From Akkermansiaceae bacterium (GTDB lineage Bacteria > Verrucomicrobiota > Verrucomicrobiia > Verrucomicrobiales > Akkermansiaceae), in contig JANRFH010000052.1 in the NCBI GenBank assembly GCA_030725745.1, positions 29,632 to 71,011 of the forward strand: a DNA stretch of 41,380 bases, written 5' to 3'. The stretch's first letter is position 1, and each line of letters opens with the position of its first letter. Shown here one piece after another: positions 1 through 41,380 of this stretch. A model generated the notes under the pieces. That model saw only the letters and a list, made by a program, of their open reading frames with translations, ran no database searches and was not told the DNA's origin. Position numbers and translations under genes: made by a program.

Positions 1-1158
1 ATGGAAGAGATTGAAGTGGCAGTGGTTGGTGGTGGGCCGGCGGGTCTGCGGGCGGCGGAGGTGGCTGCGGGGATGGGGAGACGCGTGGTGGTGTTTGATG
101 GCAAGCCATCGGTGGGGAGGAAGTTTCTGGTGGCGGGGAAAGGCGGGCTGAACCTGACGCACGGGGAGGATTTTGGTGATTTTGTGGAGAGGTATTCGGG
201 GGGCGGTGATTGGCACGGGATGCTCTCGGATTTCGATAACAAAGCGCTGCGGGAGTGGTGCGAGGGGCTGGGGCTGGAAACGTTTCAGGCAAGCAGCGGG
301 CGGGTGTATCCTAAGGCGCTGAAAGGCGCGCCGGTACTGCGGGCTTGGATTTCCCGGCTGAAGGAAATGGGTGTGGAGATTCGGGCGCGGCATTTGTGGG
401 AGGAGTTTTTACCGGGGAATGTGTTGCGTTTCGGGAACGGGGCGGAGGTGCGGGCGAAGGCGGTGGTGTTTGCGCTGGGTGGTGGGTCTTGGCCGAAGAC
501 GGGTTCGGATGGTGGATGGGTGCGTAAGTTTCTAGAAATGGGGATTTCGTGTGATGAGCTGCGTGCTTCGAACTGTGGATGGGAGTGCGATTGGCCGCAG
601 GAGGTAATTGATGCGGCGGAGGGGCTGCCGATTAAAAATATTTCTGCAAGTGCCGGAGGAAAGGTGGTTTCCGGGGAACTGATGATGACGCGCTATGGGC
701 TGGAAGGCGGGATTATTTATGCGCTGGGGCGCGAGTTGAGGGCGATGGAGAAGCCAGTGATTAAAATTGATTTAAAGCCGACGTTTTCAAAAGAAGACCT
801 GATGAGGAAACTCGGCCAAGGGCATGGGAATCTGCTGGAGCGTGCGACTCGGTGCTGGAAGCTGAGTGTTCCGGCGGCGGCGATCCTAGCTATGAAAAAT
901 TACGAGTCTGCCGAGGAGATTGCGGCGGAGGTGAAGACCTGTGCGATTCCGCTTAAAGGAACACGGCCTATTGAAGAGGCGATTTCTTCGGCGGGAGGGG
1001 TGTGCTGGGACGAACTGGATGAAAATCTCATGCTGAAAAAGTTTCCCGGTGTGTTCGTGTGCGGGGAAATGATTTCCTGGGACGCGCCGACGGGTGGGTA
1101 TTTGTTGCAGGGGGCGTTTTCTAGTGGGACTAGGGCGGGCGCTACTTCGGGGCGTTAG
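1..1158 (+). CDS. HI0933/TIGR03862-type FAD-dependent oxidoreductase
   Basis: Predicted cytosolic flavoprotein of 385 residues. It begins with a Rossmann FAD-binding motif (GGGPAG at residues 10-15), followed by the GRKFLVAGKGGLNLTH segment characteristic of the HI0933/YhiN group, and ends with the CGEMISWDAPTGGYLLQGAF segment that completes the FAD site. The length fits the TIGR03862 subfamily. The substrate of this family is not established. The ATG is the first base of the window, so a longer upstream start cannot be excluded, although the protein starts just where family members start. Its stop codon overlaps the stop of the convergent ankyrin gene. The third codon position is strongly biased to G, unlike uvrB or pheA in this window, which favour C. 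Confidence 0.85.
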   Translation: MEEIEVAVVGGGPAGLRAAEVAAGMGRRVVVFDGKPSVGRKFLVAGKGGLNLTHGEDFGDFVERYSGGGDWHGMLSDFDNKALREWCEGLGLETFQASSGRVYPKALKGAPVLRAWISRLKEMGVEIRARHLWEEFLPGNVLRFGNGAEVRAKAVVFALGGGSWPKTGSDGGWVRKFLEMGISCDELRASNCGWECDWPQEVIDAAEGLPIKNISASAGGKVVSGELMMTRYGLEGGIIYALGRELRAMEKPVIKIDLKPTFSKEDLMRKLGQGHGNLLERATRCWKLSVPAAAILAMKNYESAEEIAAEVKTCAIPLKGTRPIEEAISSAGGVCWDELDENLMLKKFPGVFVCGEMISWDAPTGGYLLQGAFSSGTRAGATSGR

Positions 1159-2513
1159 TAGGCCCCGGGACTGCCGCCTTTGTAATCAGAGGCAGGAGGT
1201 GGCGTGACGCCGTGGGAGAGCATGACTTCGGCGAGGGCGGCTTCGGCTTCGGCGATGGGGCGGAAGTTTCCGAAGCGATAGCCTTGGGTGATGACCAAGG
1301 GAGACCAGCCACGCTTGTTTTCCTTGTTCCAGATCTTGATGTCCGCCCCCTGCGAGTCGAGGTAGCGGATCATTTTTGGGAGGCCTTTGTAGGCGGCTCC
1401 GTGCATGGCGGTTTCGTCGTTCTTATCGACCGCGTTGATGTCTGCGCCGAGTTCGAGGAGGTAGGCGACGCATTCGAGGGCTTCCTTTTCTGAGCCTGCG
1501 TCTTCGCCGGGAGCATCGATGCCGACTCCGGCTGCTGCCATGAGTGGGGTTGTTCCGTCGCTGTTAGGGATAGTCGGATCTGCACCGACTTCGACGAGGG
1601 TTCTCAGGAGTGGTAGATCATCGGTGTGTGAAGCGAGGAAAAAGGGGGTGGCTCCGCTACGATTGAGTCTAGCACCGGCGCGGGCTTTAGTGATGTTCAG
1701 TCGAAGGTTTGGATCGGCGCCGCGTTTTACCAATTCTTTGACGAAGGAGAGGGTGTCTATGTTTCCGGTAATGGGAGGTGGGGGAGTGCCGTTAATGCTG
1801 TCGCCGCTTTCGGTTTTGCGAACGAAGACGAGGCTGTGGAGGGCGGACGCTCCAGAGCGCATGTCGTTGGGATCGGCTCCGGCTTCGATGAGATCGAGTG
1901 CGAGATCGAGGTGGCCGTTCTCGACTGCGAGGATGAAAGCGGATGTGCCATTGCGGAGGTTTCTGCCTCTTCCTTTTTCTTTGGAGACAGCTTTGACATC
2001 TGCTCCAGCGGCGAGGAGTGCTTGGACGGTTTCGGTATGACCGGCGCGGACGGCGAAGAAGATGGGTGTGAAGCCCGAGGGGAGTGGTGATTTGAAATCC
2101 GCTCCGGCGGCGATGAGGGTTTTGACCACATCGGTATGGCCAGCGGCGGATGCCCACATGATGGCGGTTTGTTTCTTCCTGTCGGTGTCTTGGTGTTCTG
2201 CTCCTGCTGTTAGAAGTTGTGTTACTGATAGGTTGTCACCGGTGCGGGCGGCGATCATGAGGGCGGTTTCGCCGCCGTTCATGGTGGCGTGGATGTCGGC
2301 TCCTGCGGTGATGAGGGCTTTCACCATCTCCGGGTTACCATTTGTGCATGCTAGTGCGAGAGGAGTGACTCCGTAGCGATTTTTCTCAGAAGGATCAGCG
2401 CCTGACTTTAGTAGCTCCGTGACGGCTGTGGTGTCATCGGAGTAGGCGGCATCGATCAGCCCTGCTTTGGTGGTGGCGAGGGAAGCGATGAGAAAAAATA
2501 CGCAGCGGATCAT
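1155..2513 (-). CDS. Secreted ankyrin-repeat protein
   Basis: A 452-residue protein with an N-terminal signal peptide (MIRCVFFLIASLATTKA) followed almost entirely by ankyrin repeats of about 33 residues, recognisable by recurring G-x-TPL-x-x-A and AGAD segments (for example GVTPLALACTNGN, GETALMIAART, GFTPIFFAVRAGH, GTTPLMAAA, NDETAMHGAAYKG). Ankyrin arrays bind other proteins, and no catalytic domain is visible. The signal peptide implies a periplasmic or exported location. The start ATG overlaps the stop of the upstream DUF1552 gene by 4 nt, so the two are probably translationally coupled and this protein is the third member of the DUF1592-DUF1552 operon. Its partner is unknown. Confidence 0.88.
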   Translation of the reverse strand: MIRCVFFLIASLATTKAGLIDAAYSDDTTAVTELLKSGADPSEKNRYGVTPLALACTNGNPEMVKALITAGADIHATMNGGETALMIAARTGDNLSVTQLLTAGAEHQDTDRKKQTAIMWASAAGHTDVVKTLIAAGADFKSPLPSGFTPIFFAVRAGHTETVQALLAAGADVKAVSKEKGRGRNLRNGTSAFILAVENGHLDLALDLIEAGADPNDMRSGASALHSLVFVRKTESGDSINGTPPPPITGNIDTLSFVKELVKRGADPNLRLNITKARAGARLNRSGATPFFLASHTDDLPLLRTLVEVGADPTIPNSDGTTPLMAAAGVGIDAPGEDAGSEKEALECVAYLLELGADINAVDKNDETAMHGAAYKGLPKMIRYLDSQGADIKIWNKENKRGWSPLVITQGYRFGNFRPIAEAEAALAEVMLSHGVTPPPASDYKGGSPGAY

Positions 2514-3853
2514 ATGTCTAGGGCGCGTCCGAGGTCTTCGAGCTTGCCGTTACTATCGCCGAACTTTTCAAGCTGAACGCCTGCTTTGTCGAGAAGGGTG
2601 AGGTGGAGGTTGGCGAGTGGTGTGGGCTCATCGTAGCGGATGTGCCTGCCGCCTTTCATGCCTCCTGCTGCACCGCCTGCGACGAGGATGGGGAGGTTTG
2701 AGTGGTCGTGTAGGTTGGGATTTCCCATGCCGCTACCGTAGAGGAAAAGGGAGTTGTCGAGCAGGCTGCCGGTGCCATCTGGAGTGGCCTGCATTTTTTC
2801 GAGGAACTCGGCGAAGAGCGATACGTGGAAGCGATTGATCTTTGCGATGCGGGCGATTTTTTCCGGGTCGTTTCCGTGGTGGGAAAGTGGATGGTGCGGA
2901 TCGTTGACGCCGATTTCCGGGTAGGTGCGGTTGCTGGTTTCGCGAGCGAGCTGGAAGGTGGTGACGCGTGTGATATCGCCTTGGAAAGCGAGGAGCTGAA
3001 GCTCGAACATCAGGCGCGCGTGGTCTGCATAGGCTGCTGGGACGCCGGTGGGGCGGTCGAGGTCTGGGAGTGGGTTATCGCGGACGTCTGCTTCGGCTTG
3101 TTGGATGCGGCGTTCCACTTCGCGGACGGCGGTGAGGTATTCGTCGATGCGTGAGCGATCTGCGGCACCGAGTTTATGTTTCAGGCGGGAGAGGTCTGAG
3201 CCGACGGAATCGAGGAGGCTTGCGCGTTTTTTGATGTCTGCACGGCGCTCGGCAGGGGTTCCACCATCGCCGAAGAGGGTTTCAAAAATGAGGCGCGGAT
3301 GTGCTTCTGCGGGAAGCGGGGTGGTGGGGTCTGCCCATGAAAGGTTGTTCTGGTAAACGCAGGCGTAGCCGTTGTCGCACTGGCCGACGGTCTGCATGAG
3401 ATCCATGGACATTTCGAGGGACGGAAGCTGTGTTGCGCGGCCGATGTGCTTCGCGGCGATCTGATCGACTGTGGTGCCGAGGAAATAGTCGGAGCTTTCG
3501 GTTTGTTTGGCGCGGGCGGCGCTGAGGAAGGCGGAGTTTGAGGTGGCGTGTGTGCCGGGGTAGGCGGGGCCGAGTTCGAGATTGGTGAGGACGGTGATTT
3601 TGTCTTTCACGGACTCGAGTGGTTCGAGCGATGGGGAGAGTTTGCCGAGTTTCCCGCTGCCTTCGGGAGTCCAGCGATTGATGTCGCCGCCCATGGGCAT
3701 GAAGACGAAGCCGAGTCGCTTGACTGGAGTGGCGGCGGTGAGTGTGGAGGCTGATGCGGCTGGGATCATTGCATCGAGCAGGGGGAGCGCGACGGTGGCT
3801 CCCATGCCGCGGAGGAAGGTGCGGCGATCGAGGTTTTTCTTAGTCAGGTACAT
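2510..3853 (-). CDS. DUF1552 family protein with Tat signal
   Basis: A 447-residue protein whose N-terminus carries a twin-arginine-type signal (DRRTFLRGMGATVALPLLDA), so it should be exported folded. The body matches the DUF1552 family of Planctomycetota and Verrucomicrobiota: the FVFMPMGGDINRWTPEG start of the mature domain, a central helical part around SRIDEYLTAVREVERRI, and a C-terminal region with LYGSGMGNPNLHDHSNLPIL that resembles the alkaline-phosphatase-like fold of DUF1501/DUF1552 proteins. Function is unknown. The gene overlaps the DUF1592 gene upstream by 14 nt and the ankyrin gene downstream by 4 nt, so the three form a tight operon. Confidence 0.88.
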   Translation of the reverse strand: MYLTKKNLDRRTFLRGMGATVALPLLDAMIPAASASTLTAATPVKRLGFVFMPMGGDINRWTPEGSGKLGKLSPSLEPLESVKDKITVLTNLELGPAYPGTHATSNSAFLSAARAKQTESSDYFLGTTVDQIAAKHIGRATQLPSLEMSMDLMQTVGQCDNGYACVYQNNLSWADPTTPLPAEAHPRLIFETLFGDGGTPAERRADIKKRASLLDSVGSDLSRLKHKLGAADRSRIDEYLTAVREVERRIQQAEADVRDNPLPDLDRPTGVPAAYADHARLMFELQLLAFQGDITRVTTFQLARETSNRTYPEIGVNDPHHPLSHHGNDPEKIARIAKINRFHVSLFAEFLEKMQATPDGTGSLLDNSLFLYGSGMGNPNLHDHSNLPILVAGGAAGGMKGGRHIRYDEPTPLANLHLTLLDKAGVQLEKFGDSNGKLEDLGRALDI

Positions 3854-6200
3854 GGCATTTTTTCATGGTGAAAGGGACGCTGGATACGACCCCGGTGATG
3901 ATTTCGGAAAATTGGTAACCGGATGGCTCGGCATCGCGGAGAATGCGGCGGACGGCAGGCATATCTGAGGCTTCGAGGCCGCGACCGAGGGCGTAGGTGA
4001 GAAGCTTTTCAGTGAGGGTGCGGGCGAAAAGATCCGGGCGGTCGAGGAGGGCTTTTTCCATGCCGTCGGTGCCGGTGAAGAGGCTGCCATCTGGGAGGCC
4101 GCCTGAGGAATCGACGGGGGAGGCTCCTTCCATTTCGCGCCAGCGGCCTACGGCATCAAAGTTTTCCAGGGCGAAGCCGGGAGGATCCATGAGGTTGTGG
4201 CAGGTGGCGCAGGATTTGCTTTCGCGGTGCTTTCCTAGGCGCTCGCGCATGGGTAGATCTGCGGAGACGGAGACATCTTCGAGGGATGGAATATCGGCTG
4301 GAGGTGGTGGGGTGGGGGTGCCGATAATGTTTTCCAATACCCAGTTCCCGCGCAGGACAGGGGAGGTGCGGTTTGCGTAGGAGGTGACGGTGAGGATGGA
4401 GCCTTGGCGGAGGAGGCCGCCGCGATTGGTGCCTTCGGCGAGTTTTACTTTGCGGAAGCGGCTGCCGTAAATACCAGGGATGCCGTAGTGAGCGGCGAGG
4501 CGTTGGTTGAGGAAGGTGTAGTCTGCGGTGATGAGGTCGATAATGCTGCGGTCTTCATCGACGATGCTTTGGAAAAGGAGTTCCGTTTCGCGGCGGAAGG
4601 CTTCGCGGAGGTTGTCATCGAAGTCTGGGAATAGGCGGAGGTCGGGGCTGACGGCGGCGAGGTTGCGGATGTGAAGCCACTGGCTGGCGAAATTTGTAGA
4701 GAGAGCCTCGGAGCGCGGATCGGCGAGCATGCGGCGGATCTGGGCTTGCATGTTTTTCTGGTCGGACAGTTTCCCTGCTTCCGCGAGATCGAGGAGTTCG
4801 GTATCAGGTAGGCTGCTCCAGAGGAAATAGGAGAGGCGGGAGGCGAGTGCGAAATCACCAATGGGAAGGACATCGCCGGGTTTTGCGTCGGAAGGATCGG
4901 TTTCGATACGGAAAAGGAAATTTGGGCTGACGAGGACTGCGGAAAGGGCGTCTTCTATGCCTTTTTCGAAGCCACCAGAGGCTAGGCCTTCTTTGAAAAA
5001 CTCTATGGGGCTGGTGAAATCTTCTTCGGTGACGGTGCGGCGGTAGGCGATGCGCATGAGGGAGCCTAGGATTTTTCGGGCGCGTTCTTCATCGCTGCCA
5101 TCGGCTTCTATTTCGCGCCATGGCCAGGTCGCTTTGGCAGTTGTTTCCTGCTCAATGGGGCCGAGGATGGAAATCTGGTAAATGGCGGGTGAGAGGCGGG
5201 GGTGGCGGTGGACATTGAAGCGCGCCTGATAGGGTTCACGCATGTCTTCGGAGAGTGATTTTGACCCTTCGATAAAAGTGGCTCCGAACTGGCGGGTGCC
5301 TGCCTCTACCTTGATGCGTGTGTTGAGGTGGGCGTCGATTTCGTCATAATCGATGGTTCCTTTCGGTCTTTTGATCGAAAAGCTGGATTGTGTTTCACCA
5401 TCAACGAGGATCTCCATGGTGTGTGTGCCATTTAATCCTTCGACGACTTCATTTCGGTCGCGGGTGAGGCGGACGCTGACTTCGTATTCACCTGTGGCGG
5501 GAAAAGTGTGTGGGATGACCGTGCCGCCACGGGTGCCGGGTGGAAGTCCCTCAATGTGCTCTTCCTGGGTGCGGTCGGCAGGGAGGCGGATGATGCGGAC
5601 GCGGGGCGATCCTTGTTCACCCCCGACGGCGATGCGGGAGATCTTGCGGGCGGCGTCGATGTAGCGGTTGAGAAGTGTAGGTGAGAGGCTGCCGATAGTG
5701 ATGTTGTCGAAGCCGTGGCTGGATTCGTCTTTTGGGAGTAGCTCGGAAACGTCGATTTCTACGCCGAGGAGGTCGCGGATCGCGTTTCCGTATTCTGTGC
5801 GCGTCATGCGGCGCAGGGGCTCGGCGTGGCCGGGGTCGGGATTTTCTGCGGCGATGGAATCGAGGTAATCTTCGAGCAGTTTCACCGTGGAGGCATATTC
5901 CGTTTCCTCAGGACGGTATTTTTCATCCATTGGGGGCATCTGGCGGGAGTCGATGCGGAGGATGATGTGTTCCCAGATCTCAGGGTGTTTTGCGATGTTG
6001 TCGGTGGAAATTTTTTCGAGGTCTAGCCCGCCTTTTTTGATGCCTCCGTCGTGGCAATCGATGCAGTAATTTTCGAGGAAATTGTGCATGAGTAGACCCT
6101 CGGCACAAACGGTAGAGCTTGCACAAAATAGGAGAGTCCCGATGACGGGAATCAAGGTCTGTGGGTTTTTCTTCAAGGGAATCCTTGGATGGATCTTCAA
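3840..6200 (-). CDS. PSD-cytochrome / DUF1587-1595-1592-1588-1585 protein
   Basis: A 786-residue exported protein with the standard multi-domain arrangement of this family. It has a signal peptide (residues about 12-33), a PSD cytochrome-c-like domain with CIDCH at 46-50, DUF1587 (LRRMTRTEYGNAIRDLLG), DUF1595, DUF1592 (ALASRLSYFLWSSLPDTELL), DUF1588 with a second CATCH motif at 664-668, and DUF1585 at the C-terminus. Two CxxCH motifs suggest covalent haem, hence periplasmic redox chemistry, but the substrate is unknown. No ATG fits: the reading frame starts at TTG (6200-6198) preceded by GAGG with 5-nt spacing, and the next Met would remove the signal peptide. A hairpin covers this ribosome-binding site. 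It is first in the operon with the DUF1552 and ankyrin genes. Confidence 0.88.
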   Translation of the reverse strand: MKIHPRIPLKKNPQTLIPVIGTLLFCASSTVCAEGLLMHNFLENYCIDCHDGGIKKGGLDLEKISTDNIAKHPEIWEHIILRIDSRQMPPMDEKYRPEETEYASTVKLLEDYLDSIAAENPDPGHAEPLRRMTRTEYGNAIRDLLGVEIDVSELLPKDESSHGFDNITIGSLSPTLLNRYIDAARKISRIAVGGEQGSPRVRIIRLPADRTQEEHIEGLPPGTRGGTVIPHTFPATGEYEVSVRLTRDRNEVVEGLNGTHTMEILVDGETQSSFSIKRPKGTIDYDEIDAHLNTRIKVEAGTRQFGATFIEGSKSLSEDMREPYQARFNVHRHPRLSPAIYQISILGPIEQETTAKATWPWREIEADGSDEERARKILGSLMRIAYRRTVTEEDFTSPIEFFKEGLASGGFEKGIEDALSAVLVSPNFLFRIETDPSDAKPGDVLPIGDFALASRLSYFLWSSLPDTELLDLAEAGKLSDQKNMQAQIRRMLADPRSEALSTNFASQWLHIRNLAAVSPDLRLFPDFDDNLREAFRRETELLFQSIVDEDRSIIDLITADYTFLNQRLAAHYGIPGIYGSRFRKVKLAEGTNRGGLLRQGSILTVTSYANRTSPVLRGNWVLENIIGTPTPPPPADIPSLEDVSVSADLPMRERLGKHRESKSCATCHNLMDPPGFALENFDAVGRWREMEGASPVDSSGGLPDGSLFTGTDGMEKALLDRPDLFARTLTEKLLTYALGRGLEASDMPAVRRILRDAEPSGYQFSEIITGVVSSVPFTMKKCHVPD

Positions 6201-6201
6201 G

Positions 6202-6225
6202 TATACCTCGAGTTTCGGAGGTATA
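6202..6225 (-). promoter_or_regulatory. Hairpin sequestering the Shine-Dalgarno site of the DUF1592 gene
   Basis: On the minus strand, TATACCTC (6225-6218) and GAGGTATA (6209-6202) form a perfect 8-bp stem with an 8-nt loop. The 3' arm contains GAGG, the only Shine-Dalgarno-like sequence before the TTG start at 6200. In the mRNA the stem would hide the ribosome-binding site, as in RNA thermometers or translational switches. The pairing is seen directly, while regulation is inferred. Confidence 0.45.
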
Positions 6226-6297
6226 TTTCAAGGAAATATGCATATTGGAATACTTCCTCCGTGGGATGATGGCAAACCATCATTCGGTAGCCGGAGA

Positions 6298-7665
6298 TTA
6301 TCTCTGGATGAGGAAGATTCTTTGCTCTCGGTAGGTAATCACGGCATCCAGCTCCCGCATGAAATCGGCTCCGAAGAGTCCGACGTAGCCGAGATCGCCG
6401 TCTGGATCGAAGCGGTTAAGATCTGTAGCTAGCACTTGACGGTTAGTTAGGAGAGCGTCGCCCATGGTGAGTTTCGCGATAATGGCAACGGCGGCAGGGG
6501 CTTTTCCGCCGATGCCTTGGACAAATTGATTCATCTCGCCGACCTCACAACCGTTATCGTTGGCTGCTTTGAGGTGTAGCAGGCTGCTGTCCGCTCCGGT
6601 ATCGATGAGAAAGGTGGCTTCGTTGTCATTGAGGGTGCCGTCCACAAAGATGTGGTTCCCCTCACGCGTGTATTCGAAGGATTGGTATTTCCGCAAAACG
6701 AGTAATTCTTGGATGGTAAGGCTCTGGCAGTGCTTAAGAAAATAGGCAGATTCCTCGCTCCAGTCGTTTGCGTATTTTGCGTCTTCGGGGATGAGTCGGG
6801 CGATGGGGAGCTGCAGCTCCTTTCCTTCGACGAGCAGGAGGGTGATCACGGTGGGGGTTTTTGATTTGATCTCCCCGCGGTAAACCTTTTTATCGAGTGT
6901 CTTGAAGAGCCTGAATGCGAGATTTGCGTCATCTGTTGCATCCACCTCTGCGGCTGCCGATTTATCGGGACGGAGGAAAATTTGCCTCTCAGGGTATGAA
7001 ATCACGGCGTCGAGCTGGCTCATGATATCAGCGCCGAGGATGGCTTGCATGCGTAGGGTCGAGGGGTCTTCCAAGCCGTTGGTTAGATCCGTGGCAAGTA
7101 TGGTGGCGCCTTTGAAAGTGGATTCTCCGAAGGAGATGGTGGGGACATCGGTGAAGGCGGCAGGTGCCTGACCGGCGACGCCGTAGATGATCTGATCTAG
7201 CTCTCCGACCTCGCATCCGGCCTCCTTGGCGAAGGGAATGTGGAGAAGGCTGGTGCTTGCCCCGGTATCGATGAGGAACGCTCCTTCCTTTCCGTTGAGC
7301 TTCCCGTCGATCAGGATCGAGTTCCCATCGAGGCGGAAATCGAAGGGCTCGTAGCCTCTGAGTTCCAGCACTTGGCGTACGGTAAGATTTTGGCATTTTG
7401 CCAGAAAGAGCGCCTTTTCCTTGTTCCAAGAGGCGACGTATTTCCGATCTTCCGGGCTCAGGTTGGTGAGAGGCACGGTGGCGCGGTCGCCGTTACTGAG
7501 GAGGAGGGTTGCGCTTTCGTCGGCCTTGTCGATGAGCACTGCTTGGATGACCTTTCCGTTGCTGCCAGTGAAGTCACGGTAGCCATCGTCGGCCGCAAGC
7601 CTTCCGCCCGTGATGACTGAAAGCAAGAGGATGGCGGCGGTAAGGGTAGCGGGTCTGAGGTTCAT
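6298..7665 (-). CDS. Tandem SHD1 + retropepsin-like aspartyl protease protein
   Basis: A 455-residue exported protein built from two copies of the same module. Residues about 1-25 are a signal peptide. SHD1-like domain 1 (28-80) is followed by retropepsin-like domain 1 with FLIDTGASTSLLH (DTG at 133-135). SHD1-like domain 2 (250-302) is followed by retropepsin-like domain 2 with FLIDTGADSSLLH (DTG at 355-357). Each half also shares CEVGE, a GxxGxAPAA stretch, LATDL, GAD-M and LDAVI-Y. One chain therefore carries both aspartates needed for a pepsin-like active site, so it may be a single-chain aspartic peptidase acting in the periplasm. No Ala/Ser replacement of the Asp is seen. It lies 7 bp downstream of another SHD1 gene, probably co-transcribed. 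Confidence 0.85.
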   Translation of the reverse strand: MNLRPATLTAAILLLSVITGGRLAADDGYRDFTGSNGKVIQAVLIDKADESATLLLSNGDRATVPLTNLSPEDRKYVASWNKEKALFLAKCQNLTVRQVLELRGYEPFDFRLDGNSILIDGKLNGKEGAFLIDTGASTSLLHIPFAKEAGCEVGELDQIIYGVAGQAPAAFTDVPTISFGESTFKGATILATDLTNGLEDPSTLRMQAILGADIMSQLDAVISYPERQIFLRPDKSAAAEVDATDDANLAFRLFKTLDKKVYRGEIKSKTPTVITLLLVEGKELQLPIARLIPEDAKYANDWSEESAYFLKHCQSLTIQELLVLRKYQSFEYTREGNHIFVDGTLNDNEATFLIDTGADSSLLHLKAANDNGCEVGEMNQFVQGIGGKAPAAVAIIAKLTMGDALLTNRQVLATDLNRFDPDGDLGYVGLFGADFMRELDAVITYREQRIFLIQR

Positions 7666-7672
7666 GGTAAGA

Positions 7673-8953
7673 CTATCTAAAATCGTTGCTGGTGACGTAT
7701 TCCTTCCAATCCGCGTTCAGGGCTTCGACGCTGTCAAAGCCGAAGATTTTCGCGATTTCGACGGGAAGGGGGATCTGGTTTGAAGATTCGATGCGGCGGA
7801 TCATCGTCGCATAGGCGTTGAGTCGCTTCGGGGTGCTTTGCATGTAGGAGGCGAAGGAGTAGAGGAGGACTAGCTGCGCAGGCTCGAGCCCCTCGGCAGT
7901 CCATTCCAGCATGGGTTCGAGTTCAACTTCGACAGTTCCTTTGCGAATGGCCTTCTTCAATTCACGTGGCCACGAGCTGCCGTCGTCGAATCCACGTGCG
8001 GAGCTGAAATCGTCTACTCCAGGTTCAGTGGGGGAGAGTAGCTGGGTTTCGCTTTCCCCGCCGAGTGAGATCTCCTTGTAATAGGAATGACCAGTGACGA
8101 GGGCGAAGTATCCTTTGCCTCCAAATGAGGTGACGCCTCCCATCTGTTTGGAGAGAAGTGCTCCAGAAATACAATAGATCTGGAAGGGGCGCATGGGTTT
8201 CTTGAAGCGCTCCGTTCTGGTGACATTGAAGACGACCGCTCTAGGCTGGAGGACATATTTGTCGCTCATTTCCGGGCTAATGATAATAGATGTAGAGCCT
8301 ACCTTGTCCCAAGAAAATTTGAAGTTTTCAAGCCTGGTATTGTCTCCCTGTGCGGCAAGCTTGCCTTCGTACCATTTGCCCAACTGCGTATAGATCTCAC
8401 GGTTTTCGACGGCAAAAATGACCATCTTGGTGTCAGCCCAGTCGCGCCGGAAATTCATGTGCTGGAAACTCATCCCGTGCCAGAGTCTCTCGGCGGTTTC
8501 GGCAACTGCATCACCTTTGACGTCACCTGCGGTGGCAATGATGAAATGCTCGCTTTCTGTGAGATCGAACATCGTCTCGAACTCGTCATCAAGAAGGAAG
8601 GACTGGTCATCGATCTTATTGATCGTCTTAGAATCGATCCTCGCTTGGGTTTCTGGTTCGCCGAGATCACCTGTAGAAAGTATGGAAGGATCTGCACCGG
8701 AGTATTCGACGAGGTATTGACGGTCGGCCAGGCTCAGATCCTCGATGTCCAGTTTGATCTGCTTTGCTTCTTTGGTAACGAGGGTTGCTGATGATGCATC
8801 AGCCGCCAGAAGCTCAGCCTCAATAGTGGTACCCTGCCTAGAAGTCCAGATGCGTGATTCGGCGGCATTGCCGAATGCAAGAAGTGAAAAACTCAGGGCT
8901 ATTACTAACCCGACCCCGCCGACCCCGCGATAGATGAAATCTTGCATGAGCAA
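7673..8953 (-). CDS. Exported SHD1-domain protein of unknown function
   Basis: A 426-residue protein with a signal peptide (hydrophobic to about residue 31) and an N-terminal SHD1-like domain (RIWTSRQGTTIEAELLAADA through LSLADRQYLVEY), the domain also found twice in the next gene. The central part (SEHFIIATAGDVKG, then ETAERLWHGM and KMVIFAVENREIYTQLGKWY) resembles the non-catalytic parts of DUF1570-type secreted proteins, but no HExxH metalloprotease motif is present, so peptidase activity is not supported. The start at 8953 (MLMQ) could instead be the Met two codons on. It is first in a two-gene unit with the tandem retropepsin gene. Confidence 0.75.
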   Translation of the reverse strand: MLMQDFIYRGVGGVGLVIALSFSLLAFGNAAESRIWTSRQGTTIEAELLAADASSATLVTKEAKQIKLDIEDLSLADRQYLVEYSGADPSILSTGDLGEPETQARIDSKTINKIDDQSFLLDDEFETMFDLTESEHFIIATAGDVKGDAVAETAERLWHGMSFQHMNFRRDWADTKMVIFAVENREIYTQLGKWYEGKLAAQGDNTRLENFKFSWDKVGSTSIIISPEMSDKYVLQPRAVVFNVTRTERFKKPMRPFQIYCISGALLSKQMGGVTSFGGKGYFALVTGHSYYKEISLGGESETQLLSPTEPGVDDFSSARGFDDGSSWPRELKKAIRKGTVEVELEPMLEWTAEGLEPAQLVLLYSFASYMQSTPKRLNAYATMIRRIESSNQIPLPVEIAKIFGFDSVEALNADWKEYVTSNDFR

Positions 8954-8985
8954 GAGGTAGGTGGCGGGGTGCGCGGGATCAATGC

Positions 8986-9010
8986 GAAAACCCCGTAGTA
9001 TGCGGTTTTC
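8986..9010 (-). terminator. Possible terminator after pheA
   Basis: Just downstream of pheA on the minus strand, GAAAACC (9010-9004) can pair with GGTTTTC (8992-8986) around an 11-nt loop. The 3' arm contains TTTT but there is no longer T-run after the stem, so this is a weak intrinsic terminator at best. It also separates pheA from the SHD1 genes. Confidence 0.3.
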
Positions 9011-9063
9011 ATCTAGATATGAAACCTATGTATAGACGCCTGGAAACGCTTCAAAAGCGATTG

Positions 9064-10134
9064 CTACTCCGCGATGTCCGGGTAGGAGCCGAGGACTTTG
9101 ACGAGGGAACAGTGGTTGCTGAGTTCGGCGAGGGCTTTAGCGACGTTTTCGTCTTCGCCGTGGCCGGAAAGATCGACGTGGAAGATGTATTCCCAGTCCT
9201 TGCGCTTGGAGGGGCGGGATTCGATCTTGGAGAGGTTGATGTGGAGGTGCTCGAAGGCCTGGAGGGCGTTGACGAGGGAGCCGGGGCGGTCGTTGATCGC
9301 GAAAAGGATGGAGGTGCGGTCGTTGCCGGTGGGTGGGCAGGTTTTTTCCCCGATGACGAGGAAGCGCGTGGTGTTGGTGGCACGATCCTGGATGGATTCG
9401 TTGAGGATCTTGAGATCGTAGAGTTCGGCGGCGAGCGGGCTGCCGATGGCGGCGGCTCCGGCGGAGGCGTTGTCGCGTGCGATTTCGGCGGCTTTGGTGG
9501 TGGATGAGACTTCGACGAGGTCTGCGTTGGGGAAATTTTTAGAGATCCAGTTGCGGCATTGGCCGAGCGCCTGGGGGTGGGAGTAGAGGGTTTTTATTTC
9601 CTCACGGGGAATGGAGGCCATCATGCTGTGCTCGATGCGAAGCAGGATTTGGGCGCAGATGTGGAGTGGGGAATCCACGAAAAGGTCGAGGGTGTGGAAA
9701 ACCGCTCCGTCGGTGGAGTTCTCGATGGGGACGATGCCGTAATCGCTGTGGCGGCGGACGACTTGGTCGAAGACGTCGGAAATATTTGGTTGAGGAGCGT
9801 GAGTGACGGAGTGGCCGAATTTTTTAATAGATGCCTGGTGCGTCCAGGTGCCTTCGGGGCCGAGGTAGGCGATTTTTAGATCGTCCTCAAGGGCGAGGGC
9901 GGCGGACATGATCTCGCGGTAGATGGCCTTGATGGATTTCTCGGGGAGTCGGCCTTCGTTGAGCTGGATGAGGCGGTCGAGGAGGGCTTGTTCGCGCTCT
10001 GGGGCATAGATCTGGAGGCCATCGCGCTTTTTGATGACCCCGACTTCGTGGACGAGATCGGCGCGCTGGGAGAGGAGGTTGAGCAGGTCTTTGTCGATGA
10101 GGTCGATCTGCTTGCGGATGTCGTCGAGGCTCAT
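9064..10134 (-). CDS. pheA: Bifunctional chorismate mutase/prephenate dehydratase
   Basis: A 356-residue P-protein converting chorismate to prephenate and then to phenylpyruvate for phenylalanine synthesis in the cytosol. Residues 1-85 are an AroQ-type chorismate mutase helix bundle (DDIRKQIDLIDKDLLNLLSQR). Residues about 87-262 are the prephenate dehydratase domain with AYLGPEGTWTHQA, IVPIENSTDGAV and TTRFLVIG (255-262). Residues about 274-350 are an ACT domain with the ESRPSK motif (305-310) that binds phenylalanine for feedback inhibition. The start ATG overlaps the stop of scpB by 4 nt, so the two are co-translated. The length is normal for the family. Confidence 0.95.
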   Translation of the reverse strand: MSLDDIRKQIDLIDKDLLNLLSQRADLVHEVGVIKKRDGLQIYAPEREQALLDRLIQLNEGRLPEKSIKAIYREIMSAALALEDDLKIAYLGPEGTWTHQASIKKFGHSVTHAPQPNISDVFDQVVRRHSDYGIVPIENSTDGAVFHTLDLFVDSPLHICAQILLRIEHSMMASIPREEIKTLYSHPQALGQCRNWISKNFPNADLVEVSSTTKAAEIARDNASAGAAAIGSPLAAELYDLKILNESIQDRATNTTRFLVIGEKTCPPTGNDRTSILFAINDRPGSLVNALQAFEHLHINLSKIESRPSKRKDWEYIFHVDLSGHGEDENVAKALAELSNHCSLVKVLGSYPDIAE

Positions 10135-10883
10135 GGTGTGTCTTCGGAAGGTGTTTCTTGGGATTCCTCCTCAGGCTCTGCGGCTGCAGCCGCGGGCGTG
10201 CCACCGGTGGCGGAGAGGGCGAGTTGTTTTTCCTGCTCCTCTTCCTTGGGGGCATCTTCGGTGGGCTCGGGGAGCTTCACGCGGCGGAGTTCCGAGGCGT
10301 TCGGGAGGTCGTCAATGGAGTTGATGCCGAAGTGTTCGAAGAAAAGCTCGGTGGTCTGGTATAGGAGGGGGCGGCCTGGGAGTTCGGCGCGGCCACCGAT
10401 GCGGACGAGGTCTCGATCAAGGAGTTTCTGGATCATGCCGTCACAGGAAACGCCACGAACGGCCTCGATGGCTGCTTTGGTAATGGGCTGGCGGTAGGCG
10501 ACGATGGCGAGCGTTTCCATGGCGGGGCCGGAGAGGCGCTCTGGCTTGCGGCCGGGGAAAAGGTGACGGACGAACTCGCCGTAATCGGTGCGCGTGTATA
10601 CTTTCCAGCCTTTTGGTCGCTCAAGAATGGTGAAGGCACGGCCAGTTTCCTCGTAATGCTTGTTTAGCCCGGATACGGCTTCAGCGGCTTCTTCGGGGGT
10701 GGTCTGTGCAAGGGCTGCGAGCCATTCAGGGAGAGGCGCAGGGGATGCTCCCTCATCGGTCTCACGGACGATGACGTCTTCCGCCTCAGCCACGCGAGCG
10801 CGAATGAGGCGAGCCATTTCCTTGGAAGAAAGGGGTTCTTGGGAGGCGATTAGGAGGGATTCCAGGATGGCACTGAGTTGCAT
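10131..10883 (-). CDS. scpB: Segregation and condensation protein B
   Basis: Kleisin-interacting subunit of the SMC-ScpAB condensin. The start is placed at ATG 10883 (MQLSAILESLLIASQEPLS), where the conserved first winged-helix domain begins; an in-frame upstream extension to 11048 has no family similarity. Diagnostic segments are the two winged-helix domains, including PERLSGPAMETLAIVAYRQP, ITKAAIEAVRGVSCDGMI and ELPGRPLLYQTTELFFEHFG. The C-terminal tail of about 60 residues is acidic and Ala/Pro-rich and looks disordered. scpA is not in the window. It lies upstream of pheA with a 4-nt ATGA overlap. Confidence 0.93.
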   Translation of the reverse strand: MQLSAILESLLIASQEPLSSKEMARLIRARVAEAEDVIVRETDEGASPAPLPEWLAALAQTTPEEAAEAVSGLNKHYEETGRAFTILERPKGWKVYTRTDYGEFVRHLFPGRKPERLSGPAMETLAIVAYRQPITKAAIEAVRGVSCDGMIQKLLDRDLVRIGGRAELPGRPLLYQTTELFFEHFGINSIDDLPNASELRRVKLPEPTEDAPKEEEQEKQLALSATGGTPAAAAAEPEEESQETPSEDTP

Positions 10884-10951
10884 AGCAGGTCGGCAGATTA
10901 GGGAAGAGGCGGTGCAATTCAAGTACCGGAGCCCGGTGTTGAGAGAAAGAT

Positions 10952-10970
10952 ATTTCACACGTAATGAAAT
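10952..10970. promoter_or_regulatory. Dyad between scpB and the DksA-like gene
   Basis: The sequence ATTTCACACGTAATGAAAT is a perfect 6-bp inverted repeat with a 7-nt spacer. It lies in the 189-bp divergent intergenic region, about 70 bp before scpB and about 100 bp before the DksA-like gene. Its size fits a dimeric repressor site of the Fur/Zur class, but it does not clearly match a published consensus. Confidence 0.2.
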
Positions 10971-11072
10971 TTCCCCTTGAAACGGTCTCTCCTTATGGCT
11001 AATCCACCGCGCTCTTGCCGTAGATATATCTTCTGAAGCGGCGTACACAACTTTCCCTACCGACCATCCATT

Positions 11073-12077
11073 ATGGCTGCAAAAAAAACCGCTAAGACCC
11101 CCCCTGCGAAAAAAACCGTAAAAAAAGCGGCAACCAAAAAGCCTGCGCCCAAGAAAGCCGCTCCGGCAAAGAAGGCTGCTCCTAAAAAGGTGACCCCAAA
11201 GAAAGCTGCTCCTAAAAAGGCTGCGCCAAAGAAGGCAGCTCCCAAGAAGGCAGCTCCCAAGAAAGCAGCTCCCAAGAAAGCAGCTCCCAAGAAAGCAGCT
11301 CCAGCAAAGAAAGCAGCCCCAGCAAAGAAAGCAGCCCCAGCAAAGAAAGCAGCTCCAGCAAAGAAAGCAGCCCCAGCAAAGAAAGTAGCTCCGAAGAAAG
11401 TGACTCCTAAAAAGGTCGCGCCTAAAAAGGTGGTCGAAAAGGCACCCGCAAAAAAAGCAGCTCCCAAGGCTGCTGCGCCGGCGAAACCGGCCAAGAAGAA
11501 GGTTGCTAGGAAATCATCTCTCGTTAGCACTCCGCCACCACCGGCGAAGCCCAAGCCGAAATTTGTCCCGCCAGCGCCGGATATTATTGCGAAATCTCCT
11601 TCCGGCGGCATGGGCAGTCATAGCGCAAGTTTCATCAAGAAGCAGCAACAGCGCCTTCTCGACCTGCGTGATACACTCCTCGATATCGTCACTGGGATGT
11701 CTCGCGAAACAACTGAAGGCAGCGAAGCCTCAGGCAATGGCGAACATCAGGGAGATGCAGGCAGCGATGCCTACGACCGCGATTTCGCCCTGTCCGTCCT
11801 CGCAAAGGAGCAGGACGCCCTTTATGAGATCGAGCAGGCGCTTTATCGCATCAAAGCCGGCACTTACGGGAATTGCGAAATTTCCAGCCACAAGATTCCG
11901 ACGGCACGCCTAGAGGCCATCCCATTTGCCCGTTTGACCGTCGAATGTCAGGCGCAATGGGAGAAGGAATATGGGAACCGCAGGTTCCGTCCGTCCGTCG
12001 AAGTAGGCTTCAGTGGCGGGATGCCACAAGAAGATGAGCAATCTGTCACGGTTTCGCTTGACGGCGACGATGATTAA
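11073..12077 (+). CDS. DksA/TraR-like protein with histone-H1-like Lys/Ala/Pro tail and degenerate zinc finger
   Basis: A 334-residue protein in two parts. Residues 1 to about 148 are a highly basic low-complexity tail of [11 protein letters not shown] repeats like histone H1 C-termini, expected to bind nucleic acid. Residues about 185-310 are a DksA/TraR module: a coiled-coil with the DAYDR tip (D232, D235) matching the catalytic DxxD of DksA that reaches the RNA polymerase secondary channel, then [20 protein letters not shown]. In the zinc-finger spacing C-x2-C-x17-C-x2-C, only C268 and C292 remain; the other two positions are S271 and T289. This resembles zinc-independent DksA2-type proteins. 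It is followed by rpmG and rpsR on the same strand. An alternative reading is a dedicated nucleoid protein that has borrowed a DksA fold. Confidence 0.85.
11157..11432 (+). repeat. In-frame tandem repeats coding [11 protein letters not shown]
   Basis: Imperfect 15- and 18-nt direct repeats (units such as GCTCCCAAGAAGGCA and GCAGCCCCAGCAAAGAAA) encode the basic tail of the DksA-like protein. The nucleotide units are nearly identical within two sub-blocks (about 11235-11295 and 11295-11385), which suggests recent expansion by slippage and probable length variation between strains. Confidence 0.85.
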
Positions 12078-12106
12078 GACAGTATCCGCCCCCCACCAAA
12101 CGAATC

Positions 12107-12280
12107 ATGCCACGCGAGATTATTATCCTTGAATGCACCGAAGCGAAAGCTGAGGGCAAGCCGACGTCCCGTTACGTCACCACGCGCAACAAAAAGAGCC
12201 TGCGCACTCCCGGACGCCTTGAAAAAGTGAAATTCAATCACTTCCTCAAGCGCAGAACCCTTCACCGCGAACTCCGCTAA
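12107..12280 (+). CDS. rpmG: 50S ribosomal protein L33, zinc-free form
   Basis: A short gene of 57 codons beginning [19 protein letters not shown] and ending [12 protein letters not shown], which are the conserved ends of L33. It is a component of the large ribosomal subunit near the E site. The protein has a single cysteine (C10) and lacks the two CxxC pairs of zinc-binding L33, so it is the C-minus type. It starts 29 bp after the DksA-like gene and ends 5 bp before rpsR. Confidence 0.95.
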
Positions 12281-12285
12281 TTATC

Positions 12286-12528
12286 ATGTCTGAGCCAAAG
12301 ACCATCCAACGCCGCATCAATTTCCGTAAGGCGAACCGCCAGATGACCCGCCGTAGGCAGGACATCCCCGTCGAGCAAATCACTCCACTGAACACCGAGG
12401 TTCTCGGCAAGTTCTGTTCAGAGACTGGAAAAATTCTTCCACGTCGTGTTACCGGCGTCTCCGCTAAACTGCATCGCAAAATCAACAACGCGATCAAGCA
12501 GTCCCGTGCCATCAACCTGATGCCATAA
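12286..12528 (+). CDS. rpsR: 30S ribosomal protein S18
   Basis: An 80-residue small-subunit ribosomal protein, identified by the conserved C-terminal half ([20 protein letters not shown] and then [12 protein letters not shown]), which binds 16S rRNA beside S6. The N-terminus is basic. The zinc-type CxxC pair found in some S18 proteins is absent, with only one Cys in GKFCSETGK. It follows rpmG by 5 bp and is followed by a strong terminator, so it is the last gene of that transcript. The usual neighbours rpsF, ssb and rplI are not in the window. Confidence 0.95.
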
Positions 12529-12570
12529 TCGGCAGCAGGGGAGTGCGATAGAGCATGCCATTCGATTTCG

Positions 12571-12600
12571 AGCCCGCCCGTTCATCTGGGCGGGCTTTTC
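12571..12600 (+). terminator. Rho-independent terminator of the rpmG-rpsR unit
   Basis: AGCCCGCCC (12571-12579) pairs perfectly with GGGCGGGCT (12588-12596) around an 8-nt loop and is followed by TTTTC. The 9-bp GC-rich stem plus T-run, 43 bp after the rpsR stop, is a textbook intrinsic terminator. Confidence 0.88.
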
Positions 12601-12638
12601 TCTTCCCCGCATAACGATTCAGACGAGCGACCCAGCAG

Positions 12639-13415
12639 ATGAAGGACTTGGTGGATACCCAGAACGAGCCCGATCACCGCGAGACTGTGATCGATAGGGT
12701 AGGTGTTAGGGAGCTTCGCTATCCGGCGAAATATGCCGGAGCCGATGGTTCCGAGCAGGCAACGGTCGCTAAATTCGAGATGACCGTGGAGCTGCCCTCG
12801 CACCTGAAAGGCACTCACATGAGCCGCTTCGTCGAGGCGCTGCATAGTTTTTCCGAGCCGCTCACCACGGCATCCGTGGCACGGCTGACGCAGGATCTCG
12901 CGGGCAGGCTGCAAGCACAACGCGCGCATGTAGGCTGTGAGTTCACGATTTTCCGCGAAAAAGAGGCTCCTGTCTCGAAGATGAAGAGCTTGATGGATTA
13001 CGAACTCGGCATCGAATGTCGTTTTTCCGAAGATGGAGATCACGAGGTTTTCATGAGTGTGCAGATTCCTGTCGCTACGCTCTGCCCATGTTCAAAGGCA
13101 ATCAGCGAGCGCGGCGCGCATAACCAGCGCGGTGTGGTGACGATTTCCGTGGAGGCTTCGGAAGATGTTTCTTTCGAGGCACTCATCGATCTCGCGGAGC
13201 GCTCCGCAAGCTGCGAGCTTTTCGCCGGTCTGAAGCGCACGGATGAAAAAGCCGTGACCGAGCGCGCTTATGACAGCCCGGCTTTTGTGGAAGATCTGGT
13301 GCGTGATGTTGCCGCCGGTCTGAAAGAATTCGGGGCGATTTCGTGGTATCGTGTGGAAGTGGAGAATTTCGAGTCCATTCACCATCACAATGCTTACGCG
13401 ATGATCGAGGCTTGA
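12639..13415 (+). CDS. folE2: GTP cyclohydrolase FolE2 (type IB)
   Basis: A 258-residue enzyme converting GTP to 7,8-dihydroneopterin triphosphate, the first step of folate (and queuosine-type) synthesis. It belongs to the FolE2/MptA family, which is unrelated in sequence to zinc-dependent FolE and works with other divalent metals. Evidence: the N-terminal VGVRELRYP segment, the active-site block LCPCSKAISERGAHNQRG (C149, C151, H161), and the C-terminal ENFESIHHHNAYA. The length is normal. It starts 110 bp after rpsR, beyond the terminator, so it probably has its own promoter. Confidence 0.95.
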   Translation: MKDLVDTQNEPDHRETVIDRVGVRELRYPAKYAGADGSEQATVAKFEMTVELPSHLKGTHMSRFVEALHSFSEPLTTASVARLTQDLAGRLQAQRAHVGCEFTIFREKEAPVSKMKSLMDYELGIECRFSEDGDHEVFMSVQIPVATLCPCSKAISERGAHNQRGVVTISVEASEDVSFEALIDLAERSASCELFAGLKRTDEKAVTERAYDSPAFVEDLVRDVAAGLKEFGAISWYRVEVENFESIHHHNAYAMIEA

Positions 13416-13495
13416 AATTTCCTCAGATGGGCTAAGTTCCCTCATGCAGGAGGGATGCGCGAACCGGCGGCATCTTACCAAACAAGAAGAACCTC

Positions 13496-14896
13496 ATGGC
13501 TTCCATTATTGCGCGACTGATTTCCTGGCTGGCAGGGAAGGCGGTGGTTTATGTGGTGATCCTCGGCCTGCTACTGGTGATTTTTCTAGTGGCCGCAGTG
13601 CCTCCTATGGTCACGAAATACCATGAGCGGGAGTTGGAAAAGGCGATCGCGCAGCTCAGCGAGAGCAAGGAGCTTGTCGGCGAGCTTGCGGAGCGGGCGG
13701 AGAAAATTAGCTCCGATATCAAGACACGCACGGATGAACTCCGGGAGCTGGAGAAGAAGCGTCAGGAGATGGAAAAGTTCTGGGAGAAGGTAAAAAACCT
13801 TTTCCAAAAAGATGAGATCAAGGCGGAGATGGATCGTATCGACGCCAAGGAAAAGCGCTTAAAGTCTGAGATCAACGGGTATTCCACAGAAAAAAGGCAG
13901 ATACGTGTTGAAGGTGGCGAAAGCGAAGAGGAGCTGAAGCGCAGGGAGCTTCTGCGTGATGACAAGGAGCGCCAGCTGCGTGAGATACAGGATATGAGGA
14001 ATGCGCTGGACTCGTTGATGCGCAACGAGCTGCGAGCATTGGCGCTCAAGGCGCTCATGATCCTCGCAGCTATCATCATCATTCCTTTCCTTTGGAAATT
14101 GTTCGCCTTTTATGTGGTTGCACCAATGGCACAATCTGCGAAGCCGATCCTGTTAGGTGCTGATAAGCTCGATGCGCAGGGTATCTCGGCGACACTTAGC
14201 CATCCGGCACAGCGCATCGATTTGTCAGATGGAGAGGTGCTGATGACGAAGGTCGATTACCTCCAAGGCTCGATGGGGAATTTCGAAAAGAAAACCAAGT
14301 GGCTGATCGACTGGCGTTATCCGTTATCGAGCCTCGCCTCCGGCCTCTATATCCTCACTCGCATCCGGAATATCGGTGAGCAGTCGGGGCAAATCACACT
14401 TTCCACCCAAGAGAACGCGACTGAGGAACTGGCGGTGGTCGATGTGCCGGAGGGGAAATCACTGGTATTCCGCCCTCATTATCTCGTGGCGGTGACACAC
14501 TTACTCGACCGCCCTCCGAGAATTCGTTCGAAGTGGGTTTTCGGCAAACTCCATGCATGGATCAACCTGCGCTTCCGCTACCTCATCATGGACGGGCCGG
14601 TGAAATTGGTCTTCTCGGCGCAGCGCGGGATACAGGTGGAATCAGTATCGCCGGATCTTCCAGGTCGCCGCGTGAATAGCAATCTGACAGCGGCGTTCAG
14701 CCCGCACCTAAATCACTCGCCGAAGCGTGCGGAGACTTTTGTTGCCTATCTTCGTGGGAAAAACGGCTTGTTCGACGACTTTTTCCAAGGTGCCGGTATT
14801 GTGATCCAGCAGCAGGTATCTGCTGGAAAGAAGAACCCTGCTGCGAAGCTCTGGGATACGGTGTTTGGAGCGATTGGGAAGGTCTTCGGTATCTGA
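13496..14896 (+). CDS. Two-TM coiled-coil membrane protein with AIM24-like C-terminal domain
   Basis: A 466-residue protein. TM1 is at about 17-37, a long charged coiled coil spans about 43-180, TM2 is at about 185-209, and a C-terminal beta-rich domain (about 215-460) follows. Parts of the C-terminal domain (GKSLVFRPHYLVAV, then FRYLIMDGPVKLVFSAQRG and later LRGKNGLFDDFFQGAG) are reminiscent of the AIM24/TraT-like family, but this assignment is tentative. The coiled coil between two membrane spans would form a long loop on one side of the membrane. It sits between folE2 and a convergent UbiA-like gene (2-bp gap between stops) and appears monocistronic. Confidence 0.7.
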   Translation: MASIIARLISWLAGKAVVYVVILGLLLVIFLVAAVPPMVTKYHERELEKAIAQLSESKELVGELAERAEKISSDIKTRTDELRELEKKRQEMEKFWEKVKNLFQKDEIKAEMDRIDAKEKRLKSEINGYSTEKRQIRVEGGESEEELKRRELLRDDKERQLREIQDMRNALDSLMRNELRALALKALMILAAIIIIPFLWKLFAFYVVAPMAQSAKPILLGADKLDAQGISATLSHPAQRIDLSDGEVLMTKVDYLQGSMGNFEKKTKWLIDWRYPLSSLASGLYILTRIRNIGEQSGQITLSTQENATEELAVVDVPEGKSLVFRPHYLVAVTHLLDRPPRIRSKWVFGKLHAWINLRFRYLIMDGPVKLVFSAQRGIQVESVSPDLPGRRVNSNLTAAFSPHLNHSPKRAETFVAYLRGKNGLFDDFFQGAGIVIQQQVSAGKKNPAAKLWDTVFGAIGKVFGI

Positions 14897-14898
14897 TC

Positions 14899-15738
14899 TC
14901 AGAACCAGATGAAGATCAGGGGTGTGAGAAGGATTGCGTCCGCGAGAACGCGGAGAAGCTGTTTTGAGAGTTTTTCCTGAAGACCGAGCATCAGCAGAAG
15001 AGCGATGGCAGAGGCTGCAACAGATGCGTAGATCTTCCAGTTTCCAGAAAGCGCAGCAGGGATGCAGAGCAGTGCCAGTAGGGGAAGTGCTAGCGACATG
15101 TGCCTGCCTACTCTTGAATGTTCCGTGGCGATGGAGGAATCGTTTGAGGCGAGATCTTCATCGCGCTCCCAGACGGAGATGAGGATGCAGGCGGCAGAAC
15201 AAACGATGCCAAACGAAGCGACCGCGAGCCAGAAAGCCTGTGGATGCCCTGCGCCGAAAGCATGTGGAGTGATCGCACAGCCCAGTGAGAAGAGCATACC
15301 GCAGAGGATTTCGCGCGGGATGATGGCCTTAATGCGCGATGCACATTTGAAACGGAAAGCATAGTAGATGGCGAGCAGGGATGCGGTCGCTAGCCCGGAT
15401 AAAATGAGGTGTGTCGGGACATGCTGGATGATGAGGAAAAGATTCACTGATGCGGCAATGACGAGGGTTGCCACAAGGTAACGGAAATTGCGGAAGGTGA
15501 ACTTCATGCGATCCGTGCCGTTCTCGGGGTTTTTTCCGGTGAATACGTCATAGAGGCGGTCAGCAAGATAGATGCACCATGCGCTCAGCCCGAGGATGAG
15601 ATGGAAAACCGGCGGGAATTCGATGCCGAAGGATTTCGCAAAGAGCCAATGCCAGGAGACAGCGACCAACGGAGCGTCCAGCCCTAGGAGATTTGGGTAG
15701 AGCCAAGGCGGTGAAGGAGCTGTGCGGGTAGGGGGCAT
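14899..15738 (-). CDS. UbiA-like polytopic membrane protein
   Basis: A 279-residue protein with about eight or nine hydrophobic segments. The stretch YLADRLYDVF near residues 57-66 resembles the first Asp-rich prenyl-diphosphate motif of the UbiA prenyltransferase superfamily, and VWERDEDL in the middle of the protein could be the second acidic site. The match is partial, with no NDxxD consensus, so the substrate cannot be named. It starts 2 bp after the stop of the C39-like lipoprotein gene and is the last of three minus-strand genes led by a subtilase. Confidence 0.6.
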   Translation of the reverse strand: MPPTRTAPSPPWLYPNLLGLDAPLVAVSWHWLFAKSFGIEFPPVFHLILGLSAWCIYLADRLYDVFTGKNPENGTDRMKFTFRNFRYLVATLVIAASVNLFLIIQHVPTHLILSGLATASLLAIYYAFRFKCASRIKAIIPREILCGMLFSLGCAITPHAFGAGHPQAFWLAVASFGIVCSAACILISVWERDEDLASNDSSIATEHSRVGRHMSLALPLLALLCIPAALSGNWKIYASVAASAIALLLMLGLQEKLSKQLLRVLADAILLTPLIFIWF

Positions 15739-15740
15739 GA

Positions 15741-16520
15741 TCAGAAACGTCCCAGCACTGCCGCCACCGAAAGATAGGCCTCCTCTCCCGCCCGCACGTA
15801 GTTCCTGCCGATGGTGACACCGGGGAATTCCGCTTCGGTGAAAAAGTTCATTTCAGTATCAGAGCCGATGACGATGCGACCTTCGCGGAACTTACCTCCG
15901 AGCGGATCGATGAATTTCACTGGGAAGCTGGTTGCGCCTCCTGCGAGGCTGCTGGGCACTGATGTCACGGTGACGAAATGCCCTTGGATGGGTATCCATT
16001 TCCCCTCCCGCTTCGCAAAAAGGCGGATGCTGAGGATGGGGGGGACGCCTTGGGAAAGCGAATTTGCGAGCTTGTAGTGCACCCTACGCAGGTGTTTCTC
16101 AGGGCTTTCGATGGGGCTGATCACCAGTGTTTCGTTGGAGAGACGTGGGAGCATTTTTCCTGCGGAGATCTCGTTGGCGACATCGCCGAGGTCGGAAATA
16201 TTGATGCCGTTCTTGCTCCAGCGTGCGCGACCAGGAAGGGATGCTGACTCACGCATCGCGGGGCCGCGGGCGATGGTGCGCATGCGCTCGCGGTCGGAGA
16301 GGCCGGGTGGTTCTTCGGAGAGTTTGCGCCAGTCGGTTTTCCCGAAACGGTAGGAATTAAGCAATGCTGCGGGGCCGCAGGCGTTTCCAGCAAGTTCGAG
16401 CTGGTCGAAGGGCTTGGCCGAGAGGTTCTGCGCCTCTCGAAATGGTGAGGATGGTGCGCAGGCGTAGGTGAGCAATCCCAGGCTAAGGGTTGCTAATAGG
16501 AGTGGTGACGGAAACCGCAT
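15741..16520 (-). CDS. C39-like cysteine peptidase lipoprotein
   Basis: A 259-residue protein with a hydrophobic N-terminus ending in LLTYAC (C21), a slightly imperfect lipobox, so it is likely exported and possibly lipid-anchored. The mature part has NACGPAALLNSYRFG (C48), GHFVTVTSV (H181) and FIDPLGG (D205), the Cys-His-Asp order and contexts of the papain-like C39 peptidase fold. The role may be proteolysis or a related amidase activity in the periplasm. The start overlaps the upstream subtilase gene by 38 nt and no later Met fits the signal peptide. With two peptidase-type genes in tandem, a processing function is plausible but unproven. Confidence 0.7.
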   Translation of the reverse strand: MRFPSPLLLATLSLGLLTYACAPSSPFREAQNLSAKPFDQLELAGNACGPAALLNSYRFGKTDWRKLSEEPPGLSDRERMRTIARGPAMRESASLPGRARWSKNGINISDLGDVANEISAGKMLPRLSNETLVISPIESPEKHLRRVHYKLANSLSQGVPPILSIRLFAKREGKWIPIQGHFVTVTSVPSSLAGGATSFPVKFIDPLGGKFREGRIVIGSDTEMNFFTEAEFPGVTIGRNYVRAGEEAYLSVAAVLGRF

Positions 16521-18093
16521 TGTTGGACGGGCGCAGGTCGGACTGGCCGGAAGAGACTTGCACGCTACCCGTGATGTTCAAGCCTTCCCCGCCGCCGGAT
16601 GCCACTGTAACCGTTCGCGATTCACCGGGCGTGAGCGTTGTTAGGTTTGCGGTGGTGGTCACACCGTTCACGTTCACGGTGACGGATGAGTTGAGTAGTG
16701 TCTCGGTTCCCTGATTCTGTACGAGCACCTGCACGCTGTTGCCTGTGACACCGACGGAGGTCACTGCGGCATCATAAATTCCTGGGGTGTTTCCGTTTAG
16801 CACACGCCACATGTCAGGGACTCCTGCACCCGTGGAGGTATCGGTGCCTTGGGTGCCTACATCGTTCAGCTTCAATGTTACAGCCTTCACGGCGGATGTC
16901 GTGTTGAGGGTTTTCGTGCCAGTGTTGCTCATCGCGGCGGCGATGGCACCTGTCACGATGGGTGCGGAAAACGAGGTGCCGGTTACGCTTGCTGCCATGT
17001 CGTTCGGGTAGGCGGCGGTGATGCCGTAGCCAGGTGCGGAGAGCGCGACTTGGCTGCCTGTGGTGGAGAAATCGAGGTGCTGGTTTCCCGCATCCACCGA
17101 GCCGACGGCGATCACCGAAGGGTAGGCGGCAGGATAGAGCACACCTTCTGTTCCGGTGTTTCCACTGGAGGAAATGATCACCGCGTTTTTCGATGCCGCG
17201 TATGCGACCGCATTTTCTACCAAGGAGCTATTCCCGTAGCCGCCCAAGGAAATATTGATGAGCTGCGCCCCTGCATCCACCGCTGCTATGATGCCCTGTG
17301 CGATGAGGAAACTGCTGGAGCTGCCGTCATCACCCGCGATGCGGACGGAAATCGGCGTGGCACCTGGGGCTATGCCGGGTGCACGTGGATCGTTGCTGAA
17401 AATGAGACTGGCGACGGAGGTGCCATGCCCGTTGATGAGAGAGAGATCAGACGGAAGATCGACGAGGTTGATGCGCAGGATGGAATTAGCGAAGACCATG
17501 TGATCGGCGATTCCGGTATCGAGTACAGCGATCTTCACCCCAGTTCCCCAGAGTGAATTGTCCGCGGTGATCCCGAGGTATTGCAGCAGTTTGTTGCCTA
17601 GTGCGAGGGCTCCGTCCTGGACGCTGCCTTGGGGAAGGTCGGGGATGTTTGCCGGGAAGTTGAAGGCCGTTTCCTCATCTCCATCCAGCAGGCCATCGAG
17701 ATCTAGCGGACTGCGGAAACCCACCAAAAGGGCGTTTAGGCTGTCCAATCGTCCGAGTAGCGAAACGTCACCACCCATGTTCGATAGGAACCGCTCAAGC
17801 GCCGCCCGATCTTTGAAGACGATAATACGCTGGTTTGCGATGGCTCCGGCGTTTAGTGCCTCCGCATCGATGTGCGAGACGTCCACCCTGGTATCGCTCT
17901 TGTGTTTCTGTGGAATCTCTTGGCTGGGATAGGTTTTCTTAGGTGTTGCAGATTTTGCCGGGTTTTCCACCACCTTGTCGTCCGAAAGCGAATGTTTCGT
18001 GAACAGATACGCCATCATGGCGACACACGCGAAGCATAGGAATAGCCAGATGTAGCCCAGTTTCTCCCAGTTTTTCAGCCAACGATTTCCCAT
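16483..18093 (-). CDS. Membrane-anchored subtilase (S8) with C-terminal CARDB-like domain
   Basis: A serine peptidase of 536 residues if started at ATG 18093 (MGNRWLKNWEKL); the frame stays open up to an ATG at 18141, but those 16 residues add only a basic, unconserved lead. TM near residues 14-31, then an I9-like prodomain (QRIIVFKDRAALERFLS), then the S8 domain with D192 (AVLDTG), H223 (NGHGTSVAS), oxyanion N312 (SSGNTG) and S374 (GTSFSAP). A CARDB-like beta domain (about 440-530) ends the chain. The full triad predicts activity in the periplasm. It heads the minus-strand cassette with the C39-like and UbiA-like genes and is divergent from uvrB. Confidence 0.9.
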   Translation of the reverse strand: MGNRWLKNWEKLGYIWLFLCFACVAMMAYLFTKHSLSDDKVVENPAKSATPKKTYPSQEIPQKHKSDTRVDVSHIDAEALNAGAIANQRIIVFKDRAALERFLSNMGGDVSLLGRLDSLNALLVGFRSPLDLDGLLDGDEETAFNFPANIPDLPQGSVQDGALALGNKLLQYLGITADNSLWGTGVKIAVLDTGIADHMVFANSILRINLVDLPSDLSLINGHGTSVASLIFSNDPRAPGIAPGATPISVRIAGDDGSSSSFLIAQGIIAAVDAGAQLINISLGGYGNSSLVENAVAYAASKNAVIISSSGNTGTEGVLYPAAYPSVIAVGSVDAGNQHLDFSTTGSQVALSAPGYGITAAYPNDMAASVTGTSFSAPIVTGAIAAAMSNTGTKTLNTTSAVKAVTLKLNDVGTQGTDTSTGAGVPDMWRVLNGNTPGIYDAAVTSVGVTGNSVQVLVQNQGTETLLNSSVTVNVNGVTTTANLTTLTPGESRTVTVASGGGEGLNITGSVQVSSGQSDLRPSNNAVSVTTPISNP

Positions 18094-18180
18094 ACGTGCG
18101 AACAAACACCGGAAAACCCTATATGTCGCGCAACGATTCACCGCTGGATGTTTTTTCTATACGCGCCATCTTCCCCCGAC

Positions 18181-20358
18181 ATGCCTTTCCGCCTTTCCAG
18201 CGAATACCAGCCTCAGGGCGATCAGCACCAGGCCATCGAGAAATTGGTGAAATCCCTTGAGGCCGGGAACAAGCACCAGACGCTGCTCGGCGTCACGGGA
18301 TCGGGAAAAACCTTCACCATGGCGAACCTCATCGCCCGAACTGGTAAGCCGACGCTCATCATGAGCCATAACAAGACGCTCGCCGCGCAGCTCTACTCCG
18401 AGTTCAAAAACTTTTTTCCGCACAACGCCGTCGAGTATTTCGTCTCTTACTTCGATTATTACCAGCCGGAGGCCTACATCCCGCGCTCCGACACCTACAT
18501 CGAGAAGGATTCCTCCGTGAATGAGGAGATCGAGCGCCTCCGCCTCTCCACCATGGGCTCGCTGCTCACGCGGGAAGACACGATCGTCATCGCCTCCGTT
18601 TCCTGCATCTACGGCCTCGGCTCGCCGGATGATTACAAGGACATGATGTTTCCCGTTTGGACAGGTCAGCAGATCACCCGCGAGGAGTTGCTCAACGCTC
18701 TCGTCGGCATGCTGTTCGAAAGGAACGACATCGCCTTCGGTCGCGGAAAATACCGGGTGCGAGGTGATGTGGTCGAAGTCCACCCCGCCTATCTCGATGA
18801 GACCGCCATCCGCATCGAATTCTTCGGTGATGAAGTAGAACGCATTTCCTCCATCCATACGGTCAGCGGAAACGTCATTGAAGTCCTCGAAAACCACACG
18901 CTCTACCCTGCGAAGCAATTCGTCACTGCCGGGGACAAGATGAAAGTCGCCATCGGGAAGATTCGAGGTGAACTCGATCAATGCATTCCCGAGCTTGAGA
19001 AGGAGGGCAAACTCATCGAAGCCCAACGCCTCCGCATGCGCACGGAATACGACCTAGAAATGATGGCGGAAATGGGTTTTTGCCAAGGCATCGAGAACTA
19101 CTCGCGCCACCTCACCGGCCGCCCTCCCGGCTCACGCCCCCACACTTTGCTCGATTTCTTCCCGCGCGATTTCCTCCTGCTCGTCGATGAATCCCACGCC
19201 TCCATCCCGCAGATCGGTGGCATGTTTGAGGGCGATAAATCTCGCAAGACCACCCTCGTCGAGCACGGCTTCCGCCTACCATCCGCGATGGACAACCGCC
19301 CCCTGCGTTTCGATGAATTCATGGAAATGACCAACCAGCGCGTCTATGTTTCCGCGACACCGGGCGTGTTCGACATCGTCAATTCCCGCCCGGAGAACAA
19401 AAAGTTCATCCCAGTAAAAGGCAAGCCCGGTGACTCAGGATTCACTCCCTTTGACCTTAAAAAAATCAAAATCACCCCCTCGGGAAATGCTCAAGCCATC
19501 GCCGATTTCGATCCAGAAAAGCGCGGGACAGCACTTGTCGTCGAGCAAATTATCCGCCCCACTGGCCTGCTAGATCCCATCCTCACCCTGCGCCCGCTCA
19601 AGGGACAGATCGACGAGACCATCGAGCTCTGCCGCCAGCGTGTGGAAAAAGGCGAGCGCGTCCTCGTCACAACACTGACAAAAAAAACCGCCGAGGATCT
19701 CGCCGAATATCTTTCCGGCACCGGCCTCAAATGCCGCTACCTCCACTCCGATATCGATGCCATCGAGCGCGTGGAAATCCTCCGCCAGCTTCGCGCCGCG
19801 ACTTTTGACATCCTCATCGGCATTAACCTCCTCCGCGAAGGCCTCGACCTCCCGGAAGTCTCACTCGTCTGCATTCTCGATGCGGACAAGGAAGGCTTCC
19901 TCCGCAACGAAACCTCCCTCATCCAGACTGCAGGCCGCGCCGCCCGCCACATCAACGGCGAGTGTGTGCTCTTCGCCGATGTCGTCACCGACTCCATCCA
20001 GACGCTCATCAACGTCACCGAATACCGCCGGGCCCGCCAGATCGCCCACAACGAGGAACATGGCATCACCCCGAAATCCGTGATCCGCTCCGTCCAGCAA
20101 AGCCTCCACACCTACGAAAAAGGCAAAGCCAGCGCGGAGAAGCTCAATGCCTCCCTCGTCGCCGAAAGCGAAGACGCATACGACAAACTCAAAGTCATCG
20201 CCGAGCTTGAGCAGGAAATGCGGGATGCCTCATCGAAACTGGAATTCGAGAGGGCGGCGCACCTACGTGATCAGATCGCGACATTGAAGAACGATACTCC
20301 GGTGATGCCTCCTCAAAAGAAGGTGAATTACGGAAAGAAACGAGCGAAGAAACGTTGA
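18181..20358 (+). CDS. uvrB: Excinuclease ABC subunit B
   Basis: The damage-verifying helicase-like subunit of nucleotide excision repair. Of 725 residues, the start is set at ATG 18181 ([15 protein letters not shown]), the family's normal N-terminus, rather than an in-frame ATG at 18148. Features are Walker A GVTGSGKT (37-44), the beta-hairpin region [20 protein letters not shown], the [13 protein letters not shown] motif II, the helicase C-terminal block [16 protein letters not shown] with QTAGRAARH, and a C-terminal UVR motif ([20 protein letters not shown]) that contacts UvrC. Length and order are normal. The codons favour C at third positions. It is divergent from the subtilase gene. Confidence 0.97.
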
Positions 20359-20416
20359 AAAATGACAGCGCATTCGCCTTAGCATCCAACATATTGAATC
20401 TTCACTTCACTCTGAC

Positions 20417-20704
20417 ATGGCAAAGAAAGTTATCCATTATCCAGGCAAACAACGCTTCGAGTTGAAGGATGGGCCGGGCGAGCCCGCGCTCCTGACTTAC
20501 CATACCCGGGGGGAAGCCATCGTCATGGAATACACTTACGTCCCTCCTGCGATGCGGGGTCAAGGCATAGCTGCTATTCTCGCTCACGACGCCCTGCTGG
20601 AAGCTCGCCGCCTCGGCTGGAAGGTGATTCCCGACTGCTCGTATGTTGAAACCTACATTCAGCGGAATGGCGAGTTTTCCGATCTTCTAAGGCGCTCTGA
20701 CTGA
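20417..20704 (+). CDS. Small GNAT-fold N-acetyltransferase (COG2388 type)
   Basis: A 95-residue protein matching the single-domain GCN5-related acetyltransferases of the NATD1/YidJ group. It has the acetyl-CoA-binding RGQGIAAILAHDALLEARR segment, an upstream VMEYTYVPPAMRG strand and a terminal IPDCSYVETYIQRNGEF block with the conserved Cys. The acceptor substrate is unknown. It starts 58 bp after uvrB on the same strand and might be read through from it. Confidence 0.85.
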   Translation: MAKKVIHYPGKQRFELKDGPGEPALLTYHTRGEAIVMEYTYVPPAMRGQGIAAILAHDALLEARRLGWKVIPDCSYVETYIQRNGEFSDLLRRSD

Positions 20705-20728
20705 GGAAAAGGGAGGCCTGGGCTCTTC

Positions 20729-20781
20729 TCAGGATTTGTTCTGCCCCGCACCGCGCGCACGGAAAACTAGTAGATCGTCAG
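20729..20781 (-). pseudogene. Possible degenerate copy of the proA 3' end
   Basis: Read on the minus strand, this stretch gives ...FRARGAGQNKS followed by a stop, closely resembling the proA C-terminus YRVRGAGQTKV about 970 bp away in the same orientation. TCTGCCC(C/T)GCACCGCGC is shared at 20740-20756 and 21711-21727, with weaker identity up to a common GTCAG. It may be a short direct repeat left by insertion of the toxin-antitoxin patch, or chance similarity. Confidence 0.3.
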
Positions 20782-20828
20782 TGAACTGGTGGCTTGCTCC
20801 CGGCCTCAGATCGCGTAACATAATAACC

Positions 20829-21035
20829 ATGCTTGCGGTTCCATTGAATCCTGATCTCCAGAACCGCCTCGCCGCTTTGGCAGAGCGTACGGGACGCACT
20901 GAAACCTTTTTTGCCCAGCAGGCAATCGAGCAGCATTTGGAAGATCTGGAGGACTACTACCTCGGGATGAAAGCACTGGAAAAATCGAAACGCACCCTCA
21001 CACCTGCCGAAGTTAAAAGTGAGCTGGGACTATAG
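20829..21035 (+). CDS. RelB/RHH-type antitoxin
   Basis: A 68-residue protein starting at ATG 20829 (MLAVPLNPDLQNRLAALAER); the longer in-frame ORF from 20736 has an unrelated leader. The N-terminus is a ribbon-helix-helix DNA-binding domain (LNPDLQNRLAALAERTGRTETFFAQQAIEQ), followed by a helical toxin-binding tail. Such antitoxins neutralise a RelE-family RNase and repress their own promoter. It overlaps the toxin gene by 17 nt, the usual coupling. It appears intact although its toxin is frameshifted. Confidence 0.88.
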   Translation: MLAVPLNPDLQNRLAALAERTGRTETFFAQQAIEQHLEDLEDYYLGMKALEKSKRTLTPAEVKSELGL

Positions 21036-21281
21036 TTTCACCGACGAGGCTTTGAAGAATCTCCGCAAAGTAGGCGCCGAGGGAAAGCGGCGGATCATAG
21101 GCTATTTTGATTCCAATATCACGGGTTGTGATGACCCGCGTCAGTTTGGCAAAGCCCTCAAAGGTGACCTCGGAGAACTCTGGCGCTACCGGACAGGACA
21201 TTATCGTATTGCAATATCAAGGATGAAGAACTCACGGTTCTGGTCGTCCGTGTCGGGCATCGGCGGAATGTCTATGACTGA
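21019..21281 (+). pseudogene. RelE/ParE-family toxin, frameshifted near its 3' end
   Basis: It starts at GTG 21019 (MSWDYSFTDEALKNLRKVG) and follows the RelE family through FGKALKGDLGELWRYRTGHYRI. At about 21210 the frame breaks: the literal ORF runs to 21288 as an unrelated tail (MKNSRFWSSVSG...). One base back (frame of 21210) the sequence reads C-N-IKDEELTVLVVRVGHRR and then NVYD-stop at 21281, exactly the conserved RelE C-terminus including the catalytic GHR. A net loss of one base (or four) therefore truncates the active site. CGTATTGCAATA is not a recognised slippery heptamer, so programmed frameshifting is unlikely. The toxin is probably inactive, unless this is a sequencing error. Confidence 0.85.
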
Positions 21282-21331
21282 GGCGTGATGTCTCCTCGTC
21301 TTGCCGCCGCCGGGTGGTATTCGATGTTCAT
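21272..21331 (-). pseudogene. Remnant of a ParE-type toxin (first ~9 codons)
   Basis: The ATG at 21331 overlaps the stop of the antitoxin gene on the same strand (ATGA). The frame reads MNIEYHPAAARRGDITPQS and stops. MNIEYHPAA is the typical beginning of ParE-family toxins that follow Unstab_antitox genes; after it the frame runs into the antisense of the relE tail. The rest of the toxin, normally about 90 residues, has been deleted. Confidence 0.6.
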
Positions 21332-21561
21332 CCCCTGAGGCGCTGCATGAGTTCCGTGTGGGAGATGGGCTTTACCTCTCCGGACTCAATTTCGGCATCT
21401 CGGGACAGGGCGAGGGTGATGGTTTCCTCGTCGCTCAGATCGGATGCGAGTTGATTTGGATCGCCGATACTTTCCCAGAGTGAAGCCGCCAGTGTTGCCC
21501 TCTCTTTGACGGAAAGTCGCAGGGCTTCAGGAGCAATCTGGTTGATCGTCATAGTTGCCAT
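21328..21561 (-). CDS. Orphan addiction-module antitoxin (TIGR02574/Unstab_antitox)
   Basis: A 77-residue protein starting at ATG 21561 (MATMTINQIAPEALRLSVKE); a second possible start is the Met at 21552. The pattern LRLSVKERATLAASLWESI followed by an acidic middle and a C-terminal ISHTELMQRLRG is that of the putative addiction-module component family, whose genes are normally followed by a ParE-type toxin. Here only the first codons of that toxin remain, so the antitoxin is an orphan. It is convergent with the relBE-type pair. Confidence 0.8.
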   Translation of the reverse strand: MATMTINQIAPEALRLSVKERATLAASLWESIGDPNQLASDLSDEETITLALSRDAEIESGEVKPISHTELMQRLRG

Positions 21562-21627
21562 TCTACAGCGTTTGCGAAATCGTGGAAATGGCATTTTTGC
21601 TCACGGTTTGGCGTAGAGCGGTGAAAA

Positions 21628-21697
21628 GTGGCGGCGGATTGTATCCGCCCAGCCTTTGATGAGTTGCTTTGGCATGGCGGATGTAATCCGCCGCCAC
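21628..21697. repeat. REP-like double palindrome downstream of proA
   Basis: Two 22-nt arms (21628-21649 and 21676-21697) are inverted copies differing at two bases, separated by 26 nt. Each arm is itself palindromic around GGCGGAT...ATCCGCC. Read on the minus strand it lies 3 bp after the proA stop and ends in CGCCGCCACTTTT, so it can also act as an intrinsic terminator for proBA. The design is that of REP/BIME elements mobilised by RAYT transposases. Confidence 0.65.
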
Positions 21698-21699
21698 AC

Positions 21700-22962
21700 C
21701 TACACCTTCGTCTGCCCTGCACCGCGCACGCGATATTGGTAGCTTGTCAGCTCGCGCAGACCCATGGGGCCGCGGGCGTGGAGCTTGTCGGTGGAGATGC
21801 CGATTTCTGCGCCGAAGCCGAACTCGCCGCCATCGGCGAAGCGGGTGGAGACGTTGTGCATGACGCAGGCGGAGTCGATGGAGTGAAGGAAGACTTCGGC
21901 CTGTGCGATGTCGGTGGTGACGATGCAGTCGGTGTGGTGGGAGCCGTGGGTGTTGATGTGGGCGATGGCTTCGTCGATGCCGGAGACGATTTTGATGGAG
22001 AGGATTTTCTCTAGGTATTCGGTGCCCCAGTCTTCCTCGGTGGCGGGGATGAGATCGGGGAGGATAGCGAGGGATTTCTCACAGCCGCGCAGCTCGACTT
22101 CTTTTGCGCGGAGGGCGGCGGCGACTTTGGGGAGAAACTCCGTGGCGATGGTTTCGTCGATGAGGAGGGTTTCGAGGGCGTTGCAGACACCGGGTTTCTG
22201 GGTCTTGGAATCGACGGTGAGTTTCACGGCCATTTCTTGGTCAGCTTTTTCTGCGGCGTAGAGGTGGCAGATGCCGTCGTAGTGCTTGATGACGGGCATG
22301 CGGGCGAGGGAGACGACGGTCTCTATGAGGCCTTTGCCACCGCGCGGGATGATGAGGTCGAGCCATTGATCCATGCCGGCCATGGCGGCGACGGATTGGC
22401 GGTCGGTGAAAGGGACGAGCTGGACGGAGTCGGCAGGGAGTCCGGTTTTTTCGCCGCCTGCCTGGATGGCGGTGGCGATGGCGCGGTTTGAGTGGATGGC
22501 TTCGGAGCCGCCGCGCAGGATGGTGGCGTTGCCGGTTTTGAAACAAAGGGCGGCGGCGTCTGCGGTGACGTTGGGGCGGCTTTCGTAGATGATGCCGATG
22601 GTGCCGATGGGGACGCGGACTTGCTCGATGCGGATGCCGTTGGGTCTATCCCAATCATCTAACACCTGGCCGACGGGGTCGGGGAGGGTGGCGACGTGTT
22701 CGAGGGCGGCGGCGACGGCTTCGAGGCGGGCTTCGTCTAGTCGGAGGCGGTCGAGCATGGCGGAGGACAGGCCTTTTGCTTCACCGGCGAGGATGTCCTT
22801 GGCGTTTTCGGTGAGGATTTCGGTGGATGCGTCGCGTAGTCCTGCTGCCATGGCGCGGAGGATGGTGTCCTTTTCCGCGGTGGTGAGGAGGGAGAGCTTG
22901 TGGGCGGCGGCGCGTGCCTTTCTGCCCATTTCATGAATTTGATCGGTGATTGGGTCAGACAT
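21700..22962 (-). CDS. proA: Gamma-glutamyl phosphate reductase
   Basis: A 420-residue NADPH-dependent enzyme reducing glutamyl-5-phosphate to glutamate-5-semialdehyde, the second step of proline synthesis. Evidence: RVPIGTIGIIYESRPNVTAD, the nucleotide-binding FKTGNATILRGGSEA, LIIPRGGKGLI and the catalytic Cys in TQKPGVCNALETLL (C260), ending in TSYQYRVRGAGQTKV. Length is normal. It begins 6 bp after proB, so the two are one operon. Confidence 0.97.
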   Translation of the reverse strand: MSDPITDQIHEMGRKARAAAHKLSLLTTAEKDTILRAMAAGLRDASTEILTENAKDILAGEAKGLSSAMLDRLRLDEARLEAVAAALEHVATLPDPVGQVLDDWDRPNGIRIEQVRVPIGTIGIIYESRPNVTADAAALCFKTGNATILRGGSEAIHSNRAIATAIQAGGEKTGLPADSVQLVPFTDRQSVAAMAGMDQWLDLIIPRGGKGLIETVVSLARMPVIKHYDGICHLYAAEKADQEMAVKLTVDSKTQKPGVCNALETLLIDETIATEFLPKVAAALRAKEVELRGCEKSLAILPDLIPATEEDWGTEYLEKILSIKIVSGIDEAIAHINTHGSHHTDCIVTTDIAQAEVFLHSIDSACVMHNVSTRFADGGEFGFGAEIGISTDKLHARGPMGLRELTSYQYRVRGAGQTKV

Positions 22963-22968
22963 TGAAAA

Positions 22969-23733
22969 TCAGGCGTGGGGGATAAACTTGGTGGAGATCG
23001 CTTTGCCCTCGATGATATCTACGAGGCGGCGCGGGCGCCTGCCGTTGGCGATGTGCGTTTCGATACCAGCTTCGACGGCGAATTTTACGGCTTCAAGCTT
23101 TGAGGACATACCGCCCATGGAGAATTTTCCTTTATCGTCCCGTGCGTGGTGGAGAACGGAATCGATGTCATAAACCTCGGGGATGATCTCTTGGGTTTCT
23201 GGGTCGATCAGGCCATCGACGCTGGTGAGGAGGATCACGCGCTTTGCACCGATGAGGTTGGCGAGTCGGACGGAGAGCATGTCATTATCGCCGAAACTCA
23301 GTTCGCGTATGGCTACGGTGTCGTTTTCGTTGATGATGGGGAGGATGCGGGGCTCCTCAAGGAGGCGGGTGAGGGTGTTCGTGATGTATCCGGCACGTTT
23401 TGGGGTTTTCATGTCCCCAGCGGTGAGGAGGATCTGTGCGACGGAGATATCGAAGTTTCCGAAAAGGGAGGTGTAGGTGCGCATAAGGCGCGCTTGGCCG
23501 ACAGCGGCGCAGGCCTGGCGGGTGACGATGTCCGAAGGGTATTCGGAAAGCCCCATTGCGGAGACGCCGGAGCCTACGGCACCGGAGGAGACAAACAGGC
23601 AGCGGTGGCCGGCGTTCATGAGATCCGAGATGGCGGCAGCGAGATGGACGAGAGCAGCACGATCCAACGTGCCGTCTTCTTCGCGTGTGAGGACACCGGT
23701 GCCGGCCTTGATGATAGTGAGATCGCTTTGCAT
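22969..23733 (-). CDS. proB: Glutamate 5-kinase, without PUA domain
   Basis: A 254-residue kinase phosphorylating glutamate, the first and feedback-controlled step of proline synthesis. The start is placed at ATG 23733 (MQSDLTIIKAGTGVLTRE), with ATG 23760 as an alternative adding nine residues; the in-frame extension to 23934 is not family-like. Amino-acid-kinase motifs: IIKAGTG, FVSSGAVGSGVSAMGL, PIINENDTVAIRELSFGDND and KFSMGGMSSKLEAVKFAVEAG. The protein ends right after the kinase domain, lacking the C-terminal PUA domain of the E. coli enzyme, as in several other phyla. It is followed by proA. Confidence 0.95.
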   Translation of the reverse strand: MQSDLTIIKAGTGVLTREEDGTLDRAALVHLAAAISDLMNAGHRCLFVSSGAVGSGVSAMGLSEYPSDIVTRQACAAVGQARLMRTYTSLFGNFDISVAQILLTAGDMKTPKRAGYITNTLTRLLEEPRILPIINENDTVAIRELSFGDNDMLSVRLANLIGAKRVILLTSVDGLIDPETQEIIPEVYDIDSVLHHARDDKGKFSMGGMSSKLEAVKFAVEAGIETHIANGRRPRRLVDIIEGKAISTKFIPHA

Positions 23734-23840
23734 GGATGGTTGCGCTGGGCTCGGAGACATAACCGGGGCTGCATGTATTGCCAACCGAAACCTTTGGCAG
23801 GTGGAGCATGGGGATCTGTTTCCAGAAAAATCTATTCCCC

Positions 23841-23869
23841 TTGCGGAAGGATAGAAGGCTACATATAAA
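23841..23869 (+). promoter_or_regulatory. Candidate sigma-70-type promoter of the antiporter gene
   Basis: TTGCGG (23841-23846), a 17-bp spacer and TATAAA (23864-23869) precede the ATG at 23889. The -10 matches the consensus at five of six positions and the -35 at three. Transcription would start near 23876, giving a short leader. Confidence 0.35.
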
Positions 23870-23888
23870 GCCGACTCTTTCGCGACCC

Positions 23889-25568
23889 ATGAAATCCACG
23901 ATTCTTCTCCTCTTCGTCCTATCGTTTTTCTCAATTACCCCTGCGGAGGCTGCAGGTGGAGGCCACGGCCCGGAGGCGGCATACCCGGAGCTGCAGGATG
24001 GAAGCACACAATACGCAGCTTTCCCTAAGCCGAAGGAGATGTATCCGGAGATCGAGGGTGAGCCTACTTTGATCGATACCCTGAAATCCCGCGCTTCAGC
24101 GGATCCGTTCAATATCGCGGCATCCATCATTTTCCTGCTGGCCATCTGCCACACGTTTGCTGCCGGTTCGCTCAACAAGCTCGCTCATCACTACGAGCAC
24201 ATTCATGAGGAAAATCTTAAGACCCGCGGCCCGAAGGACAAGGAGCACCCAGATGGAGAGCCGGAAGTTTCTTTCCGTGCGACTATTTTCCATTTCCTCG
24301 GCGAGGTTGAGGCGATCTTCGGGATCTGGGTGATAGCGCTGGCGGGTGCTGCGACTTATTTTTATAGCTGGAAGGATTTCGAGGTTTATCTGAATAAGGA
24401 CAAGGTTTTCACGGAGCCTCTCTTCGTGGTGGTGATCATGGCGATCGCGGCCAGCCGTCCGGTGCTGCGTTTTGCCGAAGCCTTGATGTCGAAGGCAGCC
24501 GCAATTGGTAAAGGCACGCCGGCAGCATGGTGGATGAGCGTGCTCATTATCGCGCCCATCCTTGGATCATTCATCACTGAGCCAGCGGCGATGACAATCG
24601 GTGCGATGCTGCTCGCGAAAAAATTCTACCGCTTGAAGCCGGACAAGACGCTTGCATATGCGACGCTTGGACTGCTTTTCGTAAATATTTCTGTGGGTGG
24701 GACGCTCACTCACTTCGCCGCGCCGCCGGTTCTGATGGTGGCGGGAACGTGGAACTGGGACACTCTATTCATGCTGGAGCACTTCGGATGGAAGGCGGTT
24801 GTAGGTGTAGTTATTTCCACGAGCATGTATTTCATTTTCTTCAAAAAGTCTCTGTTCCGTGTAGCAGACAAGGCCGATGGCCGCGAGGATGGTGAGCTTC
24901 ATCCCCAATCATGGGAGGAACGTGAAACACCGGTTCCTGCATGGATTACTGGCGTCCATTTGGCGTTCCTCGCGTGGACGGTTTATACAGCGCACTACCC
25001 TGTGCTGTTTGTTGGTGGGTTCCTGTTCTTCCTCGCCTTCCTGATGGCGACTCGCCACCACCAGAACGAGGTTTCTCTGAAAAGCCCTCTATTAGTCGGG
25101 TTCTTCTTGGCTGGACTTGTCATCCACGGCGGCTGCCAAGGCTGGTGGATCGCACCAATCATTCAGACACTGCCAGATACGGCGCTGATGCTCGGCGCGA
25201 CGATTTTGACGGCCTTCAATGATAATGCTGCAATCACTTATCTCGCCTCACAAGTGGATGGTATTACTTTCAGCGCGAAGCATGCAGTCGTCGCCGGTGC
25301 TGTGACGGGTGGCGGCCTCACGGTCATTGCCAATGCGCCAAACCCGGCCGGTCAGAGCATCCTTTCGAAATATTTCGACGGCGGTGTTTCTCCACTCGGC
25401 TTGTTCCTTGGAGCACTCATTCCAACCATCGTCGTCTATCTCTGTTTCGTTGTGCTTCCAAACGGCCCGGCAAAGGAAGGCGCTATCGATCCAGAACATG
25501 GCTCTGCCCATACCGAGCAAGTGATTCCCGAAGGACAGGGTGACAAGCCCCCTATCCCAGCAAACTAA
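23889..25568 (+). CDS. Putative Na+/H+ antiporter (Na_H_antiport_3-like)
   Basis: A 559-residue polytopic membrane protein with a cleavable signal peptide (MKSTILLLFVLSFFSITPAEA), which fixes the start at ATG 23889. About eleven hydrophobic segments follow. Recognisable blocks are FITEPAAMTIGAMLLAKKFY, VGGTLTHFAAPPVLMVAGTW and TAFNDNAAITYLASQVDG, the last with the paired Asn/Asp character expected of cation-coupling sites in antiporters such as the NhaD-like and Na_H_antiport_3 families. It probably exchanges sodium for protons at the inner membrane. It is divergent from proBA and stands alone. Confidence 0.8.
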   Translation: MKSTILLLFVLSFFSITPAEAAGGGHGPEAAYPELQDGSTQYAAFPKPKEMYPEIEGEPTLIDTLKSRASADPFNIAASIIFLLAICHTFAAGSLNKLAHHYEHIHEENLKTRGPKDKEHPDGEPEVSFRATIFHFLGEVEAIFGIWVIALAGAATYFYSWKDFEVYLNKDKVFTEPLFVVVIMAIAASRPVLRFAEALMSKAAAIGKGTPAAWWMSVLIIAPILGSFITEPAAMTIGAMLLAKKFYRLKPDKTLAYATLGLLFVNISVGGTLTHFAAPPVLMVAGTWNWDTLFMLEHFGWKAVVGVVISTSMYFIFFKKSLFRVADKADGREDGELHPQSWEERETPVPAWITGVHLAFLAWTVYTAHYPVLFVGGFLFFLAFLMATRHHQNEVSLKSPLLVGFFLAGLVIHGGCQGWWIAPIIQTLPDTALMLGATILTAFNDNAAITYLASQVDGITFSAKHAVVAGAVTGGGLTVIANAPNPAGQSILSKYFDGGVSPLGLFLGALIPTIVVYLCFVVLPNGPAKEGAIDPEHGSAHTEQVIPEGQGDKPPIPAN

Positions 25569-25647
25569 GGCCAGTGCGCCGTTAGCCTGAAAAAAGATAA
25601 ATTCAAGGCCGTGTGATGCGGTCTGGAATCTTTAGTCGTGGTTCTCT

Positions 25648-25679
25648 GCTGGGAGTATTGCGCTATAGTCACTCCCAGC
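25648..25679. repeat. Perfect 9-bp hairpin between the antiporter and OmpA-like genes
   Basis: GCTGGGAGT (25648-25656) pairs perfectly with ACTCCCAGC (25671-25679) around a 14-nt loop, in the 182-bp gap between two convergent genes. No T-run follows on either strand, so it may be a REP-like element or a weak bidirectional terminator. Nothing else was recognised in this gap. Confidence 0.4.
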
Positions 25680-25750
25680 CCATGCATGCTAGACACTTCA
25701 GGTGATTTCCCTGTCGTGAACATGATGAGCGTGAGATTCGCAGAGTCTTT

Positions 25751-26983
25751 TTACTTCTTCCTACGTATTCTCCAGACCTCACAGATCTGATTGCGCTCTG
25801 GGCGGGCGCTGCTGAAACGAGTTGTTTGACCGAGGTAAACGGCCTGTACTTTCTGTCCCATACGTTTGCGCCCGGCGTAATACTCTGCAGCTGCTGTAGC
25901 GCGTTCGGAGGAGAGTTTTTCGTTCTTCAAGGCGTCTCCTGTAGTCGATGCATAGCCGACGATAAGGGTGAGATCTCCGTCTGGAACGTCATCGGAGATG
26001 ATGTGTTCGAGTTGAGCCATGTCCTCTGCGCTAAGTTCGCTGGAGCCAGTGGCGTATTCAAGGGTGTGGAGGACGTTTGCGCCGAGATCCACGCCGAGCT
26101 TGCTATATTCGATGTTGATATCGGAGTCCTTCATGCCTTCCAGCGTGCGGAGTCTCTTGAAAAGCTCGACGGCAGCGGGAAGGAGTTCGTTTTCGGATTT
26201 GGCAAAGAGGTTTGCCTCACCGAGTTGTGCTTCGAGTTCTTTGACACGGTTTTCGAAGAAGTCGCGGGATTTTACGACTTCATTGTAGCGGCGTTGGAAA
26301 TCCTCGAATTCTTCGTCGCTGACGGTGCCGGCGTTGTTGGCGAGTTCTTCGCGAATGGCGGCGAGCTGCTGGGCGAGATTGTCGCGCTCCGCACGAGTTT
26401 GATCGAGCATGCTCTTTAGGCTGGTCACCTCTGTGCTAGCATCTAACGCGCGCTGGAGTTCATTGTAGAGGCGTGCGTTTTCCGAAGACACGTCCTGACG
26501 GAGTTTTTCCAAGCGGAGGATTTCGCCGCTGCGCTGTGAGATCTCAACGTCTTTTTCACCCAGCATCTGCTGGAAGCGTCCTGCGATAGCGATGAGCGTA
26601 TCGGCATCGCCCTTCAGGCGCTCGGCGATTTCGTCGATGGGCTCGGAATCTTCAGGGAGAGGGCTCAGCCCCATGGCCATGCGCTCACGGTTGAGTTCAG
26701 TGCGGAGGGCGCGGAGCTCGGCCTCGTGGGCGGTTAGCTGTGGGCTGTCTGTTTCAACTGAACCCTTTCCAGAGTAGTTGGAGAGATTGATCACGGCCAG
26801 GACGACGACCATAGCGAAGATCATGAATAACAGGAAAACGACGGGGCTCATCAAGCCGGAGAGTTTGTTTTTCGCCGGTGTTTCTGCGGCGGTATTTTCG
26901 TTTTCCAGCTGTGCTGAATCTTCGTTCACGACCACAACGGTATCTACGGGCTCTGCCTTCACCGTTTCTTTTTCTTCTGACAT
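25751..26983 (-). CDS. Inner-membrane coiled-coil protein with OmpA-like C-terminal domain
   Basis: A 410-residue protein with an acidic cytoplasmic N-terminus (1-40), one TM segment (about 47-67), a long coiled coil (about 85-275), and a C-terminal OmpA/MotB-like domain (about 300-410). The OmpA-like domain is supported by LTLIVGYASTTGDALKNEKL, LSSERATAAAEYYAGRK and the late Asn/Arg region, matching the pattern GxxxxxGxxxxNxxLSxxRA of the family. It may link the inner membrane to peptidoglycan. No MotA-type partner is nearby, so a motor role is not supported. It lies 48 bp after the HAD gene on the same strand. Confidence 0.8.
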   Translation of the reverse strand: MSEEKETVKAEPVDTVVVVNEDSAQLENENTAAETPAKNKLSGLMSPVVFLLFMIFAMVVVLAVINLSNYSGKGSVETDSPQLTAHEAELRALRTELNRERMAMGLSPLPEDSEPIDEIAERLKGDADTLIAIAGRFQQMLGEKDVEISQRSGEILRLEKLRQDVSSENARLYNELQRALDASTEVTSLKSMLDQTRAERDNLAQQLAAIREELANNAGTVSDEEFEDFQRRYNEVVKSRDFFENRVKELEAQLGEANLFAKSENELLPAAVELFKRLRTLEGMKDSDINIEYSKLGVDLGANVLHTLEYATGSSELSAEDMAQLEHIISDDVPDGDLTLIVGYASTTGDALKNEKLSSERATAAAEYYAGRKRMGQKVQAVYLGQTTRFSSARPERNQICEVWRIRRKK

Positions 26984-27031
26984 GGGCAGACCCTGTCGAA
27001 TCTCGGGGCATCATGTCAATCCCTGCACTAC

Positions 27032-27661
27032 TCAGCCTTTCAATGCGGAGAATTCGTGCGGGTGGTCGAAAAGGTAGGTGGGTTTCGATTTTGCGAGGGA
27101 TTCCCGCGAATTGAAGCCCCAGCTGACGGCTGCATGCGGGATTTTTGCCTTCTGGGCGGCCTTCACATCGCGCAGTTCGTCGCCGATGTAGCACATTTCG
27201 TGGCTTTTTACGGAAAAGGTCTTCCGGATCGCACGGAGATGGCGTGCTTTTCCGGTGAGTTTGGAGGTCGAGGAAACGAATTCGAAAAGATCGCGGATGT
27301 CGTGGTTACGGAGAAAAACATCGACGTTCGCCGTGGAGTTCGAGGTGAGGATGCCGAAGGCTTCGGTGTGATTGCGTAGCTCGGTGAGGGCTTCCTTCAT
27401 GCCGTCGATGAGTTGGAGTCGCTCGATATTCGCCCGCATCATACCGGTGCCGCGGGCGATGATAGATGGGACGCGGCGCTTAGGAATGTCGAGTTTCTTG
27501 AGGATTTCTTTGAGAGAAAGATGACGGAGATCAGCAATCTCATGCTGCTCTACCTCGCGGATGCCATAGTCCGGGGCGATTTCATTGAAAATGATGCGGG
27601 TTTCTCCAAGGGTGTCCGCAATGGTGCCATCGAAGTCGAAGATCAGTGCCCTGTATTTCAT
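27032..27661 (-). CDS. HAD-superfamily hydrolase (phosphoglycolate phosphatase-like)
   Basis: A 209-residue cytosolic phosphatase-like protein starting at ATG 27661 (MKYRALIFDFDGTIADTLGE). HAD motif I is FDFDGT (D9, D11), motif II is ILTSNS, motif III is the Lys region around KLTGKARHLRAI, and motif IV is YIGDELRDVKAAQKA. A helical cap of C1 type lies between motifs I and II. This is the Gph/PpaX-like subgroup; the substrate cannot be told from sequence. The in-frame ORF upstream to 27736 overlaps the REP-like element and is not family-like. Confidence 0.9.
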   Translation of the reverse strand: MKYRALIFDFDGTIADTLGETRIIFNEIAPDYGIREVEQHEIADLRHLSLKEILKKLDIPKRRVPSIIARGTGMMRANIERLQLIDGMKEALTELRNHTEAFGILTSNSTANVDVFLRNHDIRDLFEFVSSTSKLTGKARHLRAIRKTFSVKSHEMCYIGDELRDVKAAQKAKIPHAAVSWGFNSRESLAKSKPTYLFDHPHEFSALKG

Positions 27662-27706
27662 GACTGAAAATCTGTGCGGAGGACAATCTCGTTGCGAGCC
27701 AAATAT

Positions 27707-27780
27707 GGAGCGCGGCTTTTCAAGCCGTTGGGGCACCTTTCGCAGGTTCTTTGGGTGTGAAAGATGGAAAGCCGCGCTCC
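27707..27780. repeat. REP-like inverted repeat between tsaD and the HAD gene
   Basis: GGAGCGCGGCTTTT (27707-27720) and GAAAGCCGCGCTCC (27767-27780) are inverted copies with 13 of 14 pairs, separated by 46 nt. It lies 11 bp past the tsaD stop. No T-run follows, so a repeat/REP element is more likely than a terminator. Confidence 0.6.
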
Positions 27781-27790
27781 CTATAGAGCC

Positions 27791-28792
27791 TCAGAGACTT
27801 AGGTTCGGATTGATATCTCCTCCGAGACCATCGGTTTTCCCTGCGAAAAACCTCAGAAGCCCTGCGAAGGCGATCATGGCAGCATTGTCTGTGCAGAGCG
27901 TGCCTTCGGCAATGGTAAGGCCGATGCCTTCCTTTGTACAACGCGCCTCGAAGGCGCTGCGCACAGCTTTGTTCAGGCTTACTCCGCCGGAAAGGCCGAT
28001 GAGATCCGTGCGGGCGAGTTTCGCTGCGCGCATGGTTTTCTCCACCAGTACCTCGATGACTGCGGTCTGAAAAGATGCTGCGATGTCTTGGATCTTCGCG
28101 TTGTTGTCCTTCTGGAGCGTGTAGAGCACTGCGGTTTTTAGACCGGAGAAGGAAAAATCCAGCTCGCCACCCTGCATCATAGATCTTGGGAAATCGTAGG
28201 CCTTCGGGTCGCCGTCCTTCGCTGCCTTCTCGATTTCGGGGCCGCCGGGGTAGGGTAGGCCGAGCATTTTCCCGACCTTGTCGAAAGCCTCACCCGCTGC
28301 ATCGTCGCGGGTGGTGGCCATCTTTTCATAATCTCCCGCGCCTTTCACCTTCATCAGCAGCGTGTGGCCGCCGGAAACGATGAGCCCCACATGCGGAGGA
28401 ACCTCCGTTCCGCCGATGAAAGGGGAGAGTAGGTGACCCTCCATGTGATTGACCCCCACGAAAGGTTTCCCGGAAACGCAGGACATCGCTTTCGCCGCCG
28501 TGCTGCCGACGAGTAGGGAGGAGGCGAGCCCCGGCCCCATCGTTGCGCCGAAAACATCCACATCTCCCATGCCGATCCCTGCTGTATTCAGCGCCTGCTC
28601 GACCAGCCCGCCCAGGCACAGCGAATGACTGCGCGAAGCGATTTCCGGCACCACGCCGCCATGTTCTCGGTGTTCTGCAATCTGCGATGCCACCTCGCTG
28701 GCAAGTACCTCCGCCGCTCCGCCCGGCTCCCCGCGCAGGATCGCCACCGCCGTCTCATCACAGGAACTCTCAATCGCCAGAAATACCGCCAC
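27791..28792 (-). CDS. tsaD: tRNA N6-adenosine threonylcarbamoyltransferase
   Basis: A 333-residue enzyme transferring the threonylcarbamoyl group to A37 of ANN-decoding tRNAs, with TsaB and TsaE as partners. It shows the ASKHA-fold N-terminus LAIESSCDETAVAI, the HREHGGVVPEIASRSH segment, the metal-binding H116/H120 of VNHMEGH, VSGGHTLL, and the C-terminal CTDNAAMIAFAG with the third metal ligand D302. Length is normal. The other Tsa genes are absent from the window. Confidence 0.97.
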   Translation of the reverse strand: MAVFLAIESSCDETAVAILRGEPGGAAEVLASEVASQIAEHREHGGVVPEIASRSHSLCLGGLVEQALNTAGIGMGDVDVFGATMGPGLASSLLVGSTAAKAMSCVSGKPFVGVNHMEGHLLSPFIGGTEVPPHVGLIVSGGHTLLMKVKGAGDYEKMATTRDDAAGEAFDKVGKMLGLPYPGGPEIEKAAKDGDPKAYDFPRSMMQGGELDFSFSGLKTAVLYTLQKDNNAKIQDIAASFQTAVIEVLVEKTMRAAKLARTDLIGLSGGVSLNKAVRSAFEARCTKEGIGLTIAEGTLCTDNAAMIAFAGLLRFFAGKTDGLGGDINPNLSL

Positions 28793-28836
28793 GCGCGGAT
28801 AATCTATACCTGCCGCCTCCTCGGCAATAGCGAAGC

Positions 28837-29430
28837 TCAGTCACGATCCTTCAGCCACTGCCGTGAAAAGTTCTCCAAATCCGGGAAAAACTCGTCGTAG
28901 AGCATTTCCAGCTCTTCCCGGTTTTTCACGAAATCCTCTTCCGCAGCAAGCACTCCGGCCGCCACTGGGCTGCGCGTCGCCACCCGGCGGAAGGTCAGCG
29001 CCAGCCCACCGATGCTTGAATAGCTGCCCAGCCAGTTTTCTGAAATCATCCTCGGCAGCACCGCCCTGAGCTGCGGGCTTAACCATTCGTCGTGGGCGAG
29101 AAGCGTCTGATGGCAGCGGTCGATGAACTCCTGCCGCGCCTCATCCCCACCCGGCCACCGGGTGGAGAGGAAATAGTCGTAGAAAACATCCACCACAATC
29201 CCCGCCAACCTCGTCCGATGCGGCGAAAGAAGCCGCCGCGCCTGCGAAAAAGTTGGATGGGCGTCGGTGAAAGCATCCACCGCTCGGTGCTGGAGAATGC
29301 CGCGCACCACTGCCTGCGGGAATCGTTTCTCCAAAGTCACCGGCAAGCCTTTCGCAAAGTCGCCCAGCAAATTGCCGACAAGTGATTCGTCGGTGGGCTC
29401 AGCGAGATAGAGATGGGCGAGGAAATTCAA
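28837..29430 (-). CDS. ACP phosphodiesterase-like protein (DUF479)
   Basis: A 197-residue protein matching the AcpH/DUF479 family, which removes the 4'-phosphopantetheine arm from acyl carrier protein. The open frame extends upstream to 29802 but similarity begins at LNFLAHLYLAEPTDESLVGN, so the likely start is TTG at 29430, with no clear Shine-Dalgarno. Other family segments are GNLLGDFAKG, IVVDVFYDYFLSTRW with the metal-ligand Asp, and a C-terminal LYDEFFPDLENFSRQWL. It lies 44 bp upstream of tsaD on the same strand. Confidence 0.82.
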   Translation of the reverse strand: MNFLAHLYLAEPTDESLVGNLLGDFAKGLPVTLEKRFPQAVVRGILQHRAVDAFTDAHPTFSQARRLLSPHRTRLAGIVVDVFYDYFLSTRWPGGDEARQEFIDRCHQTLLAHDEWLSPQLRAVLPRMISENWLGSYSSIGGLALTFRRVATRSPVAAGVLAAEEDFVKNREELEMLYDEFFPDLENFSRQWLKDRD

Positions 29431-29548
29431 TGAAGTGAATCTTTGCACGGTTTGCCCGCGATGCCAGCCACATAAAGGGCGCAATGATAAATTACCGAAG
29501 CCTACGGCGCTCACAAACCGCAAATCCGATTTGACCTGCACATCCTCT

Positions 29549-29566
29549 TGTGCGAAGCTCCGCACA
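29549..29566 (+). promoter_or_regulatory. Palindrome at the vapB start, candidate operator
   Basis: TGTGCG-AAGCTC-CGCACA is a perfect 6-bp inverted repeat whose last base is the A of the vapB ATG. VapBC complexes repress their own promoters by binding such palindromes just upstream. The site is inferred from position and symmetry only. Confidence 0.35.
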
Positions 29567-29766
29567 TGGCGACCAACATTGAGCTGAACGAAGCCCTCCT
29601 CACCAAGGCGATGAAGCTCGGAGGTATGAGAACCAAGAAGGAAGCGGTGAACGAGGCTCTTGCCGAATATGTCCGGCACCGTGAGCAGCTCAAAATCACC
29701 GAAATGTTTGGCAAGATCGAGTTCGACGAAGCATTCGATTACAAGGAACAAAGGAAAGTCCGGTGA
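29566..29766 (+). CDS. vapB: VapB-family antitoxin
   Basis: A 66-residue protein starting at ATG 29566 (MATNIELNEALLTKAMKLG). The ribbon-helix-helix core and the GGMRTKKEAVNEALAEYVRH block are typical of VapB antitoxins of the DUF2191 type; the C-terminal tail (EFDEAFDYKEQRKVR) would fill the toxin active site. Its stop overlaps the toxin start by 4 nt (GTGA), so the pair is co-translated. An in-frame extension to 29548 adds only six residues. Confidence 0.9.
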   Translation: MATNIELNEALLTKAMKLGGMRTKKEAVNEALAEYVRHREQLKITEMFGKIEFDEAFDYKEQRKVR

Positions 29767-30170
29767 GGGTGATCGTCGATACAGATGTCTGGTCGGAGGC
29801 ATTTCGCAAAAGCGGCTCGAAATCCGGGTATGTCGAAGAACTTGGCAATCTGATCCATGAAGGGCGAATCCAGATGATCGGATTTATCCGGATGGAGATC
29901 CTTTGCGGAATCAAGGGCGAGACGATGTTCAGCAACCTCGCCACGAAATTGGAAGCCTTTCCCGACAGAACGCTCGATGAGAAGGTATTTGTCACCGCAG
30001 CCAGCTTCTTCAATCTTTGCCGAAGTAAAGGGATTCAGGGTTCGAACAACGATTTCATCATCTGCGCATGTTCGGTGCTTTGGAAAATGCCAATTCTGTC
30101 GAAGGACAAGGATTTCACCGGATACCAAAAAATCCTCCCCATCGAAATCGCAAGACCCAGGAAGAGCTAG
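29763..30170 (+). CDS. vapC: VapC-family PIN-domain toxin
   Basis: A 135-residue PIN-domain ribonuclease starting at GTG 29763. The acidic active site is complete: D6/D8 in VDTDVW, E45 in RMEILCG, D97 in SNNDFIICA and D115/D117 in LSKDKDF. Members cut tRNA or rRNA when released from VapB. In contrast to the other toxin genes in this window, it appears intact. thiH begins 51 bp downstream on the same strand. Confidence 0.93.
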   Translation: MRVIVDTDVWSEAFRKSGSKSGYVEELGNLIHEGRIQMIGFIRMEILCGIKGETMFSNLATKLEAFPDRTLDEKVFVTAASFFNLCRSKGIQGSNNDFIICACSVLWKMPILSKDKDFTGYQKILPIEIARPRKS

Positions 30171-30221
30171 AAATCGCCGATAGTTGTTGGACGCGGGCCC
30201 TCTGTTGTTGCAGCTTCCGCC

Positions 30222-31349
30222 ATGCCGTTTTCCGCATCCTATCCCGAGCTCATCGAGAACCCGACGCCTCTCATGCGCCGGTTCCTTGCTTTGCTTGATG
30301 AGGATGTCTCGCTGGAAGCGCTCGCGCAGAAGAGCCAGCTCGCTACTAGGCAGAATTTCGGGAAGACCATGCGGCTCTTCGCGCCTCTCTATGTCTCGAA
30401 TGAGTGTGTGAACAACTGCTCCTACTGCGGCTTTTCTCGCGATGCCGCCATCCTACGCACCACCTTGACCGTGGATCAGGTCGTCACCGAAGCGAAGCAC
30501 CTGCACGCGCAGGGTTTCCGGAATCTCCTACTCGTTGCCGGGGAGCATCCGAAATTTGTTTCCGAAGGCTACCTCCAGAAATGCCTCGATGCACTCATCC
30601 CGCTTTTCCCCACGCTCGCTCTAGAGGTCGGCCCCATGGAGGACGATCAATACACCGAGCTAGTCGATCACGGTGCGGAGGGGCTGATCGTTTATCAGGA
30701 AACCTATCATCGGGAAACCTACGAGACTCTTCACACTGCGGGGCCTAAGAAGAAATTCGATTGGCGACTCGATTGCCCGGAGCGCGCCTATGCGGGAGGC
30801 TTCCGGCGTATCGGGATTGGCGCACTTTTCGGATTGGCCGATTGGAAACACGAAGCCCTCTCTCTCGCGGCGCACCTCGAATACCTCTACAAGCATTGCT
30901 GGAAGGCACAGTTCTCCGTTGCGTTTCCGCGCATGCGTCCCTACGCGGGAAATTACCAATACGAGCCGGATCCGAATCGCTACCTTCCGGATGCTGCGCT
31001 GCTGCGTTTGGTCACTGCCTTCCGCATCATTTTTCCGCAGGTCGCCATCGTGCTTTCTACCCGTGAGCCAGCGCCCTTGCGTGATGCGATGGCCTCGCTC
31101 GGCATCACCCACATGTCCGCAGGTGCACGCACAGAACCGGGAGGATACACCGGAGCAGGATCGGACGATCTGCACCTCACCGTGAAAGGCCGCCGGGTCG
31201 AGCTTTCCGAAAAATCAGGAAAGGAAAAAGCCACCGAGCAGTTTCAGATCCATGACACGCGCAGCCCGGCGGAGATTGCGGAGATGCTGCGGGCGCAGAA
31301 TATCGATCCGGTTTGGAAAGACTTTGATCAGGTTTTGGTGCAGGCCTGA
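30222..31349 (+). CDS. thiH: 2-iminoacetate synthase
   Basis: A 375-residue radical-SAM enzyme that cleaves tyrosine to dehydroglycine and p-cresol for the thiazole half of thiamine. The 4Fe-4S motif is CVNNCSYC (C62, C66, C69). Further family segments are LLLVAGEHPKFVSEGYLQ, LIVYQETYHRETYETLH, RIGIGALFGLADWKHEAL and PRMRPYAGNYQ, with a C-terminal GARTEPGGYTG. Length matches ThiH. No thiG, thiF or thiS is adjacent, and the 51-bp leader is too short for a TPP riboswitch. Confidence 0.95.
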   Translation: MPFSASYPELIENPTPLMRRFLALLDEDVSLEALAQKSQLATRQNFGKTMRLFAPLYVSNECVNNCSYCGFSRDAAILRTTLTVDQVVTEAKHLHAQGFRNLLLVAGEHPKFVSEGYLQKCLDALIPLFPTLALEVGPMEDDQYTELVDHGAEGLIVYQETYHRETYETLHTAGPKKKFDWRLDCPERAYAGGFRRIGIGALFGLADWKHEALSLAAHLEYLYKHCWKAQFSVAFPRMRPYAGNYQYEPDPNRYLPDAALLRLVTAFRIIFPQVAIVLSTREPAPLRDAMASLGITHMSAGARTEPGGYTGAGSDDLHLTVKGRRVELSEKSGKEKATEQFQIHDTRSPAEIAEMLRAQNIDPVWKDFDQVLVQA

Positions 31350-31376
31350 AGCTGGTTGGTCTGTCGGGCTTTTTTT
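31344..31376 (+). terminator. Probable intrinsic terminator of thiH
   Basis: GCCTGA (31344-31349, containing the thiH stop) can pair with TCGGGC (31364-31369), including one G-U pair, and is followed directly by seven T residues. The stem is short and the loop long, so strength is uncertain. Confidence 0.45.
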
Positions 31377-31445
31377 CTACAGGGAGGGAGGAGAAAAAGG
31401 AGGAAGAACCTAGCGGGTGGTTTGAATGATACACGCCGATTGAAG

Positions 31446-32774
31446 TCAGCGCTCCATCTCAGCAGTGTAAACCGGCTGCCCATCCACATCGTGATGGGTG
31501 AAAGTTGCTTTATTCCCATCGACATTGATTGAGGCGAAGCCGCCTTTCACACGAAGGAACTGGTGCTCCGGGCGTTTGTCCTTCTGGTTCCAGCCTCCGG
31601 CGTGGGCGTCTGAAGATGCACCGCAGCCGAATTCGTTGAGGCCGGTTTCGGGATCGATGGAATGGTATTGCCAATGGCGGTCGCCGTTGATGACGAAGCA
31701 GCCGGGGATGGATGACAGGAATTTGCGCAGACGCTCACCTTCGTAATGGTATCCTTTGTTGGCATGATTGTCGTTTTTGCTATCGCGATCGGGGCCGACG
31801 ACAGGGGTGGCGGAGATGTAGAGTTTGAAAGTGGCATCCGAGGCCTTCATCGTTTCCTCAAGCCATGCCCATTGTTCCTTTCCGAGGATGGATTTTTCCG
31901 GGCCGTCTTCCATGGTGTTCGGAGAGCGGAATTCGCGGCCTTCGGGCAGCCAGATCTGGAGGTTTTTTCCCCAGCGGAAAGTGCGGTAGGGTTTGTCGGA
32001 TTGCGGGATTTGTTCACGCCAAATTTGGAGGCCTTGCTCCCAAGTGAGATCGCCAAAGCCAACGCCCGGCCATGCATCGTCCTTGGTGATATCATGGTCA
32101 TCATGCATCCAGTAGGACGGGATTTCACGATGGAGTGCTTTCTGAAACGGGAGGGCATACATGCGCCCCCAGCGGTAGCGCGCGAGATCCATGTTTTTCG
32201 ATTTAGGTTCCTTGCGGTCGTAATAAACCGTGTCGCCCGTTTGGATGAAAAACGACGGATTCAGGTCGAGCATGGAGCGGTAGATCTTGTGGCCGTTCGC
32301 TTTGTCGTCGCGCGTCTCGAATTCCTGGCAGGTGGAGACGGTGAAGGTGATGGGCTTTTCTGTTTCAGGTGCCGGCGCGGTGGTGAAAGTTCCGCGTATT
32401 TCCGCTCCATCCCTTCCCCCTACCAATCCCTGAGCTTCAAAGCTGTATCTGGTGTCCGGCTCAAGTCCTTCGATTTTAAACTGGCGGCAGAAATCCGTAT
32501 CAGAATCGACCCCAGTCCATGGAGTGCTCTTGATTTTCTCGCGATCACCTATTGGGTAGTAATTGAAACGAACTTTTCCTTCGATGCCTGGAACTGTCCA
32601 ATTCGGTGCGCCAGCTTTCCATTCATCGGCTCTGTTTCCGGGTTCGGCATCGCGGGTTAGCCTTGTCCATAAGACGGCAGACGAGTCAGAGACTTCGCCG
32701 ATCTTCACGCCGTTGGCGAGGCCAGCGGCATGGCAGGGGGCGAGGGTGAAAAGCAGAAGGGCTAGGTTTTTCAT
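31446..32774 (-). CDS. PhoD-like alkaline phosphatase / metallophosphatase
   Basis: A 442-residue exported protein with signal peptide MKNLALLLFTLAPCHA, an N-terminal Fn3-like PhoD domain (VLWTRLT through TRYSFEAQG) and a calcineurin-like catalytic domain with FFIQTGDTVYYD, MHDDHD, and NGDRHWQYHS carrying the metal-binding Asp, Asn and His residues. The family hydrolyses phosphodiesters or phosphomonoesters with Ca/Fe. It is likely periplasmic, helping phosphate acquisition. No Pho regulatory site was recognised. It is convergent with thiH. Confidence 0.88.
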   Translation of the reverse strand: MKNLALLLFTLAPCHAAGLANGVKIGEVSDSSAVLWTRLTRDAEPGNRADEWKAGAPNWTVPGIEGKVRFNYYPIGDREKIKSTPWTGVDSDTDFCRQFKIEGLEPDTRYSFEAQGLVGGRDGAEIRGTFTTAPAPETEKPITFTVSTCQEFETRDDKANGHKIYRSMLDLNPSFFIQTGDTVYYDRKEPKSKNMDLARYRWGRMYALPFQKALHREIPSYWMHDDHDITKDDAWPGVGFGDLTWEQGLQIWREQIPQSDKPYRTFRWGKNLQIWLPEGREFRSPNTMEDGPEKSILGKEQWAWLEETMKASDATFKLYISATPVVGPDRDSKNDNHANKGYHYEGERLRKFLSSIPGCFVINGDRHWQYHSIDPETGLNEFGCGASSDAHAGGWNQKDKRPEHQFLRVKGGFASINVDGNKATFTHHDVDGQPVYTAEMER

Positions 32775-32812
32775 GGGGTATAATTTGGCGGTGGTTCTGT
32801 GGCGGTTGCAGT

Positions 32813-32830
32813 CGCGATTTCGGAATCGCG
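32813..32830. repeat. Short palindrome upstream of the PhoD-like gene
   Basis: CGCGATT and AATCGCG form a perfect 7-bp stem with a TCGG loop in the 66-bp gap between the endonuclease-like and PhoD-like genes. No T-run lies on the minus strand, so it looks like a third kind of REP-like palindrome rather than a terminator. Confidence 0.4.
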
Positions 32831-32840
32831 GTTCCTTTCT

Positions 32841-33839
32841 TCACTCCCTCAGCAGGAGGTCTGCGACGACCATGCGGTGATCGGTGTTTCTGGAGACGGC
32901 GACGCCGCAGGCTTGTGGCTGGAGCTGGCGGGTGGCGTAGATGTGGTCGATGCGGAGGATGGGGAAACGGCGGTGGAAGGTGTCTCCCCAGCCGCGGCCT
33001 ACTGTGGAGAAGGCGTCGTCGAACTCGCGGGTGAGTTGGCGGTGGACGATATCGGTGGCGCCTGCGTTGAAATCTCCGCCGAGGATGGTGGGTGTGTTCG
33101 GGAAGGAGCTGGTTTGCTCGAGGACTTGGAGGACGGTGGATAGTTCCTTGCGGCGGATGTCTCGGTTAATACGGTGGGCGACGCGGGATTTTTCGCTCCA
33201 GAGACGCATGTCGGTGGCGGCGGTGGCGAGGTGGACGTTGACGACCTCGATCTGTGTGCCGCTGGGTAACTGGATCGTGACTTGCTGGTTACGCATGAAG
33301 GGGTTGCGGACTTCGCGCTTGATTTCATGACGGGTGACAATGCCGTTCGTTCGGTAGGCACGGTAGTCGCCATTTCCTCCGAAAAGTGCATCGGAGATTT
33401 GTTTTACACGATACGGTAATGCCTGCTGGAGCAGGACGACATCAGGATCCCATTTCCTGATGTCTTCGGTGGGATCTCCGTAGGAGAAATCGGCGCAATT
33501 GACGGTGAGCACCCTGATGACGCCGACCCGGTCTTCAGGCGGTTGCCTTTTTTCTGAGATCTGCGGATGGGTGAAATTCGAGAGCGCTTTTGCCTCATCC
33601 ATCCCCACGGAAAGGGTGATAGCCCAGACGGCGGTGACGATGAGAGAGAGAGGGGCGCGGAGGAAGCAGAAGGCGAAGACTGAAAGCAGCAGGCCGATGC
33701 CTCCCCAGAACCAGAAGGGGAATACGGTGAACGCGGCGACGGAATCCGGCTGGTTCGAATAGGCCCAGACGGTGACGACGTGCGTCACCAGAGAGGCACC
33801 GACGAAGCACCAACCGATCGCGCGCCTTGTTTTTGACAT
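32841..33839 (-). CDS. Membrane-anchored endonuclease/exonuclease/phosphatase family protein
   Basis: A 332-residue protein with three N-terminal TM segments (about 10-26, 36-58, 63-80) and a C-terminal EEP domain (about 106-332). EEP signatures are LTVNCADFSYGD, NVHLATAATD, GGDFNAG and the terminal TDHRMVVADLL. The usual metal-ligand Glu of the LQE motif is Gln here (LLQQAL, Q139), so activity could be altered. The catalytic part probably faces the periplasm. It is 17 bp downstream of the YbaB gene on the same strand. Confidence 0.85.
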   Translation of the reverse strand: MSKTRRAIGWCFVGASLVTHVVTVWAYSNQPDSVAAFTVFPFWFWGGIGLLLSVFAFCFLRAPLSLIVTAVWAITLSVGMDEAKALSNFTHPQISEKRQPPEDRVGVIRVLTVNCADFSYGDPTEDIRKWDPDVVLLQQALPYRVKQISDALFGGNGDYRAYRTNGIVTRHEIKREVRNPFMRNQQVTIQLPSGTQIEVVNVHLATAATDMRLWSEKSRVAHRINRDIRRKELSTVLQVLEQTSSFPNTPTILGGDFNAGATDIVHRQLTREFDDAFSTVGRGWGDTFHRRFPILRIDHIYATRQLQPQACGVAVSRNTDHRMVVADLLLRE

Positions 33840-33856
33840 GGTCGGTGGGGTGGCGG

Positions 33857-34162
33857 CTACATCCCTGGGATGCCAAGGCCGCCGGTGAGTTTTTTCATTT
33901 CAGCGGCGGCTTGTTCCTTGCCTTTGTTGACGGCTTCCTGGACGCCCTTGAGGACGAGGTCTTCGAGGAATTCAACATCGGATGGATCAACGACGGCGGG
34001 ATCAATCTTGATGGAAAGGACGTCTCCGGCGCAGTTCGAGGTGACGGTGACTTTGCCGCCGCCGACTGAGGCCTCGACGATCTGTGCGGCGAGTTCTTCC
34101 TGTTTCGCTGCCATGCCCGCTTGCATTTGCTGGGCCTGCTTCATCAGTTTCTGTATGTTCAT
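33857..34162 (-). CDS. YbaB/EbfC nucleoid-associated protein
   Basis: A 101-residue dimeric DNA-binding protein of the YbaB/EbfC family. It starts MNIQKLMKQAQQMQAGMAAK, a helix rich in Gln/Met, and continues with GGGKVTVTSNCAGDVLSIKI and EDLVLKGVQEAVNKGKE, the conserved beta and helical parts. In many bacteria the gene directly follows dnaX, as here, where it lies 130 bp downstream of dnaX on the same strand with a REP-like element between them. Confidence 0.95.
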   Translation of the reverse strand: MNIQKLMKQAQQMQAGMAAKQEELAAQIVEASVGGGKVTVTSNCAGDVLSIKIDPAVVDPSDVEFLEDLVLKGVQEAVNKGKEQAAAEMKKLTGGLGIPGM

Positions 34163-34190
34163 GAGTGGTGTGTATTTTCGTAATTAGTTG

Positions 34191-34287
34191 AACCGCTAAG
34201 ACGCTAAGGCGCGAAGGCTTTGGTTCTGGAAAGGATTTGGATTTTTAATGGCGTGGGAACTTTGCGTCTTCGCGCCATTGCGGTTGG
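34191..34287. repeat. REP/MITE-like inverted repeat between dnaX and ybaB
   Basis: The left end carries AACCGC...AAGGCGCGAAG (34191-34215) and the right end CTTCGCGCC...GCGGTT (about 34269-34286), so the ends are inverted copies with an extra 10-12 nt (TAAGACGCT) in the left arm. The pattern CCGCTAAGACGCTAAGGCGCGAAG is a known recurrent bacterial intergenic motif. It lies immediately after the dnaX stop. Confidence 0.6.
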
Positions 34288-34292
34288 TTTGA

Positions 34293-35762
34293 TTAGTTTG
34301 TGACGATCTTTGCTTCGAATTTCTCGAGCGCTGCTTGGATGAGGGGGTCTTTGTAGAAGGTGTCTTCGTCGATTTTTTCCGGCTCTGGTTCCGGTTCTGG
34401 TGTTGTTTTCGTGGCGACTGGTATCGGCTCTGGCTCATCCTCTTCATCGGGGGCGTTGGCGATGAGATCGTCGAAGGCTGAGAGGGTGTCGGGGGCTTTC
34501 TTCTTTGCCTGCGGAGCTGCAACTGGTGGTGGAGTCGGTGCGGCTGCTTCCGGTTGCGGCTGCGGCTCGGGTTTTGCTACTGGGGTTGTAGTGGCTGGGG
34601 CGGGTTCCGCTGGTGGTGAGGAAAGGTGATCCGCGCCTTTGGTGAGGACTTTGATGACATCGGTGATGCGGACTTCGGAGAGGGTCTGGATGGCCTTGAT
34701 GACGCCGAGTTCGAAGTGGAGGCGCTTGTTGCTGGCCCATTTCATGCGGCCTTCGGTTTCCGCGAAGACATCAATGGCGGCGAGGATGCGCTCGGGTGCG
34801 TATTCGCCGGCGTCGTCCATGAGCTTGTCCCAGATTTCCGCAGGGATGCCTTCACCATCGGCAGATGGGTCGAGCTTTGCGACGAGCAGGCCGCGTAGGC
34901 AGCCAATGAGTTCGCCCAGGAGCTGGGAGAGTTCGCGCCCGCTTTCTGCCTCTTGCTGGATGAGCTTGAGGGCTTTTGGTGTTTCGCGGGAGAGCAGGGA
35001 GGAGGTGAGTTCGGCGACTTTTTCGCGTGAGGTGAAACCGAAGATATCGAGGACGTTGGCCTCGGTGATGGTTTCCCCGCAGAAGGCGACGAGCTGGTCG
35101 AGCATGGATTGGGCGTCGCGCATGCCGCCGTCGGCTCCTTTGGCGATGGCCCATGCGGCGGTTTGTTCGAGAGTGATGCCTTCCTCGGTGGCGATGTGGA
35201 GGAGGTGATCTGCGATGGTTTGGGTGGAGATGGGGCGGAGATCGAAGCGCTGGCAGCGGGAGAGGATGGTGGGCAGGATTTTCTGCACCTCCGTGGTGGC
35301 GAAGATGAATTTGACGTGCTCTGGCGGCTCTTCGAGGGTTTTCAGGAGGGCGTTGAAGGCGGCGTTCGAGAGCATGTGCACCTCATCGATGTAGTAGATT
35401 TTGAACTGGCCACGGGCTGGGGCGTATTTGACGGATTCGCGGAGGTCGCGCACCTGTTCGACGCCGTTGTTTGAGGCACCGTCGATCTCTAGGACATCGA
35501 GTGAGCGGCCTTCGGCGATTTCCACGCAGACGTCTTCATCGGGGTCGAAATCGATCTTGGGGCCGCCGGAGCAGTTGAGTGCTTTTGCGAGGATGCGGGC
35601 GGTGGAAGTTTTCCCGGTGCCGCGCGGGCCGACGAAAAGATAGGCGTGCGCAAGGCGATTTTGCCCAATGGCATTACGGAGGGTGCGGATGACATGATCC
35701 TGTCCGAGAACGTCTTCAAACGTCTTCGGACGGTATTTTCTGGCAAAAACCTGGTAACTCAC
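34293..35762 (-). CDS. dnaX: DNA polymerase III subunit gamma/tau
   Basis: A 489-residue clamp-loader ATPase. Walker A is GPRGTGKT (45-52), Walker B is IDEVHM (125-130), SRC motif TILSRCQRF, and an AAA+ lid with DGGMRDAQSMLDQL. Domain III follows, then a Pro/Ala/Glu-rich tail of about 120 residues. Where E. coli has four zinc-binding cysteines, this protein keeps only C64 and C79, with Asp and Glu at the two middle positions. The length suggests one product, with no A-rich slippery site for a gamma form. It is first in the dnaX-ybaB-EEP-PhoD minus-strand run. Confidence 0.95.
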   Translation of the reverse strand: MSYQVFARKYRPKTFEDVLGQDHVIRTLRNAIGQNRLAHAYLFVGPRGTGKTSTARILAKALNCSGGPKIDFDPDEDVCVEIAEGRSLDVLEIDGASNNGVEQVRDLRESVKYAPARGQFKIYYIDEVHMLSNAAFNALLKTLEEPPEHVKFIFATTEVQKILPTILSRCQRFDLRPISTQTIADHLLHIATEEGITLEQTAAWAIAKGADGGMRDAQSMLDQLVAFCGETITEANVLDIFGFTSREKVAELTSSLLSRETPKALKLIQQEAESGRELSQLLGELIGCLRGLLVAKLDPSADGEGIPAEIWDKLMDDAGEYAPERILAAIDVFAETEGRMKWASNKRLHFELGVIKAIQTLSEVRITDVIKVLTKGADHLSSPPAEPAPATTTPVAKPEPQPQPEAAAPTPPPVAAPQAKKKAPDTLSAFDDLIANAPDEEDEPEPIPVATKTTPEPEPEPEKIDEDTFYKDPLIQAALEKFEAKIVTN

Positions 35763-35869
35763 GTGGGGATGATAGGCAGCCGGGCGGATTTGTCATCGTT
35801 GCTTTTTTGCGAAAGGGAAAATTACCCAAAACCCTAGACCCTGCGGGGGATCGCCGGTAGGCTCCGGGA

Positions 35870-36724
35870 ATGATAGCAGCCATGGAACTGGGTGGGACGA
35901 AGACAGTCGTCGCCATTGGGGAGAGTGATGGGACATTGATCGAGGAGTATCGTTTCCCGACAACGAAGCCGGAAGAAACGTTTCAAACTGCCATTGAGTG
36001 GTTTGCAAAAAGGGGGGTGCCAACCAAGATCGGGATCGCGGCATTCGGCCCGGTGCAGATCAATCCGAAGGCAGCCAACTGGGGCGATATTCTGCCGACT
36101 CCGAAACCGCACTGGAGCGGATTTTCGATCACAAAATCCCTTCTTGAAGCATTTCCCGGAGTGGAAATCACGCTGGAGACCGATGTGAATGCCGCCTGTC
36201 TAGCCGAGGCACGGATCGGTGCGGCGGCGGGGTTGGACAATGTGGTTTATATTACCATTGGCACTGGTATTGGTGCTGGTGTGTTGTGCGATGGGCGTTT
36301 GCTCCACGGTGCGCTGCATCCGGAGTTCGGGCATTTGATCACGCCACGGAAGGACGGGGATGATTTTGCAGGTGCTTGTTCTTTTCACGGGATTTGCCTC
36401 GAAGGCATGGCATCCGGGCCGGCGATTGAGCAGCGTTGGGGAATACCCGGTGGTCAGCTCCCGCCAGAGCACGCCGCTTGGGACACTGAGGCTTGGTATC
36501 TAGCTCACGGCATTCTTTCTCTGCTCGCGATCGCGCCGCCGGAGCGGGTGGTGATCGGTGGTGGTGTCTCGCAGGCGGAGGGGCTGCATGAAAAAACTGA
36601 GGCTCTAGTCCGTAAGCTGGCGGCAGGTTATTTTCCCGCAGTGGAGAATAGTCCTTACGTCGTGCCTCCGAAGTTTGAACAAGAGGCCGGGATCAGGGGA
36701 GCGCTGATGCTTACGGGGATGTAA
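35870..36724 (+). CDS. ROK-family fructokinase
   Basis: A 284-residue ROK sugar kinase. MELGGTKT (residues 5-12) is the phosphate-binding loop, TDVNAA carries the catalytic Asp (D105), ITIGTGIGAG follows, and the ROK zinc site HxnCxHxxC is complete in HLITPRKDGDDFAGACSFHG with C176 (H155, C170, H173, C176). The pattern ICLEGMASGPAIEQRW is that of the B. subtilis YdhR/GmuE-type fructokinases, so fructose to fructose-6-phosphate is the best guess; another hexose is possible. It stands alone, convergent with the transglutaminase gene by 1 bp. Confidence 0.9.
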   Translation: MIAAMELGGTKTVVAIGESDGTLIEEYRFPTTKPEETFQTAIEWFAKRGVPTKIGIAAFGPVQINPKAANWGDILPTPKPHWSGFSITKSLLEAFPGVEITLETDVNAACLAEARIGAAAGLDNVVYITIGTGIGAGVLCDGRLLHGALHPEFGHLITPRKDGDDFAGACSFHGICLEGMASGPAIEQRWGIPGGQLPPEHAAWDTEAWYLAHGILSLLAIAPPERVVIGGGVSQAEGLHEKTEALVRKLAAGYFPAVENSPYVVPPKFEQEAGIRGALMLTGM

Positions 36725-36725
36725 G

Positions 36726-37604
36726 TTAATCGATTGGCTCCACATCCACCTCAACGGTGAGGCTCTGCCCGCCGGCTCCGAGAGTGACCCCGCGCAGGGG
36801 GCTGACATCGGAAAAGTCCCGTCCCCATGCAACGGTGATGTGACGTTCGCTGGGGAGGATGTTGTTGGTGGGATCACAATCGACCCAACCCGTTTCTTCG
36901 CCGCAGAATACCGAAACCCATGCGTGGGAAGCATCCGCTCCGACGAGTCGTTTCTGACCGGGAGGTGGTAGTGTTTCCAAATATCCGCTGACGTAGCGCG
37001 CAGGAAGGCCGAGCGAGCGTAGGCAGGCAAGCATGAGGTGGGCGAAATCTTGGCAGACTCCGGCTTTTTTCAAGAGGACATCCGCGACTGGCGTGGCGAC
37101 ATCGGTGGCTTTAGGGTCGAAATCGCATTCGTCAAAAACGCGTTTCATGAATGCCATAGCCGCCTGGAGAATAGGTCTTCCCGGTGTAAAATCTGGGCGT
37201 GCGTAATCTGCGAATTCCTCGCCGAGCGGCACCATGGGAGAGCCGAAACGGAAGGCTCCGGCCTCTGTGCTGAGGGTGAGCTTGTCTGCACTGCTAGCGA
37301 GGACGATGCTTTCCCATGCAGGAGTCGATTCTGGAGGGGGTAGTTTGATGGGAAATACCTCCACGAGACTGCGTGCCGTGACTTCTAGCTCGGTGTGTGC
37401 TCCCTCGCACTCGAAGTAAGCGGTCTCGTTGCCATAAACATCGTTGTGTAGGCTGCGTCCGACCGGCTCTGGTTTCACCTCGATGATGTGCCACGGGCAG
37501 CGTTGTCCCGGAAGGAATCTCGGCGCCAAGCGTGCGAGATGGTGGGAAACGGAGACGGCACCCTCATATTTGTAGTGATTACGATGTGTCAGGGAGTAGC
37601 GCAC
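36726..37604 (-). CDS. Transglutaminase-like protein with bacterial N-terminal domain
   Basis: A 292-residue protein. The N-terminal domain (about 1-85, RYSLTHRNHYKYEGAVSVSH) is the bacterial transglutaminase-like N-terminal domain, followed by a transglutaminase core with C184 (GVCQDFAHLMLACLRSLG), H227 (DASHAWVSVF) and D244 (WVDCDPTNN). The triad is complete, so thiol-peptidase or amidase activity is plausible; cross-linking is not implied. No signal peptide is seen. In many genomes such genes sit near alpha-E and circularly-permuted ATP-grasp genes, which are absent here. Confidence 0.9.
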   Translation of the reverse strand: MRYSLTHRNHYKYEGAVSVSHHLARLAPRFLPGQRCPWHIIEVKPEPVGRSLHNDVYGNETAYFECEGAHTELEVTARSLVEVFPIKLPPPESTPAWESIVLASSADKLTLSTEAGAFRFGSPMVPLGEEFADYARPDFTPGRPILQAAMAFMKRVFDECDFDPKATDVATPVADVLLKKAGVCQDFAHLMLACLRSLGLPARYVSGYLETLPPPGQKRLVGADASHAWVSVFCGEETGWVDCDPTNNILPSERHITVAWGRDFSDVSPLRGVTLGAGGQSLTVEVDVEPID

Positions 37605-37692
37605 GGGATCGATATATTCCCCGGCTTATCCTGTGTCGATCTTTACCGGAGTTGCAATTTTGTCCGGTAGGTTGTTGGTTCGCTCCGTCACC

Positions 37693-38184
37693 ATGAAAGG
37701 CTCCACCATTTTTCTCGTCCTGCTAGGGCTTTGTGTTTCCGCAATCGGTGGGCTTTTCACCGTGCTGATGTGGAAAAGCTATGTCCGCGCGGTGGATCAG
37801 CGGGGCTGGCCGCAGGTGGAGGCGGTTATTCTTTCCTCCGAGGTGGAGGAGTGGAAACACGATGAATTTTCGCCACAAGAATACCGTTTCAATGTGCTTT
37901 ATGGTTACGAATGGGATGGCGAAGCGAAAACGGCAGATCGTGTGACAGCACGGGGAAATCCCTCATACAACAAGCGTGCTAAGCCGAGTGATATGCTGGA
38001 GCAGTGGCCTGCGGGAACGAAGACTACGATTTTTGTGAATCCAGAAGACCCAGATTTCACGATCCTGAAGCCCGATTCGAAGGCGGCGGGGTATTCGATT
38101 TGGTTCCCGATGTTGTTTGTTATCGGGGGGCTGGGGATCACGGTGCGGGCTGCGGTGAAAAGACCTGCTGCTGTGGCGGATTGA
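37693..38184 (+). CDS. DUF3592 membrane protein
   Basis: A 163-residue protein starting at ATG 37693 (MKGSTIFLVLLGLCVSAIGG). TM1 at about 5-27 and TM2 at about 133-153 flank an extracytoplasmic beta-rich domain with RGWPQVEAVILSSEVEE and FNVLYGYEWDG, then TKTTIFVNPEDPDFTIL, the hallmark of DUF3592. The function of the family is unknown. It is 52 bp upstream of hisD on the same strand. The in-frame upstream ORF from 37633 is not needed. Confidence 0.85.
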   Translation: MKGSTIFLVLLGLCVSAIGGLFTVLMWKSYVRAVDQRGWPQVEAVILSSEVEEWKHDEFSPQEYRFNVLYGYEWDGEAKTADRVTARGNPSYNKRAKPSDMLEQWPAGTKTTIFVNPEDPDFTILKPDSKAAGYSIWFPMLFVIGGLGITVRAAVKRPAAVAD

Positions 38185-38236
38185 AGGTTGGCGTATATGC
38201 GAGAAATGTGCATCTTTTGCGCCTCAGCTCAGTGGT

Positions 38237-39526
38237 ATGAAGATTCTCAGTTACAAGGATGCGGGTTACGCGTCGTTCGTCAGGCGTTTGCAGCGCAGAG
38301 CCATCCCGGAAGATTCCGTAAAGGATATTGTTTCGGACATCATTTCTCAAGTCGCTAAAAAGGGTGACAACGCCCTGATCGAGCTGACCCATCGCTTCGA
38401 TGGCGCAAAGCTTACGAAGAAAGGCCTGTTCATTAGTGAAAAGGAATTTGCGGAGGCCGCGAACTCTGTCTCTGAAGGCACACGTGAGGCGGTGCGCCGT
38501 AGCTTGAAAAACATCCACGCCTTCGCGAAGCGTAGCATGCGTAAGGACTGGTCAGCGAAGAATGCCGAGGGTGCCGTGGTTGGTGAACGGTTCACGCCGT
38601 TTGATCGGGTGGGCGTATATGTGCCGGGTGGCAAGGCTCCGCTCGTTTCGACGGCGCTCATGACGGCGGGATTCGCGCAGGCAGCCGGGGTTCCGGAAAT
38701 TTTCGCTGCGACCCCATGCGGGCCGGACGGGAAGGTGAACCCTGCACTCCTCTACGCCCTTTCCCAAGCCGGCGTGACCGAGGCGATCAAGGTCGGCGGT
38801 GCGCAAGCAATTGCTGCAATGGCACTGGGGACGAAATTGGTGAAGCCGGTGGATCGTATTTTCGGCCCCGGAAATAGTTTCGTCGTCGAGGCGAAGCGAC
38901 AGCTCGTCGGTGCGGTCTCGATTGATCTTCTACCGGGCCCTAGTGAGATTCTGATTCTTGCTGATGCATCTGCAAATGCGGCATACATCGCGGCAGATAT
39001 TCTCGCGCAGGCGGAGCACGGCGGTGATAGTGCGGTCGGCTTCGTCACTCCTTCGAAGGCTCTGCTGAACAAGGTGAAGGTGGAGATCGAGAAGCAGGCG
39101 AAGAAACTCAGCCGAGAAAAGATCATCCGTGATGTCTTGCGCACCGGAACGTTTCTCCTGCTTGTAAAATCGATGGAGGAAGGCATCGAAATCGCCAACG
39201 GTTTCGCGCCAGAGCACATTTCCTTAGTGGTGGAAGACGAAGATACAGTTCTTCCGCAAATACGCACGGCAGGTGCGATCTATCTGGGGGCGGATTCTCC
39301 GGTGGCTGTTGGTGATTTCCTCGCGGGGCCAAGCCACACGCTGCCCACGGGTGGTGGCGGGAAGTCATTTTCTGGACTTCGCGCCGATCAGTTTCAGCGC
39401 CGCACAAGCATTGTCAAAATGGACAAGAAAGCGGTCGCCAAATCCCTTTCTGTGATCGAGGAATTCGCGCGCCTCGAAGGGCTCGATGCCCACGGAGCAT
39501 CCACTTCCATACGTTTAAAAAGATGA
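38237..39526 (+). CDS. hisD: Histidinol dehydrogenase
   Basis: A 429-residue zinc enzyme oxidising histidinol to histidine, the last two steps of histidine synthesis. Evidence: RFTPFDRVGVYVPGGKAPLV, KVGGAQAIAAMALGT, IFGPGNSFVVEAKRQL, LLPGPSEILILAD, the metal-binding DILAQAEHGGDS, and the catalytic EHISLV and GPSHTLPTGG. Length is normal. No other his gene is adjacent. Its stop overlaps the next gene by 4 nt (ATGA), so the zinc-ribbon TPM protein is translationally coupled to it. Confidence 0.97.
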   Translation: MKILSYKDAGYASFVRRLQRRAIPEDSVKDIVSDIISQVAKKGDNALIELTHRFDGAKLTKKGLFISEKEFAEAANSVSEGTREAVRRSLKNIHAFAKRSMRKDWSAKNAEGAVVGERFTPFDRVGVYVPGGKAPLVSTALMTAGFAQAAGVPEIFAATPCGPDGKVNPALLYALSQAGVTEAIKVGGAQAIAAMALGTKLVKPVDRIFGPGNSFVVEAKRQLVGAVSIDLLPGPSEILILADASANAAYIAADILAQAEHGGDSAVGFVTPSKALLNKVKVEIEKQAKKLSREKIIRDVLRTGTFLLLVKSMEEGIEIANGFAPEHISLVVEDEDTVLPQIRTAGAIYLGADSPVAVGDFLAGPSHTLPTGGGGKSFSGLRADQFQRRTSIVKMDKKAVAKSLSVIEEFARLEGLDAHGASTSIRLKR

Positions 39527-40134
39527 GTGAGATCAGGGAATTTTCACCGAAACGCTTCGCCATCGCGAGCGTGACCTGCCCCTCCTGTCAGATACGCATC
39601 GAGCGGGATACGAAGTGGTGCGAGGCCTGTGGCTTCACGGGTTCGAAATCGATGGACATGTTCGGAGAAAACCCGCCGCCGCTCCTGCCTATCCTCGATG
39701 TAGTAGATCTTTGGACACCGAAGGAGCAGAAGAAAATCGCTTCCGCGGTGAAGGCTTTCGGTAAGCGTTTTCCACAGATCAAATGGCGCATCTGTGCGGT
39801 TATGCTCGGAGCTGAGGTGAGTCTTCCGGTTTTCGGCTTCTGGCTGATGAATGTATGTCCACTCAACACAGGAGAAACGGAAGAAGACCGTGAGTGGACG
39901 GTGCTTCTGCTAGTTGATGGAAAAACCGGTAATACCTCGGTCACCACCGGTTACCGTGCAGAGGTCTGGTTGTCCGATGAAAACTGGGTACCTGCACTTG
40001 CCGAGGCATCCAGCGCTATGCGCCAGGGCGACACCCTTCAGGCTGTCACCAATTTCCTGAAAACCGCAAAGGCATCGTTTGAAAAAGCGTGGAAGCGCTC
40101 GCAAGCCCAACTCAAACAGGAGGCCGCTTCATGA
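39523..40134 (+). CDS. Zinc-ribbon plus TPM-domain protein
   Basis: A 203-residue protein with no signal peptide or TM. An N-terminal zinc ribbon (CPSC at 19-22, CEAC at 33-36) is followed by a TPM domain (about 57-190) with TPKEQKKIASAVKAFGKRFP, EWTVLLLVDGKTGNTSVTTG and LAEASSAMRQGDTLQAV, the family pattern of an LLLV-x2-K...V-GYxxE core. TPM proteins include phosphatase-like photosystem-assembly factors (TLP18.3) and bacterial membrane-linked proteins of unknown role. It is coupled to hisD upstream and overlaps the second TPM gene by 4 nt. Confidence 0.82.
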   Translation: MSEIREFSPKRFAIASVTCPSCQIRIERDTKWCEACGFTGSKSMDMFGENPPPLLPILDVVDLWTPKEQKKIASAVKAFGKRFPQIKWRICAVMLGAEVSLPVFGFWLMNVCPLNTGETEEDREWTVLLLVDGKTGNTSVTTGYRAEVWLSDENWVPALAEASSAMRQGDTLQAVTNFLKTAKASFEKAWKRSQAQLKQEAAS

Positions 40135-40871
40135 GTGCCCTGAGATACCTCATTATTTTCCTCTCGCTTACATTTGCAGTGAGCGCAGATCAGGCACAGA
40201 GCGGCTTCAAGTATGGAGAGAGACCCACGAACTCCGTATTCGATCCGACGGGTATACTCACCGTGAAAGAGGCGGATGAGATTGCCACACCCTTAGTTGA
40301 AATACTGAAAAACGAAGAGATCGATGTGATCGTGGTAGTGCTTCCAGAGATTGGCACTGCTCCGCCGCTTCATGTGGCTCGTGGTTTTGCGGAAAAATGG
40401 AGTCAGACTGAGATCAACGCAGTAGTTCTCCACATACCCGGACAGGAGGATTCCCCATGGATTTTCCCCGGAAAGGTCATGAGTAGCACTCTGCCACCGG
40501 ACGTGATGAGGCAGTCGCTCGAAGAAGCAGAGAGTCGTGCGCGGGCTGAGCCTTCGGAATTCTCTAAAATCAAGGCGGCATCCATCGAAGCTGCGGATGT
40601 CATGCGCTTCTGGAAGGGTAGTGAAGTGATTCGGGACGAGGTGAAGATCAGCCGGCAACTTCAAGCAAGGCTCATTTTCGAACAACGAGATCGTCTTATC
40701 AAACTCTCGCTAGGCATAGGTGCTGCGGCATTGATTCCTCTGATCTTTGGGGCAGTTTTCTTCTTTGTGCGGATCAAAAGTTCCGGAGCAAAGCGATTCC
40801 CTGATCTTCGCGTCACCCATCGTCTAGGGGCACCCTATTCAGGCGGGAATAATGCTGTTTCTGGTTCCTAA
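40131..40871 (+). CDS. Membrane-anchored TPM-domain protein
   Basis: A 246-residue protein starting at ATG 40131, preceded by AGGAGG (40118-40123) at a 7-nt spacing, which selects this start over the in-frame ATG at 40089. It has a signal peptide (residues about 1-22), a TPM-like domain (about 35-165, from VFDPTGILTVKEADEIATPL and IDVIVVVLPEIGT to AVVLHIPGQEDSPWIF), and one TM near 195-215 with a short tail. The TPM domain faces the periplasm. It overlaps the zinc-ribbon TPM gene by 4 nt and is followed 7 bp later by a lipoprotein gene. Confidence 0.78.
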   Translation: MSALRYLIIFLSLTFAVSADQAQSGFKYGERPTNSVFDPTGILTVKEADEIATPLVEILKNEEIDVIVVVLPEIGTAPPLHVARGFAEKWSQTEINAVVLHIPGQEDSPWIFPGKVMSSTLPPDVMRQSLEEAESRARAEPSEFSKIKAASIEAADVMRFWKGSEVIRDEVKISRQLQARLIFEQRDRLIKLSLGIGAAALIPLIFGAVFFFVRIKSSGAKRFPDLRVTHRLGAPYSGGNNAVSGS

Positions 40872-40878
40872 AGAAATA

Positions 40879-41380
40879 ATGAAAACCTCAATGAAAACCC
40901 CAGTCTGTGTGATTCTTGCAGCTTCCGTCGCTATGTTCTCCTCGTGCGACAAGAAGTCCTCCGAAAAGGAAATAAATGCTGAAACAACAAACGAGGCGAC
41001 CGAGGATCTTGTAGAATCAGACACGCCACTCCTGCCTGTGAAGGTAGGAGACTACTGGAAATACCAAGTTAGCGTAGAGATTCCCGCCGGTATCACCTCT
41101 CCCGGAGCATCGGGTGTGGAGACGGAAATGGAAAAAGTCCGCACCTACATCGGAAAAGTTTCGCTAGGCAATGACCTGCCGGATGTGGACGCATTTGATG
41201 TCACAGTCCCCGGAGAATCATTAGAACGCGAATTAGTGGAAATCACTGACAGCGCCATCTTGTTAAGGGGAACAGCTCACCCTGAAATCTTGGATTCGCC
41301 GGCGAAATGGCTAGATCCTCCGGTTCCTTTTGTTTTCGCCGGTATGCGTGCGGGAAACAAGATGGCAGAACTCAGCGTCC
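40879..41380 (+). CDS. Lipoprotein, truncated by the window end
   Basis: An open frame from ATG 40879 through the end of the window (167 codons seen). A hydrophobic signal (VCVILAASVAM) ends in the lipobox FSSC followed by DKKSSEKE, so it is a predicted lipoprotein with a disordered acidic linker. The rest (LLPVKVGDYWKYQVSVEIP and later FVFAGMRAGNKMAELSV) is a beta-rich domain of unknown function of a kind seen in many uncharacterised lipoproteins. A second Met, four codons in, is an alternative start. It probably belongs to the hisD-TPM operon. Confidence 0.75.
   Translation, partial: MKTSMKTPVCVILAASVAMFSSCDKKSSEKEINAETTNEATEDLVESDTPLLPVKVGDYWKYQVSVEIPAGITSPGASGVETEMEKVRTYIGKVSLGNDLPDVDAFDVTVPGESLERELVEITDSAILLRGTAHPEILDSPAKWLDPPVPFVFAGMRAGNKMAELSV

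Follow-up and report, generated by a model that had tools for sequence, protein, structure and literature searches.

A DksA-like gene with a degenerate finger and its ribosomal protein and folE2 neighbours appear to be everyday sole versions in a Verrucomicrobiota genome

Genes for a DksA-like protein, ribosomal proteins L33 (rpmG) and S18 (rpsR) and the GTP cyclohydrolase FolE2 lie side by side in an Akkermansiaceae genome, and the cluster appears to consist of the ordinary, everyday versions of these proteins, not of a response to zinc starvation. Very probably, dksA-like, rpmG and rpsR form a constitutive housekeeping operon that is ended by an intrinsic terminator, with folE2 next in line and each gene the sole version found in the genome.

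Gene content and conservation of the locus

The window, which is the whole 41,380-nt stretch of DNA analysed here (G000:C52:29632-71011), comes from a Verrucomicrobiota genome of 3,424,545 bases in 57 contigs that is 95.06% complete. Pfam and NCBIfam named the dksA-like gene (11073-12077, 334 aa, zf-dskA_traR), rpmG (12107-12280, 57 aa, Ribosomal_L33), rpsR (12286-12528, 80 aa, Ribosomal_S18) and folE2 (12639-13415, 258 aa), as well as scpB, the divergent neighbour upstream of the dksA-like gene. L33 scored 49.3 bits against a Pfam cut-off of 25 and S18 61.2 bits against 21, while FolE2 exceeded the NCBIfam equivalog cut-off NF010200 (275.1 versus 215 bits). The initial annotation had described the four genes as a row on one strand, and all were confirmed on the + strand. 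Its placing of folE2 as an adjoining gene on that strand also stands, with the qualification that 110 bp with an intrinsic terminator (12570-12597) precede folE2; the genes therefore form a row, not plainly one unit. Elsewhere in the window, a predicted protein (6298-7665) consists of two halves that are alike, and in both of them a DTGA motif like that of aspartic proteases was recognized by eye.

For comparison, a scan of genomes with the DksA domain gave 129 related loci, of which the best 80, ranked by similarity to the DksA of the window, were kept as the family sample. All 80 were from Verrucomicrobiota, including Prosthecobacter, Haloferula, Luteolibacter, Akkermansia and Rubritalea. 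Among these best 80 of 129, an L33 match adjoined dksA in every locus and an S18 match in 77, and the four finger positions of DksA read C-S-T-C in 79 and C-S-T-E in one, which rules out chance or sequencing error as the source of the missing cysteines.

A genome with sole, zinc-free or zinc-degenerate copies

Searches of the 95% complete genome with zf-dskA_traR, L33 and S18 found no second dksA-like gene, rpmG or rpsR, and a search for FolE (PF01227) likewise found none. The absence of other copies had been named in the initial annotation as one of two conditions, the other being expression that does not respond to zinc, that would count against its zinc-sparing reading. Its description of the two ribosomal proteins was right: L33 has one Cys (in ECTEA), and S18 has one Cys and no CxxC pair. 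L31 is encoded by a single gene whose frame lacks Cys, and L36 by a single gene with H, C, C and F at the ligand positions, where the zinc form of L36 has C, C, C and H. We take this L31 to be of the YkgM/RpmE2 type and this L36 to be of the YkgO/RpmJ2 type. With L31 and L36 included, all of these genes are single and zinc-free or degenerate, which supports the suggestion of sole copies in a lineage where these proteins no longer depend on zinc.

The same pattern extended across the class. We examined 40 class loci from 39 genomes, one from each of 38 class families plus two from the same-family genome G024, a sample that leaves aside the other families of the 30-locus finger search described below. 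L33 followed dksA in 22 of these loci, S18 in 25, and either or both in 30 (matches allowed to E 1; worst accepted, 2.8e-7). Wherever the gene was present after dksA, L33 was the one-Cys form (22/22) and the aligned part of S18 lacked CxxC (25/25). In this genome the evidence supports sole copies that dispense with zinc, and for DksA, L33 and S18 it supports the zinc-free or degenerate state in most of the class loci sampled. For the ribosomal proteins this is already known and was published in 2009: Table 2 of Chen et al. lists Verrucomicrobiae as C-minus for L32, L36, L31, S14, L33, S18, L28 and S4, and section 13 of that paper gives no number of Verrucomicrobiae genomes (PMC3087516).

FolE2 follows a lineage-dependent pattern. 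Across 145 family genomes, FolE2 was found in 122 and FolE in 17, with both in G102 only. FolE was present in 16 of the 23 genomes without FolE2 (G130 and G143 assigned by elimination); of the remaining seven, six were at 58-88% completeness and G137 was assigned by elimination. One enzyme or the other therefore serves, depending on lineage. We considered whether FolE occupies the folE2 site in genomes that lack folE2 and rejected this, as the six FolE loci compared, out of 17 (L090-L095, 2.5-3.5 kb), contained no dksA, L33 or S18 match. Two further families of the class have folE2 directly upstream of the dksA-like gene (L130:2712-3470 and L139:2614-3381), and because it is linked to the cluster on either side, its placement may not be incidental.

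A DksA domain without a full zinc finger

The coiled-coil and degenerate finger domain of the DksA-like protein (11625..12077, + strand) matched Pfam zf-dskA_traR with 27 bits against a cut-off of 24.9. Matches to the named DksA/YteA subfamilies fell below their curated cut-offs (TIGR02420, 44 versus 115.5 bits; NF033459, 53.6 versus 105; TIGR02890, 72.3 versus 134.4). Finger positions 268, 271, 289 and 292 are C, S, T and C, so that a C4 zinc finger is absent; the earlier statement that only C268 and C292 are retained was exact. A model of the domain, built from a 42-sequence alignment (mean pLDDT 75.5), had the zinc-independent DksA2 of Pseudomonas aeruginosa as its best fold match (4ijj_A, E 1.4e-6, TM 0.66/0.76). 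This was one of seven fold matches at E <= 0.001, which also included DksA of Chlamydia (6ptg), DksA of Escherichia coli (1tjl) and E. coli DksA on RNA polymerase (7khi, 5vsw). The top PDB sequence match was Chlamydia trachomatis DksA (6ptg, E 3.6e-22). The model supports a DksA fold, coiled coil plus globular part, that is held without a full zinc site, and by analogy with P. aeruginosa DksA2 the globular domain would be stable in this state. Such a protein would still bind RNA polymerase and adjust ribosomal promoters. Among the papers listed by literature searches, none described this DksA-like protein, judged by titles and the opening lines of abstracts.

Across the class Verrucomicrobiae, DksA fingers occur with four, three, two or one Cys, a small new point. 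The 40 class loci comprised C-S-T-C (19), C-T-T-A (9), C-C-C-C (4), C-T-S-G (3), C-C-T-C (2) and three single forms. A further 30 class loci comprised C-S-T-C (10), C-C-C-C (10), C-C-T-C (9) and C-S-S-C (1), and lean towards full fingers because they were picked as the highest-scoring finger matches. All four Cys were retained in 14 of the 70 sampled loci (L097, L104, L105, L109, L111, L112, L116, L119, L120, L121, L127, L129, L143 and L165). The series looks like a stepwise loss. Alternatively, the finger states may represent separate DksA subfamilies, with the four-Cys forms possibly separate and unlinked to the cluster, since rpsR lay beside dksA in only one of the 14 four-Cys loci (L097). 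One of the 14, L165 (G024:C7:196030-204641), comes from the same-family genome, which has three DksA-family genes, two of them short frames of 129 and 138 aa; the best-matched one has four Cys, and the genome has FolE and no FolE2 match. With four, three, two and one Cys all represented within one class, nature offers a ready series in which to study the purpose of the finger.

The least ordinary feature of the locus, and again a small new point, is the histone H1-like tail on DksA. Residues 1-184 (11073..11624, + strand) form a Lys/Ala/Pro-rich N-terminal tail; relatives carry tails as well, and that of the window matches the histone H1-like family NF038053 (E 1.4e-6, 28.8 bits, under the cut-off of 80). 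In the 68 measurable loci of the family sample (best 80 of 129), tail length was 40-343 aa with a median of 174.5, counted from the most upstream ATG, which may overshoot the true start. Tails that, likewise counted, reached 50 aa or more and contained 20% or more Lys plus Arg were found in 26 of the 33 measurable loci among the 40 class loci, whereas L137 and L154 have short acidic tails instead. An H1-tailed DksA merits biochemical test.

A putative operon promoter

Alignment of the window with 29 hand-picked relatives from the 80 family loci revealed a largely conserved upstream block, TTTCCnCTTGA ... GCTAATCCACCGCGC; in L072 and L074 its conservation weakens past the TAAT. In the window, this block (10970..11012, + strand) reads TTTCCCC-TTGAAA, a 17-nt spacer, TAATCC and a GC-rich ACCGCGC, and is consistent with a sigma70-like promoter with a GC-rich discriminator. 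A partly conserved, AT-rich segment that immediately precedes the putative -35 element (10940..10969, + strand) would be UP-element-like. The arrangement may resemble that of E. coli rrnB P1. A sigma70 consensus scan of 10800-13600 returned no site, and the promoter pattern at 0 mismatches occurred at this place only in the genome. Use of the same promoter by other genes was considered and discarded: five other sites matched with 3 mismatches, versus three in a reversed control. We postulate that dksA-rpmG-rpsR is transcribed from a single promoter of the sigma70 type, at about 10970-11012, and that zinc would not act as the signal.

The rpsR terminator and expression of folE2

An intrinsic terminator follows rpsR (12570..12604, + strand), with an 11-pair stem, a loop of 6 and a T-rich tail. 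A terminator was detected at this place in 43 of the 46 loci that carry folE2 and in 28 of the 31 that show no folE2 match, versus 10 of 385 shuffles that preserved single-base composition only; the loci in which none was detected were L058, L076 and L087 (folE2 present) and L034, L041 and L060 (no folE2 match). In 22 loci whose gaps, out of 47, were chosen for alignment because they were short, six of the 11 stem pairs changed on both sides yet stayed paired, and one pair was broken in five. The whole 110-nt gap folded only modestly better than its shuffles (z -1.68; 13 of 200 shuffles folded equally well), and terminator-like sites in 10800-13600 numbered 6, close to the average of 4.0 (sd 1.8) in shuffled sequence. 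As the terminator is also present where folE2 is not, it is most likely part of the ribosomal operon.

In 18 of the 44 loci with a detected stem, only 12-19 nt lay between the end of the stem and the aligned start of folE2, so that a promoter of its own would have little space or none; the distance was 41 nt in the window and 155-225 nt in five loci, and the aligned start was not an ATG in L033 and L087. No shared promoter element was apparent by eye between stem and folE2 in the aligned loci. To judge from the terminator and this spacing, folE2 is either outside the core operon or reached by readthrough or a very short leader: its transcription might result from partial readthrough of the terminator, or start at a promoter with a very short leader that overlaps the terminator. 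Separately, five loci (L008, L010, L011, L015 and L038) have about 135-190 extra nt after the terminator in the rpsR-folE2 gap, near-identical in the first three and partly alike in the other two, that resemble an inserted repeat element.

The features described so far can be joined in a broader proposal that we advance only as a tentative and rather doubtful one. The general DksA of Verrucomicrobiae would be a hybrid regulator, in which a DksA domain that lacks a functional finger is tethered to DNA by an H1-like tail, is co-transcribed with L33 and S18, and controls its own ribosomal operon through the promoter with a GC-rich discriminator; folE2 would be expressed by terminator readthrough where it is kept at this site.

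A different role for the terminator is that of an attenuator, through which folE2 alone would be regulated, whether the signal is zinc, folate or something else, with the three upstream genes expressed constitutively. The lack of room for a promoter of its own where the stem ends 12-19 nt before folE2, and the pairing kept through sequence changes, speak for this. We nevertheless consider it unlikely, as 28 of the 31 loci in which no folE2 match was found also have a terminator after rpsR, which thus serves the ribosomal operon first, Rfam gave no match up to E 1 in 10800-13600, and the stem stands 155-225 nt from folE2 in five loci, compared with 41 nt in the window.

Zinc and Zur

Less probable still is a Zur-controlled zinc-sparing block, in which the genes would be derepressed when zinc is short and their products would replace zinc-using counterparts. 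The initial annotation had offered this reading beside that of sole copies, and only the latter part of its interpretation is supported. The attraction is that the kinds of gene match Zur regulon members elsewhere, namely dksA, folE2, rpmG2, rpsR2, rpmE2 and rpmJ2 (PMC6103462, PMC8531726). In P. aeruginosa, C-minus DksA2, FolE2, RpmE2 and RpmJ2 replace zinc-using paralogues under Zur (PMC8531726). Here there is nothing to spare: the searches of the 95% complete genome found no zinc-using counterparts for dksA, L33, S18, FolE2, L31 or L36, so that a paralogue swap of the P. aeruginosa kind cannot work in this genome. Shutting off the sole S18 by zinc would moreover be expected to halt ribosome synthesis. 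Two patterns that we assumed to represent Zur boxes were without a match near the genes: TGTTATANNATAACA had 0 matches in the window against 1.71 expected, and TCGTAATNATTACGA had 1 match, at 37570, against 0.63 expected, which is chance level; the Zur box in this lineage may differ from both patterns. The genome carries four Fur-family genes (two on C46, one on C30 at 8 kb and one on C2), which speaks for the Zur reading in that a Zur with a box of another pattern is possible. The one Fur protein of the four that was compared with solved structures matched Fur best and Zur less well, with iron regulators at the top, and neither of the two ZnuA-type genes (C57, and C30 at 107 kb) is near a Fur gene.

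Chance adjacency of unrelated genes is the least credible explanation. In its favour, 31 of the 77 family loci showed no folE2 match in the available sequence past rpsR (which is less than 1 kb in at least L023 and L035), but rpmG and/or rpsR followed dksA in 30 of the 40 class loci, and L130 and L139, from two other families, have folE2 directly before dksA. For dksA-rpmG-rpsR the data already run against chance; for folE2 it may still hold.

The preferred reading, a housekeeping operon, corrects a tempting one. In Pseudomonas, Bacillus or Streptomyces such genes are markers of zinc starvation; here they are single-copy, so that finding them in a genome of this kind does not point to zinc stress or Zur control.

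Comparison with known systems

The aligned finger of C. trachomatis DksA (6ptg) is also short of Cys (C-S ... T-V-K-S), and Chlamydia belongs to a phylum related to Verrucomicrobiota; at 132 residues, its chain is without the long tail of the protein in the window. P. aeruginosa DksA2 (4ijj) is, like the DksA of the window, a DksA domain without the full set of zinc ligands, and is described as devoid of a zinc finger (PMC8531726). P. aeruginosa has DksA2 in addition to DksA, as a second copy that Zur represses (PMC8531726), whereas no other copy was found beside the DksA of the window, which retains two Cys and has a Lys/Ala/Pro-rich tail of 184 aa. C-minus types of L33, S18, L31 and L36 elsewhere have lost their zinc ligands, as in this genome; rpmE2 and rpmJ/rpmJ2 belong to the Zur regulons of E. 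coli and P. aeruginosa (PMC6103462, PMC8531726), whereas L31 and L36 are encoded here by single copies. FolE2 stands in this genome without FolE beside it.
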